DNA of 64,000 nt from Reichenbachiella agariperforans. GTDB taxonomy: Bacteria > Bacteroidota > Bacteroidia > Cytophagales > Cyclobacteriaceae. The position numbers and the translations under genes were made by a program. The stretch is taken from NCBI RefSeq assembly GCF_900142205.1, contig NZ_FRAA01000004.1, positions 124,001 to 188,000 on the forward strand, read 5' to 3'. Shown here piece by piece: positions 1 through 64,000 of the stretch (position 1 is the stretch's first letter; each line of letters starts with the position of its first letter). Below the pieces are notes generated by a model. It was not told the DNA's origin. It saw nothing but the letters and a program-made list of their open reading frames with translations, and did not search any database.

Positions 1-3000
1 TTCGAGAGGCAAAATACTTCGCTACCAGTTTATCATATTCGTTCTGGGCAATTGCGGACTTCCAAATCCTAATCTGATTTTTCAATCTATTTTGATCATC
101 AGCGTCAGATACGGCTACCAGATCCTTTTCAAGGTCAGCAATGAGCTGTTCGATTTGTCTCTGTGTGTAATAAAAAAGCGTCGATTCTTGAAGGTTAAAA
201 GAAATAGATTTTGACCTAGCAAAAGCATACTCTTCACTGTTAACAACAAAACTATTCGCATAACACTCATTGACCCCTCCACAAGAGTCTAAAGGGATAA
301 TATCAAGATTATAACTGGGAGAATAGAATATATTTAAAGCATTACCCACAAATAAATCGCTCCCAGCCCCAGTGTTTTTGTTTTCTTTAGAAGTATTGAG
401 TTTGACCCCCTCGGTAAATGATATAATAGAGGTCTCTTTGGCTTGCCTATCCCCACTCGAATTCTCCACAAACCCCAAAGTAGTCTTCATTTTGACTGCC
501 ACATTGGAACTAATCAGTGTGCCTATATCTTGTTCATAATAAACCCCCATTTTTATTGACCCTTGTTGCTTAAACCCTCGCTTATACGTGGACGATCTGA
601 CTTTTGTAAATTTGGCCTTATTCAAAAACTCAGTGTAACTCTGACTTCCTGGAGGATCTCTTAAAACAATATCTACAACTTGATATTCTTCCTGAGAGAC
701 CGTGTAGAAACTTTGCTGTGATTTATCCAATGAAGTTCCAAGCACAATTCCACGAAACAAATCATCCTTTTCTTTCCACGACGTAGTAGGCCCTATGATC
801 TGAACCGTCTTGGTAAAGCTCTTTTCTGGATATTGACGATCTATTAACAGTGACGGTTCGCCAACAGAGAACGTGTATATAACCTCCCCATTTTCCAAAC
901 TCATCACGCCGGAGTGTCCCGCAATTTCATTATCAATCTGTATTGTACCTGACCTTATGGTATCCTGGTAATAAACAATCGGATTATGGGGGTCTAACAC
1001 ATTATTGTCCCTGTTTTCATATTCTTCACTCAGTGTGATACCCCATGTGTATTCACCTGTCGCGAACACTTCATACGGAAGTGGAGAGGCCTTAATATCA
1101 AGTGAAACACCCGGAAGAACCTCATAGAATTCAGAGCCTAACACCCCAGGTATTTCCACCAAATCATCCCCTACCCGGTACTGTTTCACAGTAAATCGTT
1201 CTCGTGTTCTAAAAACAAAATCTCTCTTCAAGTCATAGAGTACCAAATCCGAATCACATGTAGTCCCTGTACACGCTACTGTATCCGTCTCTAGATCGTC
1301 TCTTGACAAATCAATCGAAGACTCTGCCAACCGTTTAAGCTCTCGATTAAATTCAGTGGTTTGTGAGGGGACTCGAAGGTCAACGATATTGTATCGAAAT
1401 GGAGGAAGGTCAACGAGATACTCCCCCGTAGCGACATCAGTGGTCACCACCGTCTCAAAGCATGTCTTCCCAATTGATTTGAGTTTGATTTCGGCTGTAC
1501 CGATGTTGTTGATTGATTGGCCAGATCCAGATATTTTCTCCCCTTCTGTCGCGCCTCCCACTACCTTGCCGATCAAGGTACGCGTGGTGTTGTCATAGAA
1601 TACCAGGTCAAAGACATTGTCTTGAAAATTGTACTTACCCGACGGAGGCCAAACCGCCTCTGCGAATGTATGATTGTTTTTGGCAACTTTGATTCTATGC
1701 TTACCAATCGGTACATCCATTTCAAACCGACCATTCGCATCAGTAGTCAACACCTGCCCATCTACCAACACTGGCTGATCATCAATATATATATTGACTC
1801 CCTCTACATAGCAATTGGGCGCATCTGGATCATCCGCAGACTCATAACCTAAAATCCTCGGATCGTACTTGACCGTACCTGTGACAGCAAAGGACGAGTT
1901 GTCCTTAAAATTCTTTTCGTTTTGTATCTGCTGCGATGGACCTATATACAGAATCTTGTTGGATGGCTCAAAACTGTGTGCCCCAAAAACTGGTACCAGT
2001 TTGAAGTTGTTGCCACTACCCGAATAGATAATAGACTGAATAGAATAATTACCGTCTGCATCCGTGAAGGCTGTAAAGGACAAATCCTCTTGCTCCGGCA
2101 CAACATTCGTCCACTGTGCAAGTCCTATCGTCGCATGGTGACCATTGAAAGCCTTCTTGCCTGTGCCGTCTAAGGCATACGAGGCATCAAACGCATGAGT
2201 AGAGACCTTTTCATCGATTCTCCAATACCCAACCAAACCTTCCTGTCCTCCTGACAAGTAGCGGTTGTAATCTTGATCAATACTCTGCTGGCTCTTGGCT
2301 CCCGACCAAAGCAACACCTCATCTATCATCCCCGCAAATCCTCCGAAATGTATCTCCTGATCCTCCGCCTCAAACAAATCTTCGAGATGAGAAACAGCCA
2401 CTGTATCCACCCCTTTGCCATTGATATATAAGATCAAGTCAGCACCATCATAGGTCATCAGCAGGTTGTTGTACTCTCCCAAGTAAAGCTCCGGGCTCAA
2501 AACAACCTCTTCGCTCCCCATACCTCCTGCTTGGATACTCAAGGCTGCTTGGTAGGCCTCCTTTTGATAAGTATTGACGGTATCGTTGACGATGTATGAA
2601 AACTGCTCTCCCATCGCCTTGAAAACTTGTCTCTCTCCGTCTAGCGTTTGTCCCAAATAGTACACATACTCGTCGGTAGTTGCGTCCCGGACAAAATCCT
2701 CCACATCTAGGTATCCATCCTTTAGGGAGATTTGATACAGCGTATCCTTCGCTGAGTTGAACAAAAACTCTTCTTCGCCTGTGGATAAGTTCGTCAAAGT
2801 CAAAGCAGTCACAGCATGACTAGCAGCTCCCTGTGGCACATACAATACGGTGTCCTGGTACTCGGCAGTGCGAAGAATCCCTGATGGATCGATGAGGTAC
2901 TGCGTCAGTCCCGATCCAGTAGTATCAAATACTTTCGTTCTGTCTGTATTGACGACCCCTAGGCTCTGTCCTTTTTGGATTTCCTCTGTTATGGTTTTGT

Positions 3001-5617
3001 CAAGCAAAAAAACGTCATAACTCACTTCTGGGTCTGTATCATTCGGCAACCTGCGCGCAAAGCGCTTTCCTCGGACGAGCTTATTGTTGAGTTCGTCTCT
3101 ATAGACGTAGTACACGTTGTTGCCCACGATCATATGCATCGCATCACCCGCTGCATTGTATACGACATCATCTATAATCGTCCCTTTGGTGTCCGCATCA
3201 TTCGCGAATATCATTTGGTTGTCCTTGATGCTAGCATACGCCTGCCCTAGCTCATAGGAGATATTGAAATGCTTGGCTAGTCTCAGCTGATCACTATCTA
3301 TAAAAGCCAGTACAAAATCACTATCAAAAGCTTCGTAAACCGTGTCTCCTCTCAAGTACCCGACCAATGAGTCTGCCATTGCTAGGGAGGTGCGCTGTGT
3401 CTCCAACGGATACCACTTCTCGTCCTGTTTGACCATCCATGGCTCTCCTCCCACAAAGTGATACAGCGTATCTCCCGAAGCTAAAGCTGAAATCTCTTCC
3501 TTGCTATACTGGACAAAACCCGTCCCAGACAGCTGGCCCAATATCGATTGACCCTGCAAGGACTGTACCTCACCAGAAGGCAACATATACCCCACAAGTT
3601 CGTCTGCTACCCCTACCCTCTCTGTGGCCTCCAAATAGTCTATCTCATGAAACTCCGTAGCACCACCTGCCAAAGGTGCAATCTGCAAGTAATCTGTCCC
3701 ATCAGACACCTGCATGAGGGTTTGTCCTGCGGATTTATCTTCCAACCGAAACCAAAACGATAGAGACCATTCCTTGTCTGGAAACCAGTTTTCTCCTTCA
3801 TTTTCTAGAGGGATTGTCAAGAGATTGTTGGTCATATCGAGACTGACCCCTCTGTTTTCTCCATCAGAGGGGGTAGCCAATACACGCACTCCTTCGACGG
3901 CATTGCCTCCCTCGTAGTTGATTTGACCGTTGATGATACCTGTCTCGGACCTGACTCCTACATCTGTGATCATCGATGCGATTTCTAACTTGGACGGGAC
4001 GTAGTTCGGACATGAAATGGCCAGTTGTCCATAGTTGTACAGTACGCCTGGCTCGGTATCAAAATCTTCAAATGAAGAGGTTTTGATGTCTTGTCTATTT
4101 ACGATTTCGGGGTTATCCTCCGATCCCTCTCTTTTTCGATATATAATGATCTCGGAAGCCTCATTGTCACTGCTCACTATCCAATTAAGCGCCACACGAT
4201 CATTGTAGTGATATTTGGACACCTCTAATTCGTCAAAGCCATTGAGGTCCGTATTGAATGAAATGACCTGTTCTACACGCATAGAGTTGGCCTCATCAAA
4301 ACAGTCCTTGCCTGCTACGACCATGTACTCATACTGTAGACAGTTGCTCAGACCATCGTCTACAAACGATGTAGTCCCGATGGGCAGCTTGTCAGATCTA
4401 GGTGATCCGTCGCGATAGACCTGAAAATAATCCACAGGAGTGCCGTCTAATGGGTAGGTCCATTCGACCGTTGCTTCGTCTGTCCCATCAGTCGCTGGGA
4501 TGATCTGCACAATAGAGGGTTTGGAAGGAGGTCCCTCAAACATAATGTGCTGGGTATACTCACTCTTGGTATATACTTGGTTGCCACAATTATCAAATGC
4601 TCTAACCCTATAATAAAAATCCTGATTGACCGGTACTCCTGGATCGTCGAATGTGATCGTGCCAAAAGTCTGTGTGACTGTGCTGACAATAGGAGCAGTA
4701 AACGCATCGGTGACATCTCGCTCTACTTCGAAATAGTCTATATCTACCTGATCATCTATCTCCCACTGCAAACGAACCGATTGGTCACAAAAATTAGGTG
4801 TGCTCAAAGAAAAAGATTCGAAGTAATCCGAACTGTTAAAATTTTTGATTGGGTTTCCATCTACTGAGGTAGGCAATCCTAAATCCCTGACTTCCGAATT
4901 ATGGCGTACCCGTACTTCGTATTCGTGATCCGAGACGTTATCGTAGGTCACGTTAGTATCCTTCCATTTGAGCGTATTGAAAGAGACAGCCGCTCGGTAT
5001 ACCCCATCACGATATATAACGAATGACGCATTCGTGCACGAAAAGCTCGGTTTCCCCCATTCCAACTCAACCCCATCACACTGTGGTTCCAACTCCAAAG
5101 GACCTACTATACGCGGAATATTTGGAGCTGTCTGATTACCGGAATCCCAAGATTTTGAACTTCCATTGTAAACACTCTTGTATTCTATTTTAAACGTCTG
5201 ACCTTCTCCAGATTTATCATCTGGCAGGTTAATGGTAAAATCCGTATACTTATGATAACGATGACCTGTAGAGGCTGCACACCCTACATTATCCGTAGTG
5301 TTGTGCCAAGAATAAGAAGCTGAAAACCCACTATTTTTACTCCAAGAATAAGTAGATGAAGTTCTGACAAGGTCATAAATTCGAGTGCTCGTACCATTGA
5401 CAACAATGTTTACCTCTGCACTGCTGGTACGGTCGGCAAAACTTCCAACCGCACAAACCCCGCCTCCATTATAAACTTCCTCAATATGAACTCTAAAGGA
5501 AACTTGATTTTTACAGAAGTCGTAGTTAAAGTTAGACACTCCTCCGCCAGCCACTGCTTGCCAATGACTCAGCAAAATAAAGAGTATAACTGCTAGGCTG
5601 TTGAATATTGTTCTCAT
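1..5617 (-). CDS. Giant secreted LamG/fibronectin-like surface protein (3' end beyond window)
   Basis: An open frame without stop runs from an ATG at 5617 to the left edge, giving at least 1872 residues; the C-terminus is missing. A signal peptide (residues 1-24, ending near WQAVAGGG) indicates export. Residues about 170-560 read as fibronectin type III-like units with repeated VxLxW and YxxRVRA patterns. A carboxypeptidase-regulatory-like unit starts near 562. A LamG/concanavalin-like domain begins near 612 (EWSLSFWFR) and is completed near 1045-1130 (LILYINGK, then VGYWRIDE), so it appears split by roughly 380 residues. Further CarboxypepD_reg-like units follow near 1244 and 1350, and a coiled segment near the edge. 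The family is known as large cell-surface or adhesin-like proteins in Bacteroidota; a type IX sorting tail would be expected in the missing end. The gene is divergent from a 7TM-DISM/LuxR-type regulator, which may control it (inference). The exact ligand is unknown. Confidence 0.85.
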   Translation of the reverse strand, partial: MRTIFNSLAVILFILLSHWQAVAGGGVSNFNYDFCKNQVSFRVHIEEVYNGGGVCAVGSFADRTSSAEVNIVVNGTSTRIYDLVRTSSTYSWSKNSGFSASYSWHNTTDNVGCAASTGHRYHKYTDFTINLPDDKSGEGQTFKIEYKSVYNGSSKSWDSGNQTAPNIPRIVGPLELEPQCDGVELEWGKPSFSCTNASFVIYRDGVYRAAVSFNTLKWKDTNVTYDNVSDHEYEVRVRHNSEVRDLGLPTSVDGNPIKNFNSSDYFESFSLSTPNFCDQSVRLQWEIDDQVDIDYFEVERDVTDAFTAPIVSTVTQTFGTITFDDPGVPVNQDFYYRVRAFDNCGNQVYTKSEYTQHIMFEGPPSKPSIVQIIPATDGTDEATVEWTYPLDGTPVDYFQVYRDGSPRSDKLPIGTTSFVDDGLSNCLQYEYMVVAGKDCFDEANSMRVEQVISFNTDLNGFDELEVSKYHYNDRVALNWIVSSDNEASEIIIYRKREGSEDNPEIVNRQDIKTSSFEDFDTEPGVLYNYGQLAISCPNYVPSKLEIASMITDVGVRSETGIINGQINYEGGNAVEGVRVLATPSDGENRGVSLDMTNNLLTIPLENEGENWFPDKEWSLSFWFRLEDKSAGQTLMQVSDGTDYLQIAPLAGGATEFHEIDYLEATERVGVADELVGYMLPSGEVQSLQGQSILGQLSGTGFVQYSKEEISALASGDTLYHFVGGEPWMVKQDEKWYPLETQRTSLAMADSLVGYLRGDTVYEAFDSDFVLAFIDSDQLRLAKHFNISYELGQAYASIKDNQMIFANDADTKGTIIDDVVYNAAGDAMHMIVGNNVYYVYRDELNNKLVRGKRFARRLPNDTDPEVSYDVFLLDKTITEEIQKGQSLGVVNTDRTKVFDTTGSGLTQYLIDPSGILRTAEYQDTVLYVPQGAASHAVTALTLTNLSTGEEEFLFNSAKDTLYQISLKDGYLDVEDFVRDATTDEYVYYLGQTLDGERQVFKAMGEQFSYIVNDTVNTYQKEAYQAALSIQAGGMGSEEVVLSPELYLGEYNNLLMTYDGADLILYINGKGVDTVAVSHLEDLFEAEDQEIHFGGFAGMIDEVLLWSGAKSQQSIDQDYNRYLSGGQEGLVGYWRIDEKVSTHAFDASYALDGTGKKAFNGHHATIGLAQWTNVVPEQEDLSFTAFTDADGNYSIQSIIYSGSGNNFKLVPVFGAHSFEPSNKILYIGPSQQIQNEKNFKDNSSFAVTGTVKYDPRILGYESADDPDAPNCYVEGVNIYIDDQPVLVDGQVLTTDANGRFEMDVPIGKHRIKVAKNNHTFAEAVWPPSGKYNFQDNVFDLVFYDNTTRTLIGKVVGGATEGEKISGSGQSINNIGTAEIKLKSIGKTCFETVVTTDVATGEYLVDLPPFRYNIVDLRVPSQTTEFNRELKRLAESSIDLSRDDLETDTVACTGTTCDSDLVLYDLKRDFVFRTRERFTVKQYRVGDDLVEIPGVLGSEFYEVLPGVSLDIKASPLPYEVFATGEYTWGITLSEEYENRDNNVLDPHNPIVYYQDTIRSGTIQIDNEIAGHSGVMSLENGEVIYTFSVGEPSLLIDRQYPEKSFTKTVQIIGPTTSWKEKDDLFRGIVLGTSLDKSQQSFYTVSQEEYQVVDIVLRDPPGSQSYTEFLNKAKFTKVRSSTYKRGFKQQGSIKMGVYYEQDIGTLISSNVAVKMKTTLGFVENSSGDRQAKETSIISFTEGVKLNTSKENKNTGAGSDLFVGNALNIFYSPSYNLDIIPLDSCGGVNECYANSFVVNSEEYAFARSKSISFNLQESTLFYYTQRQIEQLIADLEKDLVAVSDADDQNRLKNQIRIWKSAIAQNEYDKLVAKYFASR

Positions 5618-5966
5618 GATGTTCGTTGATATGGTTGTAGTATTACCACCACAAACCTATAACGGCTCCACACCCTGTACTCAAAACTTCAAGCTTCAAA
5701 CACCCTACATCTACTTGTCTCATAGCTTCAAACACCCTACACTATCCTAAATCATACTTCTAACACGCAGAAAACCCTCAAAACCTCCAAAATTCAAACC
5801 ACCTGTATACGATCCAAACGATCACCCTAATCCTCCCACACCTCGAATCAGTCATAGATTATTCTCGATTATTTAATAGTATATTAACGCAGAGGACAAC
5901 ATATTTCACAGTCTCCAACATAGCTTCGCTACCCTTACCGAACCGCTTATCAGTAATGCCTAAGAG
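5618..5966. other. Divergent intergenic region with direct repeats
   Basis: This 349-bp, C-rich (plus strand) spacer separates the divergent giant surface-protein gene and the 7TM-DISM regulator gene. It must hold both promoters. No clear TAnnTTTG box was recognised. It contains an 18-bp perfect direct repeat (listed separately). No coding sequence was seen. Confidence 0.6.
5692..5741. repeat. 18-bp direct repeat, 32-bp period
   Basis: AGCTTCAAACACCCTACA occurs at 5692-5709 and again, identical, at 5724-5741. The 32-bp start-to-start distance is close to three DNA helical turns, which would place two protein-binding sites on the same face. Its place between divergent genes suggests an operator, possibly for the adjacent LuxR-type regulator; this is inference. 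Confidence 0.6.
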
Positions 5967-7691
5967 ATGATTTTCACCTTTTCAAGATGGATGTATTTCC
6001 TATTTGTTTTAATTCTACCCAATCCATGTTGGAGTCTTGAGTCTATACCTCCTGTCCAGCTAAGCGACATCCAAGGGTGGAGCTGCCTAGAGAACAATAG
6101 TCTCTACCAACTCAGGACAGATACGCTCACAGATGTCCGGTCCATTTTATCACAAGGAAAGTTCGAACCGTATGAGTATATCTCACCCGATTCTAAAACC
6201 CAGGCTATATGGATGATTTTTGAAATAGAAAGTGAGCAATCCTCTGGTGATTCGCTGCATATCAATTGTAAATTTTATGATGAGGTGAGGCTGTATGAAA
6301 TATATCAAGACAGTAGTAGCCATCTACTCAATACTACGGGATACCTCCCACAGTACTTTAAATCCAAAAAATGGAATTCAATCATAAGTTTTCACCATCC
6401 TAAGCAGACTCGAAAGACCTACTTATTGGCACTGATTTCTCATACTAGAAATTCTAAAATGCTGTCTAGCTACTTCACGTCCAACTGTGCCAAGATCTAT
6501 TCGGACCACGGATTCAGAAGTCAATATCGATTACCACAGCCCCTGCTATTCTTTTTTTTCGGCGGCATTCTCATGATGTCTTTGTACAACCTAGGCATTG
6601 CTTTGAGCACACATTATAGAGAGTACATTCTCTTTTCCATTTACAACTTCTGCTTTGTCCTATTGGGTATCAATTTTTCCAACCTACATATAGAGCTAGA
6701 CTGGGTCACTCCTTTCGATCTCGAAAGGAACCTCCGTTTCACACCAGCGATCATAGGAATAGCTGTATACCTGCTATTTTCTATATCCTTTCTGGATTTG
6801 AAAAAACTAAATTTCCGTTTATATCAAATACTCTGGCATTTGTTTTGGATCTTTCCGATCATGCTCCTAGGCATTTTCCTCTCCTACTTTACCCTAGTTT
6901 TTATTGTATTTACAGCCCTGATGCCTCCCTTATTTATGAGCATACTCTATGCATCTTGGTGCCGAGCGCGTTCTCTTTCTTACGCCCGGTATTTTCTGGC
7001 AGGCAATATACTTCTCATATCAGTGGGGCTGCTACAGCTGCTATCACTCTACGGCCTGATATCCGTAGTACACATGTCCTCTCTAACAATCATAGCGCTG
7101 ATGTTAGAGGTCATACTATTCTCCTTTGCGGTCGCAATCAAACAAAAAGTAACCAAAAAAGAACTCTATCTCATGCGAGTAAAAAATCAACTCCAAAGAG
7201 AACGTATCGAATACGAACTAGACCTGAAACAAAAACTAGAAATAGAAATAGAAAAAAAATCTCGAACACTGACCTCTTCCTCCGTCCAGTGGCTCAATCT
7301 GACCGACCAGCTCACATCTCTCAAGAAAAAACTTAAAAAGGAGCTCAAAGAGACCGATGAAAAGCTCTATAAAGAAATTTTAAAGCAAATCGAGGAAATT
7401 GAGAATTTTGAAGACCAATGGAACAGCTTCAAACTCCACTTCGAAAATGTCTACAGGGGCTTTTTTGAACGAATAGAAAAAAACTACCCGATGTTGTCTC
7501 AAAATGATCTCAAAATATGCGCATTCATGAAAATGAAGCTATCCAACAAAGAAATGGCACAGATACTCAACGTCACAAAAAAAGCCATCGAACAAAGTAA
7601 ACGTAGAATGAGAAAAAAAATAGGACTAGAATCCGACTGTGACCTACTGGAATATCTTGAACAATCTCTAAAACCCGAAATGGTCATCTAA
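5967..7691 (+). CDS. 7TM-DISM sensor with C-terminal LuxR-type HTH
   Basis: This is a one-component membrane regulator of 574 residues. A signal peptide (1-23) precedes an extracytoplasmic 7TMR-DISMED2-like beta domain (about 25-185). Seven hydrophobic segments follow (about 190-400, starting LLFFFFGGILMMSLYNLG). A strongly charged coiled coil covers about 400-500. The C-terminus (about 510-570) has a LuxR/GerE-like helix-turn-helix with LSNKEMAQILNVTKKAIEQS, where KEMA..LN is the turn and AIEQSKRR the recognition helix. The family is known to bind ligands outside the cell and act on DNA directly in place of a histidine kinase. It is divergent from the giant surface-protein gene, its most likely target. 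The ligand cannot be told from sequence. Confidence 0.85.
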   Translation: MIFTFSRWMYFLFVLILPNPCWSLESIPPVQLSDIQGWSCLENNSLYQLRTDTLTDVRSILSQGKFEPYEYISPDSKTQAIWMIFEIESEQSSGDSLHINCKFYDEVRLYEIYQDSSSHLLNTTGYLPQYFKSKKWNSIISFHHPKQTRKTYLLALISHTRNSKMLSSYFTSNCAKIYSDHGFRSQYRLPQPLLFFFFGGILMMSLYNLGIALSTHYREYILFSIYNFCFVLLGINFSNLHIELDWVTPFDLERNLRFTPAIIGIAVYLLFSISFLDLKKLNFRLYQILWHLFWIFPIMLLGIFLSYFTLVFIVFTALMPPLFMSILYASWCRARSLSYARYFLAGNILLISVGLLQLLSLYGLISVVHMSSLTIIALMLEVILFSFAVAIKQKVTKKELYLMRVKNQLQRERIEYELDLKQKLEIEIEKKSRTLTSSSVQWLNLTDQLTSLKKKLKKELKETDEKLYKEILKQIEEIENFEDQWNSFKLHFENVYRGFFERIEKNYPMLSQNDLKICAFMKMKLSNKEMAQILNVTKKAIEQSKRRMRKKIGLESDCDLLEYLEQSLKPEMVI

Positions 7692-7781
7692 CCAATCTCA
7701 TCTTTCTAAAATAACCAATGCTGTGTGCAACTATACGCTAACGACAGTCATCTACTAGATAGATATCCAAAACCTATCACG

Positions 7782-8033
7782 ATGAAAAAGTTAATCGCAG
7801 CAATGATATTGCTCCTAGTAATTGTACAACTGGGCTTCCTCCAGTCTAAGATCGTAGCTCATACCCCAGAAGAAGTTCTTTCACTGTTAGAGTACAGTAG
7901 CAATAAAAAAGAGTACTCCAGCCATGATGCACAAAGTCACACTAGCTGCAGTACTCCTCCAGTAAATGCTGCTTCTACAGTAGTTCGTTTGCAATATTTG
8001 CCAATTCCGAACGCTCCCCTTTCTCCAAAGTGA
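7782..8033 (+). CDS. Small membrane-anchored hypothetical protein
   Basis: A possible 83-residue protein starts with an N-terminal hydrophobic helix (KLIAAMILLLVIVQLGFL), which looks like an uncleaved signal anchor or signal peptide, followed by a polar tail with one cysteine. I chose the ATG at 7782 because it puts the hydrophobic helix at the N-terminus; an upstream in-frame ATG at 7725 would add 19 polar residues. The last 59 bases overlap, antiparallel, the 3' end of the PhoH gene, so the C-terminal 20 residues may be constrained by that gene. It lies 90 bp after the 7TM-DISM regulator and may be co-transcribed. No family was recognised. Confidence 0.45.
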   Translation: MKKLIAAMILLLVIVQLGFLQSKIVAHTPEEVLSLLEYSSNKKEYSSHDAQSHTSCSTPPVNAASTVVRLQYLPIPNAPLSPK

Positions 8034-9321
8034 TGTGCGCAAAGATTGACTGTCCCTGTAAACGATCTACTAGATAGGACAGCCCATTACTCTGAGAGTC
8101 AAGGTATGGCGTATCGATCTGATTCACGTCACCTGTAAATACAATCTTGCAGTTTTCTCCCGCTCGGGTAATGATCGTCTTCACCTCATGAGGTGTCAAG
8201 TTCTGTGCCTCATCCACTATAAAATAGATATTCGACAAACTACGCCCTCTGATATATGCTAGTGGTGTAATCAGTAATTTCTCCTGATTGACCATCTCGG
8301 TCAGTTGCTTGTTCTCCTTTTCAGTTTCTTTCCACTGGTTTTGGATGAATTTTAGGTTATCCCAGAGTGGTTCCATATAGGGATTTAGCTTGGATTTAAT
8401 ATCACCTGGCAGATAACCGATATCTTTGTTGCTCAATGGCACGATGGGTCTAGCAATGTAGATCTGCTTGAAGTCCCTACGCTGCTGCAGTGCAGAGGCC
8501 AGTGCCATCAGTGTCTTTCCTGTCCCTGCTATCCCTGTAATCGCTACGAGTTTTACCTCGGGATTCATCATCGCATGGATCGCAAAAGCCTGTTCAGCAT
8601 TTTTAGGTTTTATCCCGTAGACCGATCGTTTTTCTACATGTGCTATTTTTTCTGACACAGGGTTGTAAAACGATAGGGCAGAGTTCTTAGAACTCTTCAG
8701 AATGTAATAGCAGTTGTTGATAGGTTCTAGTTTTCCTAGTGCTTTTTTCGCCGAAACCTCCATATTCTTATACAACTCATCGATGGTCGTGGCTGCCACA
8801 CGATTGACTTCACTTTTGCCCAGTGCTGCCATCGAATCGACGTTCTTGATCTTACCCGTTTCGTAATCCTCCGCTGACAGATCTAGAGACTTAGCTTTTA
8901 GTCTCAGGTTGATATCCTTCGATACTAGAATCACCTTTTTCTTAGGCTCTTCTTTTTGGAGTTTCAGTGCTGCATTGATGATTTTGTGATCATTTTTTTT
9001 CTCACCAAAAATCCGCTCTGCATCCAAGTCTGTCTTGGTATCTGAGTACATGAGGACCTTTAGTCTACCTCGCCCATGCCCATTGAGTGGGATCCAATCC
9101 TGTAGCATGTGATCCGCTGCTAGATTATCTAACAGTCTCGTGAACTCACGTGCTTCGAAGTTGAGTGTATCGTTACCTTTTTTAAAATTATCGAGCTCTT
9201 CTAGTACTGTGATGGGGATGCCTACGTCATGCTCGGCAAAATTCATGATCGAATCATGAGAAAAGAGGATTACAGAGGTATCAAGAACAAAAATCTTTTT
9301 TACGCTGTTTTTTTTCGCCAT
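7975..9321 (-). CDS. PIN domain / PhoH-family ATPase
   Basis: The product is 448 residues, in the usual range for PIN-PhoH (PhoH2/YlaK type) proteins. The N-terminal PIN domain (about 8-150) carries the first acidic residue in FVLDTSVIL and further conserved acids (ELD, KKNDHKI, VSKDINLR). The C-terminal PhoH domain (about 240-445) has Walker A GIAGTGKT and Walker B YFIVDEAQNL, then the TGDVNQID motif. PIN-PhoH proteins are known as ATP-dependent RNA helicase/RNase enzymes. I placed the start at the ATG at 9321 (MAKKNSVKK), because the 16 in-frame residues upstream do not resemble the family. The gene is monocistronic, 230 bp downstream of the M61 peptidase gene. Confidence 0.9.
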   Translation of the reverse strand: MAKKNSVKKIFVLDTSVILFSHDSIMNFAEHDVGIPITVLEELDNFKKGNDTLNFEAREFTRLLDNLAADHMLQDWIPLNGHGRGRLKVLMYSDTKTDLDAERIFGEKKNDHKIINAALKLQKEEPKKKVILVSKDINLRLKAKSLDLSAEDYETGKIKNVDSMAALGKSEVNRVAATTIDELYKNMEVSAKKALGKLEPINNCYYILKSSKNSALSFYNPVSEKIAHVEKRSVYGIKPKNAEQAFAIHAMMNPEVKLVAITGIAGTGKTLMALASALQQRRDFKQIYIARPIVPLSNKDIGYLPGDIKSKLNPYMEPLWDNLKFIQNQWKETEKENKQLTEMVNQEKLLITPLAYIRGRSLSNIYFIVDEAQNLTPHEVKTIITRAGENCKIVFTGDVNQIDTPYLDSQSNGLSYLVDRLQGQSIFAHITLEKGERSELANIANELL

Positions 9322-9551
9322 AAGAGTGGTGGTTTTTCCTATCGTTAAACTGTATAAAAAACAGAACAACTACAACAAAAACCACTACTGGTTTCAGACA
9401 AAAACCTAGAATCAAGACTTTAGATTGTTAGACACCATACCAGTCCGTTGGGTAAATTGATATGGCATCTAACATCTCATAAATATTGTGGGGGCTAAAA
9501 GCGAATAGCTACTGACAAAGACAGTATTTCAACTCCCTTTTGTGACTACTA

Positions 9552-11387
9552 TCACTTGTTGACCCATGCCTTGCGCAGGGACAATTGCTCCTCTGTGGGC
9601 TCCTCTATCAGTTTAATTTCACCAGCAGTTTTGACTTTCACTTCCAATGCCGACGCCTTTAGTTTCTCTTCTTTGTATTTCCCTTTCTTATTTTTCCTCA
9701 ATACCACCGCAGTGATTTTATCTCCTGCCTGGTGTTCTTCTTTGAAAGTAGAAAAAACCTCTTCGTAGTTACTAATATCTACGACTTTACCATCAAACTC
9801 GTAGAGTATATCTCCTTCTTCATAACCCATTTCCTCTCCAAAGGCATTGACCTGAGAGACGGAATTGATCATCAACAGCGAATCATGCACACCAAAACTA
9901 ATATGCCCCAACGATAGCTCATCTTTCGAAATTCCATAGGTAAAATCCACCCCCACTTTCGCCAAATAATCCTCATATGGGATAGCCGATTTCCCTTCTA
10001 CATACTCCGCAAAAAAATCTCTAATCTCTGGGTACGTCATCTCTGTGATGATGTCAAAAAGCTGATCGTCCTGAAAAGACTTTTCCTTACCAAACTTCTT
10101 AGACAGGTCGATCATCATCTGCTCCACACCATAGGCTCCATTCGAGAGGTCACGAAGTTCGATATCTAGCGACATCCCTATCAACGCTCCTTTTTGATAC
10201 ACGTTACCATACTGATCTTTGGTCTCATCTAGGCAATGAAGGCTCATCTCGGTGAATGGCAAATCATCCTTATAACGTTCTGCATTTTTTATTTTCCCTT
10301 TCAGACCATCTAAGTACGCATCTAGACTCATCTCTCCATATTTAGCCTGAGCCAATCCCGCAGCATACTCCGTCATACCCTCGTATAACCATAGATGCTT
10401 TGACATTTTAGGATTGATAAAATCAAAATCGCCAATTTCTTCTGAGTGAATATTGAGTGGGGTCACGATGTGAAAGAACTCATGTGCAGCTACATCTCTC
10501 ACCACTTGCGCAAGATAACTCGGGTCAGCCTCTGGCAAAGAATACATCGATGAATACGAATGCTCCAACGCACCATACCCTCCTGATGCTGACGCTCCCT
10601 GAAAGAGGTAAATCAAAAAAGCATACTTATCCACGGGCAACTCACCACCCATATATTGTTTCTGTGCCTCCAACGTGGGGATCAGTTGCTCTTTTACAAA
10701 TGAAGACTCCAATATACCTCCTGGCGAGTAGACAGAGATCAGTACTTCTGCCCCTCCTACCGCAAAAGTCGCAGTATCTGGCAAACTGTACATGATCGGG
10801 CCATCGGCCAGATTAAAATAATCCGAGGTAGTAAACACGTCGGTAGAATCATTGATCACTGTTTTGTTCAGTGCTGATGCGCCAAAAAGGCTAACGGGCT
10901 TGGTCACGGTCACCTCGTATGGCAAATCTTTCATTCCCTCTAGATACCCGACCATCGCAAAAGTGTTAAGTACGAAACAAGTATCTTCTTCGATGTTAGA
11001 CCCTGCTGGTTCGAAAATCTTATTGCCCTGACTCGTGTCATATGTATCCTCTACCCAATAAGACAATGTCGTCAATCCAGTCGCTCCCGTGATCTGCGTT
11101 CTATTGTCGGTCAACTTTGCAGTAGGCAGTACATTCCCTTCTGAATCTTTCGCTTCGATTCCCATCAAAAAACGACCAAAATCATAGATCGAATAAGTGC
11201 CGGGTACAATTTTAGGAACATGAAACTCTATCGTATCTGTGGTCACTTTGGGGAGCGTGTAAGTCACCTGTACTTTGTCATCCACGACATGAGCAAGATC
11301 GATATTGACTTGGTACTTTTCCTGCCCGATCACTTGTACGGACAGCGCTAGTAGGCATACTAATATTGAGGATATTTTCTTTTTCAT
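9552..11387 (-). CDS. Secreted M61-family metallopeptidase with PDZ domain
   Basis: The 611-residue product is a glycyl-aminopeptidase-like member of family M61. A signal peptide (1-21, ending VQVIGQ) targets it to the periplasm or surface. An N-terminal M61 beta domain is followed by the catalytic domain with the zinc motif HEFFH at 302-306 and the downstream glutamate in LYEGMTEYAAG. A PDZ domain occupies about 480-570 (GDILYEFDGKVV). Known M61 enzymes release N-terminal residues, with a preference for glycine or alanine. The gene is followed on the same strand by PhoH and preceded by a shorter M1 peptidase, so two exported peptidases sit together. All metal-binding residues are present. 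Confidence 0.9.
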   Translation of the reverse strand: MKKKISSILVCLLALSVQVIGQEKYQVNIDLAHVVDDKVQVTYTLPKVTTDTIEFHVPKIVPGTYSIYDFGRFLMGIEAKDSEGNVLPTAKLTDNRTQITGATGLTTLSYWVEDTYDTSQGNKIFEPAGSNIEEDTCFVLNTFAMVGYLEGMKDLPYEVTVTKPVSLFGASALNKTVINDSTDVFTTSDYFNLADGPIMYSLPDTATFAVGGAEVLISVYSPGGILESSFVKEQLIPTLEAQKQYMGGELPVDKYAFLIYLFQGASASGGYGALEHSYSSMYSLPEADPSYLAQVVRDVAAHEFFHIVTPLNIHSEEIGDFDFINPKMSKHLWLYEGMTEYAAGLAQAKYGEMSLDAYLDGLKGKIKNAERYKDDLPFTEMSLHCLDETKDQYGNVYQKGALIGMSLDIELRDLSNGAYGVEQMMIDLSKKFGKEKSFQDDQLFDIITEMTYPEIRDFFAEYVEGKSAIPYEDYLAKVGVDFTYGISKDELSLGHISFGVHDSLLMINSVSQVNAFGEEMGYEEGDILYEFDGKVVDISNYEEVFSTFKEEHQAGDKITAVVLRKNKKGKYKEEKLKASALEVKVKTAGEIKLIEEPTEEQLSLRKAWVNK

Positions 11388-11498
11388 ACTTAGTTAAGAT
11401 AATGGAATGACAAGCTAATGAATTCGTCTATTGGTCAAAATGACTTTATGATGAATGGTCAAAACCATACCATCACAATCCCTTTCTCACATCGAAAT

Positions 11499-13052
11499 CT
11501 ATTCTTTCTCTTGGATTCGGCCGTAAATAATATTGAGAGGATCAAGATCCGGCGCATTGTGGATCATCACCTCTTCTAGTTTAAAAGTTTGTTTCTTTTG
11601 AGTCAAAAACACTTGCCTAATCTCCACTTGATTGTTGCTAGTCTGCACAGGGACATCTATCATCAACTGATAAGTAAATGTTGTCTGTTGCTCAAAGCTT
11701 AGTTCTAGTGTATTTCGTTTATACTTCCAGGTATAGCGTACATCGGGAGCGCCGGGTACACTAAGCCACTGATGAAAAAAGTACTTGAGATCCTTGCCTG
11801 ACACTTTCTCCGCCACTGCAATAAACTCGTCTGTGGTGGCATTGCCATAAGTATGGCTCTGATAGTACGTTTTCACTATCTCAGCAAAAACATCCTGCCC
11901 CACCTGATAGGATAATAAACGAAGCATCCAAGCTGCTTTATCATAGCTCAGCGGGTTGAGTAATTCGAAAATATGATCATAGTTTGGGTAAAGGATAGCA
12001 CGATCTGGATACTTTTCCTCATAGTTACGAATACGCTCTTCATTTTCGTCTGATAGTGCTTTCATGCTATCTAGCCCATACTGGGTCTGGATATAGAGAT
12101 ATTCGTAGTAGGTGGCAAACCCTTCACTGAGCCAAACATCCACCCAGCTAGATTCGCTGGCACTGTTGCCAAACCACTGGTGGGCCACCTCATGTGCAAT
12201 TAGCCCATTAACATCCTGATTACCATTAATATGCTTTTCGCTATAAAATATACAACTGGCATTCTCCATGCCACCAAACTTGGTCGTAGACTCTACGTGA
12301 TCTAGTTTCCCAAAAGGATAATCCCCGAGCTGCTCCACCATGAAAGCCAATACTTCTGGTGCCTCTTCAAAATCATAATTCTGTCCCTGCTCACCAGAGC
12401 GAGCGTACAACCAAGCCCTCGACATACTATCCAACTGCTGCGTCTCAAATGCAGCAGCACCCATCGCCATGACTTTGGTTGGAATCAAATAATCCATCTT
12501 CCAGTGGGTGGTTTTGGTCTCGGCGGACAAGGTATCTATGGATAGCAAATGACCATTGGAAACTACGTCGTACTGGATGGGGGCTGTCACCACAAACTCA
12601 CAAGTAGCCTTGTCGGCAGGCGTATCTATTACCGCTAACCACTCACGCGCTCGGTCAGGCCAATGATCCGAAAAGAAAGTTCGGTCCCCAAACTTATTGT
12701 GAGAGATGATCAGACCATCCTCTGGCACGCCACGATAGTGCACTGAGTAGGTTAATTCTCCGGACACTCCTCCCGTCGGCAACTTCAGTACATCCAAATC
12801 GTGTTCAAAACCGATCGTATCTCCTCCCTGAGTAACGGTTAAGACATGCATCGTCCGTGCGAGATCCACCCTCACTTCGGCCACCTCTTCAGCAACTCGC
12901 AATGTCAACTGTGCGTCACACTGTATCGTGTCCGAAGCATCGCTCAGTGTCACGTCAAAACGATAATGCTGCGCATCTACTTGTGAATTCTGTGCCTGAA
13001 GGTGAAAAGATAAAACTAGAACGAGGAAAAGCAGTTGGGAACGAGGAAACAT
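11499..13052 (-). CDS. Secreted M1-family aminopeptidase (short form)
   Basis: This 517-residue gluzincin begins with a signal peptide (1-20, ending HLQAQ). The substrate-anchoring motif is GGMEN (260-264), a variant of GAMEN. The zinc site is HEVAHQWFGN with H287, E288 and H291, and the third ligand lies in LSEGFATYYE about 20 residues later. Family M1 enzymes remove N-terminal residues from peptides. The protein ends soon after the catalytic domain and lacks the long C-terminal helical domain seen in the other M1 protein of this window. A good TTTG-N18-TATTTTTG promoter lies just upstream. Confidence 0.9.
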   Translation of the reverse strand: MFPRSQLLFLVLVLSFHLQAQNSQVDAQHYRFDVTLSDASDTIQCDAQLTLRVAEEVAEVRVDLARTMHVLTVTQGGDTIGFEHDLDVLKLPTGGVSGELTYSVHYRGVPEDGLIISHNKFGDRTFFSDHWPDRAREWLAVIDTPADKATCEFVVTAPIQYDVVSNGHLLSIDTLSAETKTTHWKMDYLIPTKVMAMGAAAFETQQLDSMSRAWLYARSGEQGQNYDFEEAPEVLAFMVEQLGDYPFGKLDHVESTTKFGGMENASCIFYSEKHINGNQDVNGLIAHEVAHQWFGNSASESSWVDVWLSEGFATYYEYLYIQTQYGLDSMKALSDENEERIRNYEEKYPDRAILYPNYDHIFELLNPLSYDKAAWMLRLLSYQVGQDVFAEIVKTYYQSHTYGNATTDEFIAVAEKVSGKDLKYFFHQWLSVPGAPDVRYTWKYKRNTLELSFEQQTTFTYQLMIDVPVQTSNNQVEIRQVFLTQKKQTFKLEEVMIHNAPDLDPLNIIYGRIQEKE

Positions 13053-13073
13053 AGGTTGAGTTTAATGATGCAT

Positions 13074-13103
13074 CAAAAATAAGCTTATTTGCGTCATGTC
13101 AAA
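13074..13103 (-). promoter_or_regulatory. Bacteroidota-type promoter of the short M1 peptidase gene
   Basis: On the minus strand, TTTG (13103-13100) is followed after 18 bases by TATTTTTG (13081-13074), a perfect match to the TAnnTTTG -7 box with a -33 TTTG. The -7 box ends 21 bases before the ATG at 13052, which predicts a leader of about 15 nucleotides. The match is by eye; the transcription start is inferred. Confidence 0.55.
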
Positions 13104-13113
13104 ACATACACTC

Positions 13114-14271
13114 CTATTGATCAAGGGTAAAGTCTGATTTTTTGGTTCTAGCTAGCCCAACTATACGGCGTACCGCACCTTGATCACCTATCGCATCGTA
13201 ACTCTTTGCCTCCCAAACATACTGCTGCGTACTGTCTGGCCATATATCTTTGGTCCAAGCCACTGATCTGATCACCGCATCATATTGCGCTGTATGATAT
13301 TGCAATTCGGCCACCTTCATGTACACATCATAGTGTCTATCTGGCACCAATCCTGCATGTATTATGATAGGATATGCTTTACCAATGGTGATTTCATAAC
13401 TGGCAATGGCTTTGTCAGCACAAATCTGATAGTAGCGCAGTGCCTGCGTCAAATCGCCTACTCCTGTTTCGTACAACTCCCCCATTTCGTAATAGAAATC
13501 TAAAGACTCATAACCATACAGGTGCAAAGTGCGATAGATATCAAGTGCTTCTTTGATCTCGCCAACCCCTTTGTGCGCAAAAGCCAATTTCTTCATATAA
13601 TCCATAGAGTTGCCCACAGAATAGTCCTTAAGTGACTGATACAGCACCAACGCCTCCGCATATTCCTCCTCTGCCAAGTATTGATCTCCTTGCCGTTTGA
13701 TATCCGACCACAAGTCTGTCTTGAACGCCTTGATGTCGTTCTCCTGAACATAAAAATATCCCATCCCTGCTAACATCTCCAAGCTACTCACCCACTGTCC
13801 CGAATCACGGGCGGAACGTGCCCGTTCGAACACCTCACGACGCTGACCCAGTACCTCCGCTAATTCTGCCGATTTTTGCTCCTGATAGAAATAAATACTC
13901 AGTTTGATGATCACTGCGATGATCATAGAGAACAAAAAGGCATAGCCTGTGGCACGGATATTCTCTTTGGAAGTAATGGATGTACTACGTCGCACAGGTC
14001 TAGCCGCACGATGATAACTAGTAGGATGCGGTGAGCTATAGCTCGGTATGGATATCTGTCCATAGCGCAACTCCATATCATATTTGGCTCGCGCATAGTC
14101 GTTAGTCAGGACTTGATGGGCTTCATTGATCTGTTTGAACTGCTCCTCTTTGTCGGGATCACCAAAATATCTATCAGGGTGACATACCAGTGCTTTTCGC
14201 TTGTAAGCGCCCCTAATCTCTGCCTTGGTCGCTGAGACGAGTACCCCGAGTATATCATAGTGATTTTGCAT
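13114..14271 (-). CDS. Membrane-anchored J-domain protein with TPR-like repeats
   Basis: The product of 385 residues starts with a J domain (1-65) whose HPD tripeptide, needed to stimulate Hsp70, is at 31-33. One transmembrane helix follows at about 108-130 (YAFLFSMIIAVIIKLSIYFY). The C-terminal half is helical with TPR-like repeats (for example EALVLYQSLKDY, EALDIYRTLHLYGY, QALRYYQICADKA). It probably recruits DnaK to the membrane for a client bound by the repeats (inference). I chose the ATG at 14271 (MQNHYDILGV), which starts the J domain at the usual distance; an ATG eight codons upstream is less typical. It is convergent with no neighbour and lies upstream of the M1 gene. Confidence 0.88.
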   Translation of the reverse strand: MQNHYDILGVLVSATKAEIRGAYKRKALVCHPDRYFGDPDKEEQFKQINEAHQVLTNDYARAKYDMELRYGQISIPSYSSPHPTSYHRAARPVRRSTSITSKENIRATGYAFLFSMIIAVIIKLSIYFYQEQKSAELAEVLGQRREVFERARSARDSGQWVSSLEMLAGMGYFYVQENDIKAFKTDLWSDIKRQGDQYLAEEEYAEALVLYQSLKDYSVGNSMDYMKKLAFAHKGVGEIKEALDIYRTLHLYGYESLDFYYEMGELYETGVGDLTQALRYYQICADKAIASYEITIGKAYPIIIHAGLVPDRHYDVYMKVAELQYHTAQYDAVIRSVAWTKDIWPDSTQQYVWEAKSYDAIGDQGAVRRIVGLARTKKSDFTLDQ

Positions 14272-14504
14272 TGCGCAGTATAGGTGAATCCTCATTCAAG
14301 ATAATTCTAAATGAAGCAGAACCCAAGCTCATCTCCCGATCCTACCTCCGAAACCCCGTTTATGACTTACACATTACCCCTCTCTAAACTACAATTCATA
14401 GAAACTAACCTAGACCTAGGAATAAACCTAATAGTACATCAAACCACTCAGCGGCCTCCTCGACCGCTCCCTACAACTTGCTGTGATTCGAAAGGTGCTC
14501 CCTC

Positions 14505-14512
14505 TAGTTTTG
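14505..14512 (+). promoter_or_regulatory. Candidate -7 box of the hydrolase-LytS operon
   Basis: TAGTTTTG fits the Bacteroidota TAnnTTTG -7 consensus and ends 25 bases before the hydrolase ATG. A TTG at 14478-14480 could be the -33 element, but the 24-base spacing is longer than usual. Confidence 0.35.
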
Positions 14513-14537
14513 ATTCATCAACAAAAACAAACACGCC

Positions 14538-15443
14538 ATGAAAAATCTAATTTGCCAATCCAAAAACCCACTCACACCCTGGATCGCCGTACTCATCGGC
14601 ATCTTCACAGCACTATCCTCCGTCTCCAAGGCACAGGACTACTCCTTTCGCATCGACCTATCGGGTCAGGGGCAAGACATCCTTCTCATCCCTGGACTCA
14701 CCTGCGACGGAGCGGTATGGGACGCTACTGTCAGCGAACTCCAGCAAAACTACACTTGTCATGTGATCACACTACCAGGTTTCGCGGAGCAACCTGCTAT
14801 CGATGTATCAGAGGGTTTCACTCCCCAGATGTCTAGCGAACTAATTCGCTATGTGCAGGAAAACCAACTCAATCAGCCCATCGTCATCGGACACAGTCTG
14901 GGCGGATTTCTTGCTTTGGATATGCTGTCGCAAGAACCAGAGCTATTCAGCAAAGCCGTGATTGTAGATGCACTCCCCTTCCTCGCTAAGATCCAAAACC
15001 CCCAAGCCACCGAAGAATCCATGAAGCCCGCAGCTAAAAATATGATCGCTGCACAACAAAACACACCGCCAGAACAATACGCCGAACAACAGCGCATGTA
15101 CCTGCGCTCCATGATCACTGACGAAGCAAATATCGATACTGCCATGCAGTGGGGTGCTGCCAGTGACCGGTCCACGGTAGGGCAAGCCATGTACGATCTC
15201 TACACGACCGACCTACGAGACGATATCGCTCAGATCAACAAGCCCGTACTCGTACTAGGCGCATACATCGCCTACCTCCAATATGGCGTCACCAAAGAAA
15301 TGACCCTAACCAACTTCCAAAATCAATACAGCGAACTGAAAGGCGTGCAAATTTCACTCTCTGACAAAGGCAAGCACTTCATCATGTGGGACGACCCGGA
15401 CTTCTTCATGCAGCAGACGACCGATTTCCTCTCCAAACAATAA
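14538..15443 (+). CDS. Exported alpha/beta hydrolase
   Basis: A 301-residue alpha/beta-hydrolase fold protein. The N-terminus (1-32) looks like a signal peptide with an extended n-region (WIAVLIGIFTALSSVSKA). The oxyanion region is ILLIPGLTCDGAVWD, the nucleophile elbow GHSLGG places the catalytic serine at 120, and the catalytic histidine is in GKHFIMWDDP near the C-terminus. Substrates of this broad family (esters, amides, lactones) cannot be read from sequence. It is the first gene of a tight plus-strand unit: only 12 bp separate it from the membrane protein gene, followed by a LytS/LytTR pair, so the hydrolase may act on, or be controlled by, the signal sensed by that pair (inference). 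Confidence 0.88.
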   Translation: MKNLICQSKNPLTPWIAVLIGIFTALSSVSKAQDYSFRIDLSGQGQDILLIPGLTCDGAVWDATVSELQQNYTCHVITLPGFAEQPAIDVSEGFTPQMSSELIRYVQENQLNQPIVIGHSLGGFLALDMLSQEPELFSKAVIVDALPFLAKIQNPQATEESMKPAAKNMIAAQQNTPPEQYAEQQRMYLRSMITDEANIDTAMQWGAASDRSTVGQAMYDLYTTDLRDDIAQINKPVLVLGAYIAYLQYGVTKEMTLTNFQNQYSELKGVQISLSDKGKHFIMWDDPDFFMQQTTDFLSKQ

Positions 15444-15455
15444 TCTCCCCAAACC

Positions 15456-16013
15456 ATGAAAACACTAGAGCAACACAGAATCGAATTTTCTAACCGCCCG
15501 TTCATCGCTACTCCTCTAGCGGGACTAATCATCTGGCTATTCATCGGCTTGTCAGGCATTTTTCTCTCTACTGAGGCCACCGTCTGGATCCTATTCATCG
15601 GTACGGGTAGTATCGTCTATTTGGCGATGTTCCTCTCCCGATTCACAGGGGAGAACTTCTCCGAACAGAGAAAGAAAAAGAACCCCTTTGACCAACTATT
15701 TTTATTCGCCGTAGGGCAATCCTTCCTTGTCTATGCGATAGCCATCCCATTTTTTCGTCAGGACATCAGCTCGCTCCCGCTCGCTGTTGGGATACTCACG
15801 GGGACGATGTGGCTCCCCTTCACCTGGATCATTCAGCACTGGGTGGGGATATTTCATGCTGTCACACGCACCCTTGGACTGCTTGCGCTTTGGTATATCT
15901 TTCCCGACGACCGCTTCGTCACGATTCCTTTCGCCATCGTAGCGATCTACATCGTAACTCTCATCATCTTCCGAAACAGAAAGAAACAACTGCCGAGTAT
16001 CGTTACGTCATAA
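15456..16013 (+). CDS. Small polytopic membrane protein (DUF7010-like)
   Basis: The 185-residue product has about six hydrophobic segments (near 22-38, 42-60, 82-98, 105-120, 130-148 and 155-172) and a basic cytoplasmic loop around SEQRKKKNP. The start EQHRIEFSNRPF followed by a helical segment resembles the DUF7010 family from memory; this has not been confirmed. No catalytic motif is visible. It starts 12 bp after the hydrolase stop and ends 39 bp before the LytS kinase, so it is very likely co-transcribed with both. It might be a transporter-like or sensory accessory protein; function unknown. Confidence 0.8.
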   Translation: MKTLEQHRIEFSNRPFIATPLAGLIIWLFIGLSGIFLSTEATVWILFIGTGSIVYLAMFLSRFTGENFSEQRKKKNPFDQLFLFAVGQSFLVYAIAIPFFRQDISSLPLAVGILTGTMWLPFTWIIQHWVGIFHAVTRTLGLLALWYIFPDDRFVTIPFAIVAIYIVTLIIFRNRKKQLPSIVTS

Positions 16014-16052
16014 GAAACAGGAGAAAACAAGAACCTATTATCTTTACGTCCC

Positions 16053-17105
16053 ATGCAAAACATCACCAAAGCCACCCTCTACTGGAGCTGCCAACTCATC
16101 GGCTGGGGCATATATGTGGGATTACTCATCTACAATGCTATCACTCATACCACCGAGGATGACAAGCTCCCCAAAGTCATCGCGCTGCAAGTCATCATCG
16201 GGCTATGTGTACTGTTGACCTCCCACGCGATCAGAATCGTCATTCTGCGCAAAGGATGGATCGAACTAGGAACTGGAGCACTAGCCTTGCGAATTTTAGG
16301 ACTCACGATTGCAGGTTCGGTACTGGCGATCGCGGCGATACACTTGATGATGGTCGGCTTACTGGATTGGCACAACACCGTGCACCCTATCGAGTGGTCG
16401 AGCATACCTCTATACACTGCCAACCTGTTTTTCATGCTGATGTTTTGGAGTGTTATCTATGTGGGATACAAATACGCCGAAAGCGCCCGAAAGAATAAAA
16501 TCGAGAAACTAGAGACTCAATCTTCGCTCAAGGAAGCCGAACTCATTGCCCTCAAGGCACAAATCAATCCACACTTCCTTTTCAACTCGCTCAACAACAT
16601 CCGGGCACTCATCCTCGACCAACCGATGATCGCCCGCGACATGGTGACCAACCTCTCCGACTTGCTTCGCTACTCCATCGCCTTTAGTCAGCGGGCACAG
16701 GTCACCATCGCTGAGGAAGTCGATATCGTCAAAAACTACCTCGATCTCGAAAGCATCCAGTACGACGGACGTCTAGATTACAACGTCGATGCGGACGAAA
16801 ACACCTTGAGCTGCATCATCCCTCCCATGATCATCCAAACCATGGCCGAAAATGCCGTCAAGCATGGCATCTCACAAATCAAAGACGGAGGACAAATACG
16901 CATCTCGATCCAGCAACAAGACGACCAGCTCGTCATCGCTGCATCCAATACGGGCAGCCTCGAGCATTCCAAAACAGGCACAGGCATAGGTGTCAAAAAT
17001 GCGCAAGAGCGCATCCGGCTACTTTTCGATGTATCCCCTTCTTTTGATTTGACAGAAAAGGATAATTTAGTCACCGCAACCTTACAATTCCCCGCAAGAC
17101 AATGA
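16053..17105 (+). CDS. LytS/YehU-type sensor histidine kinase
   Basis: The 350-residue kinase has four predicted N-terminal transmembrane helices (about 15-30, 45-62, 82-103, 122-140), a short coiled linker, and a His_kinase (PF06580) domain in which H174 of INPHFLFNSLNN is the phospho-acceptor. The ATP-binding domain shows PPMIIQTMAENAVKHG (N box) and GTGIGVKNAQERI (G box). There is no separate ligand domain, so the membrane segments probably sense the signal. Its stop overlaps the start of the LytTR regulator by 4 bp (ATGA), showing translational coupling and defining the pair. The upstream hydrolase and membrane protein genes are in the same apparent operon. Confidence 0.93.
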   Translation: MQNITKATLYWSCQLIGWGIYVGLLIYNAITHTTEDDKLPKVIALQVIIGLCVLLTSHAIRIVILRKGWIELGTGALALRILGLTIAGSVLAIAAIHLMMVGLLDWHNTVHPIEWSSIPLYTANLFFMLMFWSVIYVGYKYAESARKNKIEKLETQSSLKEAELIALKAQINPHFLFNSLNNIRALILDQPMIARDMVTNLSDLLRYSIAFSQRAQVTIAEEVDIVKNYLDLESIQYDGRLDYNVDADENTLSCIIPPMIIQTMAENAVKHGISQIKDGGQIRISIQQQDDQLVIAASNTGSLEHSKTGTGIGVKNAQERIRLLFDVSPSFDLTEKDNLVTATLQFPARQ

Positions 17106-17815
17106 GAGCAATACTAATAGACGACACCAAACTGGCCCGACAGGAGCTACGATTTTTACTCCAAAACACGAAGGGTCTAGATATAGTCGGCGAAGCGGCC
17201 AACGTCGATGAAGCCAAAACCCTCATCGAACAAGTACACCCAGACCTGATCTTCCTAGATATCCAGATGCCGGGCAAGGACGGGTTCCAGCTACTAGAGC
17301 TACTCGACGAAGTGCCTGAAGTGATCTTCGTCACCGCCTACAACGAGTACGCCATGAAGGCCTTTGACTACAACGCCCTCGACTACCTCCAAAAACCCGT
17401 CAAAGAAGAGCGTCTCAAAACAGCACTGGACAAAGTCAGGAGTAAACTCAGTGACAAACAAGAGCAACCCAAAGAACTACTTTCTGAAAACAGCCAAGTA
17501 TTCGTCAAGGACGGGGAGAACTGCTGGTTCGTCGAACTAAAGCACATCCGTATCTTCGAAATCTATGACAACTACACCAAAATCTACTTCGAAGAGCAGA
17601 CCCCTATGATCCCCAAGACGCTCAATTATATGGAGACGCGCCTTGACCCTCAGACATTCTTCCGAGCCAACCGCCAACAAATCATCAACCTCAAATGGAT
17701 CGATCGTGTCGAACCTTGGTTTAGTGGGAGCATACGCATCCACCTCCGTGATGGCTCCATCGTAGAGGTTTCCCGTCGACAGACCCTCAAGTTCAAGGAG
17801 CTGATGAGTTTTTGA
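17102..17815 (+). CDS. LytTR-family response regulator
   Basis: This 237-residue protein has a receiver domain (1-120) with acidic pocket DD at 7-8, the phospho-acceptor D53 (FLDIQMPG), T/K switch residues in FVTAYNEYAMKAF and LQKPVKEE, and a C-terminal LytTR DNA-binding domain (about 135-235) containing FRANRQQIINLKWID and GSIVEVSRRQ. LytTR proteins bind tandem direct repeats upstream of target promoters. It is the cognate partner of the kinase it overlaps. Targets are not evident; the hydrolase operon itself is a candidate. Confidence 0.94.
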   Translation: MRAILIDDTKLARQELRFLLQNTKGLDIVGEAANVDEAKTLIEQVHPDLIFLDIQMPGKDGFQLLELLDEVPEVIFVTAYNEYAMKAFDYNALDYLQKPVKEERLKTALDKVRSKLSDKQEQPKELLSENSQVFVKDGENCWFVELKHIRIFEIYDNYTKIYFEEQTPMIPKTLNYMETRLDPQTFFRANRQQIINLKWIDRVEPWFSGSIRIHLRDGSIVEVSRRQTLKFKELMSF

Positions 17816-17837
17816 TTCAGCACATCAGCTGATCGAA

Positions 17838-18365
17838 TTACATCTCGATGAGTTTGCTCACTGTGTTCCAGTTGCGCGAGGTGGCACGGACTTTCAGCTT
17901 CTTTTCTAAGAAACTAATGTCCATTTTGGACTTTCCCATCCCCCGGTGGTAGCACGTATAGATGAGGTGGTCTATGATCTGATATTCATCTCCACCTAGA
18001 TCGGCATCCGCCAAAAGCTGTAATCTATCCTCGGCAGGCTCGTCCAGCATCCAGCAGACATAGAGCCCTTTGGTATCTTCTACCTGTGTCCGAAAAGGAT
18101 GCGCCGCTCTAATCCCCTCCAAAGTCGACTGCTCAAACACCACCGTCGGCACCTCAAAATTGTATGCTCCATAGATCGCCCCTTCGATGCGGGCAGCGGC
18201 CTGCTCCTCCGACTCCTCACTCTCGAACACTATATTGCCACTTTGGATATAGGTCTGCACCGACTGCAAGCCCGCAGCCTCCAGAGCGACCTTCAGCTCA
18301 GCCATTTTGATTTTCTTTTGTCCGCTGACATTGATTCCTCTCAGCAGTGCGACGTATTTTTTCAT
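17838..18365 (-). CDS. DUF1697 family protein
   Basis: The protein is 175 residues, typical of DUF1697. The characteristic N-terminus YVALLRGINVSGQKKIKMAEL, the YIQSGNIVFES strand and the C-terminal region of the form ISFLEKKLKVRATSRNWNTV are all present. The family is cytoplasmic and widespread, and its function is not established. It converges with the LytTR gene (22-bp gap) without an obvious strong terminator between the two; only the small palindrome ATCAGCTGAT (17824-17833) lies there. No operon partner is seen. Confidence 0.9.
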   Translation of the reverse strand: MKKYVALLRGINVSGQKKIKMAELKVALEAAGLQSVQTYIQSGNIVFESEESEEQAAARIEGAIYGAYNFEVPTVVFEQSTLEGIRAAHPFRTQVEDTKGLYVCWMLDEPAEDRLQLLADADLGGDEYQIIDHLIYTCYHRGMGKSKMDISFLEKKLKVRATSRNWNTVSKLIEM

Positions 18366-18784
18366 GGGATGAAGATAGAGATTAGTAACTAGACTTCACA
18401 AAGCAGACAGAATTAGCAATTAAACCTACACGAAACACCTGGCAGACTCGGTTCATTTTCAACTCATAGCATAGGCAAAATATATTCACTCCACTCTGAA
18501 TCAACTTCGAATAACCATAGGTATTTCAGCCAAATCAAGCATGTGTCAGTGAGGCATTTAAAACTGCACGCAGTACGCCTGAAATGTCCTCCAAAATGAT
18601 CGGATAGTTGGTGCTCTCCTTTATTCAATTTTCTACAAAGAGTCGCAACTTGCAGAATAGGAGAACGGTCCCTCTCCTCTGACAATCAATAATTAGTAAC
18701 AGTTTGATAACTCTGCTTTAAGCAGATTAAAAATAGACTTTCAAGTATTTTGCACTTTACAAAAGACTCTTTCAACCCGTCTCC
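18366..18784. other. Intergenic region, possible dispersed-repeat remnant
   Basis: This 419-bp gap separates the divergently oriented DUF1697 and metallophosphoesterase genes. It can be read through as a 73-codon frame on the minus strand (18464-18685), but that frame has no recognised family and an odd composition rich in Cys, His and Trp, more like translated repeat DNA than a protein. The right end has a 15-bp palindrome, listed separately. No RNA gene was recognised. Confidence 0.5.
18712..18726. repeat. 15-bp palindrome upstream of metallophosphoesterase gene
   Basis: TCTGCTTTAAGCAGA is a perfect inverted repeat with one central base. It ends 58 bases before the ATG of the metallophosphoesterase gene, a good position for an operator or a promoter-proximal regulator site. 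No cognate regulator is adjacent. Confidence 0.4.
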
Positions 18785-20689
18785 ATGATGATTTTTAATC
18801 GCATAACACTCCTTAGTATCATATTAGCAGCCGCTATAAGCCACTTAGGCTGCACACAACATAACGATCCCCTATCCATAGCCTTCTTAGCAGATATTCA
18901 TCTACAGGACATCTATGCTCAATGGGGCGACACAGATTACAGAGGTATAAAAAACCCGGCAAACGGTAAGTATAATACAATCCGGACAATGGATGCTCAG
19001 CTCCACTCCACACGGATATTTAACGAAAATTACTTCGCATTCATCGCTGCATTAGATGACATAGTATCAAGAAAAATCAAGTATGTAGTCATGCCAGGTG
19101 ACTTTAGTGACGATGGTCAACCCATAAATATTCGTGCGCTAAAGCGGATTTTGGAGGAGTACCGGACAAAACATGGTATCTGTTTCTTAATGGCGACAGG
19201 CAACCATGATCCTGTACGACCTTTCAATCTGCCTGCTGGCAAAACGGATTTTATGGGGCTAGGAGGAAAAGAGCAAGTCATCATGAGTCAAGCCGACTTA
19301 TACAACAGCTCATCTATGGATGATCTACCCGTGGTGATCACCTCCGATATACAAAAATCAGGGTATCGAGACATTACAAATGAACTGGCAGATTTTGGTT
19401 TCTTTCCTAAGTCATCTGATCTCTACTGGGCTAGTCCCTACTCTAGCTATAGTTATGAAGACTATGATTTTGATTTGGCTAAGCAAGAAGCAGTTCTTGA
19501 TGTCCGACAATACACCATCGGGGCTCAGCCTTTTCGAATTCCCGACGTTAGTTATCTCTCAGAACCTATCGAGGGAGTTTGGTTCCTGTCAATAGACGCC
19601 AACGTCTATGTTCCAAAACAACAAGCCATAAATGCTCCGCATGACCCAAATAGCTATGAAGGAGCTAGTACGGGATTTAACAATGTGATGCATCACAAGT
19701 CTCACTTAATCCCATGGATCAAAGAAGTCATAAAGAACGCCAAAAGATTAGATAAAACACTGATCCCATTTAGTCATTACCCCATGATAGACTTCAATGA
19801 TGATGCGACGGCAGACATTGCGCAAGTATTAGGGGAGAACAAACTCCAATTACATCGTGTGCCTTCAGAAATTGTCGCACAAACCTTTGCGGACGCTGGA
19901 CTGAAAGTACACTTTGGTGGACATATGCACATCAACGATACCGGAGAGAGGACGACAGAACAAGGGAATCATCTAACCAATGTGCAAGTCCCATCCTTGG
20001 CCGCTTATATCCCAGGCTATAAAATAGCAACAATTCATACTGATCGGTTCGAAGTAGAAACTGTCAAGTTAGACAAGGTTCCAAGATTCGACGAGTTGTT
20101 TCCTCTCTATCAAATGGAACATGACTATCTACAATCACAAAACCGCAAAAAACTCTGGAATGACGAAATATTAAAATCCAAGAGCTACCATGAATACACC
20201 GAATGGCACCTCAAGGAACTCATCCGATTTCGGTTTATGCAGGACTGGCCTAAGGATCTAAAGGATCAACTTTTAAGCATGAATGGATTGGATCTATTGC
20301 GTGCTACACTGATACAGCACGCGTCTGAATTCGACGATTTTGTTTCATCCAGAAACCTATCCGAAGAGTCGATACAGCGTTACGACTCCCTCATCCGCAA
20401 TCAATCAATCATTCCAGCACAACTAGAAGCTTGGACTGGATATGATCTTATATTAGACTTTTACCGTCTTCGAAGTGCGGACGAATTGGCTTTTATGGAT
20501 ATCGGTCAAAATAGGCTGGCTCAATATGAGCTACTCTATTCTACATCCATAATTACTGATCCCAGACACCCTCTACAAAAATCCATACATGGTATACTTC
20601 GGATACTTCACTCATTCGCGCATGGAGCTCCTGCGGATCACTTTAATATTGACCTAAAGACTGGTGTCCTATCTAGGGTCGACAACTAG
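18785..20689 (+). CDS. Metallophosphoesterase lipoprotein
   Basis: The 634-residue product has a lipoprotein signal with lipobox HLGC (Cys23), so it should be anchored in the outer or inner membrane facing out of the cytoplasm. The calcineurin-like metallophosphoesterase core covers about 30-420: DIHLQD (first metal motif, D37 and H39), MPGDFSDDG, ATGNHDP, SHYP and GGHMHI, which gives the full set of metal ligands. The C-terminal 200 residues are helical, charged and unassigned. Members of this superfamily cleave phosphomono- or diesters; the substrate is unknown. ATG codons at 18785 and 18788 are equivalent starts. It is apparently monocistronic. Confidence 0.88.
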   Translation: MMIFNRITLLSIILAAAISHLGCTQHNDPLSIAFLADIHLQDIYAQWGDTDYRGIKNPANGKYNTIRTMDAQLHSTRIFNENYFAFIAALDDIVSRKIKYVVMPGDFSDDGQPINIRALKRILEEYRTKHGICFLMATGNHDPVRPFNLPAGKTDFMGLGGKEQVIMSQADLYNSSSMDDLPVVITSDIQKSGYRDITNELADFGFFPKSSDLYWASPYSSYSYEDYDFDLAKQEAVLDVRQYTIGAQPFRIPDVSYLSEPIEGVWFLSIDANVYVPKQQAINAPHDPNSYEGASTGFNNVMHHKSHLIPWIKEVIKNAKRLDKTLIPFSHYPMIDFNDDATADIAQVLGENKLQLHRVPSEIVAQTFADAGLKVHFGGHMHINDTGERTTEQGNHLTNVQVPSLAAYIPGYKIATIHTDRFEVETVKLDKVPRFDELFPLYQMEHDYLQSQNRKKLWNDEILKSKSYHEYTEWHLKELIRFRFMQDWPKDLKDQLLSMNGLDLLRATLIQHASEFDDFVSSRNLSEESIQRYDSLIRNQSIIPAQLEAWTGYDLILDFYRLRSADELAFMDIGQNRLAQYELLYSTSIITDPRHPLQKSIHGILRILHSFAHGAPADHFNIDLKTGVLSRVDN

Positions 20690-20785
20690 TCCTATAAACT
20701 AAGAGAACTTAGTATTTGCTTGAACACACCGTGTGACACAACATAGGGTTAGTTCCGACCGAACCTCAAAAAGTCCATACAAAAA

Positions 20786-20812
20786 AAGCGCTACCATTTT
20801 TTGGTAGCGCTT
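20786..20812 (-). terminator. Rho-independent terminator after susD
   Basis: An 11-bp perfect stem (20786-20796 with 20802-20812, core AGCGCTACCA) has a 5-base loop and, read on the minus strand, ends in a run of T. It lies 35 bp after the SusD stop codon and closes the SusC-SusD transcript. The metallophosphoesterase gene on the other strand may use it too. Confidence 0.85.
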
Positions 20813-20846
20813 CACAACTATACACTAGAAATGATTCATCTGTAAA

Positions 20847-22595
20847 TCAATAATCTAGGTTTTGGACAAAATCCTTGTTGACGTCCATCTCTGACTGAGG
20901 AATAGCAAACACGCGACGAAAAGGCTGAGACACTGGCTTGGCAGTATAAGCATCCTCAAAAGTACCAAACCGAATCATCTGCTGTCTACGTTCTCCTTCC
21001 CAGTACATCTCATGACTGATCTCTTCATATAGCACCGCCTCATCTATATTCGTCAAAGCTGTTCCAAAAAACTGGTTTCCATCTATATCAATACTCCACC
21101 GAGAGGTACGTAGCAAATTGATATCCGCTAGTGCAGCAGTCAAATCACCTTTTCTAAATTTCGCCTCTGCTCGCATAGTATATATGCCCCCAAGCCTAAA
21201 CAATGGGATATTAACACCTCCTGTCCCTCGCTCGTTCTCTGCATCATACTCCTGCTTGAATACTCGGACACCACGATTAATTTGGTCTTGAGAAAATGCT
21301 GCATCACCCGCTACATCAAAGTTTAAACCTGCTGTAAAGTCCATCAACAAGTCAGGTGTCTTCTCAGTATAAAGTGCCTGTACCAATACACGAGAAGCAT
21401 CTACGGGATCAAACTCGAAGGCTCCATCACTAATAATGGGGCCGTACTGTTGTCCTTCTATAAAACCTCTATTGAAGTGAAAAACACCATCATACGGAAG
21501 GCTCACATCTGTCCCATCGTTTCTAAACACTTCTCCTCCATTATTCGTCGTGTGCTTATGAAATCGAGGATCATCACGGTTGTCATCCCATGTTGCGAAA
21601 AAGTCAGGTGTAGTACATGAAGCATTTGATCCCCGGTTATTGTCAGGGTTAGCTTTCTGATTTCTACCCATTGACAAATACGTAAAATCATTCTGACCCG
21701 TATTCCCTCCACTATTGCTTTGGATGTAGGCTAAGATATGTTCTGGGTTATTGTTATTACTGACATCAAAAATTTCGAAGTAGTCTCCCTCCAGTGAAAA
21801 AGCCCCTGAGTTGATGACCAAATCGGTATACTCTATCACTTTATCCATATACCCACTACTTACAAAATCAAAACTAGAGTTAGGGTTGTATCGATCCTCA
21901 TACACCGCTTTATTCAGGTAGATTTTGGCCAAAAGTGCATAAGCCGCTTCCTTAGAAAACCTGCCAGAATCAGTACCCCTAGTACCATAACTAGCCAAAT
22001 CAGGAATTGCTTCTTCTAGGGTCTCGATACATATATCTATCGCCTCCTCACTCGTCAAAATACGTGGTGCGCTACCAAAACTCAAATCATACGGGTCTCT
22101 GTATGGTACCTGACCAAACAAGTCAACTATATTGAAGGTATACAGTACCCAAAGTGCTCGTGACTCCGCCAAGTACAAACTAGCCTCTTCGGTTTTGCTA
22201 TCCTTGATAACCTCAATCGAACTGGCAGCCTGAGCCACCGCTTGATTCAGTCTAATCCATATACCCTCAGGCACTACACTGGCAGCACTCCATCCAAACT
22301 CATGTAGCTCTTTCCATTTGCCACCATCTCTCCAATCTTCACCTCTCACGGGCAACAGTGCCTCATCGGTGCTAAACTCCTGCAATGCCCATACGCCACC
22401 ATAATCAGCAAATACATTTTCCTGCTTGGCATACGTAGCTGCTAACAAAGAGGCCTCTATGCCCTCGACAGTTTCGATGTCTTCAGGGACGATTTCGTCT
22501 ATCACGATTTCTTCCAAGTCAGTACAACTCGTAGCGACCAAAAGAAAACTCAAACCCCACAGGGTAGTTGATTTAAACATTTTATTAAACTTCAT
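20847..22595 (-). CDS. SusD/RagB-family nutrient-binding outer-membrane lipoprotein
   Basis: The 582-residue lipoprotein has a signal sequence with lipobox VATSC (Cys24). The N-terminal SusD-like region (about 30-250) carries the TPR-like helices (ALWVLYTFNIVDLFGQVPYRDP), and the C-terminal RagB/SusD domain has RLGGIYTMRAEAKFRKGD and the closing IPQSEMDVN region. SusD proteins sit on the SusC channel as a lid and bind the ligand. It is 6 bp downstream of the SusC gene, in the standard order, and is followed by a strong terminator. No polysaccharide-degrading enzyme is encoded next to it, so the substrate (glycan, peptide or other) is undefined. Confidence 0.95.
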   Translation of the reverse strand: MKFNKMFKSTTLWGLSFLLVATSCTDLEEIVIDEIVPEDIETVEGIEASLLAATYAKQENVFADYGGVWALQEFSTDEALLPVRGEDWRDGGKWKELHEFGWSAASVVPEGIWIRLNQAVAQAASSIEVIKDSKTEEASLYLAESRALWVLYTFNIVDLFGQVPYRDPYDLSFGSAPRILTSEEAIDICIETLEEAIPDLASYGTRGTDSGRFSKEAAYALLAKIYLNKAVYEDRYNPNSSFDFVSSGYMDKVIEYTDLVINSGAFSLEGDYFEIFDVSNNNNPEHILAYIQSNSGGNTGQNDFTYLSMGRNQKANPDNNRGSNASCTTPDFFATWDDNRDDPRFHKHTTNNGGEVFRNDGTDVSLPYDGVFHFNRGFIEGQQYGPIISDGAFEFDPVDASRVLVQALYTEKTPDLLMDFTAGLNFDVAGDAAFSQDQINRGVRVFKQEYDAENERGTGGVNIPLFRLGGIYTMRAEAKFRKGDLTAALADINLLRTSRWSIDIDGNQFFGTALTNIDEAVLYEEISHEMYWEGERRQQMIRFGTFEDAYTAKPVSQPFRRVFAIPQSEMDVNKDFVQNLDY

Positions 22596-22601
22596 GGTTT
22601 C

Positions 22602-25600
22602 TTAGAATTTAATAGTTGCACCTAATAAATAACTTCTTGAACTCGGGTAGCTGGCATAGTCTATTCCTAGAGACGTATTACCTCCTACATTTTTGCTGGT
22701 ATTGACAGATGGATCAAAACCCGAATAATCCGTAATAGTTACCAAATTTTGACCTGTCGCATAGAGGGTCAAATTCTTCAACCATTTGATATTGGCTGTA
22801 TTGAACGTGTAGCCTATTCGGAGATTGTTGAGACGGATATAATCTGAACTCTCGAGATAATAATCAGACACACGAAGTGCATCATTCACAGACTGTCCAG
22901 AATTCAGCTCGTCATTCGTCACGTTTTTGCTAGACAAGAAATTGGACATGTGATCTGTCGCCAGCTTGGTATTGTTGAAAATATAAGCTCCAGTCTGCCC
23001 AACAACGGACATAGACAAATCAATATTCTTATACCTAAACATGGTATTAAACCCATAGGTAAAAGTCGGCAATGCACTCTCAGTAACCTTCTTTTCATCC
23101 GAGTATTGAGAGATTCCATTTTCATCAAAACCTAGATGCTCATACAAATTGAATGATCCTGCGGCAGAGCCATTTTTGTAGATATTGACTGTCTCGCCTG
23201 ACACTCCAGAACCAGACACATTGCCTGATAATATCTCTGTAACTGGCAGATTTTTGACCTCATTTTTGAGTGTCGCTCCATTAAAATCTACGGACCAGGA
23301 CACATCATTACTCTGGATGATTTGGCTACCCAACATGAACTCAATACCTGAGTTGACAATTTCTCCATCCATATTTGTCCATACACTAGAGAAGTTAGGC
23401 TGTATGGCTGGGAGCAAAAGAATCGCATCTGTAGTTGCCTTGTTATAATAGTCAATGCTACCGTAAAGTACTCCTCCATAAAGTTGAAAATCCAAACCAA
23501 GATCAAACTGCGTAACAACTTCCCACTTCAGATCAGGGTTTGCTGTACGAGTATATGTCACTCCATTGACTAATTCGCTATCCTCGCCATTGAGAAAATA
23601 GCCATTGCTAGAAGTCGTAGAATAAGTCTCCTGTGTCACCTTGTTAGGCACTTCTTGATTACCAGTCTGTCCCCAGCTCGTTCTTAGTTTCAGCTCATTC
23701 ACGATATCAGAACCTGCTAGAAAGCCTTCATCACCGATATTCCATCCTAGGGCAAATGATGGAAAGTAACCATACTTGTTGTTGTCCCCGAAACGGGTCG
23801 AACCGTCAGCCCGAATAGATGCCGTGACTAAATATTTTCCTTTGTAGGTATAGTTTAACCGTCCGAAATACGACTGCAATTCATTGATCTCCGCAAAGCC
23901 TGTCGTCTCGATTGCCTCTTGGTTAGATGCTACGCTCGGGTTGTTGGCAGGATCGACTCTGTCGTCATCTAGTTCCCTGAGCCCAAAAGTGGTTCCTGAT
24001 CGCTCAAATTTTTGATACGAAAACCCTCCCAATACATCCAGTTTAGAATTACCAATGAGTTTGCTATAGGTCAGGTACTGCTCTAGCAAACGATTATAGT
24101 TCTCAAAGTTCTGCTGGTAGTAGGCTCCAGAAGATTCGATCTCGGTTGTATTAGGATAGAAAGTAGTATTTCGTTCCGAAAATGAGCGATCTATTCCATA
24201 ATTAAGCTGATACTCTAGCCCATTGATGATTCTAAAGTTAGCCTCCACATTGCCCAAAACTCTGAGTGTCCGCGTCTCATCCTCATGAAAGTCTAACATA
24301 TAGATAGGATTGTAACTACCCTCTGTATCAAAATCGAAGAGGTCCCCATTTTCATCATAGACTGGTCTCGTAGGGTTGGCCTTGAGTGTATGCGTGATTA
24401 GTTCTCCTGTCGCACCAGCAGTTTCACTAGTCGGTACTGCATTGTCGATCGTTTGAGAAGCCGTCAAATTCACCTTCAATTTCAACCGCTGGTTATCCAT
24501 GAATGACTCCATCACATTGATACGTCCAGAGATTCTTTCAAACTCACTCTGCTCGATAACTCCCTCTTGATCCATCTGACTAATAGACGCATAGTAATTG
24601 CCCGAATCTGTTCCTTTGGAAAATGACAAGCTATTGCTAGTCGTCATCGCTGTTCTAAATACCTCATCTTGCCAATCGGTAGAGACATTAGGGTCATAGA
24701 CTTGGCCAGGATTGTTCTCTGCATAGGTCTTTGCATCCAAAAGATCCAGTTTTTTAGAGACCGTAGATAGTCCTACATAACTATCCAAAGTCAGCGTACC
24801 TTCGTCCTTTCGCCCCTTTTTGGTAGTGATGATGATGACCCCATTAGACCCTCTGGCGCCATAGATGGCAGCAGCAGACGCATCCTTTAGCACACTGATA
24901 GATGCTATATCTGATGGGTTCAAAAAATTCAACGGGTTTTTGGCTCTAGAGCTACCGATTCCCGAATCGGGACCTCCCGGGCTGACACTGGCGTTGCTAA
25001 GTGGCACACCATCCACGACAAACAGCGGTGTACTACCACTACGAATAGACCCTGCACCTCTGATCATCACGTCGACACCTGCGCCCGGCTCCCCACTAGA
25101 ACTAATCACACGTACCCCAGGAGATTTACCTTGTAACAACAGTTCTGGAGAAGTGTTAATTCCCTCTCTGAAATGATCACTATCCACTTTATCCAAAGCT
25201 CCTGTCACATCAGCCTTATTGGTCGTACCATATCCGATCACGACAACTTCCTGTAGACTCTCTAAACTCGGGAGTAGTTGAATCACCATGTTTTCATCAG
25301 CACTCACCGATTCCGAATCATAACCAATAAATGAAAACACCAATGTCTGATCACCTGTTAACATATCGATGCTAAACTCTCCATTGATATTAGTCACTAC
25401 ACCGTTAGTAGTACCTATTTGCAGCACATTGGCTCCTGGTAGTGGCTCGTTATTTTCGTCCACTATTCGACCTTTTGCCGTCCCTACTACGGCATCCGTC
25501 GGGTTGTTTTTCCGGATCAAAACCAATCGATCGGACACCGCATAACTAAAGTCCGCCTCTGCTGACAACTCGTCCAGTACCTCTCGTAATTGTTTTCCTC

Positions 25601-25838
25601 TATGTACAATAGAGTATGTCATTTGATCCTCGATCACCTTCTCTCCGTAGCTGAACTTGTACCCAGTTTGTTCTCCCAGATGAGAAAAAATAGTAGTCAA
25701 CGTAGCATTTCTTAACGCTACACTGACCTGTGGTGACTCACTATTGGCCCATACTGGACCAGCAGCTAGCAAAACTACCAGCATGAATACCAAACATGCC
25801 GTTGCTTTTGTTTTATAAAAAATTATATTTGAATACAT
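22602..25838 (-). CDS. SusC/RagA-family TonB-dependent transporter with STN domain
   Basis: The 1078-residue outer-membrane transporter has a signal peptide (1-31, ending VWANS), an STN/secretin-TonB domain (about 36-108, beginning VSVALRNATLTTIFSHL), a CarboxypepD_reg domain (about 120-195), the SusC box with EVVVIGYGT near 200, a plug domain (about 215-330, GARGSNGVIIITTKKG) and a 22-strand barrel ending in the typical terminal Phe (LLGATIKF). The STN domain is characteristic of transporters that signal through FecR/FecI-type anti-sigma/sigma pairs, and such a pair lies directly upstream. Together with SusD it imports an oligomeric nutrient. A hairpin separates it from fecR. Confidence 0.96.
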   Translation of the reverse strand: MYSNIIFYKTKATACLVFMLVVLLAAGPVWANSESPQVSVALRNATLTTIFSHLGEQTGYKFSYGEKVIEDQMTYSIVHRGKQLREVLDELSAEADFSYAVSDRLVLIRKNNPTDAVVGTAKGRIVDENNEPLPGANVLQIGTTNGVVTNINGEFSIDMLTGDQTLVFSFIGYDSESVSADENMVIQLLPSLESLQEVVVIGYGTTNKADVTGALDKVDSDHFREGINTSPELLLQGKSPGVRVISSSGEPGAGVDVMIRGAGSIRSGSTPLFVVDGVPLSNASVSPGGPDSGIGSSRAKNPLNFLNPSDIASISVLKDASAAAIYGARGSNGVIIITTKKGRKDEGTLTLDSYVGLSTVSKKLDLLDAKTYAENNPGQVYDPNVSTDWQDEVFRTAMTTSNSLSFSKGTDSGNYYASISQMDQEGVIEQSEFERISGRINVMESFMDNQRLKLKVNLTASQTIDNAVPTSETAGATGELITHTLKANPTRPVYDENGDLFDFDTEGSYNPIYMLDFHEDETRTLRVLGNVEANFRIINGLEYQLNYGIDRSFSERNTTFYPNTTEIESSGAYYQQNFENYNRLLEQYLTYSKLIGNSKLDVLGGFSYQKFERSGTTFGLRELDDDRVDPANNPSVASNQEAIETTGFAEINELQSYFGRLNYTYKGKYLVTASIRADGSTRFGDNNKYGYFPSFALGWNIGDEGFLAGSDIVNELKLRTSWGQTGNQEVPNKVTQETYSTTSSNGYFLNGEDSELVNGVTYTRTANPDLKWEVVTQFDLGLDFQLYGGVLYGSIDYYNKATTDAILLLPAIQPNFSSVWTNMDGEIVNSGIEFMLGSQIIQSNDVSWSVDFNGATLKNEVKNLPVTEILSGNVSGSGVSGETVNIYKNGSAAGSFNLYEHLGFDENGISQYSDEKKVTESALPTFTYGFNTMFRYKNIDLSMSVVGQTGAYIFNNTKLATDHMSNFLSSKNVTNDELNSGQSVNDALRVSDYYLESSDYIRLNNLRIGYTFNTANIKWLKNLTLYATGQNLVTITDYSGFDPSVNTSKNVGGNTSLGIDYASYPSSRSYLLGATIKF

Positions 25839-25875
25839 TATTTAAGTATTTGTTTTTACAATGCTTTGATTTAAG

Positions 25876-25901
25876 ACCGTAGTTGTTGCACCAACTGCGG
25901 T
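25876..25901 (+). terminator. Hairpin between fecR and susC, T-run on the plus strand
   Basis: A 10-bp stem (25876-25885 with 25892-25901, ACCGTAGTTG pairing with CAACTGCGGT, one G-T wobble) is followed on the plus strand by seven T. It has terminator shape only for plus-strand transcription, although both neighbours are on the minus strand. On the minus strand it is a hairpin preceded by an A-run, and may stop antisense transcripts or stabilise the susC message (inference). Confidence 0.6.
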
Positions 25902-25912
25902 TTTTTTCGTTT

Positions 25913-26857
25913 CTATTTAACTGTGATTATTTCTTCATACATTTCAATTTTTAGGTTACCTGTTATATAATTTAATTGCTCTATCACGCTACTGAGTGTA
26001 GCATCATGACTAATAAATACCGTAACAGGAGTCTTCAAATCCTCTTGATTCTTTACCTGCGCTTTAACACCGAATTTGTACTCAATCACACTCAGCACTT
26101 CACCGAGTGAGGTATTCTCCAGTTGAAGATCTCGTCGATACCACCGCGTCATATGACTATTTGTCAAAGTCTTTTTACTCAGGCTAGAGGTTGCTCCAGC
26201 GAAATAAGCCTCTTGGTTGGGGATCAAATCGACACTTTGATCTTGGGATTTCACATTGACTTTCCCAGTATGAACCGTGACCGTACAGTTGTCTTCTTTC
26301 AAGTCTATGTTGAAGGATGTACCCAGCACAGTAGTCTTAATCTGTCCAGATGATATCACAAAGGGTTTTTGGGGATTGCGAGCTACATCAAAAAAGGCAT
26401 TGCCTCGGATTAAAGTCACTTGGCGCGTCTTGCTATTGAAATCTGGCGCACAGGACAGGGCAGAATGTGCTCCCAAGTATATCATTGTGCCATCTACTAA
26501 ACGGACAGAATCCATTTGCTTTCCTGAGGCAAACATCATTGTTTGGCTTTCTACCTCATCGCTATCCAACCACAAAAACACGCCTATCAATAAGACAATG
26601 CTTGCCGCTATGGACATCCCCCACTGGAGCGCATAATGTTGTATCACCTTAGGCTCTTCATGCTCTATCTGATTGGAGATCGTCTCAAACATCCGGTTGG
26701 ACAATTCGTCCTTGTCCCCCAGCACAGCATTATCCCACGCCTCTTCCGTTCGGTAGGCTTCCGAAAAATCATCTAATAACTTCTCCTCTTTGACGGTTGT
26801 CCTTTTCTTGAAAAATTTATCAATTAGAACCTCCAATATGTGGGAACCTTGCTTCAT
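25913..26857 (-). CDS. FecR-family anti-sigma factor
   Basis: The 314-residue protein has an N-terminal cytoplasmic helical region (1-85) that would bind the sigma factor, one transmembrane helix (about 88-106, WGMSIAASIVLLIGVFLWL), a periplasmic FecR domain (about 115-215, with VRLVDGTMIYLGAHS and VLGTSFNIDL) and a C-terminal DUF4974-like domain (about 240-312, resembling the STN fold). Such proteins receive the signal from the STN domain of the cognate SusC-like transporter and release the ECF sigma factor. It lies between the sigma gene (124 bp upstream) and susC (74 bp downstream), all on the same strand. Confidence 0.95.
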   Translation of the reverse strand: MKQGSHILEVLIDKFFKKRTTVKEEKLLDDFSEAYRTEEAWDNAVLGDKDELSNRMFETISNQIEHEEPKVIQHYALQWGMSIAASIVLLIGVFLWLDSDEVESQTMMFASGKQMDSVRLVDGTMIYLGAHSALSCAPDFNSKTRQVTLIRGNAFFDVARNPQKPFVISSGQIKTTVLGTSFNIDLKEDNCTVTVHTGKVNVKSQDQSVDLIPNQEAYFAGATSSLSKKTLTNSHMTRWYRRDLQLENTSLGEVLSVIEYKFGVKAQVKNQEDLKTPVTVFISHDATLSSVIEQLNYITGNLKIEMYEEIITVK

Positions 26858-26981
26858 AGTAAATCTCTTATTCGAAGGAGAGTACCGAAGGGAGGCCGAT
26901 CGTACTATGCGTAGATATTATGAAAAGATGAAGGAATCATTAAGTTAAAAAAGCAACATCTGATCAATCATACCAACCTTG

Positions 26982-27512
26982 CTACACATCTTGCAGATCC
27001 AAACGGAGTTGTTTGAGCGCTGAAGAGATTTGATTTTTAACGGTTTGATTAGAAAGTGCCAGTTCAGAGGCAATTTGCTCTACGCTCAGATCATGAATCT
27101 TATTCATCAGGAATATCTCCTTTCTTTTGCTGGGCAGCTTATTGATAGAAGTATAAAGTGACTGAGTAAGATCCGAATCATCTATTACCGAAGGGTTCTC
27201 TATAACAAAGTCCTCGAACCTAGACTCCAAAACTTCTTTAGAGAGCTTTTGATCTCGATAGTTTTTGAAAATCTGATACTTGACGGATTGAAACAAATAA
27301 GTATCCAATTTCTCAATAGAAAGTGATGCCCGTTTATTCCATAAAGAAACAAATAAATCCTGTACGATATTCTGAGATAGCTCACGATCCGCCGATAACT
27401 TAAAAGCGTAGAGGTACAATTTCTCCCAATAGCGACGATAAATCGCCTCAAATGCTACTTTACTGTCCTTTTTCAGTAGCTCGATTAACGCCGTATCACT
27501 CGATGAATGCAT
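26982..27512 (-). CDS. ECF sigma factor (FecI-like)
   Basis: The product is 176 residues. Region 2 is seen at about 12-80 (AFEAIYRRYWEKLYLYAFKL, then QNIVQDLFVSLWNKR) and region 4 at about 110-170 with the helix-turn-helix LSVEQIASELALSNQTVKNQIS. It should direct RNA polymerase to the susC-susD promoter when its FecR partner is signalled. I preferred the ATG at 27512 (MHSSSDT), which gives the usual short lead before region 2; an ATG at 27545 adds 11 residues. A TAATTTTG box at 27587-27580 (minus strand) is a possible -7 element for this gene. Confidence 0.93.
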   Translation of the reverse strand: MHSSSDTALIELLKKDSKVAFEAIYRRYWEKLYLYAFKLSADRELSQNIVQDLFVSLWNKRASLSIEKLDTYLFQSVKYQIFKNYRDQKLSKEVLESRFEDFVIENPSVIDDSDLTQSLYTSINKLPSKRKEIFLMNKIHDLSVEQIASELALSNQTVKNQISSALKQLRLDLQDV

Positions 27513-27628
27513 AGAGGTAACAATATTCAGATTAGTTGTCAGCACAAGTTATCTGGATACTATTACAAGCTCTTTATGTCAAAATTATGTTTTCGTGAAA
27601 TCTAAATTTGATAAATCGATTTACTAAA

Positions 27629-30118
27629 CTAAAACTGCTCGTAGTACGCCTGTAGCCGCTCATCCTTCTCTCCTGCTTTGATTTCGTCTAGTAGATCATT
27701 GACGCCATCGAGATCCGACATCAGGACTAGCCCTTGATAAGCAGCCAATCGGGTGAAATAGGTCGGGTGATTGCGTGCAATATCACTGTACAAAACGACC
27801 GCTTCTTTGCGACGAACCTCCGAGGCGTTGACGAGCTTTTCCGAATACACTTGGAGCAAAAAGTAAAGCGCTTCGTCATCCACGACCATGGCTTTGTCCG
27901 CAAACCACTGGAAAGAAGCTTCGCCAGTCCGAGTCAGATAGTACTCTGACATGGCCAAAACGACATTGATATTGGTCTCTTTAGAAAAAATTTGCACCAA
28001 TTCCTCACTTACCGTCTCCCCATTTCGGAGCAGAAAAGTCATAGCGGTGCTTTGTACCAGGAATGACGGATCGTCCAAGGCTGCTACGATCTTGTCTTGG
28101 TTCTCTTCAAAATCCGTCTCTGCCAAATAGGAAATCACATAACTCCGTACATTGGAGGACTCATGAGTATAGGCTTGATCTAGCAGTGCTTGATATTTCT
28201 TGGGTTTGATTTCCTTTTCTATCATATAGTCTAAAGCAAACTCCTGAATAATGTAATGCGGGTCTTGGAGTGCTTGCGTCAATATCTGCTGGATCAGTTT
28301 CTTGTCCGTGATCTCATCTAACGACTCTACCACTTCCAGTCGACTCTGAAAACTCCGAGAATGCGTCATCTGAAAAGCCAAAGCTTCAGGAGACTTAGCA
28401 TGCGTCACCGTACCCAGTAGCTGTCGCTCGGTATCAAAAACTACCAGCTCTGGCTCTTTGGTCAATGCAAACTCATAAGTCTCTACAGCCTCTTCCAAAA
28501 TAATCGGGTAGTTGGCGCTTTTTCCCTCAGACCAAATCTCGACAAAGAGCGGCAGCTTGTACACTGGAGAGTCATCTCCTTGCACCTGCTGTACCAGCAA
28601 CGTCAGCGTATCATTTTCGTACGTCTCGCTCACCATGATCTCAGGATGACCAGGAAAAAAGAACCATTGGTCAAAAAACCAATTCAGATCCTCTCCACTC
28701 ACCTCCTCAAAAGCCATTCGGAGATCGTTAATCTCTACGGAAGACAGCGCATTTTGGGTCAGGTATAGGTTGAGTCCTGCGAAAAATGCTTCATCTCCTA
28801 GATAGTTTCTCAGCATGTGAATCACCGCGGCACCTTTATTATAAGAGTGCGTATCGAACATATCTTCTCTATCCTCATAGTAGAACCGGATGAGATCCTT
28901 AGATTCCTCCTCCGCTTCGTCTAAGTAAGCTTCTCGATCATTCAGCAGGTTGTAATCCGCCTCGTCCACTCCATATTTGTACTCATTCCATAGGTATTCA
29001 GAGTAGCTGGCAAAGCCCTCATTCAGGGTCAAGTTGGACCAAGATTCGCAAGTCACATAATCTCCAAACCACTGATGAAACAACTCATGGGCGATAATAT
29101 CATCCCAGTTAAAATCTAACAACTCCTTTTCTTGCACCTGCAGCCCTTCCATGAACACTGATGCGGTGGTGTTCTCCATAGCACCTGAGACATAGTCACG
29201 CACTACTACCTGATCATATTTTGGCCATGGATAGTCCACACCCAGCTTCTCAGAGAAAAACTCCATCATCTCTGGCGTATGACCAAAAATCGCTTGTGCA
29301 TCTGCCTCGTATTTCTTTTCCACATGATAAGAAACCGAAATACCTCTCCACTGATCACGAATCACAGCGTATTCTCCTACCGACATCATAAATAGGTAGG
29401 GCGCATGAGGGATATCCAAAACCCATCTATCCGTTCTCGTGCCATCACCATTGTCCTTTTGGCTGGTCAAAATCCCATTAGAGAGTGTATTGAATTTGTC
29501 TTGAACAGTCATCGCGATGGACTGTGTACAACGCTCGTTAGGAGCGTCTATGGTTGGGAACCAAACGGAACTCGCCTCGGTCTCGCCCTGTGTCCATATC
29601 TGCTGTGGTTTGTTAGGATCTTTTCCGTCAGCATTGATAAAATACAGCCCTTTATCCTCAGTGATGGCTTCACTACCTCCTGCTGGTAGTTCGTTGGGTT
29701 TGGCGATATAATCTATAGCTAATTCTAACGTGTCAGTCCGCTCATAGATGCGGTCTAAACGAATCTGTATTTCAGATCCGTCATAGTCATAAGTCAGTTT
29801 TTTAGTCCCGCCCTGACTATCTAGTAACATGACGGATTGGATTGCCATGGCTTTTGCGTCTAGCGTCAAATCCTCCTGTGCATAAAAATAAGGTTTCAGA
29901 CTCAGTTTAGCCGTACCAATCAACCGCTCCTTCTCCCAATCAAAAGAAACGGCCAAATCGGTATGTAGCAGATCAAAATACCGCGTCTCGGACGCGCGGT
30001 AGGACACAGGTACGGCATAGTCCTGAGAGACTGTATCAGACTCAGTCTCTTGCGCAAATAACTGCACATGACCAATAGATAACAAAACAACAATAAAGAG
30101 AAACGAGATCTTTCGCAT
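27629..30118 (-). CDS. Secreted M1-family aminopeptidase with C-terminal HEAT-like region
   Basis: This 829-residue metallopeptidase has a signal peptide (1-23, ending VQLFAQ) when started at the ATG at 30118; 22 in-frame residues further upstream would spoil it. The M1 N-terminal beta domain is followed by GAMEN (312-316) and the zinc motif HELFHQWFGDY, with H344, E345, H348 and the third ligand E367 in LNEGFASYSE. After the catalytic domain, residues about 600-829 form helical repeats like HEAT units (for example EFALDYMIEKE, VRSYVISYLAE, PSFLVQSTAMTFLL). It removes N-terminal residues from peptides, presumably in the periplasm or on the surface. It is upstream of, but not obviously co-transcribed with, the sigma factor locus. 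Confidence 0.93.
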   Translation of the reverse strand: MRKISFLFIVVLLSIGHVQLFAQETESDTVSQDYAVPVSYRASETRYFDLLHTDLAVSFDWEKERLIGTAKLSLKPYFYAQEDLTLDAKAMAIQSVMLLDSQGGTKKLTYDYDGSEIQIRLDRIYERTDTLELAIDYIAKPNELPAGGSEAITEDKGLYFINADGKDPNKPQQIWTQGETEASSVWFPTIDAPNERCTQSIAMTVQDKFNTLSNGILTSQKDNGDGTRTDRWVLDIPHAPYLFMMSVGEYAVIRDQWRGISVSYHVEKKYEADAQAIFGHTPEMMEFFSEKLGVDYPWPKYDQVVVRDYVSGAMENTTASVFMEGLQVQEKELLDFNWDDIIAHELFHQWFGDYVTCESWSNLTLNEGFASYSEYLWNEYKYGVDEADYNLLNDREAYLDEAEEESKDLIRFYYEDREDMFDTHSYNKGAAVIHMLRNYLGDEAFFAGLNLYLTQNALSSVEINDLRMAFEEVSGEDLNWFFDQWFFFPGHPEIMVSETYENDTLTLLVQQVQGDDSPVYKLPLFVEIWSEGKSANYPIILEEAVETYEFALTKEPELVVFDTERQLLGTVTHAKSPEALAFQMTHSRSFQSRLEVVESLDEITDKKLIQQILTQALQDPHYIIQEFALDYMIEKEIKPKKYQALLDQAYTHESSNVRSYVISYLAETDFEENQDKIVAALDDPSFLVQSTAMTFLLRNGETVSEELVQIFSKETNINVVLAMSEYYLTRTGEASFQWFADKAMVVDDEALYFLLQVYSEKLVNASEVRRKEAVVLYSDIARNHPTYFTRLAAYQGLVLMSDLDGVNDLLDEIKAGEKDERLQAYYEQF

Positions 30119-30314
30119 AGAGGTAATAATTAAGCTCAACCCGAGCCATGTGTAATGATGTTCAAACGAAAATAGGGCATTCAACCCAACTAGCTACAAT
30201 GTAGTAGCAAGTTAAAAATTTAGACCCTAAAACGACAAGAGATAAGATAAGGTTAAAGTCTCCCTGTGTTTAGTCAATAATTACTATTTTCGCCAGTCTA
30301 ATAATATATATTCA

Positions 30315-33263
30315 ATGATTGATTACAACAGACTTAACAATATTTCGGGCTGGCTCATATTCGCACTAGCAACCACCGTATACGCATTGACCGTGGAACC
30401 TACTGCCAGCTTTTGGGATTGCGGAGAATTCATCGCCGTGTCGTACAAACTAGAAGTACCTCACCCACCAGGGGCCCCCTTCTTTCTACTACTCGGTAGG
30501 TTGTTCTCCTTCCTAGCAGGAGGAGACCGAGAACAAGTGGCCTACTGGATCAATATGCTCAGTGTATTGAGTAGTGGTTTCACGATTTTGTTCCTCTTCT
30601 GGTCAATCACGCACATTGCTAAAAAACTAGTCCCTAGCGAAGAAACATTAACCAACTACCTACTGATCATCGGTAGTGGTGTAGTAGGTGCATTGGCCTA
30701 CACGTTCTCAGACTCATTTTGGTTCTCTGCTGTAGAAGCAGAGGTATATGCCATGTCTTCGTTCTTTACCGCGTTCGTGGTTTGGGCGATCCTCAAATGG
30801 GAGAACATCAAAGACCCTTCAGACGAAAACAGATGGATTATTTTGATCGCCTATATGGTAGGTCTATCTATTGGTGTTCACTTGTTGAACTTGGTCACAC
30901 TACCTGCACTCGGCCTGATCTACTACTTCAAGAAAAGAGAAAAAGTCACCCGAAATGGCATCATCGCTACCCTCGCCATCAGTGGCGCTATCGTGATGAT
31001 CATCATGAGTGGTGTCATCCCTGGTCTACCGAGTATGGCCAGTGTATTAGAAATTTTCTTTGTCAACAACCTCGGACTCCCATTTGGTTCAGGTGTTATC
31101 TTTTTTGCTGTCGTGTTCTTAGGAGGGCTCATCTACGGAATCTATTATTCTATCAAAGCAAAAAAAGTTACACTCAATACCATCTTGGTTGCCTTTGCTT
31201 TCATCATCATAGGTTACTCATCCTATTCGATCGTCTTGATTCGCTCGACGTACAACCCTCCTATTGATGAGAACAACCCTGAGGATATACTCAGTTATGT
31301 ATCATACCTCAAACGTGAGCAATACGGCAGTAGACCACTACTCCATGGCCAATACTTCACTGCCGAGTTAGTGGGGCAAGAAAAGGGAGATGCTGTCTAT
31401 AGAAAAGGCAAAGAAAAATACGAAATCTCCGACTACAAACTGGAATACAAATACGATCCAAAACAGACAACCATCCTACCGAGAACCTACAGTTCGCAAC
31501 CAGGTCATGTCCAGAAATACCGTGAAGTTTTAGGACTAAAACAGGGAGAGAAGCCCAGCTTTAGTGATAACATCTACTTCATGCTAAGGCATCAGATCGG
31601 CACGATGTACTTCCGCTACTTTATGTGGAACTTCGCTGGTAGAGCCTCCGACATACAAGGAGCCACTTGGCTCGGCATCTTCGATGCACTCGAAGAGGTA
31701 CCTTCTTCACTAGCAGAAAACAAAGGGAGAAACGCCTTCTTCATGATCCCACTCTTTCTGGGCATCATCGGATTGATCTTTCAGTACTACAAAGACCCAA
31801 GGAACTTCTCCTTCGTCGCGATGTTGTTTTTCCTCACAGGTGTGGCAGTGGTACTTTACCTCAACTCTCCTCCTACTGAGCCTAGAGAGAGAGACTATAT
31901 CTATGCAGGATCCTACTATGCTTATGCTTTCTGGATCGGTTTAGCTGTGATACCGCTATCGCTAGGATTGAAAAAAATAATCAAAGCGGGTAATGTCGCT
32001 GCGATCTTATCCATCTTACTATGTCTATCCGCTCCTGCGATCATGGCGAGTGAAGGATGGGATGATCACGATAGATCTGACAGATATTTCTCTGTAGACT
32101 CTGCGAAGAACTTCCTAGCCTCATGCGAGGAAAATGCAATCATCTTCACTGGTGGTGACAATGACACCTTCCCACTGTGGTATGTACAAGAGGTCGAAGG
32201 ATTCCGAACAGACGTTCGTGTGATTGTACTCAGCTATTTCAATACAGACTGGTACATCGCGCAGATGATGCGTGACGCCTATGAATCTGAGCCATTGCCA
32301 TTTGGACTGAGCCTAGATCGCTACGCACAGGGCGGACTCAATGACTACCTACCGCTAGTCGAGAGACAAAACATCAAAGGAGGTATGATGAACGCTGAGC
32401 AGTTCATCAAACTGATCAACGATGAGCACCCTGCTCTTCAGGTACCGACATCTATCAGCAAGTACAACTCAGTCCCTGCGAAGAACTTCTTCCTAGCTGT
32501 AGATACTGCGAGTGTAACGGCTAAAGGAATCGTCCCTGAGCAATATCAAAACATGCTCGTAGATAGAATGACATGGAGTATGAAAGGGAGTGGTCTAGAG
32601 AAGAAAGATCTTGCTATACTCGATCTCATAGTCAACAACAACTGGGAACGCCCGATCTACTTCAACAACACCTCCGCATCGAGTGTCAACTTCAATATCA
32701 AGAAATACATGATGCAAGAAGGAAATGCTTTTAGACTATTGCCAGTAGAGAACCCAGCAGGTAACGAAATGATGGTCGATACAGACAAAATGTATGACAA
32801 TCTGATGAACAACTTCCACTGGAGAGAGCTGGATAATCCTGAGGTATACTACTCAGAAGATTACCGCAACTTCATCCTCAACCATAGAGCGACGTTCAAC
32901 ACACTGATAGACGCACTGTTATTGGAAGGAGACAAAGAACGTGCACGCAATGCCGTGATGAAATGCCTAGAGGTCATGCCTGATGAGGCAGTTAGATTTG
33001 ACCACTTCAGCGTGCAGCAAGTTAACTATCTCATGATACTCGAAGAAGAAGAACTTGCTATAGACATGGCAGAAAAAATCGGTACACGTGCAGATGAAAT
33101 GCTTGCCTATATGTTTGACAAAGGAATCACCAATAGATTCGATCTACAGAAAAACCTGATTTCGCTAAGCGAGCTAGCCCGAACCTTCAGATCAGCGGAC
33201 AACAACGAGCTAGCACAAAAATATGAAACACTATTCCGCAACTACTATGGCATGATAGAGTAA
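30315..33263 (+). CDS. DUF2723 membrane protein (TMEM260-like, putative GT-C glycosyltransferase)
   Basis: The 982-residue protein has an N-terminal hydrophobic half with about 12 membrane segments and a soluble C-terminal half. The signature TASFWDCGEFIAVSYKL (residues about 30-46), followed by PHPPGAPFFLLLGR, defines DUF2723. The acidic residues of the first loop fit a GT-C fold, as in protein O-mannosyltransferases. The human DUF2723 protein TMEM260 is a protein O-mannosyltransferase, so a role in O-glycosylation of exported proteins from a lipid-linked sugar is likely but inferred. The last 200 residues look TPR-like (LLLEGDKERARNAVMKCLEVMP). It is divergent from the M1 peptidase gene and ends at a terminator. 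Confidence 0.92.
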   Translation: MIDYNRLNNISGWLIFALATTVYALTVEPTASFWDCGEFIAVSYKLEVPHPPGAPFFLLLGRLFSFLAGGDREQVAYWINMLSVLSSGFTILFLFWSITHIAKKLVPSEETLTNYLLIIGSGVVGALAYTFSDSFWFSAVEAEVYAMSSFFTAFVVWAILKWENIKDPSDENRWIILIAYMVGLSIGVHLLNLVTLPALGLIYYFKKREKVTRNGIIATLAISGAIVMIIMSGVIPGLPSMASVLEIFFVNNLGLPFGSGVIFFAVVFLGGLIYGIYYSIKAKKVTLNTILVAFAFIIIGYSSYSIVLIRSTYNPPIDENNPEDILSYVSYLKREQYGSRPLLHGQYFTAELVGQEKGDAVYRKGKEKYEISDYKLEYKYDPKQTTILPRTYSSQPGHVQKYREVLGLKQGEKPSFSDNIYFMLRHQIGTMYFRYFMWNFAGRASDIQGATWLGIFDALEEVPSSLAENKGRNAFFMIPLFLGIIGLIFQYYKDPRNFSFVAMLFFLTGVAVVLYLNSPPTEPRERDYIYAGSYYAYAFWIGLAVIPLSLGLKKIIKAGNVAAILSILLCLSAPAIMASEGWDDHDRSDRYFSVDSAKNFLASCEENAIIFTGGDNDTFPLWYVQEVEGFRTDVRVIVLSYFNTDWYIAQMMRDAYESEPLPFGLSLDRYAQGGLNDYLPLVERQNIKGGMMNAEQFIKLINDEHPALQVPTSISKYNSVPAKNFFLAVDTASVTAKGIVPEQYQNMLVDRMTWSMKGSGLEKKDLAILDLIVNNNWERPIYFNNTSASSVNFNIKKYMMQEGNAFRLLPVENPAGNEMMVDTDKMYDNLMNNFHWRELDNPEVYYSEDYRNFILNHRATFNTLIDALLLEGDKERARNAVMKCLEVMPDEAVRFDHFSVQQVNYLMILEEEELAIDMAEKIGTRADEMLAYMFDKGITNRFDLQKNLISLSELARTFRSADNNELAQKYETLFRNYYGMIE

Positions 33264-33330
33264 GCCAAGGACGGTTTCATCTGTGGCTAGTACTGAAATA
33301 GATTGACAGATTTTAGTGAAAATTATTTTA

Positions 33331-33360
33331 AGCCGAGGGGAAATATCTCTTCGGCTTTTT
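33331..33360 (+). terminator. Terminator after the DUF2723 gene
   Basis: The inverted repeat AGCCGA (33331-33336) with TCGGCT (33351-33356), extended by weaker pairs inside, is followed by a run of five T. It lies about 70 bp after the stop codon, on the same strand. Confidence 0.75.
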
Positions 33361-33400
33361 CATGCGCCTGTTCCTTGGAGATGGTGGTGTACTAAAAGCA

Positions 33401-33433
33401 AAAAGCCAAGACTCATACGAGTACTTGGCTTTT
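33401..33433 (-). terminator. Terminator after the minimal T9SS protein gene
   Basis: A 10-bp stem AAAAGCCAAG (33401-33410) with CTTGGCTTTT (33424-33433) contains an inner ACTC/GAGT stem. A and T runs on both sides make it bidirectional. It sits 15 bp after the stop codon of the minus-strand T9SS-tail gene. Confidence 0.8.
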
Positions 33434-33447
33434 ATAACCAACCATTA

Positions 33448-33837
33448 TTATTTTTTCAAAAACTTATAAGCTTCTTTGAACTGGGTCTCTTCATCTTCTA
33501 TGATTAGAAAATAATAACCTGATGAATAATTTCTCAGGTCGATCTTGTATTTGTCTTTCCCAATAGATTCGGCCTGCACATCTACTGTATTACCGATCAC
33601 GCTATGAAGCTGGAAAGTAACTTTCTTTAGGTTGGAATTTTCGATATTCACTACAATGAAATTAACTGAAGGATTGGGATAAATATCGATTTGATTGGTG
33701 AGGTCTAGTAATTCGTCTGAGTAGACAATGACCTCTGAGTTGGAAGCAAATACTGCTCTCGTATCAGCTAACTGTCCCTGGGTCACCAAGGCAGCACTGC
33801 TCAAAACGAAACATAGTATAACTGCTTTTAACTCCAT
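33448..33837 (-). CDS. Minimal secreted protein made almost only of a T9SS sorting domain
   Basis: The 129-residue product has a signal peptide (1-22, ending VTQGQ), then about 28 residues of linker, then a complete type A Por-secretion tail (about 51-129) with the IYPNPS start, the FQLHSVIGNTV strand pair, GYYFLIIE and the basic end AYKFLKK. The tail normally routes a large cargo through the type IX secretion system and is removed; here there is almost no cargo. It could be a small surface peptide or a remnant of a larger gene; no cargo remnant is seen upstream. It has its own terminator and is flanked by unrelated genes. Confidence 0.85.
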   Translation of the reverse strand: MELKAVILCFVLSSAALVTQGQLADTRAVFASNSEVIVYSDELLDLTNQIDIYPNPSVNFIVVNIENSNLKKVTFQLHSVIGNTVDVQAESIGKDKYKIDLRNYSSGYYFLIIEDEETQFKEAYKFLKK

Positions 33838-33979
33838 ATATATTACTTACTAAAAACACTGCTGCAGATTTTACGAAATACTTTCGTAATGGTTCAAATG
33901 AATATAGTTAAATTATTATTAATATCCGAAGACCCCTTAGACTAAAACTAAGATAACTGTCAAAAAACAGAAAAGCTAT

Positions 33980-35512
33980 CTATCTACTTTTTAGACACTT
34001 AAGCACTAATGGGGTTTTAGTGATAAGATCCGATGCGATCAAAGACTCCTCCGCCCCCTCTGCTAAAAACAAATCTCCTGCACGACCATGAACAAAACAA
34101 GCTACCAAAGTAGCCGACAGACTATCATACCCCTGAGCCAAAAAAGCAGTGACCATTCCCGTCAGTACATCCCCACTACCACCAGTGGCCATACCTGGAT
34201 TACCAGTCGAATTAAAAAACAGACGCCCATCTGGGGTAGCCACCGTACTATGCGCCCCTTTGAGTAATACAATCGCATCCAACCGCTGTGCCAGTTCCAT
34301 TTGCAACGCCAATTTATGCGCATCATCATCCCACTCCCCTACCAACCGAGTAAACTCTCCTGGATGAGGGGTCAACACACTGCCCTTAGGCAGATACTCT
34401 AACCATGTCGGATGTTGACTCAATATATTCAATGCATCTGCATCCAAAACCATCGGGACTTTACTCGACCCTATAAGCAGCTTTAGTCGCTTGGCAGTTT
34501 CGTCCTCCGTACCTATACCTGGCCCCACACCTATGGCATCAAACCCTTCCAGATCATCGAACTTTTCATTGACCTTACTATTCTTATCTGCACGTACCAT
34601 TGCCTCAGGTGTCGTCGACTGTAATATATCTACACCGCACTCAGGTACCTGCATCGTCAATAGCCCCACACCAGATCGGAGACATGCCTGTGCGGCCAGC
34701 ACCGCTGCTCCCATTTTGCCAAAACTCCCTGCCACAATCAAACTACGACCAGCATCTCCTTTGTGTGCATATTTTTTTCTCGGGATCAAAAGAGACTTTA
34801 TGAATGCTTCAGTCAAAAAATACTGCTGCACAGCGACCGAACGAATAAACTCTTCACTCAATCCAATATTGATCACGTCCAACCGTCCAGTATGTACATC
34901 ATTCTCAGGCAACAATTGTGTCAACTTAGGAGACTGAAATGTAATCGTATGACTCACCTCCATCACTGCCCCCTTACCATATCGCGTCTCACAGCCCAGT
35001 CCCGAAGCGATATCTACAGCAATCACATCTTTCGCCATACTGCGGTTAATTGCTTCGATACATTCTGCATAAATCCCCTCGACGGGTCTCGATACGCCCG
35101 ACCCAAACAAAGCATCTATGACCAAATCTCCATTTTCAATAGTAGGAAAAACGACCATATCACTGACCCATACAGGCGCTAGCAACCCTTTGAGTTTTTT
35201 CAAATTAGACTGAAAATCAGGCGTCCCCTTTTCAACATCACCAAGGAGGTACACCTCCACGTGATAATCAGCGTCTAATAACAAACGGGCAATAGCCAAT
35301 CCATCTCCTCCATTATTTCCCGTCCCACAAAAGACCTTAACAGATTGATCTTTCGAATAGTCTCTCAGAAAAGCCTGAACAAAACACGTAGACGCTCTCT
35401 CCATTAAATCAATAGAGGCAATGGGTTCGTGCGTAATCGTATATTGATCTGCTTGGCGGGTTTGTTCGGCACTAAAAATCTTGAGACAGAGATTACTATT
35501 CATATAATTCAA
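33980..35512 (-). CDS. nnr: Bifunctional NAD(P)HX epimerase / ADP-dependent dehydratase
   Basis: The 510-residue enzyme repairs NAD(P)H hydrates. The N-terminal YjeF_N epimerase domain (about 10-215) has the FCGTGNNGGDGLAIARLL motif and the catalytic aspartate region VIDALFGSG. The C-terminal carbohydrate-kinase-like dehydratase domain (about 240-505) carries AGSFGKMGAAVLA, the Mg/ADP-site GPGIGT and the conserved GGSGDVLTGMVTAFL. The length is normal for the fused form. The start may be at either of the two nearby Met codons (residues 1 or 4). The gene stands alone between intergenic gaps. Confidence 0.95.
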   Translation of the reverse strand: MNYMNSNLCLKIFSAEQTRQADQYTITHEPIASIDLMERASTCFVQAFLRDYSKDQSVKVFCGTGNNGGDGLAIARLLLDADYHVEVYLLGDVEKGTPDFQSNLKKLKGLLAPVWVSDMVVFPTIENGDLVIDALFGSGVSRPVEGIYAECIEAINRSMAKDVIAVDIASGLGCETRYGKGAVMEVSHTITFQSPKLTQLLPENDVHTGRLDVINIGLSEEFIRSVAVQQYFLTEAFIKSLLIPRKKYAHKGDAGRSLIVAGSFGKMGAAVLAAQACLRSGVGLLTMQVPECGVDILQSTTPEAMVRADKNSKVNEKFDDLEGFDAIGVGPGIGTEDETAKRLKLLIGSSKVPMVLDADALNILSQHPTWLEYLPKGSVLTPHPGEFTRLVGEWDDDAHKLALQMELAQRLDAIVLLKGAHSTVATPDGRLFFNSTGNPGMATGGSGDVLTGMVTAFLAQGYDSLSATLVACFVHGRAGDLFLAEGAEESLIASDLITKTPLVLKCLKSR

Positions 35513-35952
35513 ATTAAAAAAAGCCCAATTTAAAGAATAATGTCCCCTGACTGATTGCCTTAATATTAAGAAAAACTACATCAACGGTTAACATGACTAC
35601 TACGCTCTAAACTTTGTACCTATAAGCTGAGTCATTCTTTATTGATCAATAAAATAAGGAATATATAAGAACATTCTCCTGCCAAATCACACCTTTTTCA
35701 AGGTAATGACACTCCCAACTGTCCACTTATTTTAGCTTCAAACGAAACATAACAAACTGTATTACAGACTGTAACAAAACCATACTTCCACCCTCATCCA
35801 CCAATCCACTACTACGAATAGTTTCTTTATTCTCTTCGAGAGACATTTGATTCACAATGCCTGAGGTTTGACCGGTTGGCTATTTGATTGATTATGAAAG
35901 CATGAGAGAGTGAATCTGCAAACCGACAAGGCTTCACTTAAAACTAATTACT
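35513..35952. other. Divergent intergenic region upstream of GH5 gene
   Basis: This 440-bp gap holds the promoters of nnr (minus) and the GH5 glycanase (plus). It contains the palindrome TTATTGATCAATAA around 35640-35653 and the dyad CTGTATTACAG at 35757-35767, either of which could be regulatory. No coding sequence or RNA gene was recognised, and no clear TAnnTTTG box was found. Confidence 0.45.
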
Positions 35953-38283
35953 ATGAAAAAAAACAAAACGAACCTCAACTGGAAGACGGCTACCGTCATG
36001 GCCTTACTCGGTCTGGCGGTCATGTGTCCTAGCACCCGTCTCTCCGCGCAGTACATTCACACGAATGGCACACAGATCGTAGACGAAAACGGAAACGACA
36101 TCTACTTCACCGGCATGAATCTCGGCAACTGGCTGCTCTGGGAAGGTTACCTCATGATGGGTGATTTCAATTACCGAACACACACGCAGTTTTTCAATTC
36201 CGTCAAGGATGCCTTCGGTGGTGATCTCAATCAAGCCATTGAATTTGAGCACCAGTGGCGCATGAACTACGTCACCGAGCAGGCCATCGCAGATCTCAAA
36301 GGCCTTGGATTCAACTCGGTACGTGTGCCCTTTCACTACAACCTCTTTTGGGACTACAACAGCAACGCACCCTCAGACCGAGGTTTTGCATACATCGATC
36401 GCTTAGTCAACTTTTGCCGTGCACATGACATGTACATCCTACTCGACATGCACGCTGCTCCCGGCTACCAAAACCCCGGCGACCACTCGGACAATGTCAA
36501 CTCCAACGCCAGCCAACCGCGCGAGACGGTGACCTTCTGGGATGGAAACAATGTCAACATCGCAGCTGATGTATGGCGTCACATTGCGGACTACTATCAA
36601 AACGAACCCGTCATCTGGGGCTATGACTTGATCAACGAGCCCGTCCCCCAGCCTGGTCGTGAGTTCGAACTGATGGCCTCCATGATCACCATGCGAAATG
36701 CCATCCGCCAAGTAGACAACAACCACATCATCGTGGCAGAAGGCAGCTGGTGGGGCTCGGACATGCAAAAACTAGACTGGATGGATCCCGAAACACAAAA
36801 CCAAAGTGGCATCAACTACCGCTGGGACAACAACCTCGTCTACCAGACACACCACTACTCCAATGACGTCTCGGCACTCAACGGCCGACTCGCCATCTGC
36901 AACAAACTCAATGTCCCCATGATATTGGGGGAATACGGTGAAAGTGACAACAACAACTTGCGAAACATGACCGATTGGTGCATCAACAACGACGTGGACT
37001 ACTTCCCATGGTCATTCAAAAAAATGTCGCACGACAAAACGCTCTGGACCATCCATCCCAACGGCCCATACAATGACCTCAAAAACTTCATCAACAGCGG
37101 AGGCAATCCACCTGCCAATATCTACAACGATATGATTGCCTTTTGTCAAAACAACATCGCCAACGGAGCGCCAGGGCTCACTTGGGATCAAGGCTGGTAT
37201 GAAGCGGTTAAAAACAACACAGCCGTGAATCTACCCGGAACGGTACAGGCCGAAAGCTATAGCACCATGAGCGGCATCCAAACAGAAGCATGCTCCGAAG
37301 GAGGAGAAAACATCGGCTATGTAGACGCAGGAGATTGGGCAGACTACTCCGTCAATGTCACGAGTGCGGGCAACTATCAGGTGCAATTCAGAGTAGCGGC
37401 AGATGGAGCTGGCAGCAAAAGCATACAGCTGCAAGCCGGAGGCACTACCGCCACGGCCAATTTCAGCGCCACAGGCGGATGGCAAAACTGGACGACAGTC
37501 TCTACCACCATTTGGCTGAGTGCGGGAAGTCAGACGGTGCACCTCTATTTCCCGGTATCGGGACTCAATGTCAACTACGTGGCATTCTCCCCTGACGGAG
37601 GTACGACAAACCCTGACCCCAACCCGACAGCACTACTGATCCAAGCAGAAGACTACTTCCAAATGTCTGGGCTACAAACTGAAAACACCTCTGACACCAA
37701 CGGTGGACAAAACGTCGGCTGGATCGATGGAGGCGACTGGGCAGGCTACAATGTCAACGTCCCAGCGACGGATACCTATACCGTCAGCTACCGTGTCGCT
37801 TCGCAAAATGGTGGTGGACAGATCCAACTCGAAGGATTCGGCGGAGGAGCAGTCTACGGTACGATGAATGTCAACGCCACAGGTGGATGGCAAACGTGGA
37901 CGACCGTCTCTCATAGTGTACAGCTCACAGCTGGGCAACAGCAGTTGGCCTTGGCCTTCCCTTCGGGTGGATTCAACCTCAACTGGTTCGAAATCGCAAG
38001 TGTATCGGGGGCAAGAACAGCCAATACAGGAGCAGATATACTGAGCCAATCGAGCCTCACCTGCTATCCTAACCCGACCGCTGATCAGTTGACACTACAG
38101 GGGTTAACGGCTGATGACTCACACCTGAGCATCTACAGTCTGGATGGACGCATGCAGCTGGATCAGTCGCTCTCAGGAGCCTCCGAACTCCGCATCGATG
38201 TGTCGGCACTGAATCCAGGCGTATTTGTGCTGCGCATCCAAGGAGCTACCGGAGTACACTGCATCCGGTTCGTCAAAAGATAG
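35953..38283 (+). CDS. GH5-family glycanase with two CBM6 modules and T9SS tail
   Basis: The 776-residue secreted enzyme has a basic signal peptide (1-32, ending RLSAQ) and a GH5 catalytic domain (about 33-415). E229 in YDLINEP is the predicted acid/base and E327 in LGEYGES the predicted nucleophile; NLGNWLLWEGY and the SVRVPFHYN strand also fit. Two CBM6-like modules follow (about 430-545 and 560-685), each with an AE.Y..MSG start and an aromatic-rich G(Y/W)xDxGDWAxY segment. A type A Por-secretion tail (about 697-776, CYPNPTADQ to FVKR) directs export by the type IX system. The substrate is a beta-glucan or related beta-glycan; the fold resembles exo-beta-1,3-glucanases, but this is not certain. 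It appears more GC-rich than its neighbours by eye. Confidence 0.93.
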   Translation: MKKNKTNLNWKTATVMALLGLAVMCPSTRLSAQYIHTNGTQIVDENGNDIYFTGMNLGNWLLWEGYLMMGDFNYRTHTQFFNSVKDAFGGDLNQAIEFEHQWRMNYVTEQAIADLKGLGFNSVRVPFHYNLFWDYNSNAPSDRGFAYIDRLVNFCRAHDMYILLDMHAAPGYQNPGDHSDNVNSNASQPRETVTFWDGNNVNIAADVWRHIADYYQNEPVIWGYDLINEPVPQPGREFELMASMITMRNAIRQVDNNHIIVAEGSWWGSDMQKLDWMDPETQNQSGINYRWDNNLVYQTHHYSNDVSALNGRLAICNKLNVPMILGEYGESDNNNLRNMTDWCINNDVDYFPWSFKKMSHDKTLWTIHPNGPYNDLKNFINSGGNPPANIYNDMIAFCQNNIANGAPGLTWDQGWYEAVKNNTAVNLPGTVQAESYSTMSGIQTEACSEGGENIGYVDAGDWADYSVNVTSAGNYQVQFRVAADGAGSKSIQLQAGGTTATANFSATGGWQNWTTVSTTIWLSAGSQTVHLYFPVSGLNVNYVAFSPDGGTTNPDPNPTALLIQAEDYFQMSGLQTENTSDTNGGQNVGWIDGGDWAGYNVNVPATDTYTVSYRVASQNGGGQIQLEGFGGGAVYGTMNVNATGGWQTWTTVSHSVQLTAGQQQLALAFPSGGFNLNWFEIASVSGARTANTGADILSQSSLTCYPNPTADQLTLQGLTADDSHLSIYSLDGRMQLDQSLSGASELRIDVSALNPGVFVLRIQGATGVHCIRFVKR

Positions 38284-38344
38284 TAATCCTGAAGTAAACC
38301 CTCCATACCACATGGCATCTGGGTTTTAATCATTCTTAGTTTAG

Positions 38345-38373
38345 AAGCCCCCGAGAGATTGGGGGCTTTTTTT
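38345..38373 (+). terminator. Terminator after the GH5 gene
   Basis: A perfect stem AAGCCCCC (38345-38352) with GGGGGCTT (38361-38368) and an 8-base loop is followed by a seven-base T run. It lies about 60 bp downstream of the stop codon on the same strand. Confidence 0.88.
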
Positions 38374-38563
38374 GATGTAATCTCCACAAAAACAGTCTTG
38401 TTAGATAACCTGATCTCACGCACGACTCCTTTGCCCCTACCGTTAGACACACACACCCCCTTATGCATAAGTAGGTAATCGAATCATTACTATTTTTCAC
38501 AAAAAAAAGTATCTTAACGACAATTTAACAGTTATCGAAAGAACAATAAAAGACTTATTAATT

Positions 38564-38959
38564 ATGTACAAAATTGAACAAAAAGATTTTGGGTACTACC
38601 TCACTTTTAGTGGCTTTATCAAAAAAGAAGAAATGGAAGAGTGGTACAAAGAATCTCTAGCCTTGCTAGAAAAAGCCCCTGCTCATTTCGGTGTGTTTGC
38701 AGACCTGAGAGACATGAAACCTCTCCCTGCAGAAAGCCAAAGCGTCATGGAAGAAGGCCAAAAGAACTACAAACAAAAAGGGATGGTGCGATCTGTCGTC
38801 GTATTAAGTAGTTCGATTCCTACCATGCAGTTCAAAAGGATCGCAAAAACTACGGGAATCTACCAATGGGAAAGATACATAGATGCTTCTAACAACAAAG
38901 ACTGGGAAGCAACTGGTATCAACTGGATCAAAGACGAGATCGACCCTGATGCAAAATAA
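38564..38959 (+). CDS. STAS/SpoIIAA-like small cytoplasmic protein
   Basis: The 131-residue soluble protein has an alternating beta-alpha pattern (YYLTFSGFI, EEMEEWYKESLALLE, FGVFADLRDM, SVVVLSSSI) resembling the STAS/SpoIIAA-like fold. The region FADLRDMKPLP is where STAS anti-sigma antagonists carry their switch residue. No signal peptide is present. Its last 11 bases overlap the start of the flavin monooxygenase gene, so the two are translationally coupled and may act together. Function is unknown; a regulatory or lipid-carrier role is inference. Confidence 0.75.
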   Translation: MYKIEQKDFGYYLTFSGFIKKEEMEEWYKESLALLEKAPAHFGVFADLRDMKPLPAESQSVMEEGQKNYKQKGMVRSVVVLSSSIPTMQFKRIAKTTGIYQWERYIDASNNKDWEATGINWIKDEIDPDAK

Positions 38960-40487
38960 TTCATTAAAGAGTCAGCATATTGCCATTATAGGAGCTGGCG
39001 TGTCGGGTATTTCGGCAGCAAGAGTTTGGCAAAAATGCGGCTATTCAGTCACAATATATGAGGCCTCCGATCAGATCGGGGGCCAATGGAACATGACCTA
39101 CCCAGGTGTCCGGCTGCAAAACACCGCCCCGCAATACCAGTTCTCCGATTTCCCCTGGCCATTTACTCCTGATCGTCACCCGACTGGGGAGCAAGTCTTG
39201 AAATACATGCATGCTGCGGTTGCAGCATATGGTATTGAGGTCAAGCTCAATCACAAAGTGACTCAAATGGTCAAGCAGGATATCGGTTGGCAATTGACTT
39301 TTGAAAACGGAACGCAAGGGAATTTTGCCTATGTCATGATAGCGACAGGCCAATACCCTGGAGGAGACAAAAAGCATAAGCCTCGTTTTGAAAACATCGA
39401 TTCATACCGAGGAGAGGTCGTAACCAACATCAATTCCAAAGAAGTCTTCAAGGACAAGCATGTGGCCGTCGTAGGGTTTGGCAAGACGGCTCTCGATTTT
39501 GCAGCATGGAGCGGCGCAGTAGCCCAAAGCACGCAGCACATCTTTAGGACTCCAAGGTGGACCATCCCCGATCATTTATTAGGGATTGACTACACTCGGC
39601 CTTTTTTCTCTCGCTTTGGCAGTGACATGATGCCGTCTTGGTGCCATAGCTCCTTGATCCAAAACTTGCTGCACAAGAAACTGACCTTTGTGGTCAAGTC
39701 TTTTTGGGGCTTTATAGCTACGCTCTTTCAGTATCAGCACCGAAAAGATGCAAAGTTAGGCACACTTGACCCAAGCGTATTGGACTTGGTTTTCCCTCCC
39801 AAATCACAGTTTGTTCCGGATTTGAGAAGTGCCTCGGCAGTAGCTCCGAATCACTACTATGAATACGTCGCACACCAGCGCATCATCCCTTACCGAGGGG
39901 AGGTTGCTTCATTTTTTGAACATGGACTCATCTTATCCGATGGTCAAAAAATAGAAGCCGACATGGTATGTATCTGTTGCGGCAATGAGGCACCTACCTA
40001 CGGTTTCTTACCCGAAACGTACGCACAGTACCTCCGAGTACATGGAGGGCCGTCACTCTATCGCCATCAGATAGACCCTCGGATTCCTGATCTGGGATTT
40101 GCGGGGTACAATCATGGGTTTATGCACATCGCACTATGTGAGATGGGTACGCTATGGCAAATAGCCGCACATCAAAAAGACCTCCAGTTGCCTTCAGAGA
40201 CAGAAATGCTCGCCTCTGCTCAGCGTGTTTCCCAGTGGAAGATAGCGCACTCCTCCTATGAGTCTACATTCAACATCGCTGTGAGCACGAGGTATCAGCA
40301 ACATCTAGATATTCTGCTTCAAGACTTGGGCATCTCTCAATGGAGAAAGCTCCCCAATGTACCTGCCGAAATATTCGCGCGCTACGACCCTACCGACTAC
40401 AAAGGAGTCGTAGAAGAGTATTTGGCAAAAAGTGCAAAGAGAAAAGCCAAAGGCCAAGTCAAACATGTCATGCCAGTCGATGCTTAG
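38949..40487 (+). CDS. Flavin-containing monooxygenase-like FAD/NADPH oxidoreductase
   Basis: The product is 512 residues from the ATG at 38949, which overlaps the end of the preceding gene by 11 bp and directly precedes the dinucleotide motif GAGVSG (near 14-19), as expected for an N-terminal FAD-binding Rossmann fold. The FAD region continues with YEASDQIGGQWNMTYPG and TAPQYQFSDFPWP. The second, NADPH-binding Rossmann motif is VAVVGFGKTALDFA (about 170-183), and IATGQYPGG is the ATG-like motif. These features fit class B flavoprotein monooxygenases (FMO/BVMO type), which oxygenate amines, sulfides or ketones; the substrate is unknown. The coupling with a STAS-like protein is unusual. Confidence 0.85.
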   Translation: MQNNSLKSQHIAIIGAGVSGISAARVWQKCGYSVTIYEASDQIGGQWNMTYPGVRLQNTAPQYQFSDFPWPFTPDRHPTGEQVLKYMHAAVAAYGIEVKLNHKVTQMVKQDIGWQLTFENGTQGNFAYVMIATGQYPGGDKKHKPRFENIDSYRGEVVTNINSKEVFKDKHVAVVGFGKTALDFAAWSGAVAQSTQHIFRTPRWTIPDHLLGIDYTRPFFSRFGSDMMPSWCHSSLIQNLLHKKLTFVVKSFWGFIATLFQYQHRKDAKLGTLDPSVLDLVFPPKSQFVPDLRSASAVAPNHYYEYVAHQRIIPYRGEVASFFEHGLILSDGQKIEADMVCICCGNEAPTYGFLPETYAQYLRVHGGPSLYRHQIDPRIPDLGFAGYNHGFMHIALCEMGTLWQIAAHQKDLQLPSETEMLASAQRVSQWKIAHSSYESTFNIAVSTRYQQHLDILLQDLGISQWRKLPNVPAEIFARYDPTDYKGVVEEYLAKSAKRKAKGQVKHVMPVDA

Positions 40488-41093
40488 ATCTAGTTTATGC
40501 CTGTCATGTAGCTTAGCTCATCAGTCATGAATAATCTTATCCCTGTATCTATATCGTAGCTGTCATATAGATCTGGGGATAAGGTACTCTTAGTATGAAT
40601 GCTTTGACTATACTGGGAAGTAAAAATAGGTAAAGGTGAAATATGGCAATCTGAAGAGACAAAAGCCTATTTACTAATCTCGACTTATCATTTTCTGGGT
40701 GTACAAGTCGTTTTTAGAGGACATGAGCAAGGCAAGAAAAAGAGACTTTCAATGACGACCTAGCAGGAACATCATCATATAAAACCCTATTGGATATAGA
40801 TAAGTTTTCAATATTTTAAATCGAGAAAGCCCTCTTCCAAACGCACCACTAACATTGATATCTTTATTAGCAGTGGAACTATGATAAACAGGCTAATTCT
40901 AAATAGATTTTCATTTTGATTGGTTCAATATTATTAATCGTGCGATTGCACTATCACTAAATTTAGTGATAAGATTTGGTAATTACCCCCCTATAAATAG
41001 TGGTATTTGCCTGTCTCCTCATCTTTTTTTTACCGAACAATTGATTTGTATAGTGATGACTATATTCTTGCGTTTTAAACAACAAATAAAGAA
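40488..41093. other. AT-rich intergenic stretch with a 20-bp palindrome
   Basis: This 606-bp stretch has no convincing gene on either strand. It is clearly more AT-rich than the flanking genes by eye and begins the accessory region that continues to about 42480. It contains a perfect 20-bp palindrome (listed separately) 122 bp before the lipoprotein gene. No RNA gene was recognised. Confidence 0.5.
40952..40971. repeat. Perfect 20-bp palindrome, operator-like
   Basis: TATCACTAAATTTAGTGATA is a perfect inverted repeat with no spacer, 122 bp before the ATG of the lipoprotein gene at 41094. Such sites commonly bind dimeric regulators. No regulator gene is adjacent. Confidence 0.55.
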
Positions 41094-41900
41094 ATGAATA
41101 AAACAATACAGAAAATAGCAATCATAGGTTTGCTATTTATTTCAGTTAGTTGTAGTAATGACGAGGTTCTACTACAAGAAGATATCCAACAAATAAAGCC
41201 TATGGATATCGAACTACTCGAATCATCAATTAATGATAATGATGGTATAGAGCAAGGTAGATTATTCGCAACGGAGACTTCAACGTTTTGGTCTCCTTCT
41301 GATAACCCGAATGATCCAAATTCATCATATTTTTATCTCGAAGGGGATCAAGTGATAGAAAAGAAAGGGGGTGAAACCGTTGTGACTTTTTCAGTTTATT
41401 TTCAAGGTATAGATTTCCTATATATATATGATGATTCTCGTGATCTTAGTATGGCTTTACCGACATGGAAACCTAATGATAAAGCTAGTGTTTGGTTTTT
41501 GCATGATGATTTTGGAGAATGGGTGGAATGGAAATCATATATATATGAAGTAGATCCATGCGAAAATGATACAGAAGCGCCTATTTTTAATCGTGAATGT
41601 GAATATAGAACTGGTTTATTTGGTGGTTGGTCTTGTGAAGTTGTACTTGTATACGCAGAATTCCCGACGTATGTAAAAAGCGAGGCATCCAATTTAGCAA
41701 CACTAAAACTTCTCTTTGATTTGACTGATAATTGTGACAATGGACTTACAGTTATAGAGCAGACGCCAGCTCCCGGTACAGCAATAACCAAGGCTGGTGT
41801 CAATTATATTGATTATAAAATTTCAGACAGCAGTGGCAATATTCTTGAGGTTACGATGCTTTATGATTACCGTCAGTACCAGCCTGGAGTCCCGTTTTAA
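41094..41900 (+). CDS. Hypothetical lipoprotein with C-terminal HYR-like domain
   Basis: The 268-residue protein has a lipoprotein signal with lipobox SVSC (Cys20), so it should be exported and lipid-anchored. Residues about 60-160 form an unassigned beta-rich, aromatic-rich region (TFWSPSDNPNDPNSSYFYLE). Residues about 160-262 show an HYR/Ig-like pattern (DTEAPIF start, NLATLKLLFDLTDNCDNG, TPAPGTAITKAGVNYIDYKISDSSGN). The gene is AT-rich and uses codons unlike its neighbours, which suggests transfer. A decayed partial copy of its 3' half lies downstream at about 42073-42205. It is probably monocistronic, with a long hairpin after the stop. No function can be assigned. Confidence 0.8.
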   Translation: MNKTIQKIAIIGLLFISVSCSNDEVLLQEDIQQIKPMDIELLESSINDNDGIEQGRLFATETSTFWSPSDNPNDPNSSYFYLEGDQVIEKKGGETVVTFSVYFQGIDFLYIYDDSRDLSMALPTWKPNDKASVWFLHDDFGEWVEWKSYIYEVDPCENDTEAPIFNRECEYRTGLFGGWSCEVVLVYAEFPTYVKSEASNLATLKLLFDLTDNCDNGLTVIEQTPAPGTAITKAGVNYIDYKISDSSGNILEVTMLYDYRQYQPGVPF

Positions 41901-41970
41901 GAATTGGTGAATTTTTTCATGAATTTGTGTACCTCTAGTCCTGAATAAACGATACAGTTTTTAAGGATAT

Positions 41971-42018
41971 AAAATATTAGATAGCATCGGGATCTAATTC
42001 GATGCTATCCAATATTTT
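41971..42018 (+). terminator. Long hairpin after the lipoprotein gene
   Basis: The stem is 19 bp (41971-41989 with 42000-42018; core GATAGCATCG/CGATGCTATC) with one mismatch and a 10-base loop. The right arm ends in TATTTTAT, so it can work as a terminator for the lipoprotein gene 70 bp upstream. The left arm starts with four A, so it may also act in reverse. Confidence 0.65.
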
Positions 42019-42051
42019 ATAGTTTCTGATTTTGTTGGTGCATAAAAACAG

Positions 42052-42074
42052 GGCTGTTGCATATAGCAACAGCC
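42052..42074. repeat. 9-bp stem-loop abutting the lipoprotein gene relic
   Basis: GGCTGTTGC (42052-42060) and GCAACAGCC (42066-42074) form a perfect stem with loop ATATA. The right arm ends where similarity to the upstream lipoprotein gene begins, so it marks the junction of the duplication. Confidence 0.6.
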
Positions 42075-42205
42075 GACGTATACAAGAGACGAAACTTCCA
42101 ATTTGGCGGCACTAAAACTTCTCTTTGATTTGACTGATATTGATTATAAAATTTCAAACAGTAGTAGAAATATTCTTGAATTTATGATTATCAGTAATGA
42201 CTGGA
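42073..42205 (+). pseudogene. Decayed partial copy of the 41094 lipoprotein gene
   Basis: The sequence aligns with 41664-41880 of the lipoprotein gene: CCGACGTAT, then CCAATTT, then an identical stretch from 42110 (ACTAAAACTTCTCTTTGATT and onward), then ATTGATTATAAAATTTCA and ATATTCTTGA. Relative to the gene it lacks an internal 78 bp (26 codons; about 41730-41807), with the triplet ATA shared at both deletion ends, and a further short piece near its end. There is no start codon or signal sequence. It is a relic, not a gene. Confidence 0.8.
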
Positions 42206-42463
42206 AAGAAAAAGACTGCTCCTCTAGTCATAGCATCCGCTCGATTTAAAGATAACTGATTTCAATTGTTGCTTCTCCCCTCTATTTTCCTGGTATTTAC
42301 AATGCGATGGATAAGGATATGAATTGATGAAATGTCAGACAAATACACGGCTTATGACTCGAGGATTTCATACTTCCTCACGATTGCCTGCTGAGTAGAT
42401 TGTGTGCAGGTTCATTATACTGGCGTCATGCGGTTACTCGCATCGATAATACTAAACTAAATG

Positions 42464-42487
42464 AGCGCGCTTTTGCAACAGCGCGCT
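42464..42487 (-). terminator. Hairpin downstream of nuoD
   Basis: AGCGCGCT at 42464-42471 and again at 42480-42487 pair as an 8-bp GC-rich stem with an 8-base loop. It lies 47 bp after the nuoD stop on the minus strand. The T run after it is weak (CATTTAGTTT), so termination efficiency is uncertain. Confidence 0.5.
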
Positions 42488-42533
42488 AGGAAAAATCTTC
42501 ACTCAACCACATAGTTCAGACAAAAATACAGCC

Positions 42534-43751
42534 TTACCTATCCACTTCGCCCATGACGATATCAATGGAGCCGATGATGGCGACCAAGTCAGCGATCATG
42601 TGTCCACGTGTGATATCTGCCAGTACGGAGAGATTGGAGAAGCTACAAGCTCTCGCCTTGCAGCGCACAGGGATGTCGGATCGACCGTCTGTACGGAAGA
42701 AAAAGCCCAGTTCTCCTTTTGGGTTTTCGGCACGGACGTAGAAGTCCTGCGCTTTGGGTCTGATCTTCTTGGGCACTGCCGCTCTCGGATCAAAATCTTT
42801 GGTGCGCTTGTGTGCTTTGGTGAGCTGCTCTAGGCTCTGCTCGATGATCTTGACAGATTCTTTGACCTCCTGTACTCTGACGAAGGTTCGGTCCCAACAG
42901 TCTCCCACTTGTCCCATGGCTCCTGTACCTACGGGAATATCAAAGTCTAGCTCCGGATAGACCGAGTAGCCGTCGACACGACGCAAGTCGTACTTCAATC
43001 CCGAACCACGTAGTACGGGGCCTGTTGCCCCATAGCTAATGGCTAGGTTGCGAGGCAATACGCCGACGTTGGCGGTACGCTCTACGAATATCTTGTTGTT
43101 GATGAGGACATCATCCAATTCTTTGAGTTTCGGTTTCAGGTAACTGATGAACTCCATGCATTTCTCCTCGAACCCTACAGGTAGATCGTAAAACAAGCCC
43201 CCTACCCAGATGTAGTTGTAGAGCATACGTGCTCCACTGATCCACTCCAGCATACGCAGGATGTGCTCCCGATCACGCATCACCCACAAGAAGGGGGTAA
43301 ACGCTCCAATATCCAGTCCATAAGTACCTATCGCCACAAAATGCGATGCGATGCGATTGAGCTCCGCGACCAGTACACGGATGTACTCTACCCGCTTTGG
43401 GATGTCGTTTTCTATGCCGAGCATTCGCTCCGCTCCCATCACAAAGGCATGTTCTGAGTTCATCGCAGCGACATAGTCCATGCGGTCTACGAAGGGTAGC
43501 CCTTGGTTGAAAGGTACCGACTCGGTGTGCTTCTCAAAGCATCGGTGCAGGTAGCCCATGTGCGGCACCACATCCACGACGATCTCTCCATCGGTGACGA
43601 CCTCCAGTCGCAATACACCATGTGTAGAGGGGTGCTGTGGCCCGATGTTGATGATCATCTCCTCACGAGTCAGGTCTGCCTCGGTGTATTTGTTGGGAGC
43701 AGACTCGTTGAGGTTTTCTGGACGGTATTTGTATTCTATGGCTTGGCTCAT
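42534..43751 (-). CDS. nuoD: NADH-quinone oxidoreductase subunit D
   Basis: The 405-residue, 49-kDa-type subunit of complex I shows the conserved start NIGPQHPSTHGVLRLEV and the core PHMGYLHRCFEKHTESVPF, then HFVAIGTYGLDIGAFTPFLW and the C-terminal ARACSFSNLSVLADITRGHMIADLVAIIGSIDIVMGEVDR. It forms, with NuoB, the quinone pocket at the peripheral arm/membrane junction. Its start overlaps the nuoC stop by 4 bp (ATGA). It is the last of nuoA-B-C-D; the rest of complex I is not encoded downstream here, so the operon is split in this genome. Confidence 0.97.
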   Translation of the reverse strand: MSQAIEYKYRPENLNESAPNKYTEADLTREEMIINIGPQHPSTHGVLRLEVVTDGEIVVDVVPHMGYLHRCFEKHTESVPFNQGLPFVDRMDYVAAMNSEHAFVMGAERMLGIENDIPKRVEYIRVLVAELNRIASHFVAIGTYGLDIGAFTPFLWVMRDREHILRMLEWISGARMLYNYIWVGGLFYDLPVGFEEKCMEFISYLKPKLKELDDVLINNKIFVERTANVGVLPRNLAISYGATGPVLRGSGLKYDLRRVDGYSVYPELDFDIPVGTGAMGQVGDCWDRTFVRVQEVKESVKIIEQSLEQLTKAHKRTKDFDPRAAVPKKIRPKAQDFYVRAENPKGELGFFFRTDGRSDIPVRCKARACSFSNLSVLADITRGHMIADLVAIIGSIDIVMGEVDR

Positions 43752-44251
43752 GATGGATCTTCCTCCTCTCTGATGGTTTTCATGCCTCGGTATTCTTCGG
43801 GCTCTACATAGTCTTTGCGCATGGGGTGTCCCTGCCAGTCTCCTGGCATCAGGATTCTCCTCAAGTCGGGGTGCCCGACGAATTGTATCCCGAATAGATC
43901 ATAGGCCTCCCTTTCGTGCCAATCGGCTGTTTTCCAGAGCTCGGTCATCGAGTCTATTTCTGGTTTTTCTCTATCAAGGGTCACTTTGAGCATGAGGGAT
44001 TGCTCCAGTGGGATCGAGTACAGGTTGTAGACGACCTCCATGGTATTGACCTCTGGCCCATTGTCGATGGCCGTGAGGCAAGAGAGCATATCGAAATACG
44101 ACTGGTCATTGTCACGAAGATAGAGACACACATCCTTGATGTAACCTGGCGCAATGAGCAATGCCTTGGGCGTTGCATTTTCGTCCACACCGATCACGAC
44201 TGCTTCGCCGATACGATCCTGTACAAGGGTTTTGAATTCAGCTATTTCCAT
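43748..44251 (-). CDS. nuoC: NADH-quinone oxidoreductase subunit C
   Basis: The 167-residue, 30-kDa-type subunit has the family signature WHEREAYDLFGIQFVGHPDLRR near 105-126 and MKDY-like MRKDYVEPEEYRG. I took the ATG at 44251, whose A overlaps the last base of the nuoB stop (TAATG), and not the in-frame upstream codons, which lie inside nuoB. It is separate from nuoD, unlike the fused NuoCD of enterobacteria. It contributes to the peripheral arm of complex I. Confidence 0.96.
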   Translation of the reverse strand: MEIAEFKTLVQDRIGEAVVIGVDENATPKALLIAPGYIKDVCLYLRDNDQSYFDMLSCLTAIDNGPEVNTMEVVYNLYSIPLEQSLMLKVTLDREKPEIDSMTELWKTADWHEREAYDLFGIQFVGHPDLRRILMPGDWQGHPMRKDYVEPEEYRGMKTIREEEDPS

Positions 44252-44772
44252 TAGTCTAGATTTTCTACGATTTCGCGCAGGCCTTCTGGCTCTCTCAAGG
44301 TTTCTTTTTCTATTTTCTCTCGGAGCTTCAATATCCCTCCGATCAGTGCCTCGGGTCTTGGAGGACATCCAGGCACGTAGACATCTACTGGGATGATTTT
44401 GTCGACTCCTTTGACGACATGGTAGCCATGCTCCCAGTAGGGACCTCCACAGTTGGAGCAAGAGCCCATCGAGATCACATAGCGTGGTTCGGCCATTTGC
44501 TCGTAGAGTCGTCTGACTCTGTCGGCCATCTTGTAGGTCACCGTACCTGCTACGATCATCACATCGGACTGTCTAGGACTGGCACGTGGGATCACGCCGT
44601 AGCGATCCAAGTCATAGCCAGACGCATAGGCACCCATCATCTCGATCGCACAACAAGCCAAGCCAAAGCCCATAGGCCAGATACTGGACAGTCGTGCCCA
44701 ATTGGTGATATCTTCGAGGCTGCTGATGACTACCCCGCCGTTGCTGAATTTTTGATCGAGTAAACCTTTCAT
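44251..44772 (-). CDS. nuoB: NADH-quinone oxidoreductase subunit B
   Basis: The 173-residue PSST-type subunit carries the four ligands of iron-sulfur cluster N2: C40 and C41 in [11 protein letters not shown]105 in [10 protein letters not shown] and C136 in [11 protein letters not shown]2 is the last cluster before quinone. It is followed by nuoC with a 1-base overlap and preceded by a 107-bp gap containing a repeated 12-mer. The C-terminal tail after position 150 is short and charged. Confidence 0.97.
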
Positions 44773-44779
44773 TTCTTTT

Positions 44780-44812
44780 TTAGATATTAGATTCTAAATG
44801 TTAGATATTAGA
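44780..44812. repeat. Repeated 12-mer in the nuoA-nuoB gap
   Basis: TTAGATATTAGA occurs at 44780-44791 and 44801-44812 (21-bp period), separated by TTCTAAATG. Read on the minus strand this is TCTAATATCTAA twice, just before the nuoB start. A related, weaker string of TCTAA-like words lies at 9405-9433. It may be a short intergenic repeat type found elsewhere in the genome (inference). Confidence 0.6.
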
Positions 44813-44879
44813 CTTTGGGAATACTAGAATGTACATGCTCTGTCTCAATCTAGTCTCTGGAGTCTAACACATATCCACG

Positions 44880-45353
44880 CTATTGGTATTTTGTATTCAA
44901 TTGTTCGTAGAGGCTTTCTGGGACTTTGCTCTCTACGTCGGTGACTTTCACGTCTGGCTTTTCCCATTCGAGAAACCCCTTGCCCCAGACATAGGCTAGA
45001 CCCAATGCTAAAATCAGTATAAACAGTGACATCTCGACGAATGCGAGCATTCCCCATTTGCCTTGCGTGAGGGCATTGAGTCCTTCGTCCCCAAAGACGA
45101 TCGCCCAAGGAAACAAAAACAACAACTCTGTCTCAAACAACACAAACACCAGTGCAATCACATAGAATCGGATGTTGAACTTACCCCAAGCCGTGCCCGT
45201 CGGGTCCTCTCCACACTCGTAGGTAGTCAGTTTCTCCTCGTTGGGTCTGCGGGGTCTGAGTACCCAGCTCGTCACTAATGAACCCATGATGGCCACAAAG
45301 CCCCCCACAGCGAACAATAGTATGATTTGGTAGTTAGTTAGTTCCATTGTCAT
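44880..45353 (-). CDS. nuoA: NADH-quinone oxidoreductase subunit A
   Basis: The 157-residue membrane subunit has three transmembrane helices (about 10-30, 75-97, 105-127) and the conserved cytoplasmic-loop segment YECGEDPTGTAWGKFNIRFY, followed by FVLFETELLFLFPWA. It is longer than many NuoA proteins because of a polar C-terminal tail (about 130-157). The start may be the ATG at 45353 or the one two codons later. It is the first of nuoA-B-C-D; a terminator of the upstream icd gene lies 110 bp before it. Confidence 0.96.
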   Translation of the reverse strand: MTMELTNYQIILLFAVGGFVAIMGSLVTSWVLRPRRPNEEKLTTYECGEDPTGTAWGKFNIRFYVIALVFVLFETELLFLFPWAIVFGDEGLNALTQGKWGMLAFVEMSLFILILALGLAYVWGKGFLEWEKPDVKVTDVESKVPESLYEQLNTKYQ

Positions 45354-45464
45354 TTGTATTTCGTGAAGTTAACGAAGACCTCTACGGTGAGTTGATCTAA
45401 GCCCATATATTCCAGATCAATTGTCTCTGGACTACCCCTTCACTAAATTATACCATTTATACAA

Positions 45465-45497
45465 AAAGAGGCTAACCCAAACCGAGCTAGCCTCTTT
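45465..45497 (-). terminator. Terminator after icd
   Basis: A perfect 10-bp stem AAAGAGGCTA (45465-45474) with TAGCCTCTTT (45488-45497) encloses a 13-base loop. The left side continues into an A run, which reads as a T run on the minus strand. It is 17 bp from the isocitrate dehydrogenase stop codon and separates it from nuoA. Confidence 0.85.
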
Positions 45498-45513
45498 ACT
45501 TTATCTATGCTCT

Positions 45514-48132
<2,619 letters not shown>

Positions 48133-50130
48133 ATGCTAAACTTTATAAGATCCAGAACGAATAAAAAAGGTCAGACCTTCCATTTCTCTTTCTTTTCTTT
48201 CTTTATCGGCAGTCTGATGTCCATATCCTTGCTCGTGTTATTTGAAACGATGATGCACTATCGGCAACAGCAACATCAAAAAAGTCTCGACATAAGAACA
48301 CTCTCTCTTGGGAAAGAATTAATTCCTAGACTCGACCGTGAGCTCAACAAAGTCGCCTACCTCTCTATGGGGATAGAAGCTTATCTCAAAGTTTATCACC
48401 AGGAAATAAACACGGAAAAACTTCAAAAAGTATTAACAGAAACATGGAAACAATCTCCGTTCATACGGAGTTTGGGACTATCACGAGGTACTGTGATCCA
48501 ATACGTAGCTCCCATAGAAGGCAATGAAGAAGCCATAGGTATGGACTATCGAAAAAATCCAGAGCAATGGCCTGACATCAACCAAATAATCCAAACTGGA
48601 GAAGGCTTACTCTTAGGCCCTGTCAGCCTCGTTCAGGGAGGAGAGTCTTTTATCTACCGAAAACCAATCTATACCAACGGTGAGCTATGGGGCATCCTAT
48701 CCACTGTGGTAGAAATCTCACCCTTTTTTAACGCCGCTTTTACAGAGTTTACCTCCAAAGGCTATGAAGTGGCCATTCGTCGGTTGCACAAAGACGCTTA
48801 TATCAACCTGTACGGTGACCCTCAGCTTTTCGAACAAAACAATGCGCTCAAACTACAGACGAACTTCATCAACCAGGGATGGGAATACGCAATTTCATCC
48901 CCCGACGACCAAGAGGAGTTTGCTATGTTTAGTTTCTGGCTATGGCTAGGACGCAGCCTATGGATTGTTCTAGGAGTTGCCATCATCTATACACTGCAAG
49001 TCTCGACAGCTAATCATATTCATGTCCAAAAACATGAACTACTTGCCAAAAACATATCCGATGTAATATGGGTTTACAATGTTGCTCAGAGAAGATTCAC
49101 CTATGTGAGCCCATCCATACAAACCCATGCTGGTTACAACACTCAAGAGACGCTAAACCTGACATTAGGACAGACTCTGACTCCTGAGTCCAAACAAATC
49201 ATTGAAAAAAGGCTAAATGAAAGCGTCGCACGATTTACTCAAACCAAGAACAATCAACCTCTACTACTTGAACTACAACAAAAAACAAAACTAGGAAAAG
49301 TGATCTGGATAGAGATTTCTTGTAATTTCAGTTTCAACAACCAAAATGAAATCACGATTACAGGTATCACGAGAAACATCGATGACCGAAAAAAAACAGA
49401 ATTGGAATTGGCTCGAAACGAACTAAAGCTAGCCAAACTCAATGCAACAAAAGACGACTTTTTCTCCATCATCGGTCATGATCTCAAGAGTCCGTTCAAC
49501 TCCCTGACTGGTACTTTGGATTTTTTGATCACCAATAGTGCTACGCTTAGTGACGCAGACAAACTCCAGTGTCTAACCATGTGTCGAGAAAGCACATCTC
49601 AGGCTACTAAACTCCTAGAAAATCTTTTGACTTGGGCACGCTCACAAACTGGAGACATCACCTTTGAACAAGAAAGCATAGACCTCAACCATAGCATCTT
49701 GGACAGCATCAAACTACTTGCCGTCACTGCAAACAACAAGTCTATAGAGGTCAACTATCACCCAACAGAACTACCCCCCGTATTGGCTGACCAGCAGATG
49801 GTGGATACTATTTTAAGGAACTTGATTTCCAATGCTTTGAAATTCACTCCTAGGGGAGGGAAAACATTAGTACAGTGCAAACTGCAGGATGATTTCATTC
49901 ATGTCTCAATCAGCGACACAGGCGTAGGGATTGACGAAAAAACGATTCCAGACCTATTTCAGGTCAACAAGAAGGTTAGCACCAAAGGGACTGAAAACGA
50001 GTCAGGCACAGGACTCGGACTGGTACTATGCAAAGCGTTCGTAGAAAAAAACGGTGGACACATCTACGTCAACAGTACCCTCAATCAAGGGAGCAATTTC
50101 ACTTTCACACTACCAATTTATCAAGGTTAA
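48133..50130 (+). CDS. CHASE-PAS sensor histidine kinase
   Basis: The 665-residue membrane kinase has a first transmembrane helix at about 18-40, an extracytoplasmic CHASE-like domain (about 60-240, with FIRSLGLSRG and GMDYRKNPEQ), a second helix at about 265-288, a PAS domain (about 300-415), a HisKA domain with H449 in SIIGHDLKSPFNSL, and a HATPase domain with NLISNALKFT (N box), SDTGVGIDE (G1) and GTGLGLVLCKAF (G2). It should phosphorylate a response regulator not encoded next to it; the lone CheY-like protein at 60736 is one candidate. Its stop overlaps the convergent Lacal_2735 gene by 4 bp. Confidence 0.92.
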   Translation: MLNFIRSRTNKKGQTFHFSFFSFFIGSLMSISLLVLFETMMHYRQQQHQKSLDIRTLSLGKELIPRLDRELNKVAYLSMGIEAYLKVYHQEINTEKLQKVLTETWKQSPFIRSLGLSRGTVIQYVAPIEGNEEAIGMDYRKNPEQWPDINQIIQTGEGLLLGPVSLVQGGESFIYRKPIYTNGELWGILSTVVEISPFFNAAFTEFTSKGYEVAIRRLHKDAYINLYGDPQLFEQNNALKLQTNFINQGWEYAISSPDDQEEFAMFSFWLWLGRSLWIVLGVAIIYTLQVSTANHIHVQKHELLAKNISDVIWVYNVAQRRFTYVSPSIQTHAGYNTQETLNLTLGQTLTPESKQIIEKRLNESVARFTQTKNNQPLLLELQQKTKLGKVIWIEISCNFSFNNQNEITITGITRNIDDRKKTELELARNELKLAKLNATKDDFFSIIGHDLKSPFNSLTGTLDFLITNSATLSDADKLQCLTMCRESTSQATKLLENLLTWARSQTGDITFEQESIDLNHSILDSIKLLAVTANNKSIEVNYHPTELPPVLADQQMVDTILRNLISNALKFTPRGGKTLVQCKLQDDFIHVSISDTGVGIDEKTIPDLFQVNKKVSTKGTENESGTGLGLVLCKAFVEKNGGHIYVNSTLNQGSNFTFTLPIYQG

Positions 50131-50312
50131 CTAGACTTTTCTTCTTTCACCTTTAGCTCCTCTATACGAGGGATTAAAGCTTCTGCCTCGGCATGCTTTG
50201 CATCGCTCTTTGTCCGGTCTTGCGTGGAAAGCGCATGTGCTTGTTTCATCAGTTCGTTGTACTGTGCACTAAGCTGCTCCATCTCCGTTTTTTTCTTAAA
50301 TAATCCAAACAT
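50127..50312 (-). CDS. Lacal_2735 family small protein
   Basis: A 61-residue protein that begins MFGLFKKKTEMEQL and continues with a helical, charged sequence (YNELMKQAHALSTQDRTKSD), matching the small Lacal_2735 family of Bacteroidota. I chose the ATG at 50312, the family start; an upstream in-frame ATG adds ten residues. It is predicted to form a coiled coil and is probably cytoplasmic; function unknown. It lies 66 bp downstream of the ornithine aminotransferase gene, behind a terminator, and overlaps the end of the histidine kinase gene tail to tail. Confidence 0.85.
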   Translation of the reverse strand: MFGLFKKKTEMEQLSAQYNELMKQAHALSTQDRTKSDAKHAEAEALIPRIEELKVKEEKSS

Positions 50313-50343
50313 ATCGTTTCTGGTTTCTAACTTATGGAACACA

Positions 50344-50370
50344 AAAAAGGCTGCACATGGCAGCCTTTTT
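50344..50370 (-). terminator. Terminator after ornithine aminotransferase
   Basis: A perfect 11-bp stem AAAAAGGCTGC (50344-50354) with GCAGCCTTTTT (50360-50370) has a 5-base loop. It works in both directions, ending the aminotransferase transcript 8 bp after its stop and possibly separating it from the Lacal_2735 gene. Confidence 0.88.
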
Positions 50371-50378
50371 ACATTTCT

Positions 50379-51617
50379 TTACTTATTCTCGAACTCTTTT
50401 ACTGTTTTGATGATGATGTCACAGCACTCATCCAACTGCTCTTCGGTCATCACCAATGGAGGTGCAAACCGAATGATGTTGCCATGCGTCGGTTTAGCGA
50501 GCAGACCATTATCCTTCAGCGCGACACAGATATCCCATGCCGTAGAGCTTTCTTCCGAATCATTGATCACAATGGCGTTGAGCAGCCCTTTTCCTCTCAC
50601 GAGAGACACTAACTTACTCTCCTCTATGTAGGTATTCAATCGCTTTCTAAATTTGATCCCGAGCTTCTCTGCATTGGCGGCTAGTTTTTCTTCCTGTACC
50701 ACATCCAAGGCAGCCATTGCCACCATCGAAGCGACCGGGTTGCCGCCAAAAGTAGAGCCATGCTGTCCTGGCTTGATTACGCCCATGATATCATCATTGG
50801 CCAAAACGACAGACACAGGATACACCCCGCCAGAGATCGCCTTACCGAGAATCAATACGTCTGGCTTGACCTCCTCATGGTCACATGCCAACAGACGACC
50901 TGTACGCGCGATACCTGTCTGCACTTCGTCTGCTACAAACAGCACATTCGCTTCCTTACACGCTTCGCTTGCCGCCTGCAAGAATCCTTCGTCTGGGACA
51001 AAAACACCCGCTTCGCCCTGAATCGGCTCCATGAGTAGCCCTGCTACATTAGGGTCTTTGAGCGCCTCTTTGAGTGCATCTATGTCGTTGTATGGTATCT
51101 TGATAAAGCCCGCCGTGTATGGCCCAAAGTTCTTCTGTGCATCAGGATCATTAGAAAACGAAATGATAGTCGTCGTACGTCCGTGAAAGTTGTTTTCGCA
51201 CACGATGATTTTGGCCTCATTCTCTGGAATACCTTTCACTTCATAAGCCCACTTACGCGTCAACTTGATGGCTGTCTCTACAGCCTCGGCACCCGTATTC
51301 ATAGGCAGCACCTTATCAAAGCCAAAGTAATCGGTGATATACTTCTCATATTCCCCTAAAGTATCGTTGTAAAACGCCCTAGAGGTTAACGTTAATTTTT
51401 TCGCTTGTTCAGTAAGTGCCCCGACGATTTTGGGGTGACAGTGACCTTGGTTGACTGCAGAGTATGCGGATAGAAAATCATAGTATTTCTTTCCCTCCAC
51501 ATCCCAAACATAGACGCCTTCTCCCTTGGACAACACCACTGGCAGTGGGTGATAATTATGCGCTCCATACTTATCTTCCAAGGCGATAGCCTGCTCACTT
51601 GTCATTTCATTTACCAT
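50379..51617 (-). CDS. rocD: Ornithine aminotransferase
   Basis: The 412-residue class III aminotransferase transfers the delta-amino group of ornithine to 2-oxoglutarate, giving glutamate semialdehyde and glutamate. The pyridoxal-phosphate lysine is K259 in [15 protein letters not shown], and the motifs [38 protein letters not shown] and [14 protein letters not shown] are typical of ornithine aminotransferases. I chose the ATG at 51617 (MVNEMTSEQ), in place of the in-frame ATG at 51665 that would run through the leader hairpin. A terminator-like hairpin in the leader may attenuate expression. Confidence 0.95.
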
Positions 51618-51637
51618 CGTTCGTGTATTTAAATAAT

Positions 51638-51662
51638 AAAAAAGAGTTCCTATACAGAACTC
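51638..51662 (-). promoter_or_regulatory. Attenuator-like hairpin in the rocD leader
   Basis: On the minus strand GAGTTC and GAACTC (51662-51657 with 51649-51644) form a 6-bp stem with a 7-base loop, directly followed by six T (51643-51638). This is a small intrinsic-terminator shape 20 bases before the rocD ATG. A TAATTTTG box at 51683-51676 is positioned as the -7 element, so the hairpin would be in the 5' leader. Confidence 0.45.
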
Positions 51663-51675
51663 CATTAGATTCGTC

Positions 51676-51683
51676 CAAAATTA
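51676..51683 (-). promoter_or_regulatory. Candidate -7 box for rocD
   Basis: TAATTTTG on the minus strand is a perfect TAnnTTTG match, 58 bases before the chosen rocD ATG. No good -33 TTTG was found at the normal distance. Confidence 0.35.
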
Positions 51684-51711
51684 CGAAAAGGAAATCTAAA
51701 TCACATCCCCT

Positions 51712-51876
51712 TTGTCAGACAAAGAAACAGGCAACCCTCCTAGCCCTCTATCTCCTGAGGACTACTACTTCAACGCATCGGGACTCATGGTATTCACCAA
51801 AGAATACCACCTCAAGCGTGGCTACTGCTGCAAAAACGGATGCAAACACTGTCCGTATGGGTTTGTTAAGGGATAA
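51712..51876 (+). CDS. DUF5522 family Cys-rich small protein
   Basis: A 54-residue protein, if started at the TTG at 51712 (read as Met: MSDKETGNPP). The diagnostic part is SPEDYYFN, then GLMVFTKEYHLKRGYCC, then NGCKHCPYGF near the C-terminus. The CCxxxCxxC arrangement suggests a bound metal, probably zinc or iron. There is no in-frame ATG before the conserved region, and a stop (TAA) lies six codons upstream of the TTG, so a TTG start is the simplest choice. The family is common in Bacteroidota; function unknown. It is divergent from rocD. A truncated near-copy lies 1.9 kb downstream. Confidence 0.8.
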   Translation: MSDKETGNPPSPLSPEDYYFNASGLMVFTKEYHLKRGYCCKNGCKHCPYGFVKG

Positions 51877-52117
51877 TAGTTATTGAACTAATAAAGTGAG
51901 CCACCTAATCAGGAAATAGCATAAGCACTTGACTAGCTTATAGGTCAATTTATGATTATTGATACCAATAACGCTCCACAGGGCAACTCAGGACTGTTTC
52001 CAACTCTTTACGAGATTCTAGTAAAGAATAGAATACGGAAATCACGTGTTACAATTCACTCCGGCTTAGGCGACTTTTGAATCATAATCAAATTCAAAAA
52101 CGCTAAACAATAAAGCT

Positions 52118-52454
52118 ATGAACAAGTTAAAATCATTTATCATCATCACCATCTTCGTATCTATTGCTCACTTCGGTTTCGGTCAAGAACTCAAACTATC
52201 TATTTGGTAACAAAAACCTAACTGGAGGAATCAACATGAGAGCAGGGATGGTAAACGCAAAACAAGTAATTGTAACCTTTCATGTAAATCAAAACCTATC
52301 AGTAGGTGCATCCGCTAGATTTGTCAGCGAACTACCCGTACTAGAAGCTAAAATATCAACAACTATTGGCGCAGGCAACAACAGAAGCAAGCGCCAGCAA
52401 AAATACAGAGATACTAAAAATTATTACCGCACTAGGAGAAGTCGACGCTTCTAA
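52118..52454 (+). pseudogene. Small secreted-protein gene with a one-base frameshift
   Basis: From the ATG at 52118 the frame encodes a good signal peptide (LKSFIIITIFVSIAHFGFGQ) and then stops after ELKLSIW. If one T of the TTT run at 52203-52205 is removed, the frame continues as LSIGNKNLTGGINMRAGMV and onward to a stop at 52454, giving about 111 residues ending in a basic tail (YYRTRRSRRF). The downstream frame has no good start of its own. A strong terminator follows. It is either a recently inactivated gene, a sequencing error, or programmed slippage. No family was recognised. Confidence 0.65.
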
Positions 52455-52493
52455 AGATTCATGATTGTACATAGTTTATATTTAATTTAGCTT

Positions 52494-52527
52494 AACAGCA
52501 GGGTCTTTGACACTGCTGTTTTTTTAG
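52494..52527 (+). terminator. Terminator after the frameshifted small gene
   Basis: AACAGCAG (52494-52501) pairs with CTGCTGTT (52513-52520), followed by a T run to 52526. It is 40 bp after the stop codon of the small secreted-protein gene and shows that the locus is, or was, a real transcription unit. Confidence 0.8.
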
Positions 52528-52743
52528 TTCATCGAACATACCGCACACCCCTTTATTACATCAAGGCACCTTGATTCTATCACTATTTTGAGACTTTCAT
52601 TAGAAAATCAGCACAATTGGCTAGGATAAATCACTTCATACCAGAGCTTTCAGAAAGCTAAGCCATACACACATTGGTCAGACAAAAAAGCCTGAAGTTT
52701 TCACCCCAGGCCATAATTCATCCATCTTTTTTAAAAAGAACTT

Positions 52744-53475
52744 TTATTCACAATTGGCATTATAGTCTTCTATAGCCATCATTCGAACCTGCTCTTTAAA
52801 CATCATATTGTTCAGAAACTTATTCCCTCCAGAAGCTTCTTCATTAGATTCCACTACCTGATACTCTCCTTTTTCTTGTTTCTCTACTACCATAGGACAA
52901 TCTACCAACTCCTTGGTTATGTTCATGTCGTTGACAAGCTTCAACTTTCCCGCTTCACCGACTCTATATACCCAATTTGGTTTTGCACAGTCGATATAAT
53001 ATGGTTCAAATCCCTCTGAACCTGAGACTACCGAAGGGGGAGAAGCAAAATAGTGAAACAGAGAAATCTTATCCTCAGACACCACTCTCATAAACATTTT
53101 CTTAGGAAGCATGTCCATACCTACAGCAGACATATCGGCATATTTGACTGATTCATACGTCAATGTATCATATTTAAATCCACTACAATCTTTTGCTTCA
53201 TATGAATCATAAAGTTTGTTTTTGACTTTTTCTGCTTTCTCAAAAACATCTTTTTCGATAAACTTCATCTTACCTTGAAACTGCCATGGTGCGTCAAATG
53301 CTTTCCCTTCTGAATATACTGTTCCTCTCTTTTTAAAATACCCTTCTATTGCTTTGTTGCCATCGAAAATAACCCCTGACACTACTCCCTCTCTCTTAAT
53401 TTTCTCTTCGGTCTGGCAAAAAGCAGACACGGAAACGAACAAAACCAACAGCAAACTAGTTGATAATTTTTTCAT
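52744..53475 (-). CDS. Secreted protein of unknown function
   Basis: The 243-residue product has a signal peptide (1-20, ending VSAFCQ). The mature part has a beta-rich N-terminal half (GVVSGVIFDGNKAIEGYFKK) and four cysteines (in KDCSGF, IDCAKP, VDCPMV and the C-terminal NANCE), which may form disulfides. I did not recognise a family; the pattern VSGVIFDGNKAIEGYFKKRG recalls uncharacterised Bacteroidota secreted proteins. It is the only gene on the minus strand between the two DUF5522 copies, with a weak GCCTG/CAGGC hairpin (52690-52711) after its stop as a possible terminator. Confidence 0.75.
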   Translation of the reverse strand: MKKLSTSLLLVLFVSVSAFCQTEEKIKREGVVSGVIFDGNKAIEGYFKKRGTVYSEGKAFDAPWQFQGKMKFIEKDVFEKAEKVKNKLYDSYEAKDCSGFKYDTLTYESVKYADMSAVGMDMLPKKMFMRVVSEDKISLFHYFASPPSVVSGSEGFEPYYIDCAKPNWVYRVGEAGKLKLVNDMNITKELVDCPMVVEKQEKGEYQVVESNEEASGGNKFLNNMMFKEQVRMMAIEDYNANCE

Positions 53476-53976
53476 AACTCTTAACTGGTTGAAATGTGAT
53501 AATTTTACTGAACTTTGATAATTAATTCTAGTTACTATTATACAATAATTATTCGAACTAAAATTATCGAAAACAGAAAATCATTCATAATTACATACTC
53601 CTTTTCTCAATTATTTCCACACTTATCCTCATCCCAAAACCGTACTATACAATAGTCAAACTCCAAAGAAGCAACGAGTCAGGACTAATAGTATTCACCA
53701 AAGAACACCACCTCAAACGTGGCTACTGCTGCAAAAATGGCTGCAAGCACTGTCCATATGGGTTTAAAAAGTAAGGCTCTTAAGCCCAAGAAACAAGACG
53801 CTAAAATTTAAGCCCTTAGAAAATAACTCATTCAAAATCAGTAAAATACATTAACCACTCTCTTGGCACTGTCAGCTAGATACCTTATCCTTGACATACT
53901 AGGCTTATAACCAGCTCCTACCTCTCAAACCTCTTGAAGGAGTGCTTGGTAGATAATCAAAACACTAGTATTCAGG
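53476..53976. other. Intergenic region with truncated DUF5522 copy
   Basis: This 501-bp stretch between the unknown secreted-protein gene and the CrtI-like gene holds the 5'-truncated DUF5522 copy (53672-53774). The left 190 bp are AT-rich and the right 200 bp carry nothing recognisable apart from the leader of the CrtI-like gene. Confidence 0.5.
53672..53774 (+). pseudogene. 5'-truncated second DUF5522 copy
   Basis: The last 34 codons read SGLIVFTKEHHLKRGYCC, then KNGCKHCPYGFKK and stop. The first 94 bases align without gaps to 51771-51864 of the intact DUF5522 gene with 11 differences (about 88% identity). Most differences are third-position changes that keep the protein sequence, which suggests that selection acted after the duplication. 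The EDYYFN segment and any ATG are missing; the frame upstream is open but reads as AT-rich non-homologous sequence (no start seen). It is probably a relic. Confidence 0.7.
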
Positions 53977-55647
53977 ATGGAATTAGATACTATCATTATT
54001 GGGTCTGGAGCAGGTGGACTTGCCTCTGCTATTTGTCTTTCGCGTGCAGATCAGCGGGTCATGGTACTGGAACAACACGACGTACCTGGAGGCTGGTGTC
54101 ATAGCTTTTACTTGAATGGCTACCGGTTCACGCCGGGTGTTCATTACATAGGCCTACTCGGCAAAGGCGAATCAACCAGCGAGTTGTACGAGGGTTTGGG
54201 GATTGCCAATGACTTGGTGTTTTTTAGAATGAACCCTGCTGCCTATGAGCATTGCTGGATTGGCGATGAGCGTGTCGACATACCTGCTGGCTTTGACGAA
54301 TTGAATCAAGCCCTATCGAAGCGTTTCCCTCACGAAAAAAAGCGCATTCTCAAATACCTCACTACGGTTCGTAATGTCAGCCGACAACTACAACTCATCC
54401 CCAAGATGAGTGGCTTTTGGGACAACGTCACCATCGCTTGGCGCACAAGACACCTCGGTAAATACGGACTCTTTAGCCTCAAAAAAGTACTGGACTGGCA
54501 TATCAAAGACCCCCTGCTCAAAAAGGTGCTCAATGTCCAATGTGGTGATCATGGCCTGCCTCCTACCAAGGCCAGTTTCCCTTTGCATTGTGCGGTCATG
54601 GATCATTACTTCAGTGGGGGATTTTATCCCATGGGTGGTGGTGGAGCGATTGTCAAAGCCATGACGAAAGTCATCAAACAAAATGGCGGTGAAATACGAA
54701 CCAGTCAAAGTGTGAAAAGCATCTTGATCGAAGGAGATACGAAAAAGCGTGCCGTAGGTGTCGAACTAGAAAACGGAGAGAAAATATACGCCAAGCGAAT
54801 CATCTCTAATGCTGACCCTAGTGTGACCTACCTTGACATGGTCGGCAAAGACAATCTCAGCCCTAAATTATTGGAGAGACTAGACAAGACAAAGTACTCG
54901 TGCACCTCACTCATGCTGTTTCTCACCGTGGACATGGATGTACGCAAGGCAGGTCTCGACTCTGGCAACATCTGGATGATGGCTGACAAGGATACGGACG
55001 AACTATTTGCTGAGATGATGAAAGTCGATATTGCGGAGGGAGACGAATTCCCAGGGATGTTTATCAGTTGTACCACACTCAAAGATCCTCCAAGTTTTGA
55101 TGGCAGGTATCATACGCTCGAAGTGGTCACCTATATCAACCGGGAGTCATTTAATCACCTAAATGAAGAAGAGAACGAACGATCAGAAGCGTACCAGCAA
55201 TTCAAAGAGCGCTTAGCCAAAAAGATCATCACCAGCCTCGAAAAAGTATTGCCTGGCGTCACCAACAAGATCGTGCAGCAAGAACTAGGCACACCGATGA
55301 CCAATGAGTATTACATCAACGCTACGAACGGTAGCGTCTATGGCACAGAAAAGAGCTTCAAGCAAACAGGCCCCTTTGCCTACAAAGCGGAGAGCGAAAT
55401 CGAAAACTTGTACCTCTGTGGTGCCAGTATCATTTCGCATGGTGTGGCAGGTGCGGCCTACTCTGGCGTACAAACAGCCGCCAAAATCCTCAACTGTAGA
55501 CAGGAAGACCTCATCCAACCGAGTCACGCACAAAACGTGCGTATCTACGATGCAGAAGATGACACTGAGTACCCAGACTGGATGCTACAAAAGATGAAAG
55601 TCAAACGAGCGAGAGCTGGATCAGGTCTCAAAACGGTACAGTCTTAG
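53977..55647 (+). CDS. CrtI/CrtISO-like FAD-dependent oxidoreductase
   Basis: The 556-residue flavoprotein begins with a FAD Rossmann motif (GSGAGGLASAICLSRA at 9-24, followed by VLEQHDVPGGWCHSF), characteristic of the phytoene desaturase / carotenoid isomerase / retinol saturase superfamily. The middle part contains PMGGGGAIVKAMTKVIKQNGGEI and the C-terminus LYLCGASIISHGVAGAAYSGVQTA, the second FAD-contact region. The sequence is closer in layout to CrtISO and all-trans-retinol 13,14-reductase than to true desaturases. No other carotenoid genes are adjacent, so the substrate is open. A 20-residue basic tail (MKVKRARAG) ends the protein. Confidence 0.88.
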   Translation: MELDTIIIGSGAGGLASAICLSRADQRVMVLEQHDVPGGWCHSFYLNGYRFTPGVHYIGLLGKGESTSELYEGLGIANDLVFFRMNPAAYEHCWIGDERVDIPAGFDELNQALSKRFPHEKKRILKYLTTVRNVSRQLQLIPKMSGFWDNVTIAWRTRHLGKYGLFSLKKVLDWHIKDPLLKKVLNVQCGDHGLPPTKASFPLHCAVMDHYFSGGFYPMGGGGAIVKAMTKVIKQNGGEIRTSQSVKSILIEGDTKKRAVGVELENGEKIYAKRIISNADPSVTYLDMVGKDNLSPKLLERLDKTKYSCTSLMLFLTVDMDVRKAGLDSGNIWMMADKDTDELFAEMMKVDIAEGDEFPGMFISCTTLKDPPSFDGRYHTLEVVTYINRESFNHLNEEENERSEAYQQFKERLAKKIITSLEKVLPGVTNKIVQQELGTPMTNEYYINATNGSVYGTEKSFKQTGPFAYKAESEIENLYLCGASIISHGVAGAAYSGVQTAAKILNCRQEDLIQPSHAQNVRIYDAEDDTEYPDWMLQKMKVKRARAGSGLKTVQS

Positions 55648-55653
55648 TTTGTC

Positions 55654-56061
55654 TTAAAACTGCGTGATTTTATGAATCTGACCTAAGATCCGACAGGTAG
55701 CTTTCAGCGTATTATAAATCGTCCCGAAACTCTCAATATTCTTTTTGAGCAAATCAAGGTTGATATGATCGTCTTGACTATAGATTTTCAATTCATAGGT
55801 GATCGTATCCATTCTGGGAGGTTTGTCCAGCCGTGTAGCCTCTACGCTGATCTCTGCCTTCTCATATTCAAACTTAAGTATCGAAGAGAACCGCTCCACA
55901 TTCTTGAGAACGCAGGCCGCCAAGGAACAAAGAAACAGTTCCGCAGGATTGGCTAGGTTGTCAGCTGTCGCTGCTGTCGTCCCAAACTTGATTTCAGAAT
56001 CCTTGATGAGGCTCACTGCATCATGATCTGCTAAAGCCTCCGCTTTGATAGAATAATTCAT
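55654..56061 (-). CDS. OsmC-family protein
   Basis: The 135-residue OsmC/Ohr-fold protein shows NPAELFLCSLAACVLKNVERF with cysteines at 45 and 50, the latter at the usual peroxidatic position, and the C-terminal CRILGQIHKI. Family members detoxify organic hydroperoxides; the second conserved cysteine may be the one near 127 (TCRI). I chose the ATG at 56061 (MNYSIKAEA), because 17 in-frame upstream residues do not fit. It converges with the CrtI-like gene, 6 bp from its end. Confidence 0.88.
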   Translation of the reverse strand: MNYSIKAEALADHDAVSLIKDSEIKFGTTAATADNLANPAELFLCSLAACVLKNVERFSSILKFEYEKAEISVEATRLDKPPRMDTITYELKIYSQDDHINLDLLKKNIESFGTIYNTLKATCRILGQIHKITQF

Positions 56062-56181
56062 TTTGCTGTTGTTTATGGTTATGCCATAATCATACAACGA
56101 GACGCACACCAAAAGGATGAATCATCGCATTGGGTCGTAGTGAAAAACCTGTCAGGGTTACTCTTTCAATCCTCGAAAAAC

Positions 56182-56697
56182 TCATTTCAGTGTCCTAACT
56201 TTATTAATCACCATCTCAAATAGAAGGTATTCTTCTCCTTTTACTAAACCCCAGTCTACACCTCTAAGTTCAGGTTCCTGTCCAACCTCCATGTAAGTCC
56301 TGTAATTCGAGAGTTTAAAAATTACATTTTTAACATTTTCCAAGGGTGTTGAACCATTTCTGATTTCCTCCAAACTGAGTTTATCCGGTAAATTGTGCGC
56401 TAAATCATTTCTGTGTTTCCTCAATGCTTGGATAGTTAATAAATCATTGGAGTCAATGGCTTTCATAAAATCCTTTAAGTAAAGAAGACAAGCTTCAAAT
56501 TCATTCTTATGACGTGCTAAAACATCTTCTTTATAAGTTTTAAATGGCCCTCCCTGAAATTCAGTATTAGCATAAAAGGATTTAATTGGCCCCACTATCA
56601 TAGTCTTAGTCAATTCAAATGACAGTAGGATATAGCCCGCATAGGTGAGTATGTATGTTAGTTCATCTTCTCTAATGCTTGAAACTTTATTAATCAT
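56182..56697 (-). CDS. Lone HEPN-domain-like protein
   Basis: The 171-residue helical protein contains the HEPN signature R-(4)-H as RNDLAH (R96 to H101), preceded by the helix NDLLTIQALRKH. In HEPN families such R and H residues form an RNase active site or bind nucleotides. I chose the ATG at 56697; a TTG 15 bases upstream is also in frame. No MNT-type nucleotidyltransferase antitoxin or other known partner lies next to it, and an N-terminal hydrophobic segment (ILTYAGYILLSFELTK) may bury or touch the membrane. The family could not be fixed further; a role in RNA cleavage or defence is inference. A palindrome array lies 286 bp upstream. Confidence 0.6.
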   Translation of the reverse strand: MINKVSSIREDELTYILTYAGYILLSFELTKTMIVGPIKSFYANTEFQGGPFKTYKEDVLARHKNEFEACLLYLKDFMKAIDSNDLLTIQALRKHRNDLAHNLPDKLSLEEIRNGSTPLENVKNVIFKLSNYRTYMEVGQEPELRGVDWGLVKGEEYLLFEMVINKVRTLK

Positions 56698-56982
56698 GTT
56701 CTTAAATTTCAATAATCATCAACAAACTGAAGTCTTGTACTCAACAACCTAATATAGCCCACTCCGCAGTTTATACATGTAAAAACTCACTTAAATACTC
56801 TATTGCCAATAGGTTGTTAATTATTGATTTCTTCAAGGATAAGCCATTATCCACAATCCAATACCAACATCTTACCCGAAAATCACACGACGCATGAAAA
56901 ATCCCCAAATCTAGGTAGTAGATCAAAGGCTCTTCTTTTTCATCTTTCGGAAAGCTTTGAGGAGAGCAACAAAAGTTCGGGT

Positions 56983-57090
56983 TTCTGCTTGCGCAAGCAG
57001 AAGGTTCACCTTGGGCAAGCAGACAGTTGAGCTTGCCCAAGCGCAGCCTTCCCCTTGCGCAAGGGTAAGGCTGGCCTTGCGCAAGGCCAG
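56983..57090. repeat. Array of five palindromes at an exact 22-bp period
   Basis: The 10-bp core CTTG(C/G)(G/C)CAAG starts at 56988, 57010, 57032, 57054 and 57076. The first, fourth and fifth are CTTGCGCAAG; the second is CTTGGGCAAG and the third its reverse complement, CTTGCCCAAG. The first and fifth lie in perfect 20-bp palindromes (TTCTGCTTGCGCAAGCAGAA at 56983-57002; CTGGCCTTGCGCAAGGCCAG at 57071-57090). The fourth is the centre of a 30-bp near-perfect palindrome (57044-57073). Units two and three pair with each other as an 11-bp stem with a 10-base loop. The 12-bp intervals differ. It is GC-rich in an AT-rich surround. It looks like a cooperative protein-binding array or a structured element. 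Confidence 0.85.
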
Positions 57091-57129
57091 AACTGAGGTG
57101 ACGTCTGTACAACCTAGTCCAAACAATAA

Positions 57130-57158
57130 CCCCCATCCTCGGCTATCAAGGATGGGGG
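57130..57158 (-). terminator. Terminator after the LURP-one-like gene
   Basis: A perfect 10-bp stem CCCCCATCCT (57130-57139) with AGGATGGGGG (57149-57158) and a 9-base loop lies 29 bp after the stop codon. The following minus-strand sequence (TTATTGTTT) is a moderate T-rich tail. Confidence 0.75.
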
Positions 57159-57186
57159 CTAGATCATATTATCATAAAGTAGAAAC

Positions 57187-57774
57187 CTACTCCTTCAGCA
57201 CCATATCGATACACATCACTGCACCCAAGATCAATAGACGCATGGGGTGGTTTTCTGTGACTTTCTCATCTATATGTAGGATATAATTGTCCGCTGTGGT
57301 GAACAATTCTTTGCCCAATCCATCCCATTTTTTACTGACTGAAGCGAACTCTACTTGGTCCTTGATGAATTTAAAATCCCAACTCGTCCACTTTCCTTTG
57401 AGTGTACAGAGTACGTTATCATTGGCATCCAGCACATCAAACTTCCCACCTATGGAGAAGAATTTTTGTTTGAACTTCCCGACCAAATTATCATTTTCAT
57501 CCAGTACTTCGACATCAGACAAAAAGATCGAGATGCCTCTTTTGACCGTAAGGACTTTTTCTCCTGAGGTCGTTTTGATCTCTACATTGAAAGGAGTCAT
57601 TCGCTTGTAATCCGTAAAGCGTAACATTTTGGTCAAAAAGCCCAACTTCTCTTCACGACAAGTCATGATCATTTCCTGATTGTCAGGATTGTAAATATCG
57701 TAGTTGTTCGACGCTTTGAACATCCCCACATGCTCCTTCACAAAGAACAGGTTACGATTTAATATTGAATTCAT
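57187..57774 (-). CDS. LURP-one / YxjI-like (Tubby-fold) protein
   Basis: The 195-residue protein has the beta-strand pattern of the LURP-one-related/YxjI family, relatives of phospholipid scramblases and Tubby: NLFFVKEHVGMFKASNNYDIYNP, then VLTVKRGISIFLSDVEVLDENDNLVGKFKQKFFSIGGKFDVLDANDNVLCTLKG read as paired strands, with a final hydrophobic helix (RLLILGAVMCIDMVL) as in scramblases. The cellular role of bacterial members is not established; lipid or membrane association is likely. It is separated from the UvrD gene by 86 bp on the same strand and ends at a terminator. Confidence 0.82.
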   Translation of the reverse strand: MNSILNRNLFFVKEHVGMFKASNNYDIYNPDNQEMIMTCREEKLGFLTKMLRFTDYKRMTPFNVEIKTTSGEKVLTVKRGISIFLSDVEVLDENDNLVGKFKQKFFSIGGKFDVLDANDNVLCTLKGKWTSWDFKFIKDQVEFASVSKKWDGLGKELFTTADNYILHIDEKVTENHPMRLLILGAVMCIDMVLKE

Positions 57775-57860
57775 ATTGATAGGTTTTTGTTTATTTATTG
57801 GTTTTTCAGCCGCCTTTAGTCATGCAGGCATCGCATCTACTCAGCGAGATAACCTCAACA

Positions 57861-60107
57861 CTACAGTATCCTCAGCTTGGCAAAGCTCAGCAACAGGGTC
57901 TTCTCTCCAGCCTTTTCGAACGTGATATGGGCTTTCTTATTGGCGCCTTGAATCTCTATCTTGGTCACCTTTCCAAAGCCAAACTTCGGGTGTTCGACCT
58001 TGTCTCCCTCTGCCAGTTTAGACGTGTTGCTTGGTTTGAAATCGGCAGACGGCTTGTGCACGACAGCCTGATTGACAGGCTTGCGAACCGGTTGCGTTGT
58101 ATTCCCGATGAAGTTCTTCGCATAGTCACCTGCAGGTGAGCTAGGCGCACTAAATTTGAGATTCATCTTGAGAAAATCTTTGTCTATCTCCTCTAGAAAG
58201 CGGCTCGGTTCGCAGGTTTTGAGTCTACCAAAACGATAGCGTGTCAGCGCATAACTCATGTAGAGTTTCTTCTCCGCACGGGTGATGGCCACATAAAACA
58301 AGCGTCGCTCCTCCTCTAGATCCTGCCTAGAACTGATCATCATCTGTGACGGAAACAAATCCTCTTCCATCCCGACGACAAAGACGTTCTTGAACTCCAG
58401 TCCCTTGGACGAATGTATCGTCATCAGGGTCACATAGTCTTTGTCTTCATCCTTGTCATTGTCTGCGTCCGTCAGCAGTGCAATCTCTTGCAGGAAAGAT
58501 GCCATGGATTTATCCTCAGACTCCGGGTTGTCGACGAACTCCTTGATCCCATTCAAGAGTTCCTGTACGTTTTCGTAGCGGTTGCGTCCTTCTATGGTTT
58601 TGTCATCGTAGAGTTCCTTGAGCAAACCTGAGTTTTTGGCGATGTGCGAAGCTGCCTCGAAAGCGTCTTTCTTCGCCACGGTCAACTTAAAGCTCTTGAT
58701 CATCGTCACGAAATCATTGACTGCAGAGGCAGCCCGACCTCCCAGTATCTGCGTAGCGTTCTCTAGAGCCGTCCACAGATCTGCATTGTTTTCGGCCGCT
58801 GCTACGATCAATTTCTCCACTGAGGCAGCTCCAATCCCACGTTTGGGCGTATTGATGATACGGCGCAGTGCTTGTTCGTCGTTTTGGTTGACAGAGAATC
58901 GCACATAGCCCAAGATATCTTTGATTTCCTTTCGCTGATAGAAAGACAACCCGCCCACTATCTTGTACTTGATGTTGTTGCGGCGCAGCGCCTCCTCCAG
59001 TGCTCTGGATTGGCTATTGGTCCGGTATAGGATCGCAAAATCCGAGTTGTGATAGTGGTCTTGGTTTTTGGACTCAAAGATGGCCGAAGCGACGAGTTTG
59101 CCTTCCTCATTGTCGGTCGTGGCTTTGATCAGGTCGATCAGCGAGCCTTCATCATTGTCAGTCCAGACACTCTTTCGCAGCTGGTTCTTGTTCTTGCCTA
59201 TGATAGAGTTGGCTGCTCCTACGATGGTCTTGGACGATCGGTAGTTTTGCTCCAGCTTGATGATATTCAGCTCTGGATAGTCCTTCTCAAAGTTGAGGAT
59301 GTTTTGGATATCCGCTCCACGAAAGGCGTAGATACTCTGTGCATCATCTCCCACGACACAGATGTTTCGGCGAACTGCTGCGAGCTTTTTAGTAATCAGG
59401 TACTGCGAGATATTGGTATCCTGAAACTCATCGACCATTACGTACTTGAAACGCTGCTGGTACTTGTTGAGCACATCGACGTGATCCCTGAAGAGCACGT
59501 TGGTATTGAAGAGCAAGTCATCAAAGTCCATGGCATCCGCCTTGAAGCATCGCTTGACGTACTCCTTGTATATCTTACCCATCTCAGGCTTACCGTTTTC
59601 GGTATCGTCTGCCAGATAGATAGGGTTGTTGGTGTATTCTTGCCACGAGACCAGACGGTTTTTGGCACTAGAGATGCGGTTGAGTACCACATTGGGTTTG
59701 TAGAGTTTATCATCCAACCCATAGTACTTGACGATATTCTTGATCAGGGATTTAGAATCATCCGAGTCGTAAATGGTAAAGTGACTAGGATAGCCGAGCT
59801 TATCCGCTTCAGAGCGCAAGATTCTTGAAAACACGGAGTGAAAAGTCCCCATCCAAAGGTTACGTGCATCAGTCCCTACCAGCTCTTCGATACGATGACG
59901 CATCTCCTTAGCAGCTTTGTTGGTAAAGGTCAGCGAAAGGATAGAAAACGGGTCGACGTTCTTTTCTTTCAGCAAATGAGCAATTCGATAGGTCAGTACT
60001 CGGGTCTTACCCGATCCAGCTCCTGCAATGATCATCGTAGGGCCTTCGGTCTTCAGTACTGCTTCTCGCTGAGGTGGGTTTAGTATTTCTAGATAATTCT
60101 CTTCCAT
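57861..60107 (-). CDS. uvrD: UvrD/PcrA-family 3'-5' DNA helicase
   Basis: The 748-residue superfamily 1A helicase has a Q motif (LNPPQREAV), Walker A AGAGSGKT (28-35), motif Ia SLTFTNKAAKEMR, motif II DEFQDTN (about 224-230), motif III VGDDAQSIYAFRGA, motif IV EQNYRSS, motif V VTLMTIHSSKGLEFKNVFV and motif VI RRLFYVAITRAEKKL. The C-terminal 110 residues include a KVEHPKFGFGKVTKI Tudor-like element typical of PcrA/UvrD, which contacts RNA polymerase. It acts in nucleotide-excision repair, replication restart and transcription-coupled repair. It is 7 bp downstream of the DUF3109 gene, so probably in one transcript. Confidence 0.95.
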   Translation of the reverse strand: MEENYLEILNPPQREAVLKTEGPTMIIAGAGSGKTRVLTYRIAHLLKEKNVDPFSILSLTFTNKAAKEMRHRIEELVGTDARNLWMGTFHSVFSRILRSEADKLGYPSHFTIYDSDDSKSLIKNIVKYYGLDDKLYKPNVVLNRISSAKNRLVSWQEYTNNPIYLADDTENGKPEMGKIYKEYVKRCFKADAMDFDDLLFNTNVLFRDHVDVLNKYQQRFKYVMVDEFQDTNISQYLITKKLAAVRRNICVVGDDAQSIYAFRGADIQNILNFEKDYPELNIIKLEQNYRSSKTIVGAANSIIGKNKNQLRKSVWTDNDEGSLIDLIKATTDNEEGKLVASAIFESKNQDHYHNSDFAILYRTNSQSRALEEALRRNNIKYKIVGGLSFYQRKEIKDILGYVRFSVNQNDEQALRRIINTPKRGIGAASVEKLIVAAAENNADLWTALENATQILGGRAASAVNDFVTMIKSFKLTVAKKDAFEAASHIAKNSGLLKELYDDKTIEGRNRYENVQELLNGIKEFVDNPESEDKSMASFLQEIALLTDADNDKDEDKDYVTLMTIHSSKGLEFKNVFVVGMEEDLFPSQMMISSRQDLEEERRLFYVAITRAEKKLYMSYALTRYRFGRLKTCEPSRFLEEIDKDFLKMNLKFSAPSSPAGDYAKNFIGNTTQPVRKPVNQAVVHKPSADFKPSNTSKLAEGDKVEHPKFGFGKVTKIEIQGANKKAHITFEKAGEKTLLLSFAKLRIL

Positions 60108-60114
60108 GGATTGT

Positions 60115-60684
60115 TTACGCCTTACCTTCTTCTATCTCTTGCTCTAATTTTCCATACCATTCTGTCCCGTACTTCCTTACCAATGGTTCTTTGAGGAATT
60201 TGTACACTGGCACTTTGAGCTGTTCGCCCAGATTGCATGCTGGGGCGCATATATCCCACTGGTCATAGTTGAGTGCATCGTAGTGGTCATATTTGGTGAT
60301 GCGTATGGGATACAAATGACAAGAAATGGGTTTTTGCCAAGTAACCTTACCATCACGATAGGCTTGATCAATGGCGCATTTAAGGATATTCTTTTCATCG
60401 TAGATCGCAAAAGCACACTCTCGCCCATCGATCGTCGTAGTAGAATAATCTCCTTCTTCGTCTAGGATATATGCTCCTTCTTTCTCGATCACCTCCAGTC
60501 CTTCTTTGGACAAGTAAGGCTTCACTGCATCGATCACTTCCTCTATCAGCGGAAGCTCTTCTTCGTCCAAGGGAGCCCCTAGATCACCTTCTACACAGCA
60601 TGCGCCTTTACATTTGTTGAGGTCACACACAAAATGCCTTTCCTTCAAATCATCTGAAAGAACCGCATTGTCCAATATTATCAT
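60115..60684 (-). CDS. DUF3109 family protein (Fe-S-like Cys motif)
   Basis: The 189-residue protein has the DUF3109 signature HFVCDLNKCKGACCVEGDLGAPL with cysteines at about 20, 25, 29 and 30, and further Cys/His in RECAFAIY, LKCAID, ISCHLYPIRI and ICAPAC. The cysteine pattern resembles the YkgJ-type zinc/iron-binding family. Function is unknown. It precedes the UvrD gene by 7 bp, suggesting co-transcription; DUF3109 and UvrD adjacency may hint at a maintenance role, but this is inference. Confidence 0.9.
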   Translation of the reverse strand: MIILDNAVLSDDLKERHFVCDLNKCKGACCVEGDLGAPLDEEELPLIEEVIDAVKPYLSKEGLEVIEKEGAYILDEEGDYSTTTIDGRECAFAIYDEKNILKCAIDQAYRDGKVTWQKPISCHLYPIRITKYDHYDALNYDQWDICAPACNLGEQLKVPVYKFLKEPLVRKYGTEWYGKLEQEIEEGKA

Positions 60685-60735
60685 AATGCCAATGGTTGAA
60701 AAAGAATCGAACTTATATAATTGAGCAGCACCTCA

Positions 60736-61152
60736 CTAGGCGTTTTTAACGAGGTAGGTATCTACTTCTTCTAATATCTCTGAGGTCAGGGGTTTGGTAA
60801 ACAGCTTTTGTACCTCGCGGTACTGATCTGCTAGTTCTGCATCTTGGTAGTACTGTGAAGAAGTCAAAACGAACAACTTAATTTTCTCCGCTTCCACAGC
60901 CGTCATCATCTTGCGATACTCGCGGATAAAATCCCAACCACTAATAGTCGGCATGTTGATATCCAATAAGATCACATCAGGTAGGTCCTCCGGATTGTCT
61001 TTGACACGTTCTTCTAGATAGGTCAATCCACGGGTTGAACTCGTGAGTGACTCTACAATGATCGCTGGATTATAATCTTTGATTACTTTGGTACAAATCA
61101 GATTGTTGATTTCATCATCGTCTATAATCAGTATTTTTACAGGCTTGTTCAT
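60736..61152 (-). CDS. Single-domain CheY-like response regulator
   Basis: The 138-residue receiver domain has the acidic pocket DDDE (11-14), phospho-acceptor D64 in ILLDINMPT, the switch threonine in FVLTSSQY and lysine in LFTKPLT. There is no output domain, as in stand-alone Bacteroidota regulators that act by phosphorelay. No kinase is adjacent; the orphan CHASE-PAS kinase at 48133 is a candidate partner. A TATATTTG box upstream is a candidate -7 element. Confidence 0.93.
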   Translation of the reverse strand: MNKPVKILIIDDDEINNLICTKVIKDYNPAIIVESLTSSTRGLTYLEERVKDNPEDLPDVILLDINMPTISGWDFIREYRKMMTAVEAEKIKLFVLTSSQYYQDAELADQYREVQKLFTKPLTSEILEEVDTYLVKNA

Positions 61153-61206
61153 TTACAATCTCGCGCTTTATTTATCTATGTTCTGAGCTGGTCTTGTTCC
61201 AAAACC

Positions 61207-61214
61207 CAAATATA
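61207..61214 (-). promoter_or_regulatory. Candidate -7 box for the response regulator gene
   Basis: TATATTTG on the minus strand is a perfect TAnnTTTG match, 54 bases before the regulator ATG at 61152. No TTTG was found at the normal -33 distance. Confidence 0.35.
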
Positions 61215-61303
61215 CATTATTGGGGTTTTTCTCTTTAACTTATCGAGCAAATCCAACCCAAACTATTTTAATTCGTCTTACTATCTACACCAAAGTCATT
61301 ATC

Positions 61304-61822
61304 ATGTTAAAAAAATTAATCAATTTTTCGTCAATAGTTGCTATCATCCTCCTATTATCTCAAACTTCTCTCGTCGCACAAGACAAACCGAGAGCCAGTC
61401 CTCCCCAAACGACAAGTGCAGAAGTTAATGGCAAAACAATCACCATTAACTACAGTAGCCCATCCAAAAAAGACAGAGTCATCTGGGGCGATCTGGTCAA
61501 ATACGACAAAGTCTGGAGAACTGGTGCCAATGAAGCTACTACGATAGAGGTCTCCGAGGATGTTAAAATCAATGGCAAAGCACTCAAAAAAGGGAAATAC
61601 TCCCTATTCACTATCCCGAGAGAAGGCAAATGGACTGTCATCATCAACAGCAATGCCAACCAGTGGGGAGCCTATAGCTACAAAGAAGGCAAAGATGTTC
61701 TCCGGTTTGATGTCATGCCTACATCAGCAGCATTTTCCGAGTTGTTTACCATTGACATTTCAGACCGAGGAGTCGTCACCATCGCGTGGGACAAACTCAA
61801 AGTTGAATTCACGGTAGAGTAA
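61304..61822 (+). CDS. DUF2911 family secreted protein
   Basis: The 172-residue product has a signal peptide (1-25, ending SLVAQ) when started at the ATG at 61304; an upstream in-frame ATG (61220) would add 28 residues before it. The DUF2911 core shows ITINYSSPSKKDRVIWGDLV, VWRTGANEATTIEVS, GKYSLFTIPREGKWTVIIN and a final WDKLKVEFTVE. The family is exported in Bacteroidota and its function is not known; the fold is probably a beta sandwich. It is divergent from the response regulator gene and is followed by a terminator. Confidence 0.9.
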   Translation: MLKKLINFSSIVAIILLLSQTSLVAQDKPRASPPQTTSAEVNGKTITINYSSPSKKDRVIWGDLVKYDKVWRTGANEATTIEVSEDVKINGKALKKGKYSLFTIPREGKWTVIINSNANQWGAYSYKEGKDVLRFDVMPTSAAFSELFTIDISDRGVVTIAWDKLKVEFTVE

Positions 61823-61856
61823 CCCTCGAAATCAAATTACCACAAAAAGGGAAAGC

Positions 61857-61890
61857 CCTATCAGCCAAACTAAGCTGATAGGACTTTTCC
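61857..61890 (+). terminator. Terminator after the DUF2911 gene
   Basis: CCTATCAGC (61857-61865) pairs with GCTGATAGG (61874-61882), then an A/T-rich extension, with a T run (ACTTTTCCTTTTTT) after it. It lies 35 bp after the stop codon. Confidence 0.82.
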
Positions 61891-62081
61891 TTTTTTATTA
61901 ACCTCCACACGTCATCAATACGGATCACTGCCTGATTCGACAGTCAGGTTCGTTGTTGTTTCTTTATTAAATAACCATCTATTATGCGTCTTTGAGGCAA
62001 TATTTAAATGATTGGAATAATGATTATCGTATGCTCAATGTCGAATATTGATTTTCACTCCCAGAAATACCGACTAATCTA

Positions 62082-63338
62082 TCAATACCCATACTTGCTC
62101 TTCCACTGAGAGCGAAGCTTTTTCCTCATTTCTTCTTCACGTGGGTTATGCCCTGGATCGAAAAGCTTAGTCCCTCTGATATCATCTGGCAAAAATTCGT
62201 GTTCTACAAAATTACCTTGATGATCATGAGCATACTGATAGCCTTTTCCATAGCCTAAGTCCTTCATCAGCTTGGTCGGTGCATTTCTGATATCTAGGGG
62301 GATCGGTAAATCTCCTGTCTGCTGCACCAACTGCTGGGCATGATTGATCGCCATGTATGCAGCATTGCTCTTCGCTGAGCAGGCCAGATAGGTCACACAC
62401 TGAGACAAAATAATTCTCGCCTCAGGATACCCTATCACATTGACGGCCTGAAAAGCGTTATTAGCAATCACCAACGCTGTAGGGTTGGCATTGCCTATAT
62501 CCTCGGACGCGAGTATCAACAGACGACGTGCGATGAACTTAACATCCTCCCCTCCTTCGATCATCCGAGCGAGATAATAGACTGCTGCATTTGGGTCGCT
62601 CCCACGTATCGATTTGATAAAGGCAGAAATAATATCGTAGTGCATCTCCCCACTCTTGTCATACATGGCGGCTTTTTTCTGCGAGATCTCTATCACCAGA
62701 TCATTGGTGATCACCTTCTTTTTCGTATCGATAGAGTCCAAGACCAGCTCCAACAGGTTGAGTAGTTTTCGTCCATCCCCTCCTGACAATCTCAGCAAGG
62801 CTTGATCCTCTTTGAGTTCTACTTTGATTTTGGAAAGTAGCTCGTCTGTTTTTAATGCCTTGTCTATGAGTTCTAAGAGTTCTTTCTTCCCCAGTGCGTT
62901 CAGTGTATAGGTTTGGCATCTAGATAAGAGTGCCGCATTGACTTCAAAACTTGGGTTTTCGGTGGTCGCACCGATCAACGTGATTTGTCCCTTTTCCACA
63001 GCGGCGAGTAGCGCGTCCTGTTGTGACTTATTGAACCGGTGAATCTCATCGATAAACAGGATAGACTTGGTACCAAACTTAGCTTTCGCAATCACCTCTC
63101 GGATATCCTTCACACCAGCATTGATTGCAGAGAGCGCATAAAAAGGCATCTTAGCCGTATTGGCTATGATATTAGCAATCGTGGTTTTACCCACTCCTGG
63201 AGGCCCCCATAGGATCATAGACGGCACGATTCCAGAGCGCACGGCTCGGGTCAATATCCCCTTGAGATGCTCTTGCCCTACCAATTGTTCGAGCGTCACA
63301 GGACGCATGCGCTCTGCCAGCGGTGACTGATTCAACAT
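62082..63338 (-). CDS. rarA: Replication-associated recombination protein A
   Basis: The 418-residue AAA+ ATPase (MgsA/RarA, related to WRNIP1) has [18 protein letters not shown] at its N-terminus, Walker [10 protein letters not shown] at 45-53, Walker [12 protein letters not shown] (about 93-103), sensor 1 [11 protein letters not shown] and the arginine-finger region SRCQTYTL. The C-terminal tetramerisation domain (about 250-418) ends [11 protein letters not shown]. It works at stalled replication forks with SSB. It follows the acidic-tail gene on the same strand with a 44-bp gap. Confidence 0.96.
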
Positions 63339-63382
63339 ATTTACTTGAATTTTTGGAATGGAAAATTAGGTAAGATTAGTGA

Positions 63383-64000
63383 CTAATCTTCGGTCGTTGG
63401 CACCTCTTCTTCTACAGGAGCTTCTTCTGACGTCTCGGTGACATTGTCCAAGGTCTCTTGATCTACCTCTGGTTCATCAGACTCAGGCACTTCTTCTTGC
63501 TTCTTTCTTCTAAACAACCCTTTCTTTTCTTCAGTACCCAAAGAATCCGCAGCGATATCAGGCTCAACAGGTTCTACCCGCTCAGATGGCAAAGGCCGTG
63601 TATCGATGAACAGCTCTCCATAGTACTTGTTATAGTATTCTTGATCCTGATTGTAATCATTCTCCAGGTCATATTTGTACTTATACCGTACCTCTTCCTT
63701 TTTGTCTACCGCTGCCAAAATCGGTGCGGCAGATACCGAATCTACTCCGACCGAATCCTGATCAACAAAGTCTGCCACCATAAAATCTCCTTCGTCCTCC
63801 GTGTACAAAGAATCCACTTCCAGGCGTCTGATTTCATTGACTTTAGGAGCAGTCATCAGGTCGTAGTTCTTACGAAACAAACTTGATTTTTTATTGACAC
63901 CATATTTGGTACGACGTGAAGCCACAGTCATCTTAGGTGTCGTATCGTTGAGAAACATCGAGTAGCGCATCATTCGCAGCGAGTCATCCAAGATGTACGT
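63383..64000 (-). CDS. Unidentified protein with acidic C-terminal tail (5' end beyond window)
   Basis: An open frame enters from the right edge and stops at 63383, leaving at least 205 residues; its N-terminus is outside the window. The visible part starts with a basic region (KMTVASRRTKYGVNKKSSLFRK), then a Tyr/Asp/Asn-rich stretch (YKYKYDLENDYNQDQEYYNKYY), then a strongly acidic tail with Glu/Pro/Val repeats (PVEEEVPTTED). The composition suggests a disordered, surface-exposed or periplasmic tail of a larger protein. No domain was recognised. It lies 44 bp upstream of rarA on the same strand. Confidence 0.6.
   Translation of the reverse strand, partial: TYILDDSLRMMRYSMFLNDTTPKMTVASRRTKYGVNKKSSLFRKNYDLMTAPKVNEIRRLEVDSLYTEDEGDFMVADFVDQDSVGVDSVSAAPILAAVDKKEEVRYKYKYDLENDYNQDQEYYNKYYGELFIDTRPLPSERVEPVEPDIAADSLGTEEKKGLFRRKKQEEVPESDEPEVDQETLDNVTETSEEAPVEEEVPTTED

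Follow-up and report, generated by a model that had tools for sequence, protein, structure and literature searches.

A phase-conserved, dispersed palindrome array in Reichenbachiella agariperforans, probably an operator array or a nucleoprotein site

Several described systems share part of the layout analysed here. The response regulator BvgA~P binds Bordetella promoters in head-to-head dimers whose centres lie 22 bp apart, two helical turns on the same face of the DNA; its sites are of unequal strength, its arrays abut the promoter -35 element and its weak sites are without clear motifs (PMC7250471). REP/BIME sequences are short extragenic palindromes that occur in groups and are uneven among species, with a constant GTAG or CGTC tag at one end of each REP palindrome (PMC3733652). 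Among Bacteroidota, the BrickBuilt MITE of Porphyromonas gingivalis is an interspersed element with tandem short repeats, which are direct copies of a 23-nt unit, AGAYCATARTATCCTCTCRTRTG; its terminal repeats resemble IS5-family elements (PMC4596501).

The palindrome array that we followed up lies in a window of 64,000 nucleotides, by which we mean the whole stretch of DNA analysed. Like the BvgA~P arrays, it has inverted half-sites centred every 22 bp; unlike them, it belongs to a set of intergenic, dispersed arrays with strict TTG-NN-CAA cores. The window array is not at an evident promoter, and we use the likeness as an analogy without claiming kinship between BvgA and the candidate array-binding protein. 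With REP/BIME it shares extragenic, dispersed palindromes, but it differs in its fixed 22-bp step, its unlike linkers and its few copies, and membership in the REPs is not supported. The BrickBuilt unit differs from the present palindrome. A literature search by core strings and palindromic tandem repeats, partly by title, showed no such element among the papers listed, in keeping with the earlier note, whose author knew of none. We conclude that the element is real, conserved in phase and dispersed; a row of operators or a nucleoprotein array, with its sites in phase, is its most likely nature. Its five units are as follows.

56988..56997, no strand: core unit 1, CTTGCGCAAG, within the perfect 20-bp palindrome 56983-57002
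57010..57019, no strand: core unit 2, CTTGGGCAAG
57032..57041, no strand: core unit 3, CTTGCCCAAG, the reverse complement of unit 2
57054..57063, no strand: core unit 4, CTTGCGCAAG
57076..57085, no strand: core unit 5, CTTGCGCAAG, within the perfect 20-bp palindrome 57071-57090

These 10-bp cores and 12-bp intervals make up 98 bp of intergenic DNA. Reading the window confirmed the five starts given by the earlier note, as well as its remarks that units 2 and 3 are mutual reverse complements with an 11-bp arm and that units 1 and 5 sit in perfect 20-bp palindromes. The window has four matches to the two-unit pattern with a 12-bp interval, and 100 dinucleotide shuffles have none. CRISPRs consist of repeats that are almost identical, exceed about 20 bp and are separated by unique spacers of comparable length; cores of 10 bp and intervals of 12 bp do not have this layout, and the array was rightly said not to be a CRISPR. 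It was also rightly said to be non-coding, as the coding signature is absent from a comparison of seven homologous copies, in which variable columns are spread evenly over codon positions (11/10/14). A coding array was rejected: one frame is open in five of the seven copies, but it contains stops in L016 and L021.

The reading that we favour, though it is unproven and we rate it at about an even chance, is that a dimeric protein which binds DNA sequence-specifically has its sites here, five in a row. A dimer would occupy each TTG-NN-CAA, one per 22 bp or two helical turns, so that all dimers would stand on the same face of the DNA, and the row would seed a local nucleoprotein structure for boundary formation, silencing or anchoring of the adjacent variable genes. 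We infer the binding, the dimer, its cooperativity and any boundary or silencing role. The 2-bp spacer between half-sites may link the core to LuxR/NarL-type proteins. An operator or nucleoprotein array was among the roles suggested in the earlier note, and it is the one that best fits the evidence. Because the array is intergenic and lies beyond a terminator-like hairpin, a local nucleoprotein structure is likelier than a simple promoter operator.

The window array is one copy of an intergenic element dispersed over 15 loci of its own genome, each with at least two units in the 22-bp step, at these contig positions.

C8: 734243, 868582, 1543054
C9: 180988 (the window array); C11: 88781, 338020
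C14: 193682; C15: 187972, 203115, 257579
C16: 131, 172093, 272090 (C16:272090 found as a pair only)
C17: 179438; C18: 56242

The suggested search for recurrence at many loci thus yielded 15 in the own genome and more in two congeners. Three-unit arrays are present in three of the eight genomes of the genus (own, G001 and G003) and sporadically in other Bacteroidota, and the own genome has a single spacing; the element is therefore neither an ordinary dispersed repeat with hundreds of copies at variable spacing nor absent from all close relatives, the two outcomes named as unfavourable beforehand. Among 146 relatives, own genome included, three-unit arrays occur in six, and among 395 genomes sampled across the phylum in the own genome only. 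Such patchy occurrence speaks against a core function, and a phylum-wide one was rejected.

Spacing is the most constant property of these copies. A search of the own genome for TTGCGCAA N4-34 TTGNNCAA, which covers pairs 12-42 bp apart and requires one CG-centred unit, placed all 38 pairs at exactly 22 bp (a 14-bp gap; 52 strand hits, of which 25 are forward and 27 reverse), and the backward-read control of the same pattern had 0 matches in that genome. In a count of any TTGNNCAA neighbours up to 80 bp away, which covered 14 stretches of the own genome, the distance was 22 bp for 44 of 50; the remaining six, at 15, 21, 24, 30, 33 and 44 bp, count against the docking of a protein row. Degenerate units continue in phase past the array ends, with an offset of 22 ranking top of 89 offsets both in the genus (z 3.2) and in other Bacteroidota (z 5.9); off-phase offsets score too: 28 reaches z 2.7 in the genus, and in other Bacteroidota 11 reaches z 4.8 and 34 reaches z 3.3. 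The number of units is not fixed at five. We rejected 'always five units' on L051, which has three, on L020 and L056, which are two units apart, and on the many arrays with four exact units. Between the orthologous arrays L051 and L052, and also between L020 and L056, the difference is two whole units, or 44 bp, with the phase maintained.

Seven copies have homologous flanks (the window copy, L011, L013, L015, L016, L018 and L021), and their arrays are gap-free in multiple alignments, with no single-base length change; a pairwise aligner introduced compensating gaps in three pairs, each with the diverged L021. Unlike the array, a 75-bp stretch of leader averages 0.86 gap blocks per pair. Cores are intact in 33 of 35 cases, and the variable columns number 2/30 in TTG/CAA, 4/10 at the outer core base, 2/10 at the centre, 27/48 in the linkers, 17/43 in the leader and 8/14 in the tail. 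TTG/CAA thus differs in variability from the linkers (Fisher p=7.6e-6) and from the leader (p=0.002), and linkers compare with leader at p=0.14; these tests take the copies as independent, and since the seven share descent and L011, L013 and L018 are near-identical, the p-values are only indicative. Together with the 38 of 38 pairs at 22 bp, gap-free arrays with drifting linkers uphold the proposal that spacing is constrained more than sequence.

Between the orthologous arrays L014 and L019 (loci 83% alike), no core position of 24 changed, with 11/58 changes in the linkers and one degenerate unit. In the orthologous L095/L145, from two MAGs (loci 88% alike), linkers and centres are much changed and cores and phase are kept, with a length difference just past the array; in the orthologous pair L156/L069 the array is almost unchanged. 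Because neither an RNA fold as a general rule nor a coding signature holds up, the half-sites and the phase are the conserved parts, and a protein bound to the double helix would recognise just these. Directly before the L014 and L019 arrays, between convergent genes, stands a hairpin that is probably a terminator and shows a matched change in both arms between the species (ATGCTAAATC/GATTTAGCAT against ATTCTAAATC/GATTTAGAAT).

Three other explanations compete with the protein row. A structured RNA or a stack of 3'-UTR hairpins, in which the units would pair with each other in a transcript, draws on arrays that out-fold their dinucleotide shuffles (window z -5.2/-3.7 on the two strands, L057 z -11.6/-14.9), on perfectly complementary linkers in L052 and L057 and on a covariation score that only 14 of 500 shuffles matched over the seven copies. 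We consider it very improbable, since only four of 14 arrays retained the fold excess when linkers were shuffled and cores kept (the other 10 had z -1.2 to +0.8, the window array -1.0), two-sided change was seen in only 2 of 34 pairs of the seven-copy alignment, both in L021, with several linker pairs broken in most copies, and the window array lies beyond the terminator-like hairpin. Rfam returned no family for window 55500-58000, where two microRNA models scored far under their gathering scores, and a general fold signal is absent from the homologous leaders (one L015 strand reached z -2.7). The excess survived linker shuffling in L014 (z -4.2), L053 (-5.5), L057 (-6.5) and L052 (-8.2); despite these, a regular RNA fold was rejected as a general rule, and a regular long hairpin finds no support in linker shuffling or pair counts. 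Linkers complementary beyond chance in four of 14 folded arrays are also more than a plain operator row needs, and so count against docking. The perfect complementarity, of linkers 3 and 4 in L052:6788-6885 and of linkers 1 and 4 in L057:5102-5199, looks as if produced by hairpin or template-switch copying.

Such copying is part of a mutational explanation, in which the array is a decaying minisatellite whose palindromic cores provoke slippage and template switching, with no selection. The whole-unit copy-number differences in L051/L052 and L020/L056 would follow, as would the perfect inverted copy in L052, the likeness of adjacent linkers in unlike-linker Bacteroidota arrays (0.58 against 0.28 for random pairs) and the alike linkers in 73 of the 117 arrays listed in the scan described below. 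Neutral units should decay evenly, yet the cores vary at 2/30 columns against 27/48 in linkers and 17/43 in the leader (p=0.002), and single-base length changes are absent from the seven aligned arrays; this explanation is improbable. A mobile or selfish intergenic repeat of REP/BIME or MITE type, with the palindromes as transposase hairpins and an array without host function, is doubtful. The element is indeed dispersed, intergenic and patchy among species, a crude gene call places a facing gene 3' end no more than 350 bp away at 15 of 19 loci, and the long copies L011, L013 and L018 are 94-95% alike over 540-730 bp beside unrelated genes, which indicates recent spread. Transposition, however, does not explain a constant 22-bp step with drifting linkers. 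The units also lack the constant GTAG or CGTC tag of REPs (PMC3733652); single GTAG or CGTC strings lie near units, never at a constant place. Neither are the arrays adjacent to a RAYT (Y1 transposase): the own genome has four Y1_Tnp matches, and the four stretches around them (3.2-3.3 kb) hold no array and no 22-bp TTGNNCAA pair.

The row of protein sites, which we continue to favour, has the following neighbours at the window locus.

56182..56712, minus strand: gene of 176 aa, called start TTG, about 31 bp from the leader end
57127..57161, minus strand: intrinsic-terminator-like hairpin of the scramblase/LURP-one-like gene, with the array beyond it
57187..57774, minus strand: scramblase/LURP-one-like gene, 3' end towards the array

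The first of these had been called a HEPN gene, but Pfam, NCBIfam and PADLOC searches at E 0.01 gave zero matches, leaving the tie to HEPN unsupported. For the gene described as LURP-one-like, the best Pfam match is Scramblase (5e-21), and the LURP-one likeness amounts to a LOR match at 8e-4, below the cut-off. One terminator-like hairpin was observed near the array against a mean of 0.4 in shuffles. A scan of 56700-57200 for sigma-70-like promoters, a type that leaves out those of Bacteroidota, found none. At this locus there is no array in the stretches of G003, G005 and G007, and window 53476-57186 is variable, as G003 and G005 carry different genes there beside conserved neighbours. Plasmid or phage origin was rejected, window 56742-57132 having zero matches in the plasmid and phage collections. 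The count of 15 of 19 loci with a facing gene 3' end refers to the genus and G095; L020 may be a sixteenth, by way of a doubtful 78-aa frame, and the L018 and L053 arrays lie between divergent genes. That arrays are mostly near gene 3' ends and not at promoters counts against docking, as does the lack of a common gene among the flanking genes inspected by eye.

The homology extends beyond the array into a leader and a tail.

56742..56987, no strand: leader, 79% alike with L016 over 246 bp, parts common to L020, L053, L056 and others
56743..56751, no strand: AACAACCTA, left arm of the inverted repeat by which the leader ends distally, with TAGGTTGTT at 56810-56818 as its right arm
57086..57132, no strand: tail, common to L016, and to about 57110 with L021

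Sequence sharing stops at the distal leader end, by the inverted repeat. This end is bounded in eight copies (the window copy, L011, L013, L016, L018, L020, L053 and L056), and in all eight the shared leader ends 0-46 bp before the start codon, as called mechanically, of an outward-pointing gene. An imperfect inverted repeat lies beside this end, which reads GGTTGTT in five copies and AATGTT(A/G)G in three; leader homology without a bounded joint is seen in L015 and L021. By BLASTP the eight genes are mutually unrelated. One is OLD/GajA-like, with a PADLOC Old match at 4e-97; NERD and SEC-C motifs occur in another, a third has a weak DUF5677 match below cut-off, and five of the eight are without a Pfam or NCBIfam match (the PADLOC scan covered the seven genes other than that of L056). 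The L055 array of G001, for which no shared leader was detected, has a HamA gene (Hachiman-type) at a distance of 368 bp.

The leader end looks like a gene-cassette joint. As with integron attC joints, the shared DNA stops at a fixed joint that contains GTT, an imperfect inverted repeat stands alongside and unrelated genes follow directly; unlike integrons, the element shows one joint per copy, and the palindrome array is not part of attC. IntI (TIGR02249) has matches in all eight genus genomes, none above the curated cut-off, and an integron was rejected on this ground. The cassette-like joint could hint at how defence genes come to be collected.

The array itself can be followed further. A four-unit scan of GTDB genome contigs gave at least 112 stretches with at least 117 arrays. 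We call linkers unlike when their mean pairwise identity is below a chosen threshold of 0.75; they are so in 44 of the 117 arrays listed, all 44 in Bacteroidota by record title, and alike (identity at least 0.75) in the other 73. Unlike-linker arrays are thus restricted to Bacteroidota in the scan sample. The 17 listed loci outside Bacteroidota by title, with L135 left out, are all alike-linker arrays and look like what is expected of chance minisatellites.

Non-Bacteroidota loci, first nine: L068, L070, L080, L092, L096, L097, L100, L112, L113
Non-Bacteroidota loci, other eight: L114, L116, L117, L120, L138, L149, L150, L160

Because the search pattern fixed core and step, these hits conserve the core by construction; their information lies in the taxonomic restriction, the differing centres, the in-phase degenerate units and two orthologous pairs. 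Core centres differ among several listed Bacteroidota genomes (CG, TA or AC/GT, mixed in others), and Bacteroides heparinolyticus DSM 23917 has arrays with TTGTACAA cores. A scan of viral contigs by pattern gave seven stretches, and when the 117 listed arrays of genome contigs are pooled with 7 of viral contigs, 80 of these 124 show four exact units. Classed by a crude gene call, the 44 unlike-linker arrays include one divergent, eight convergent and 10 tandem intergenic positions, 17 that overlap an open frame (11 of these under 150 aa) and eight unclassed; translated neighbours at 33 of the 44, inspected by eye, have no common regulator.

A broader proposal, which we think unlikely, would make these Bacteroidota-restricted docking arrays the targets of a protein family that forms polymers along the DNA and reads TTG-NN-CAA every two turns, with centre and linkers evolving fast and in a species-specific manner; in the genus, the array would be part of a cassette-like element with unrelated, partly anti-phage genes joined to its other end, and the array would mark or control a new gene-capture platform. 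To our knowledge, little is known about the DNA-organising proteins of Bacteroidota. If a polymerising protein does bind, the ladder would bring to light a factor of this phylum that organises the chromosome or controls islands, and supply a simple sequence rule for locating its sites. Centres that differ between species on fixed half-sites and spacing would also make protein-DNA co-evolution directly testable.

Two further observations concern related layouts. In the phylum-wide sample, G378 has six forward matches to the backward control, AACNNGTT at a 22-bp step, which may be arrays of a family with a different core. At L074:7394-7469 (Hoylesella marshii), TTGCGCAA is interleaved 11 bp from TTGGCCAA cores, a hint of one site per helical turn.
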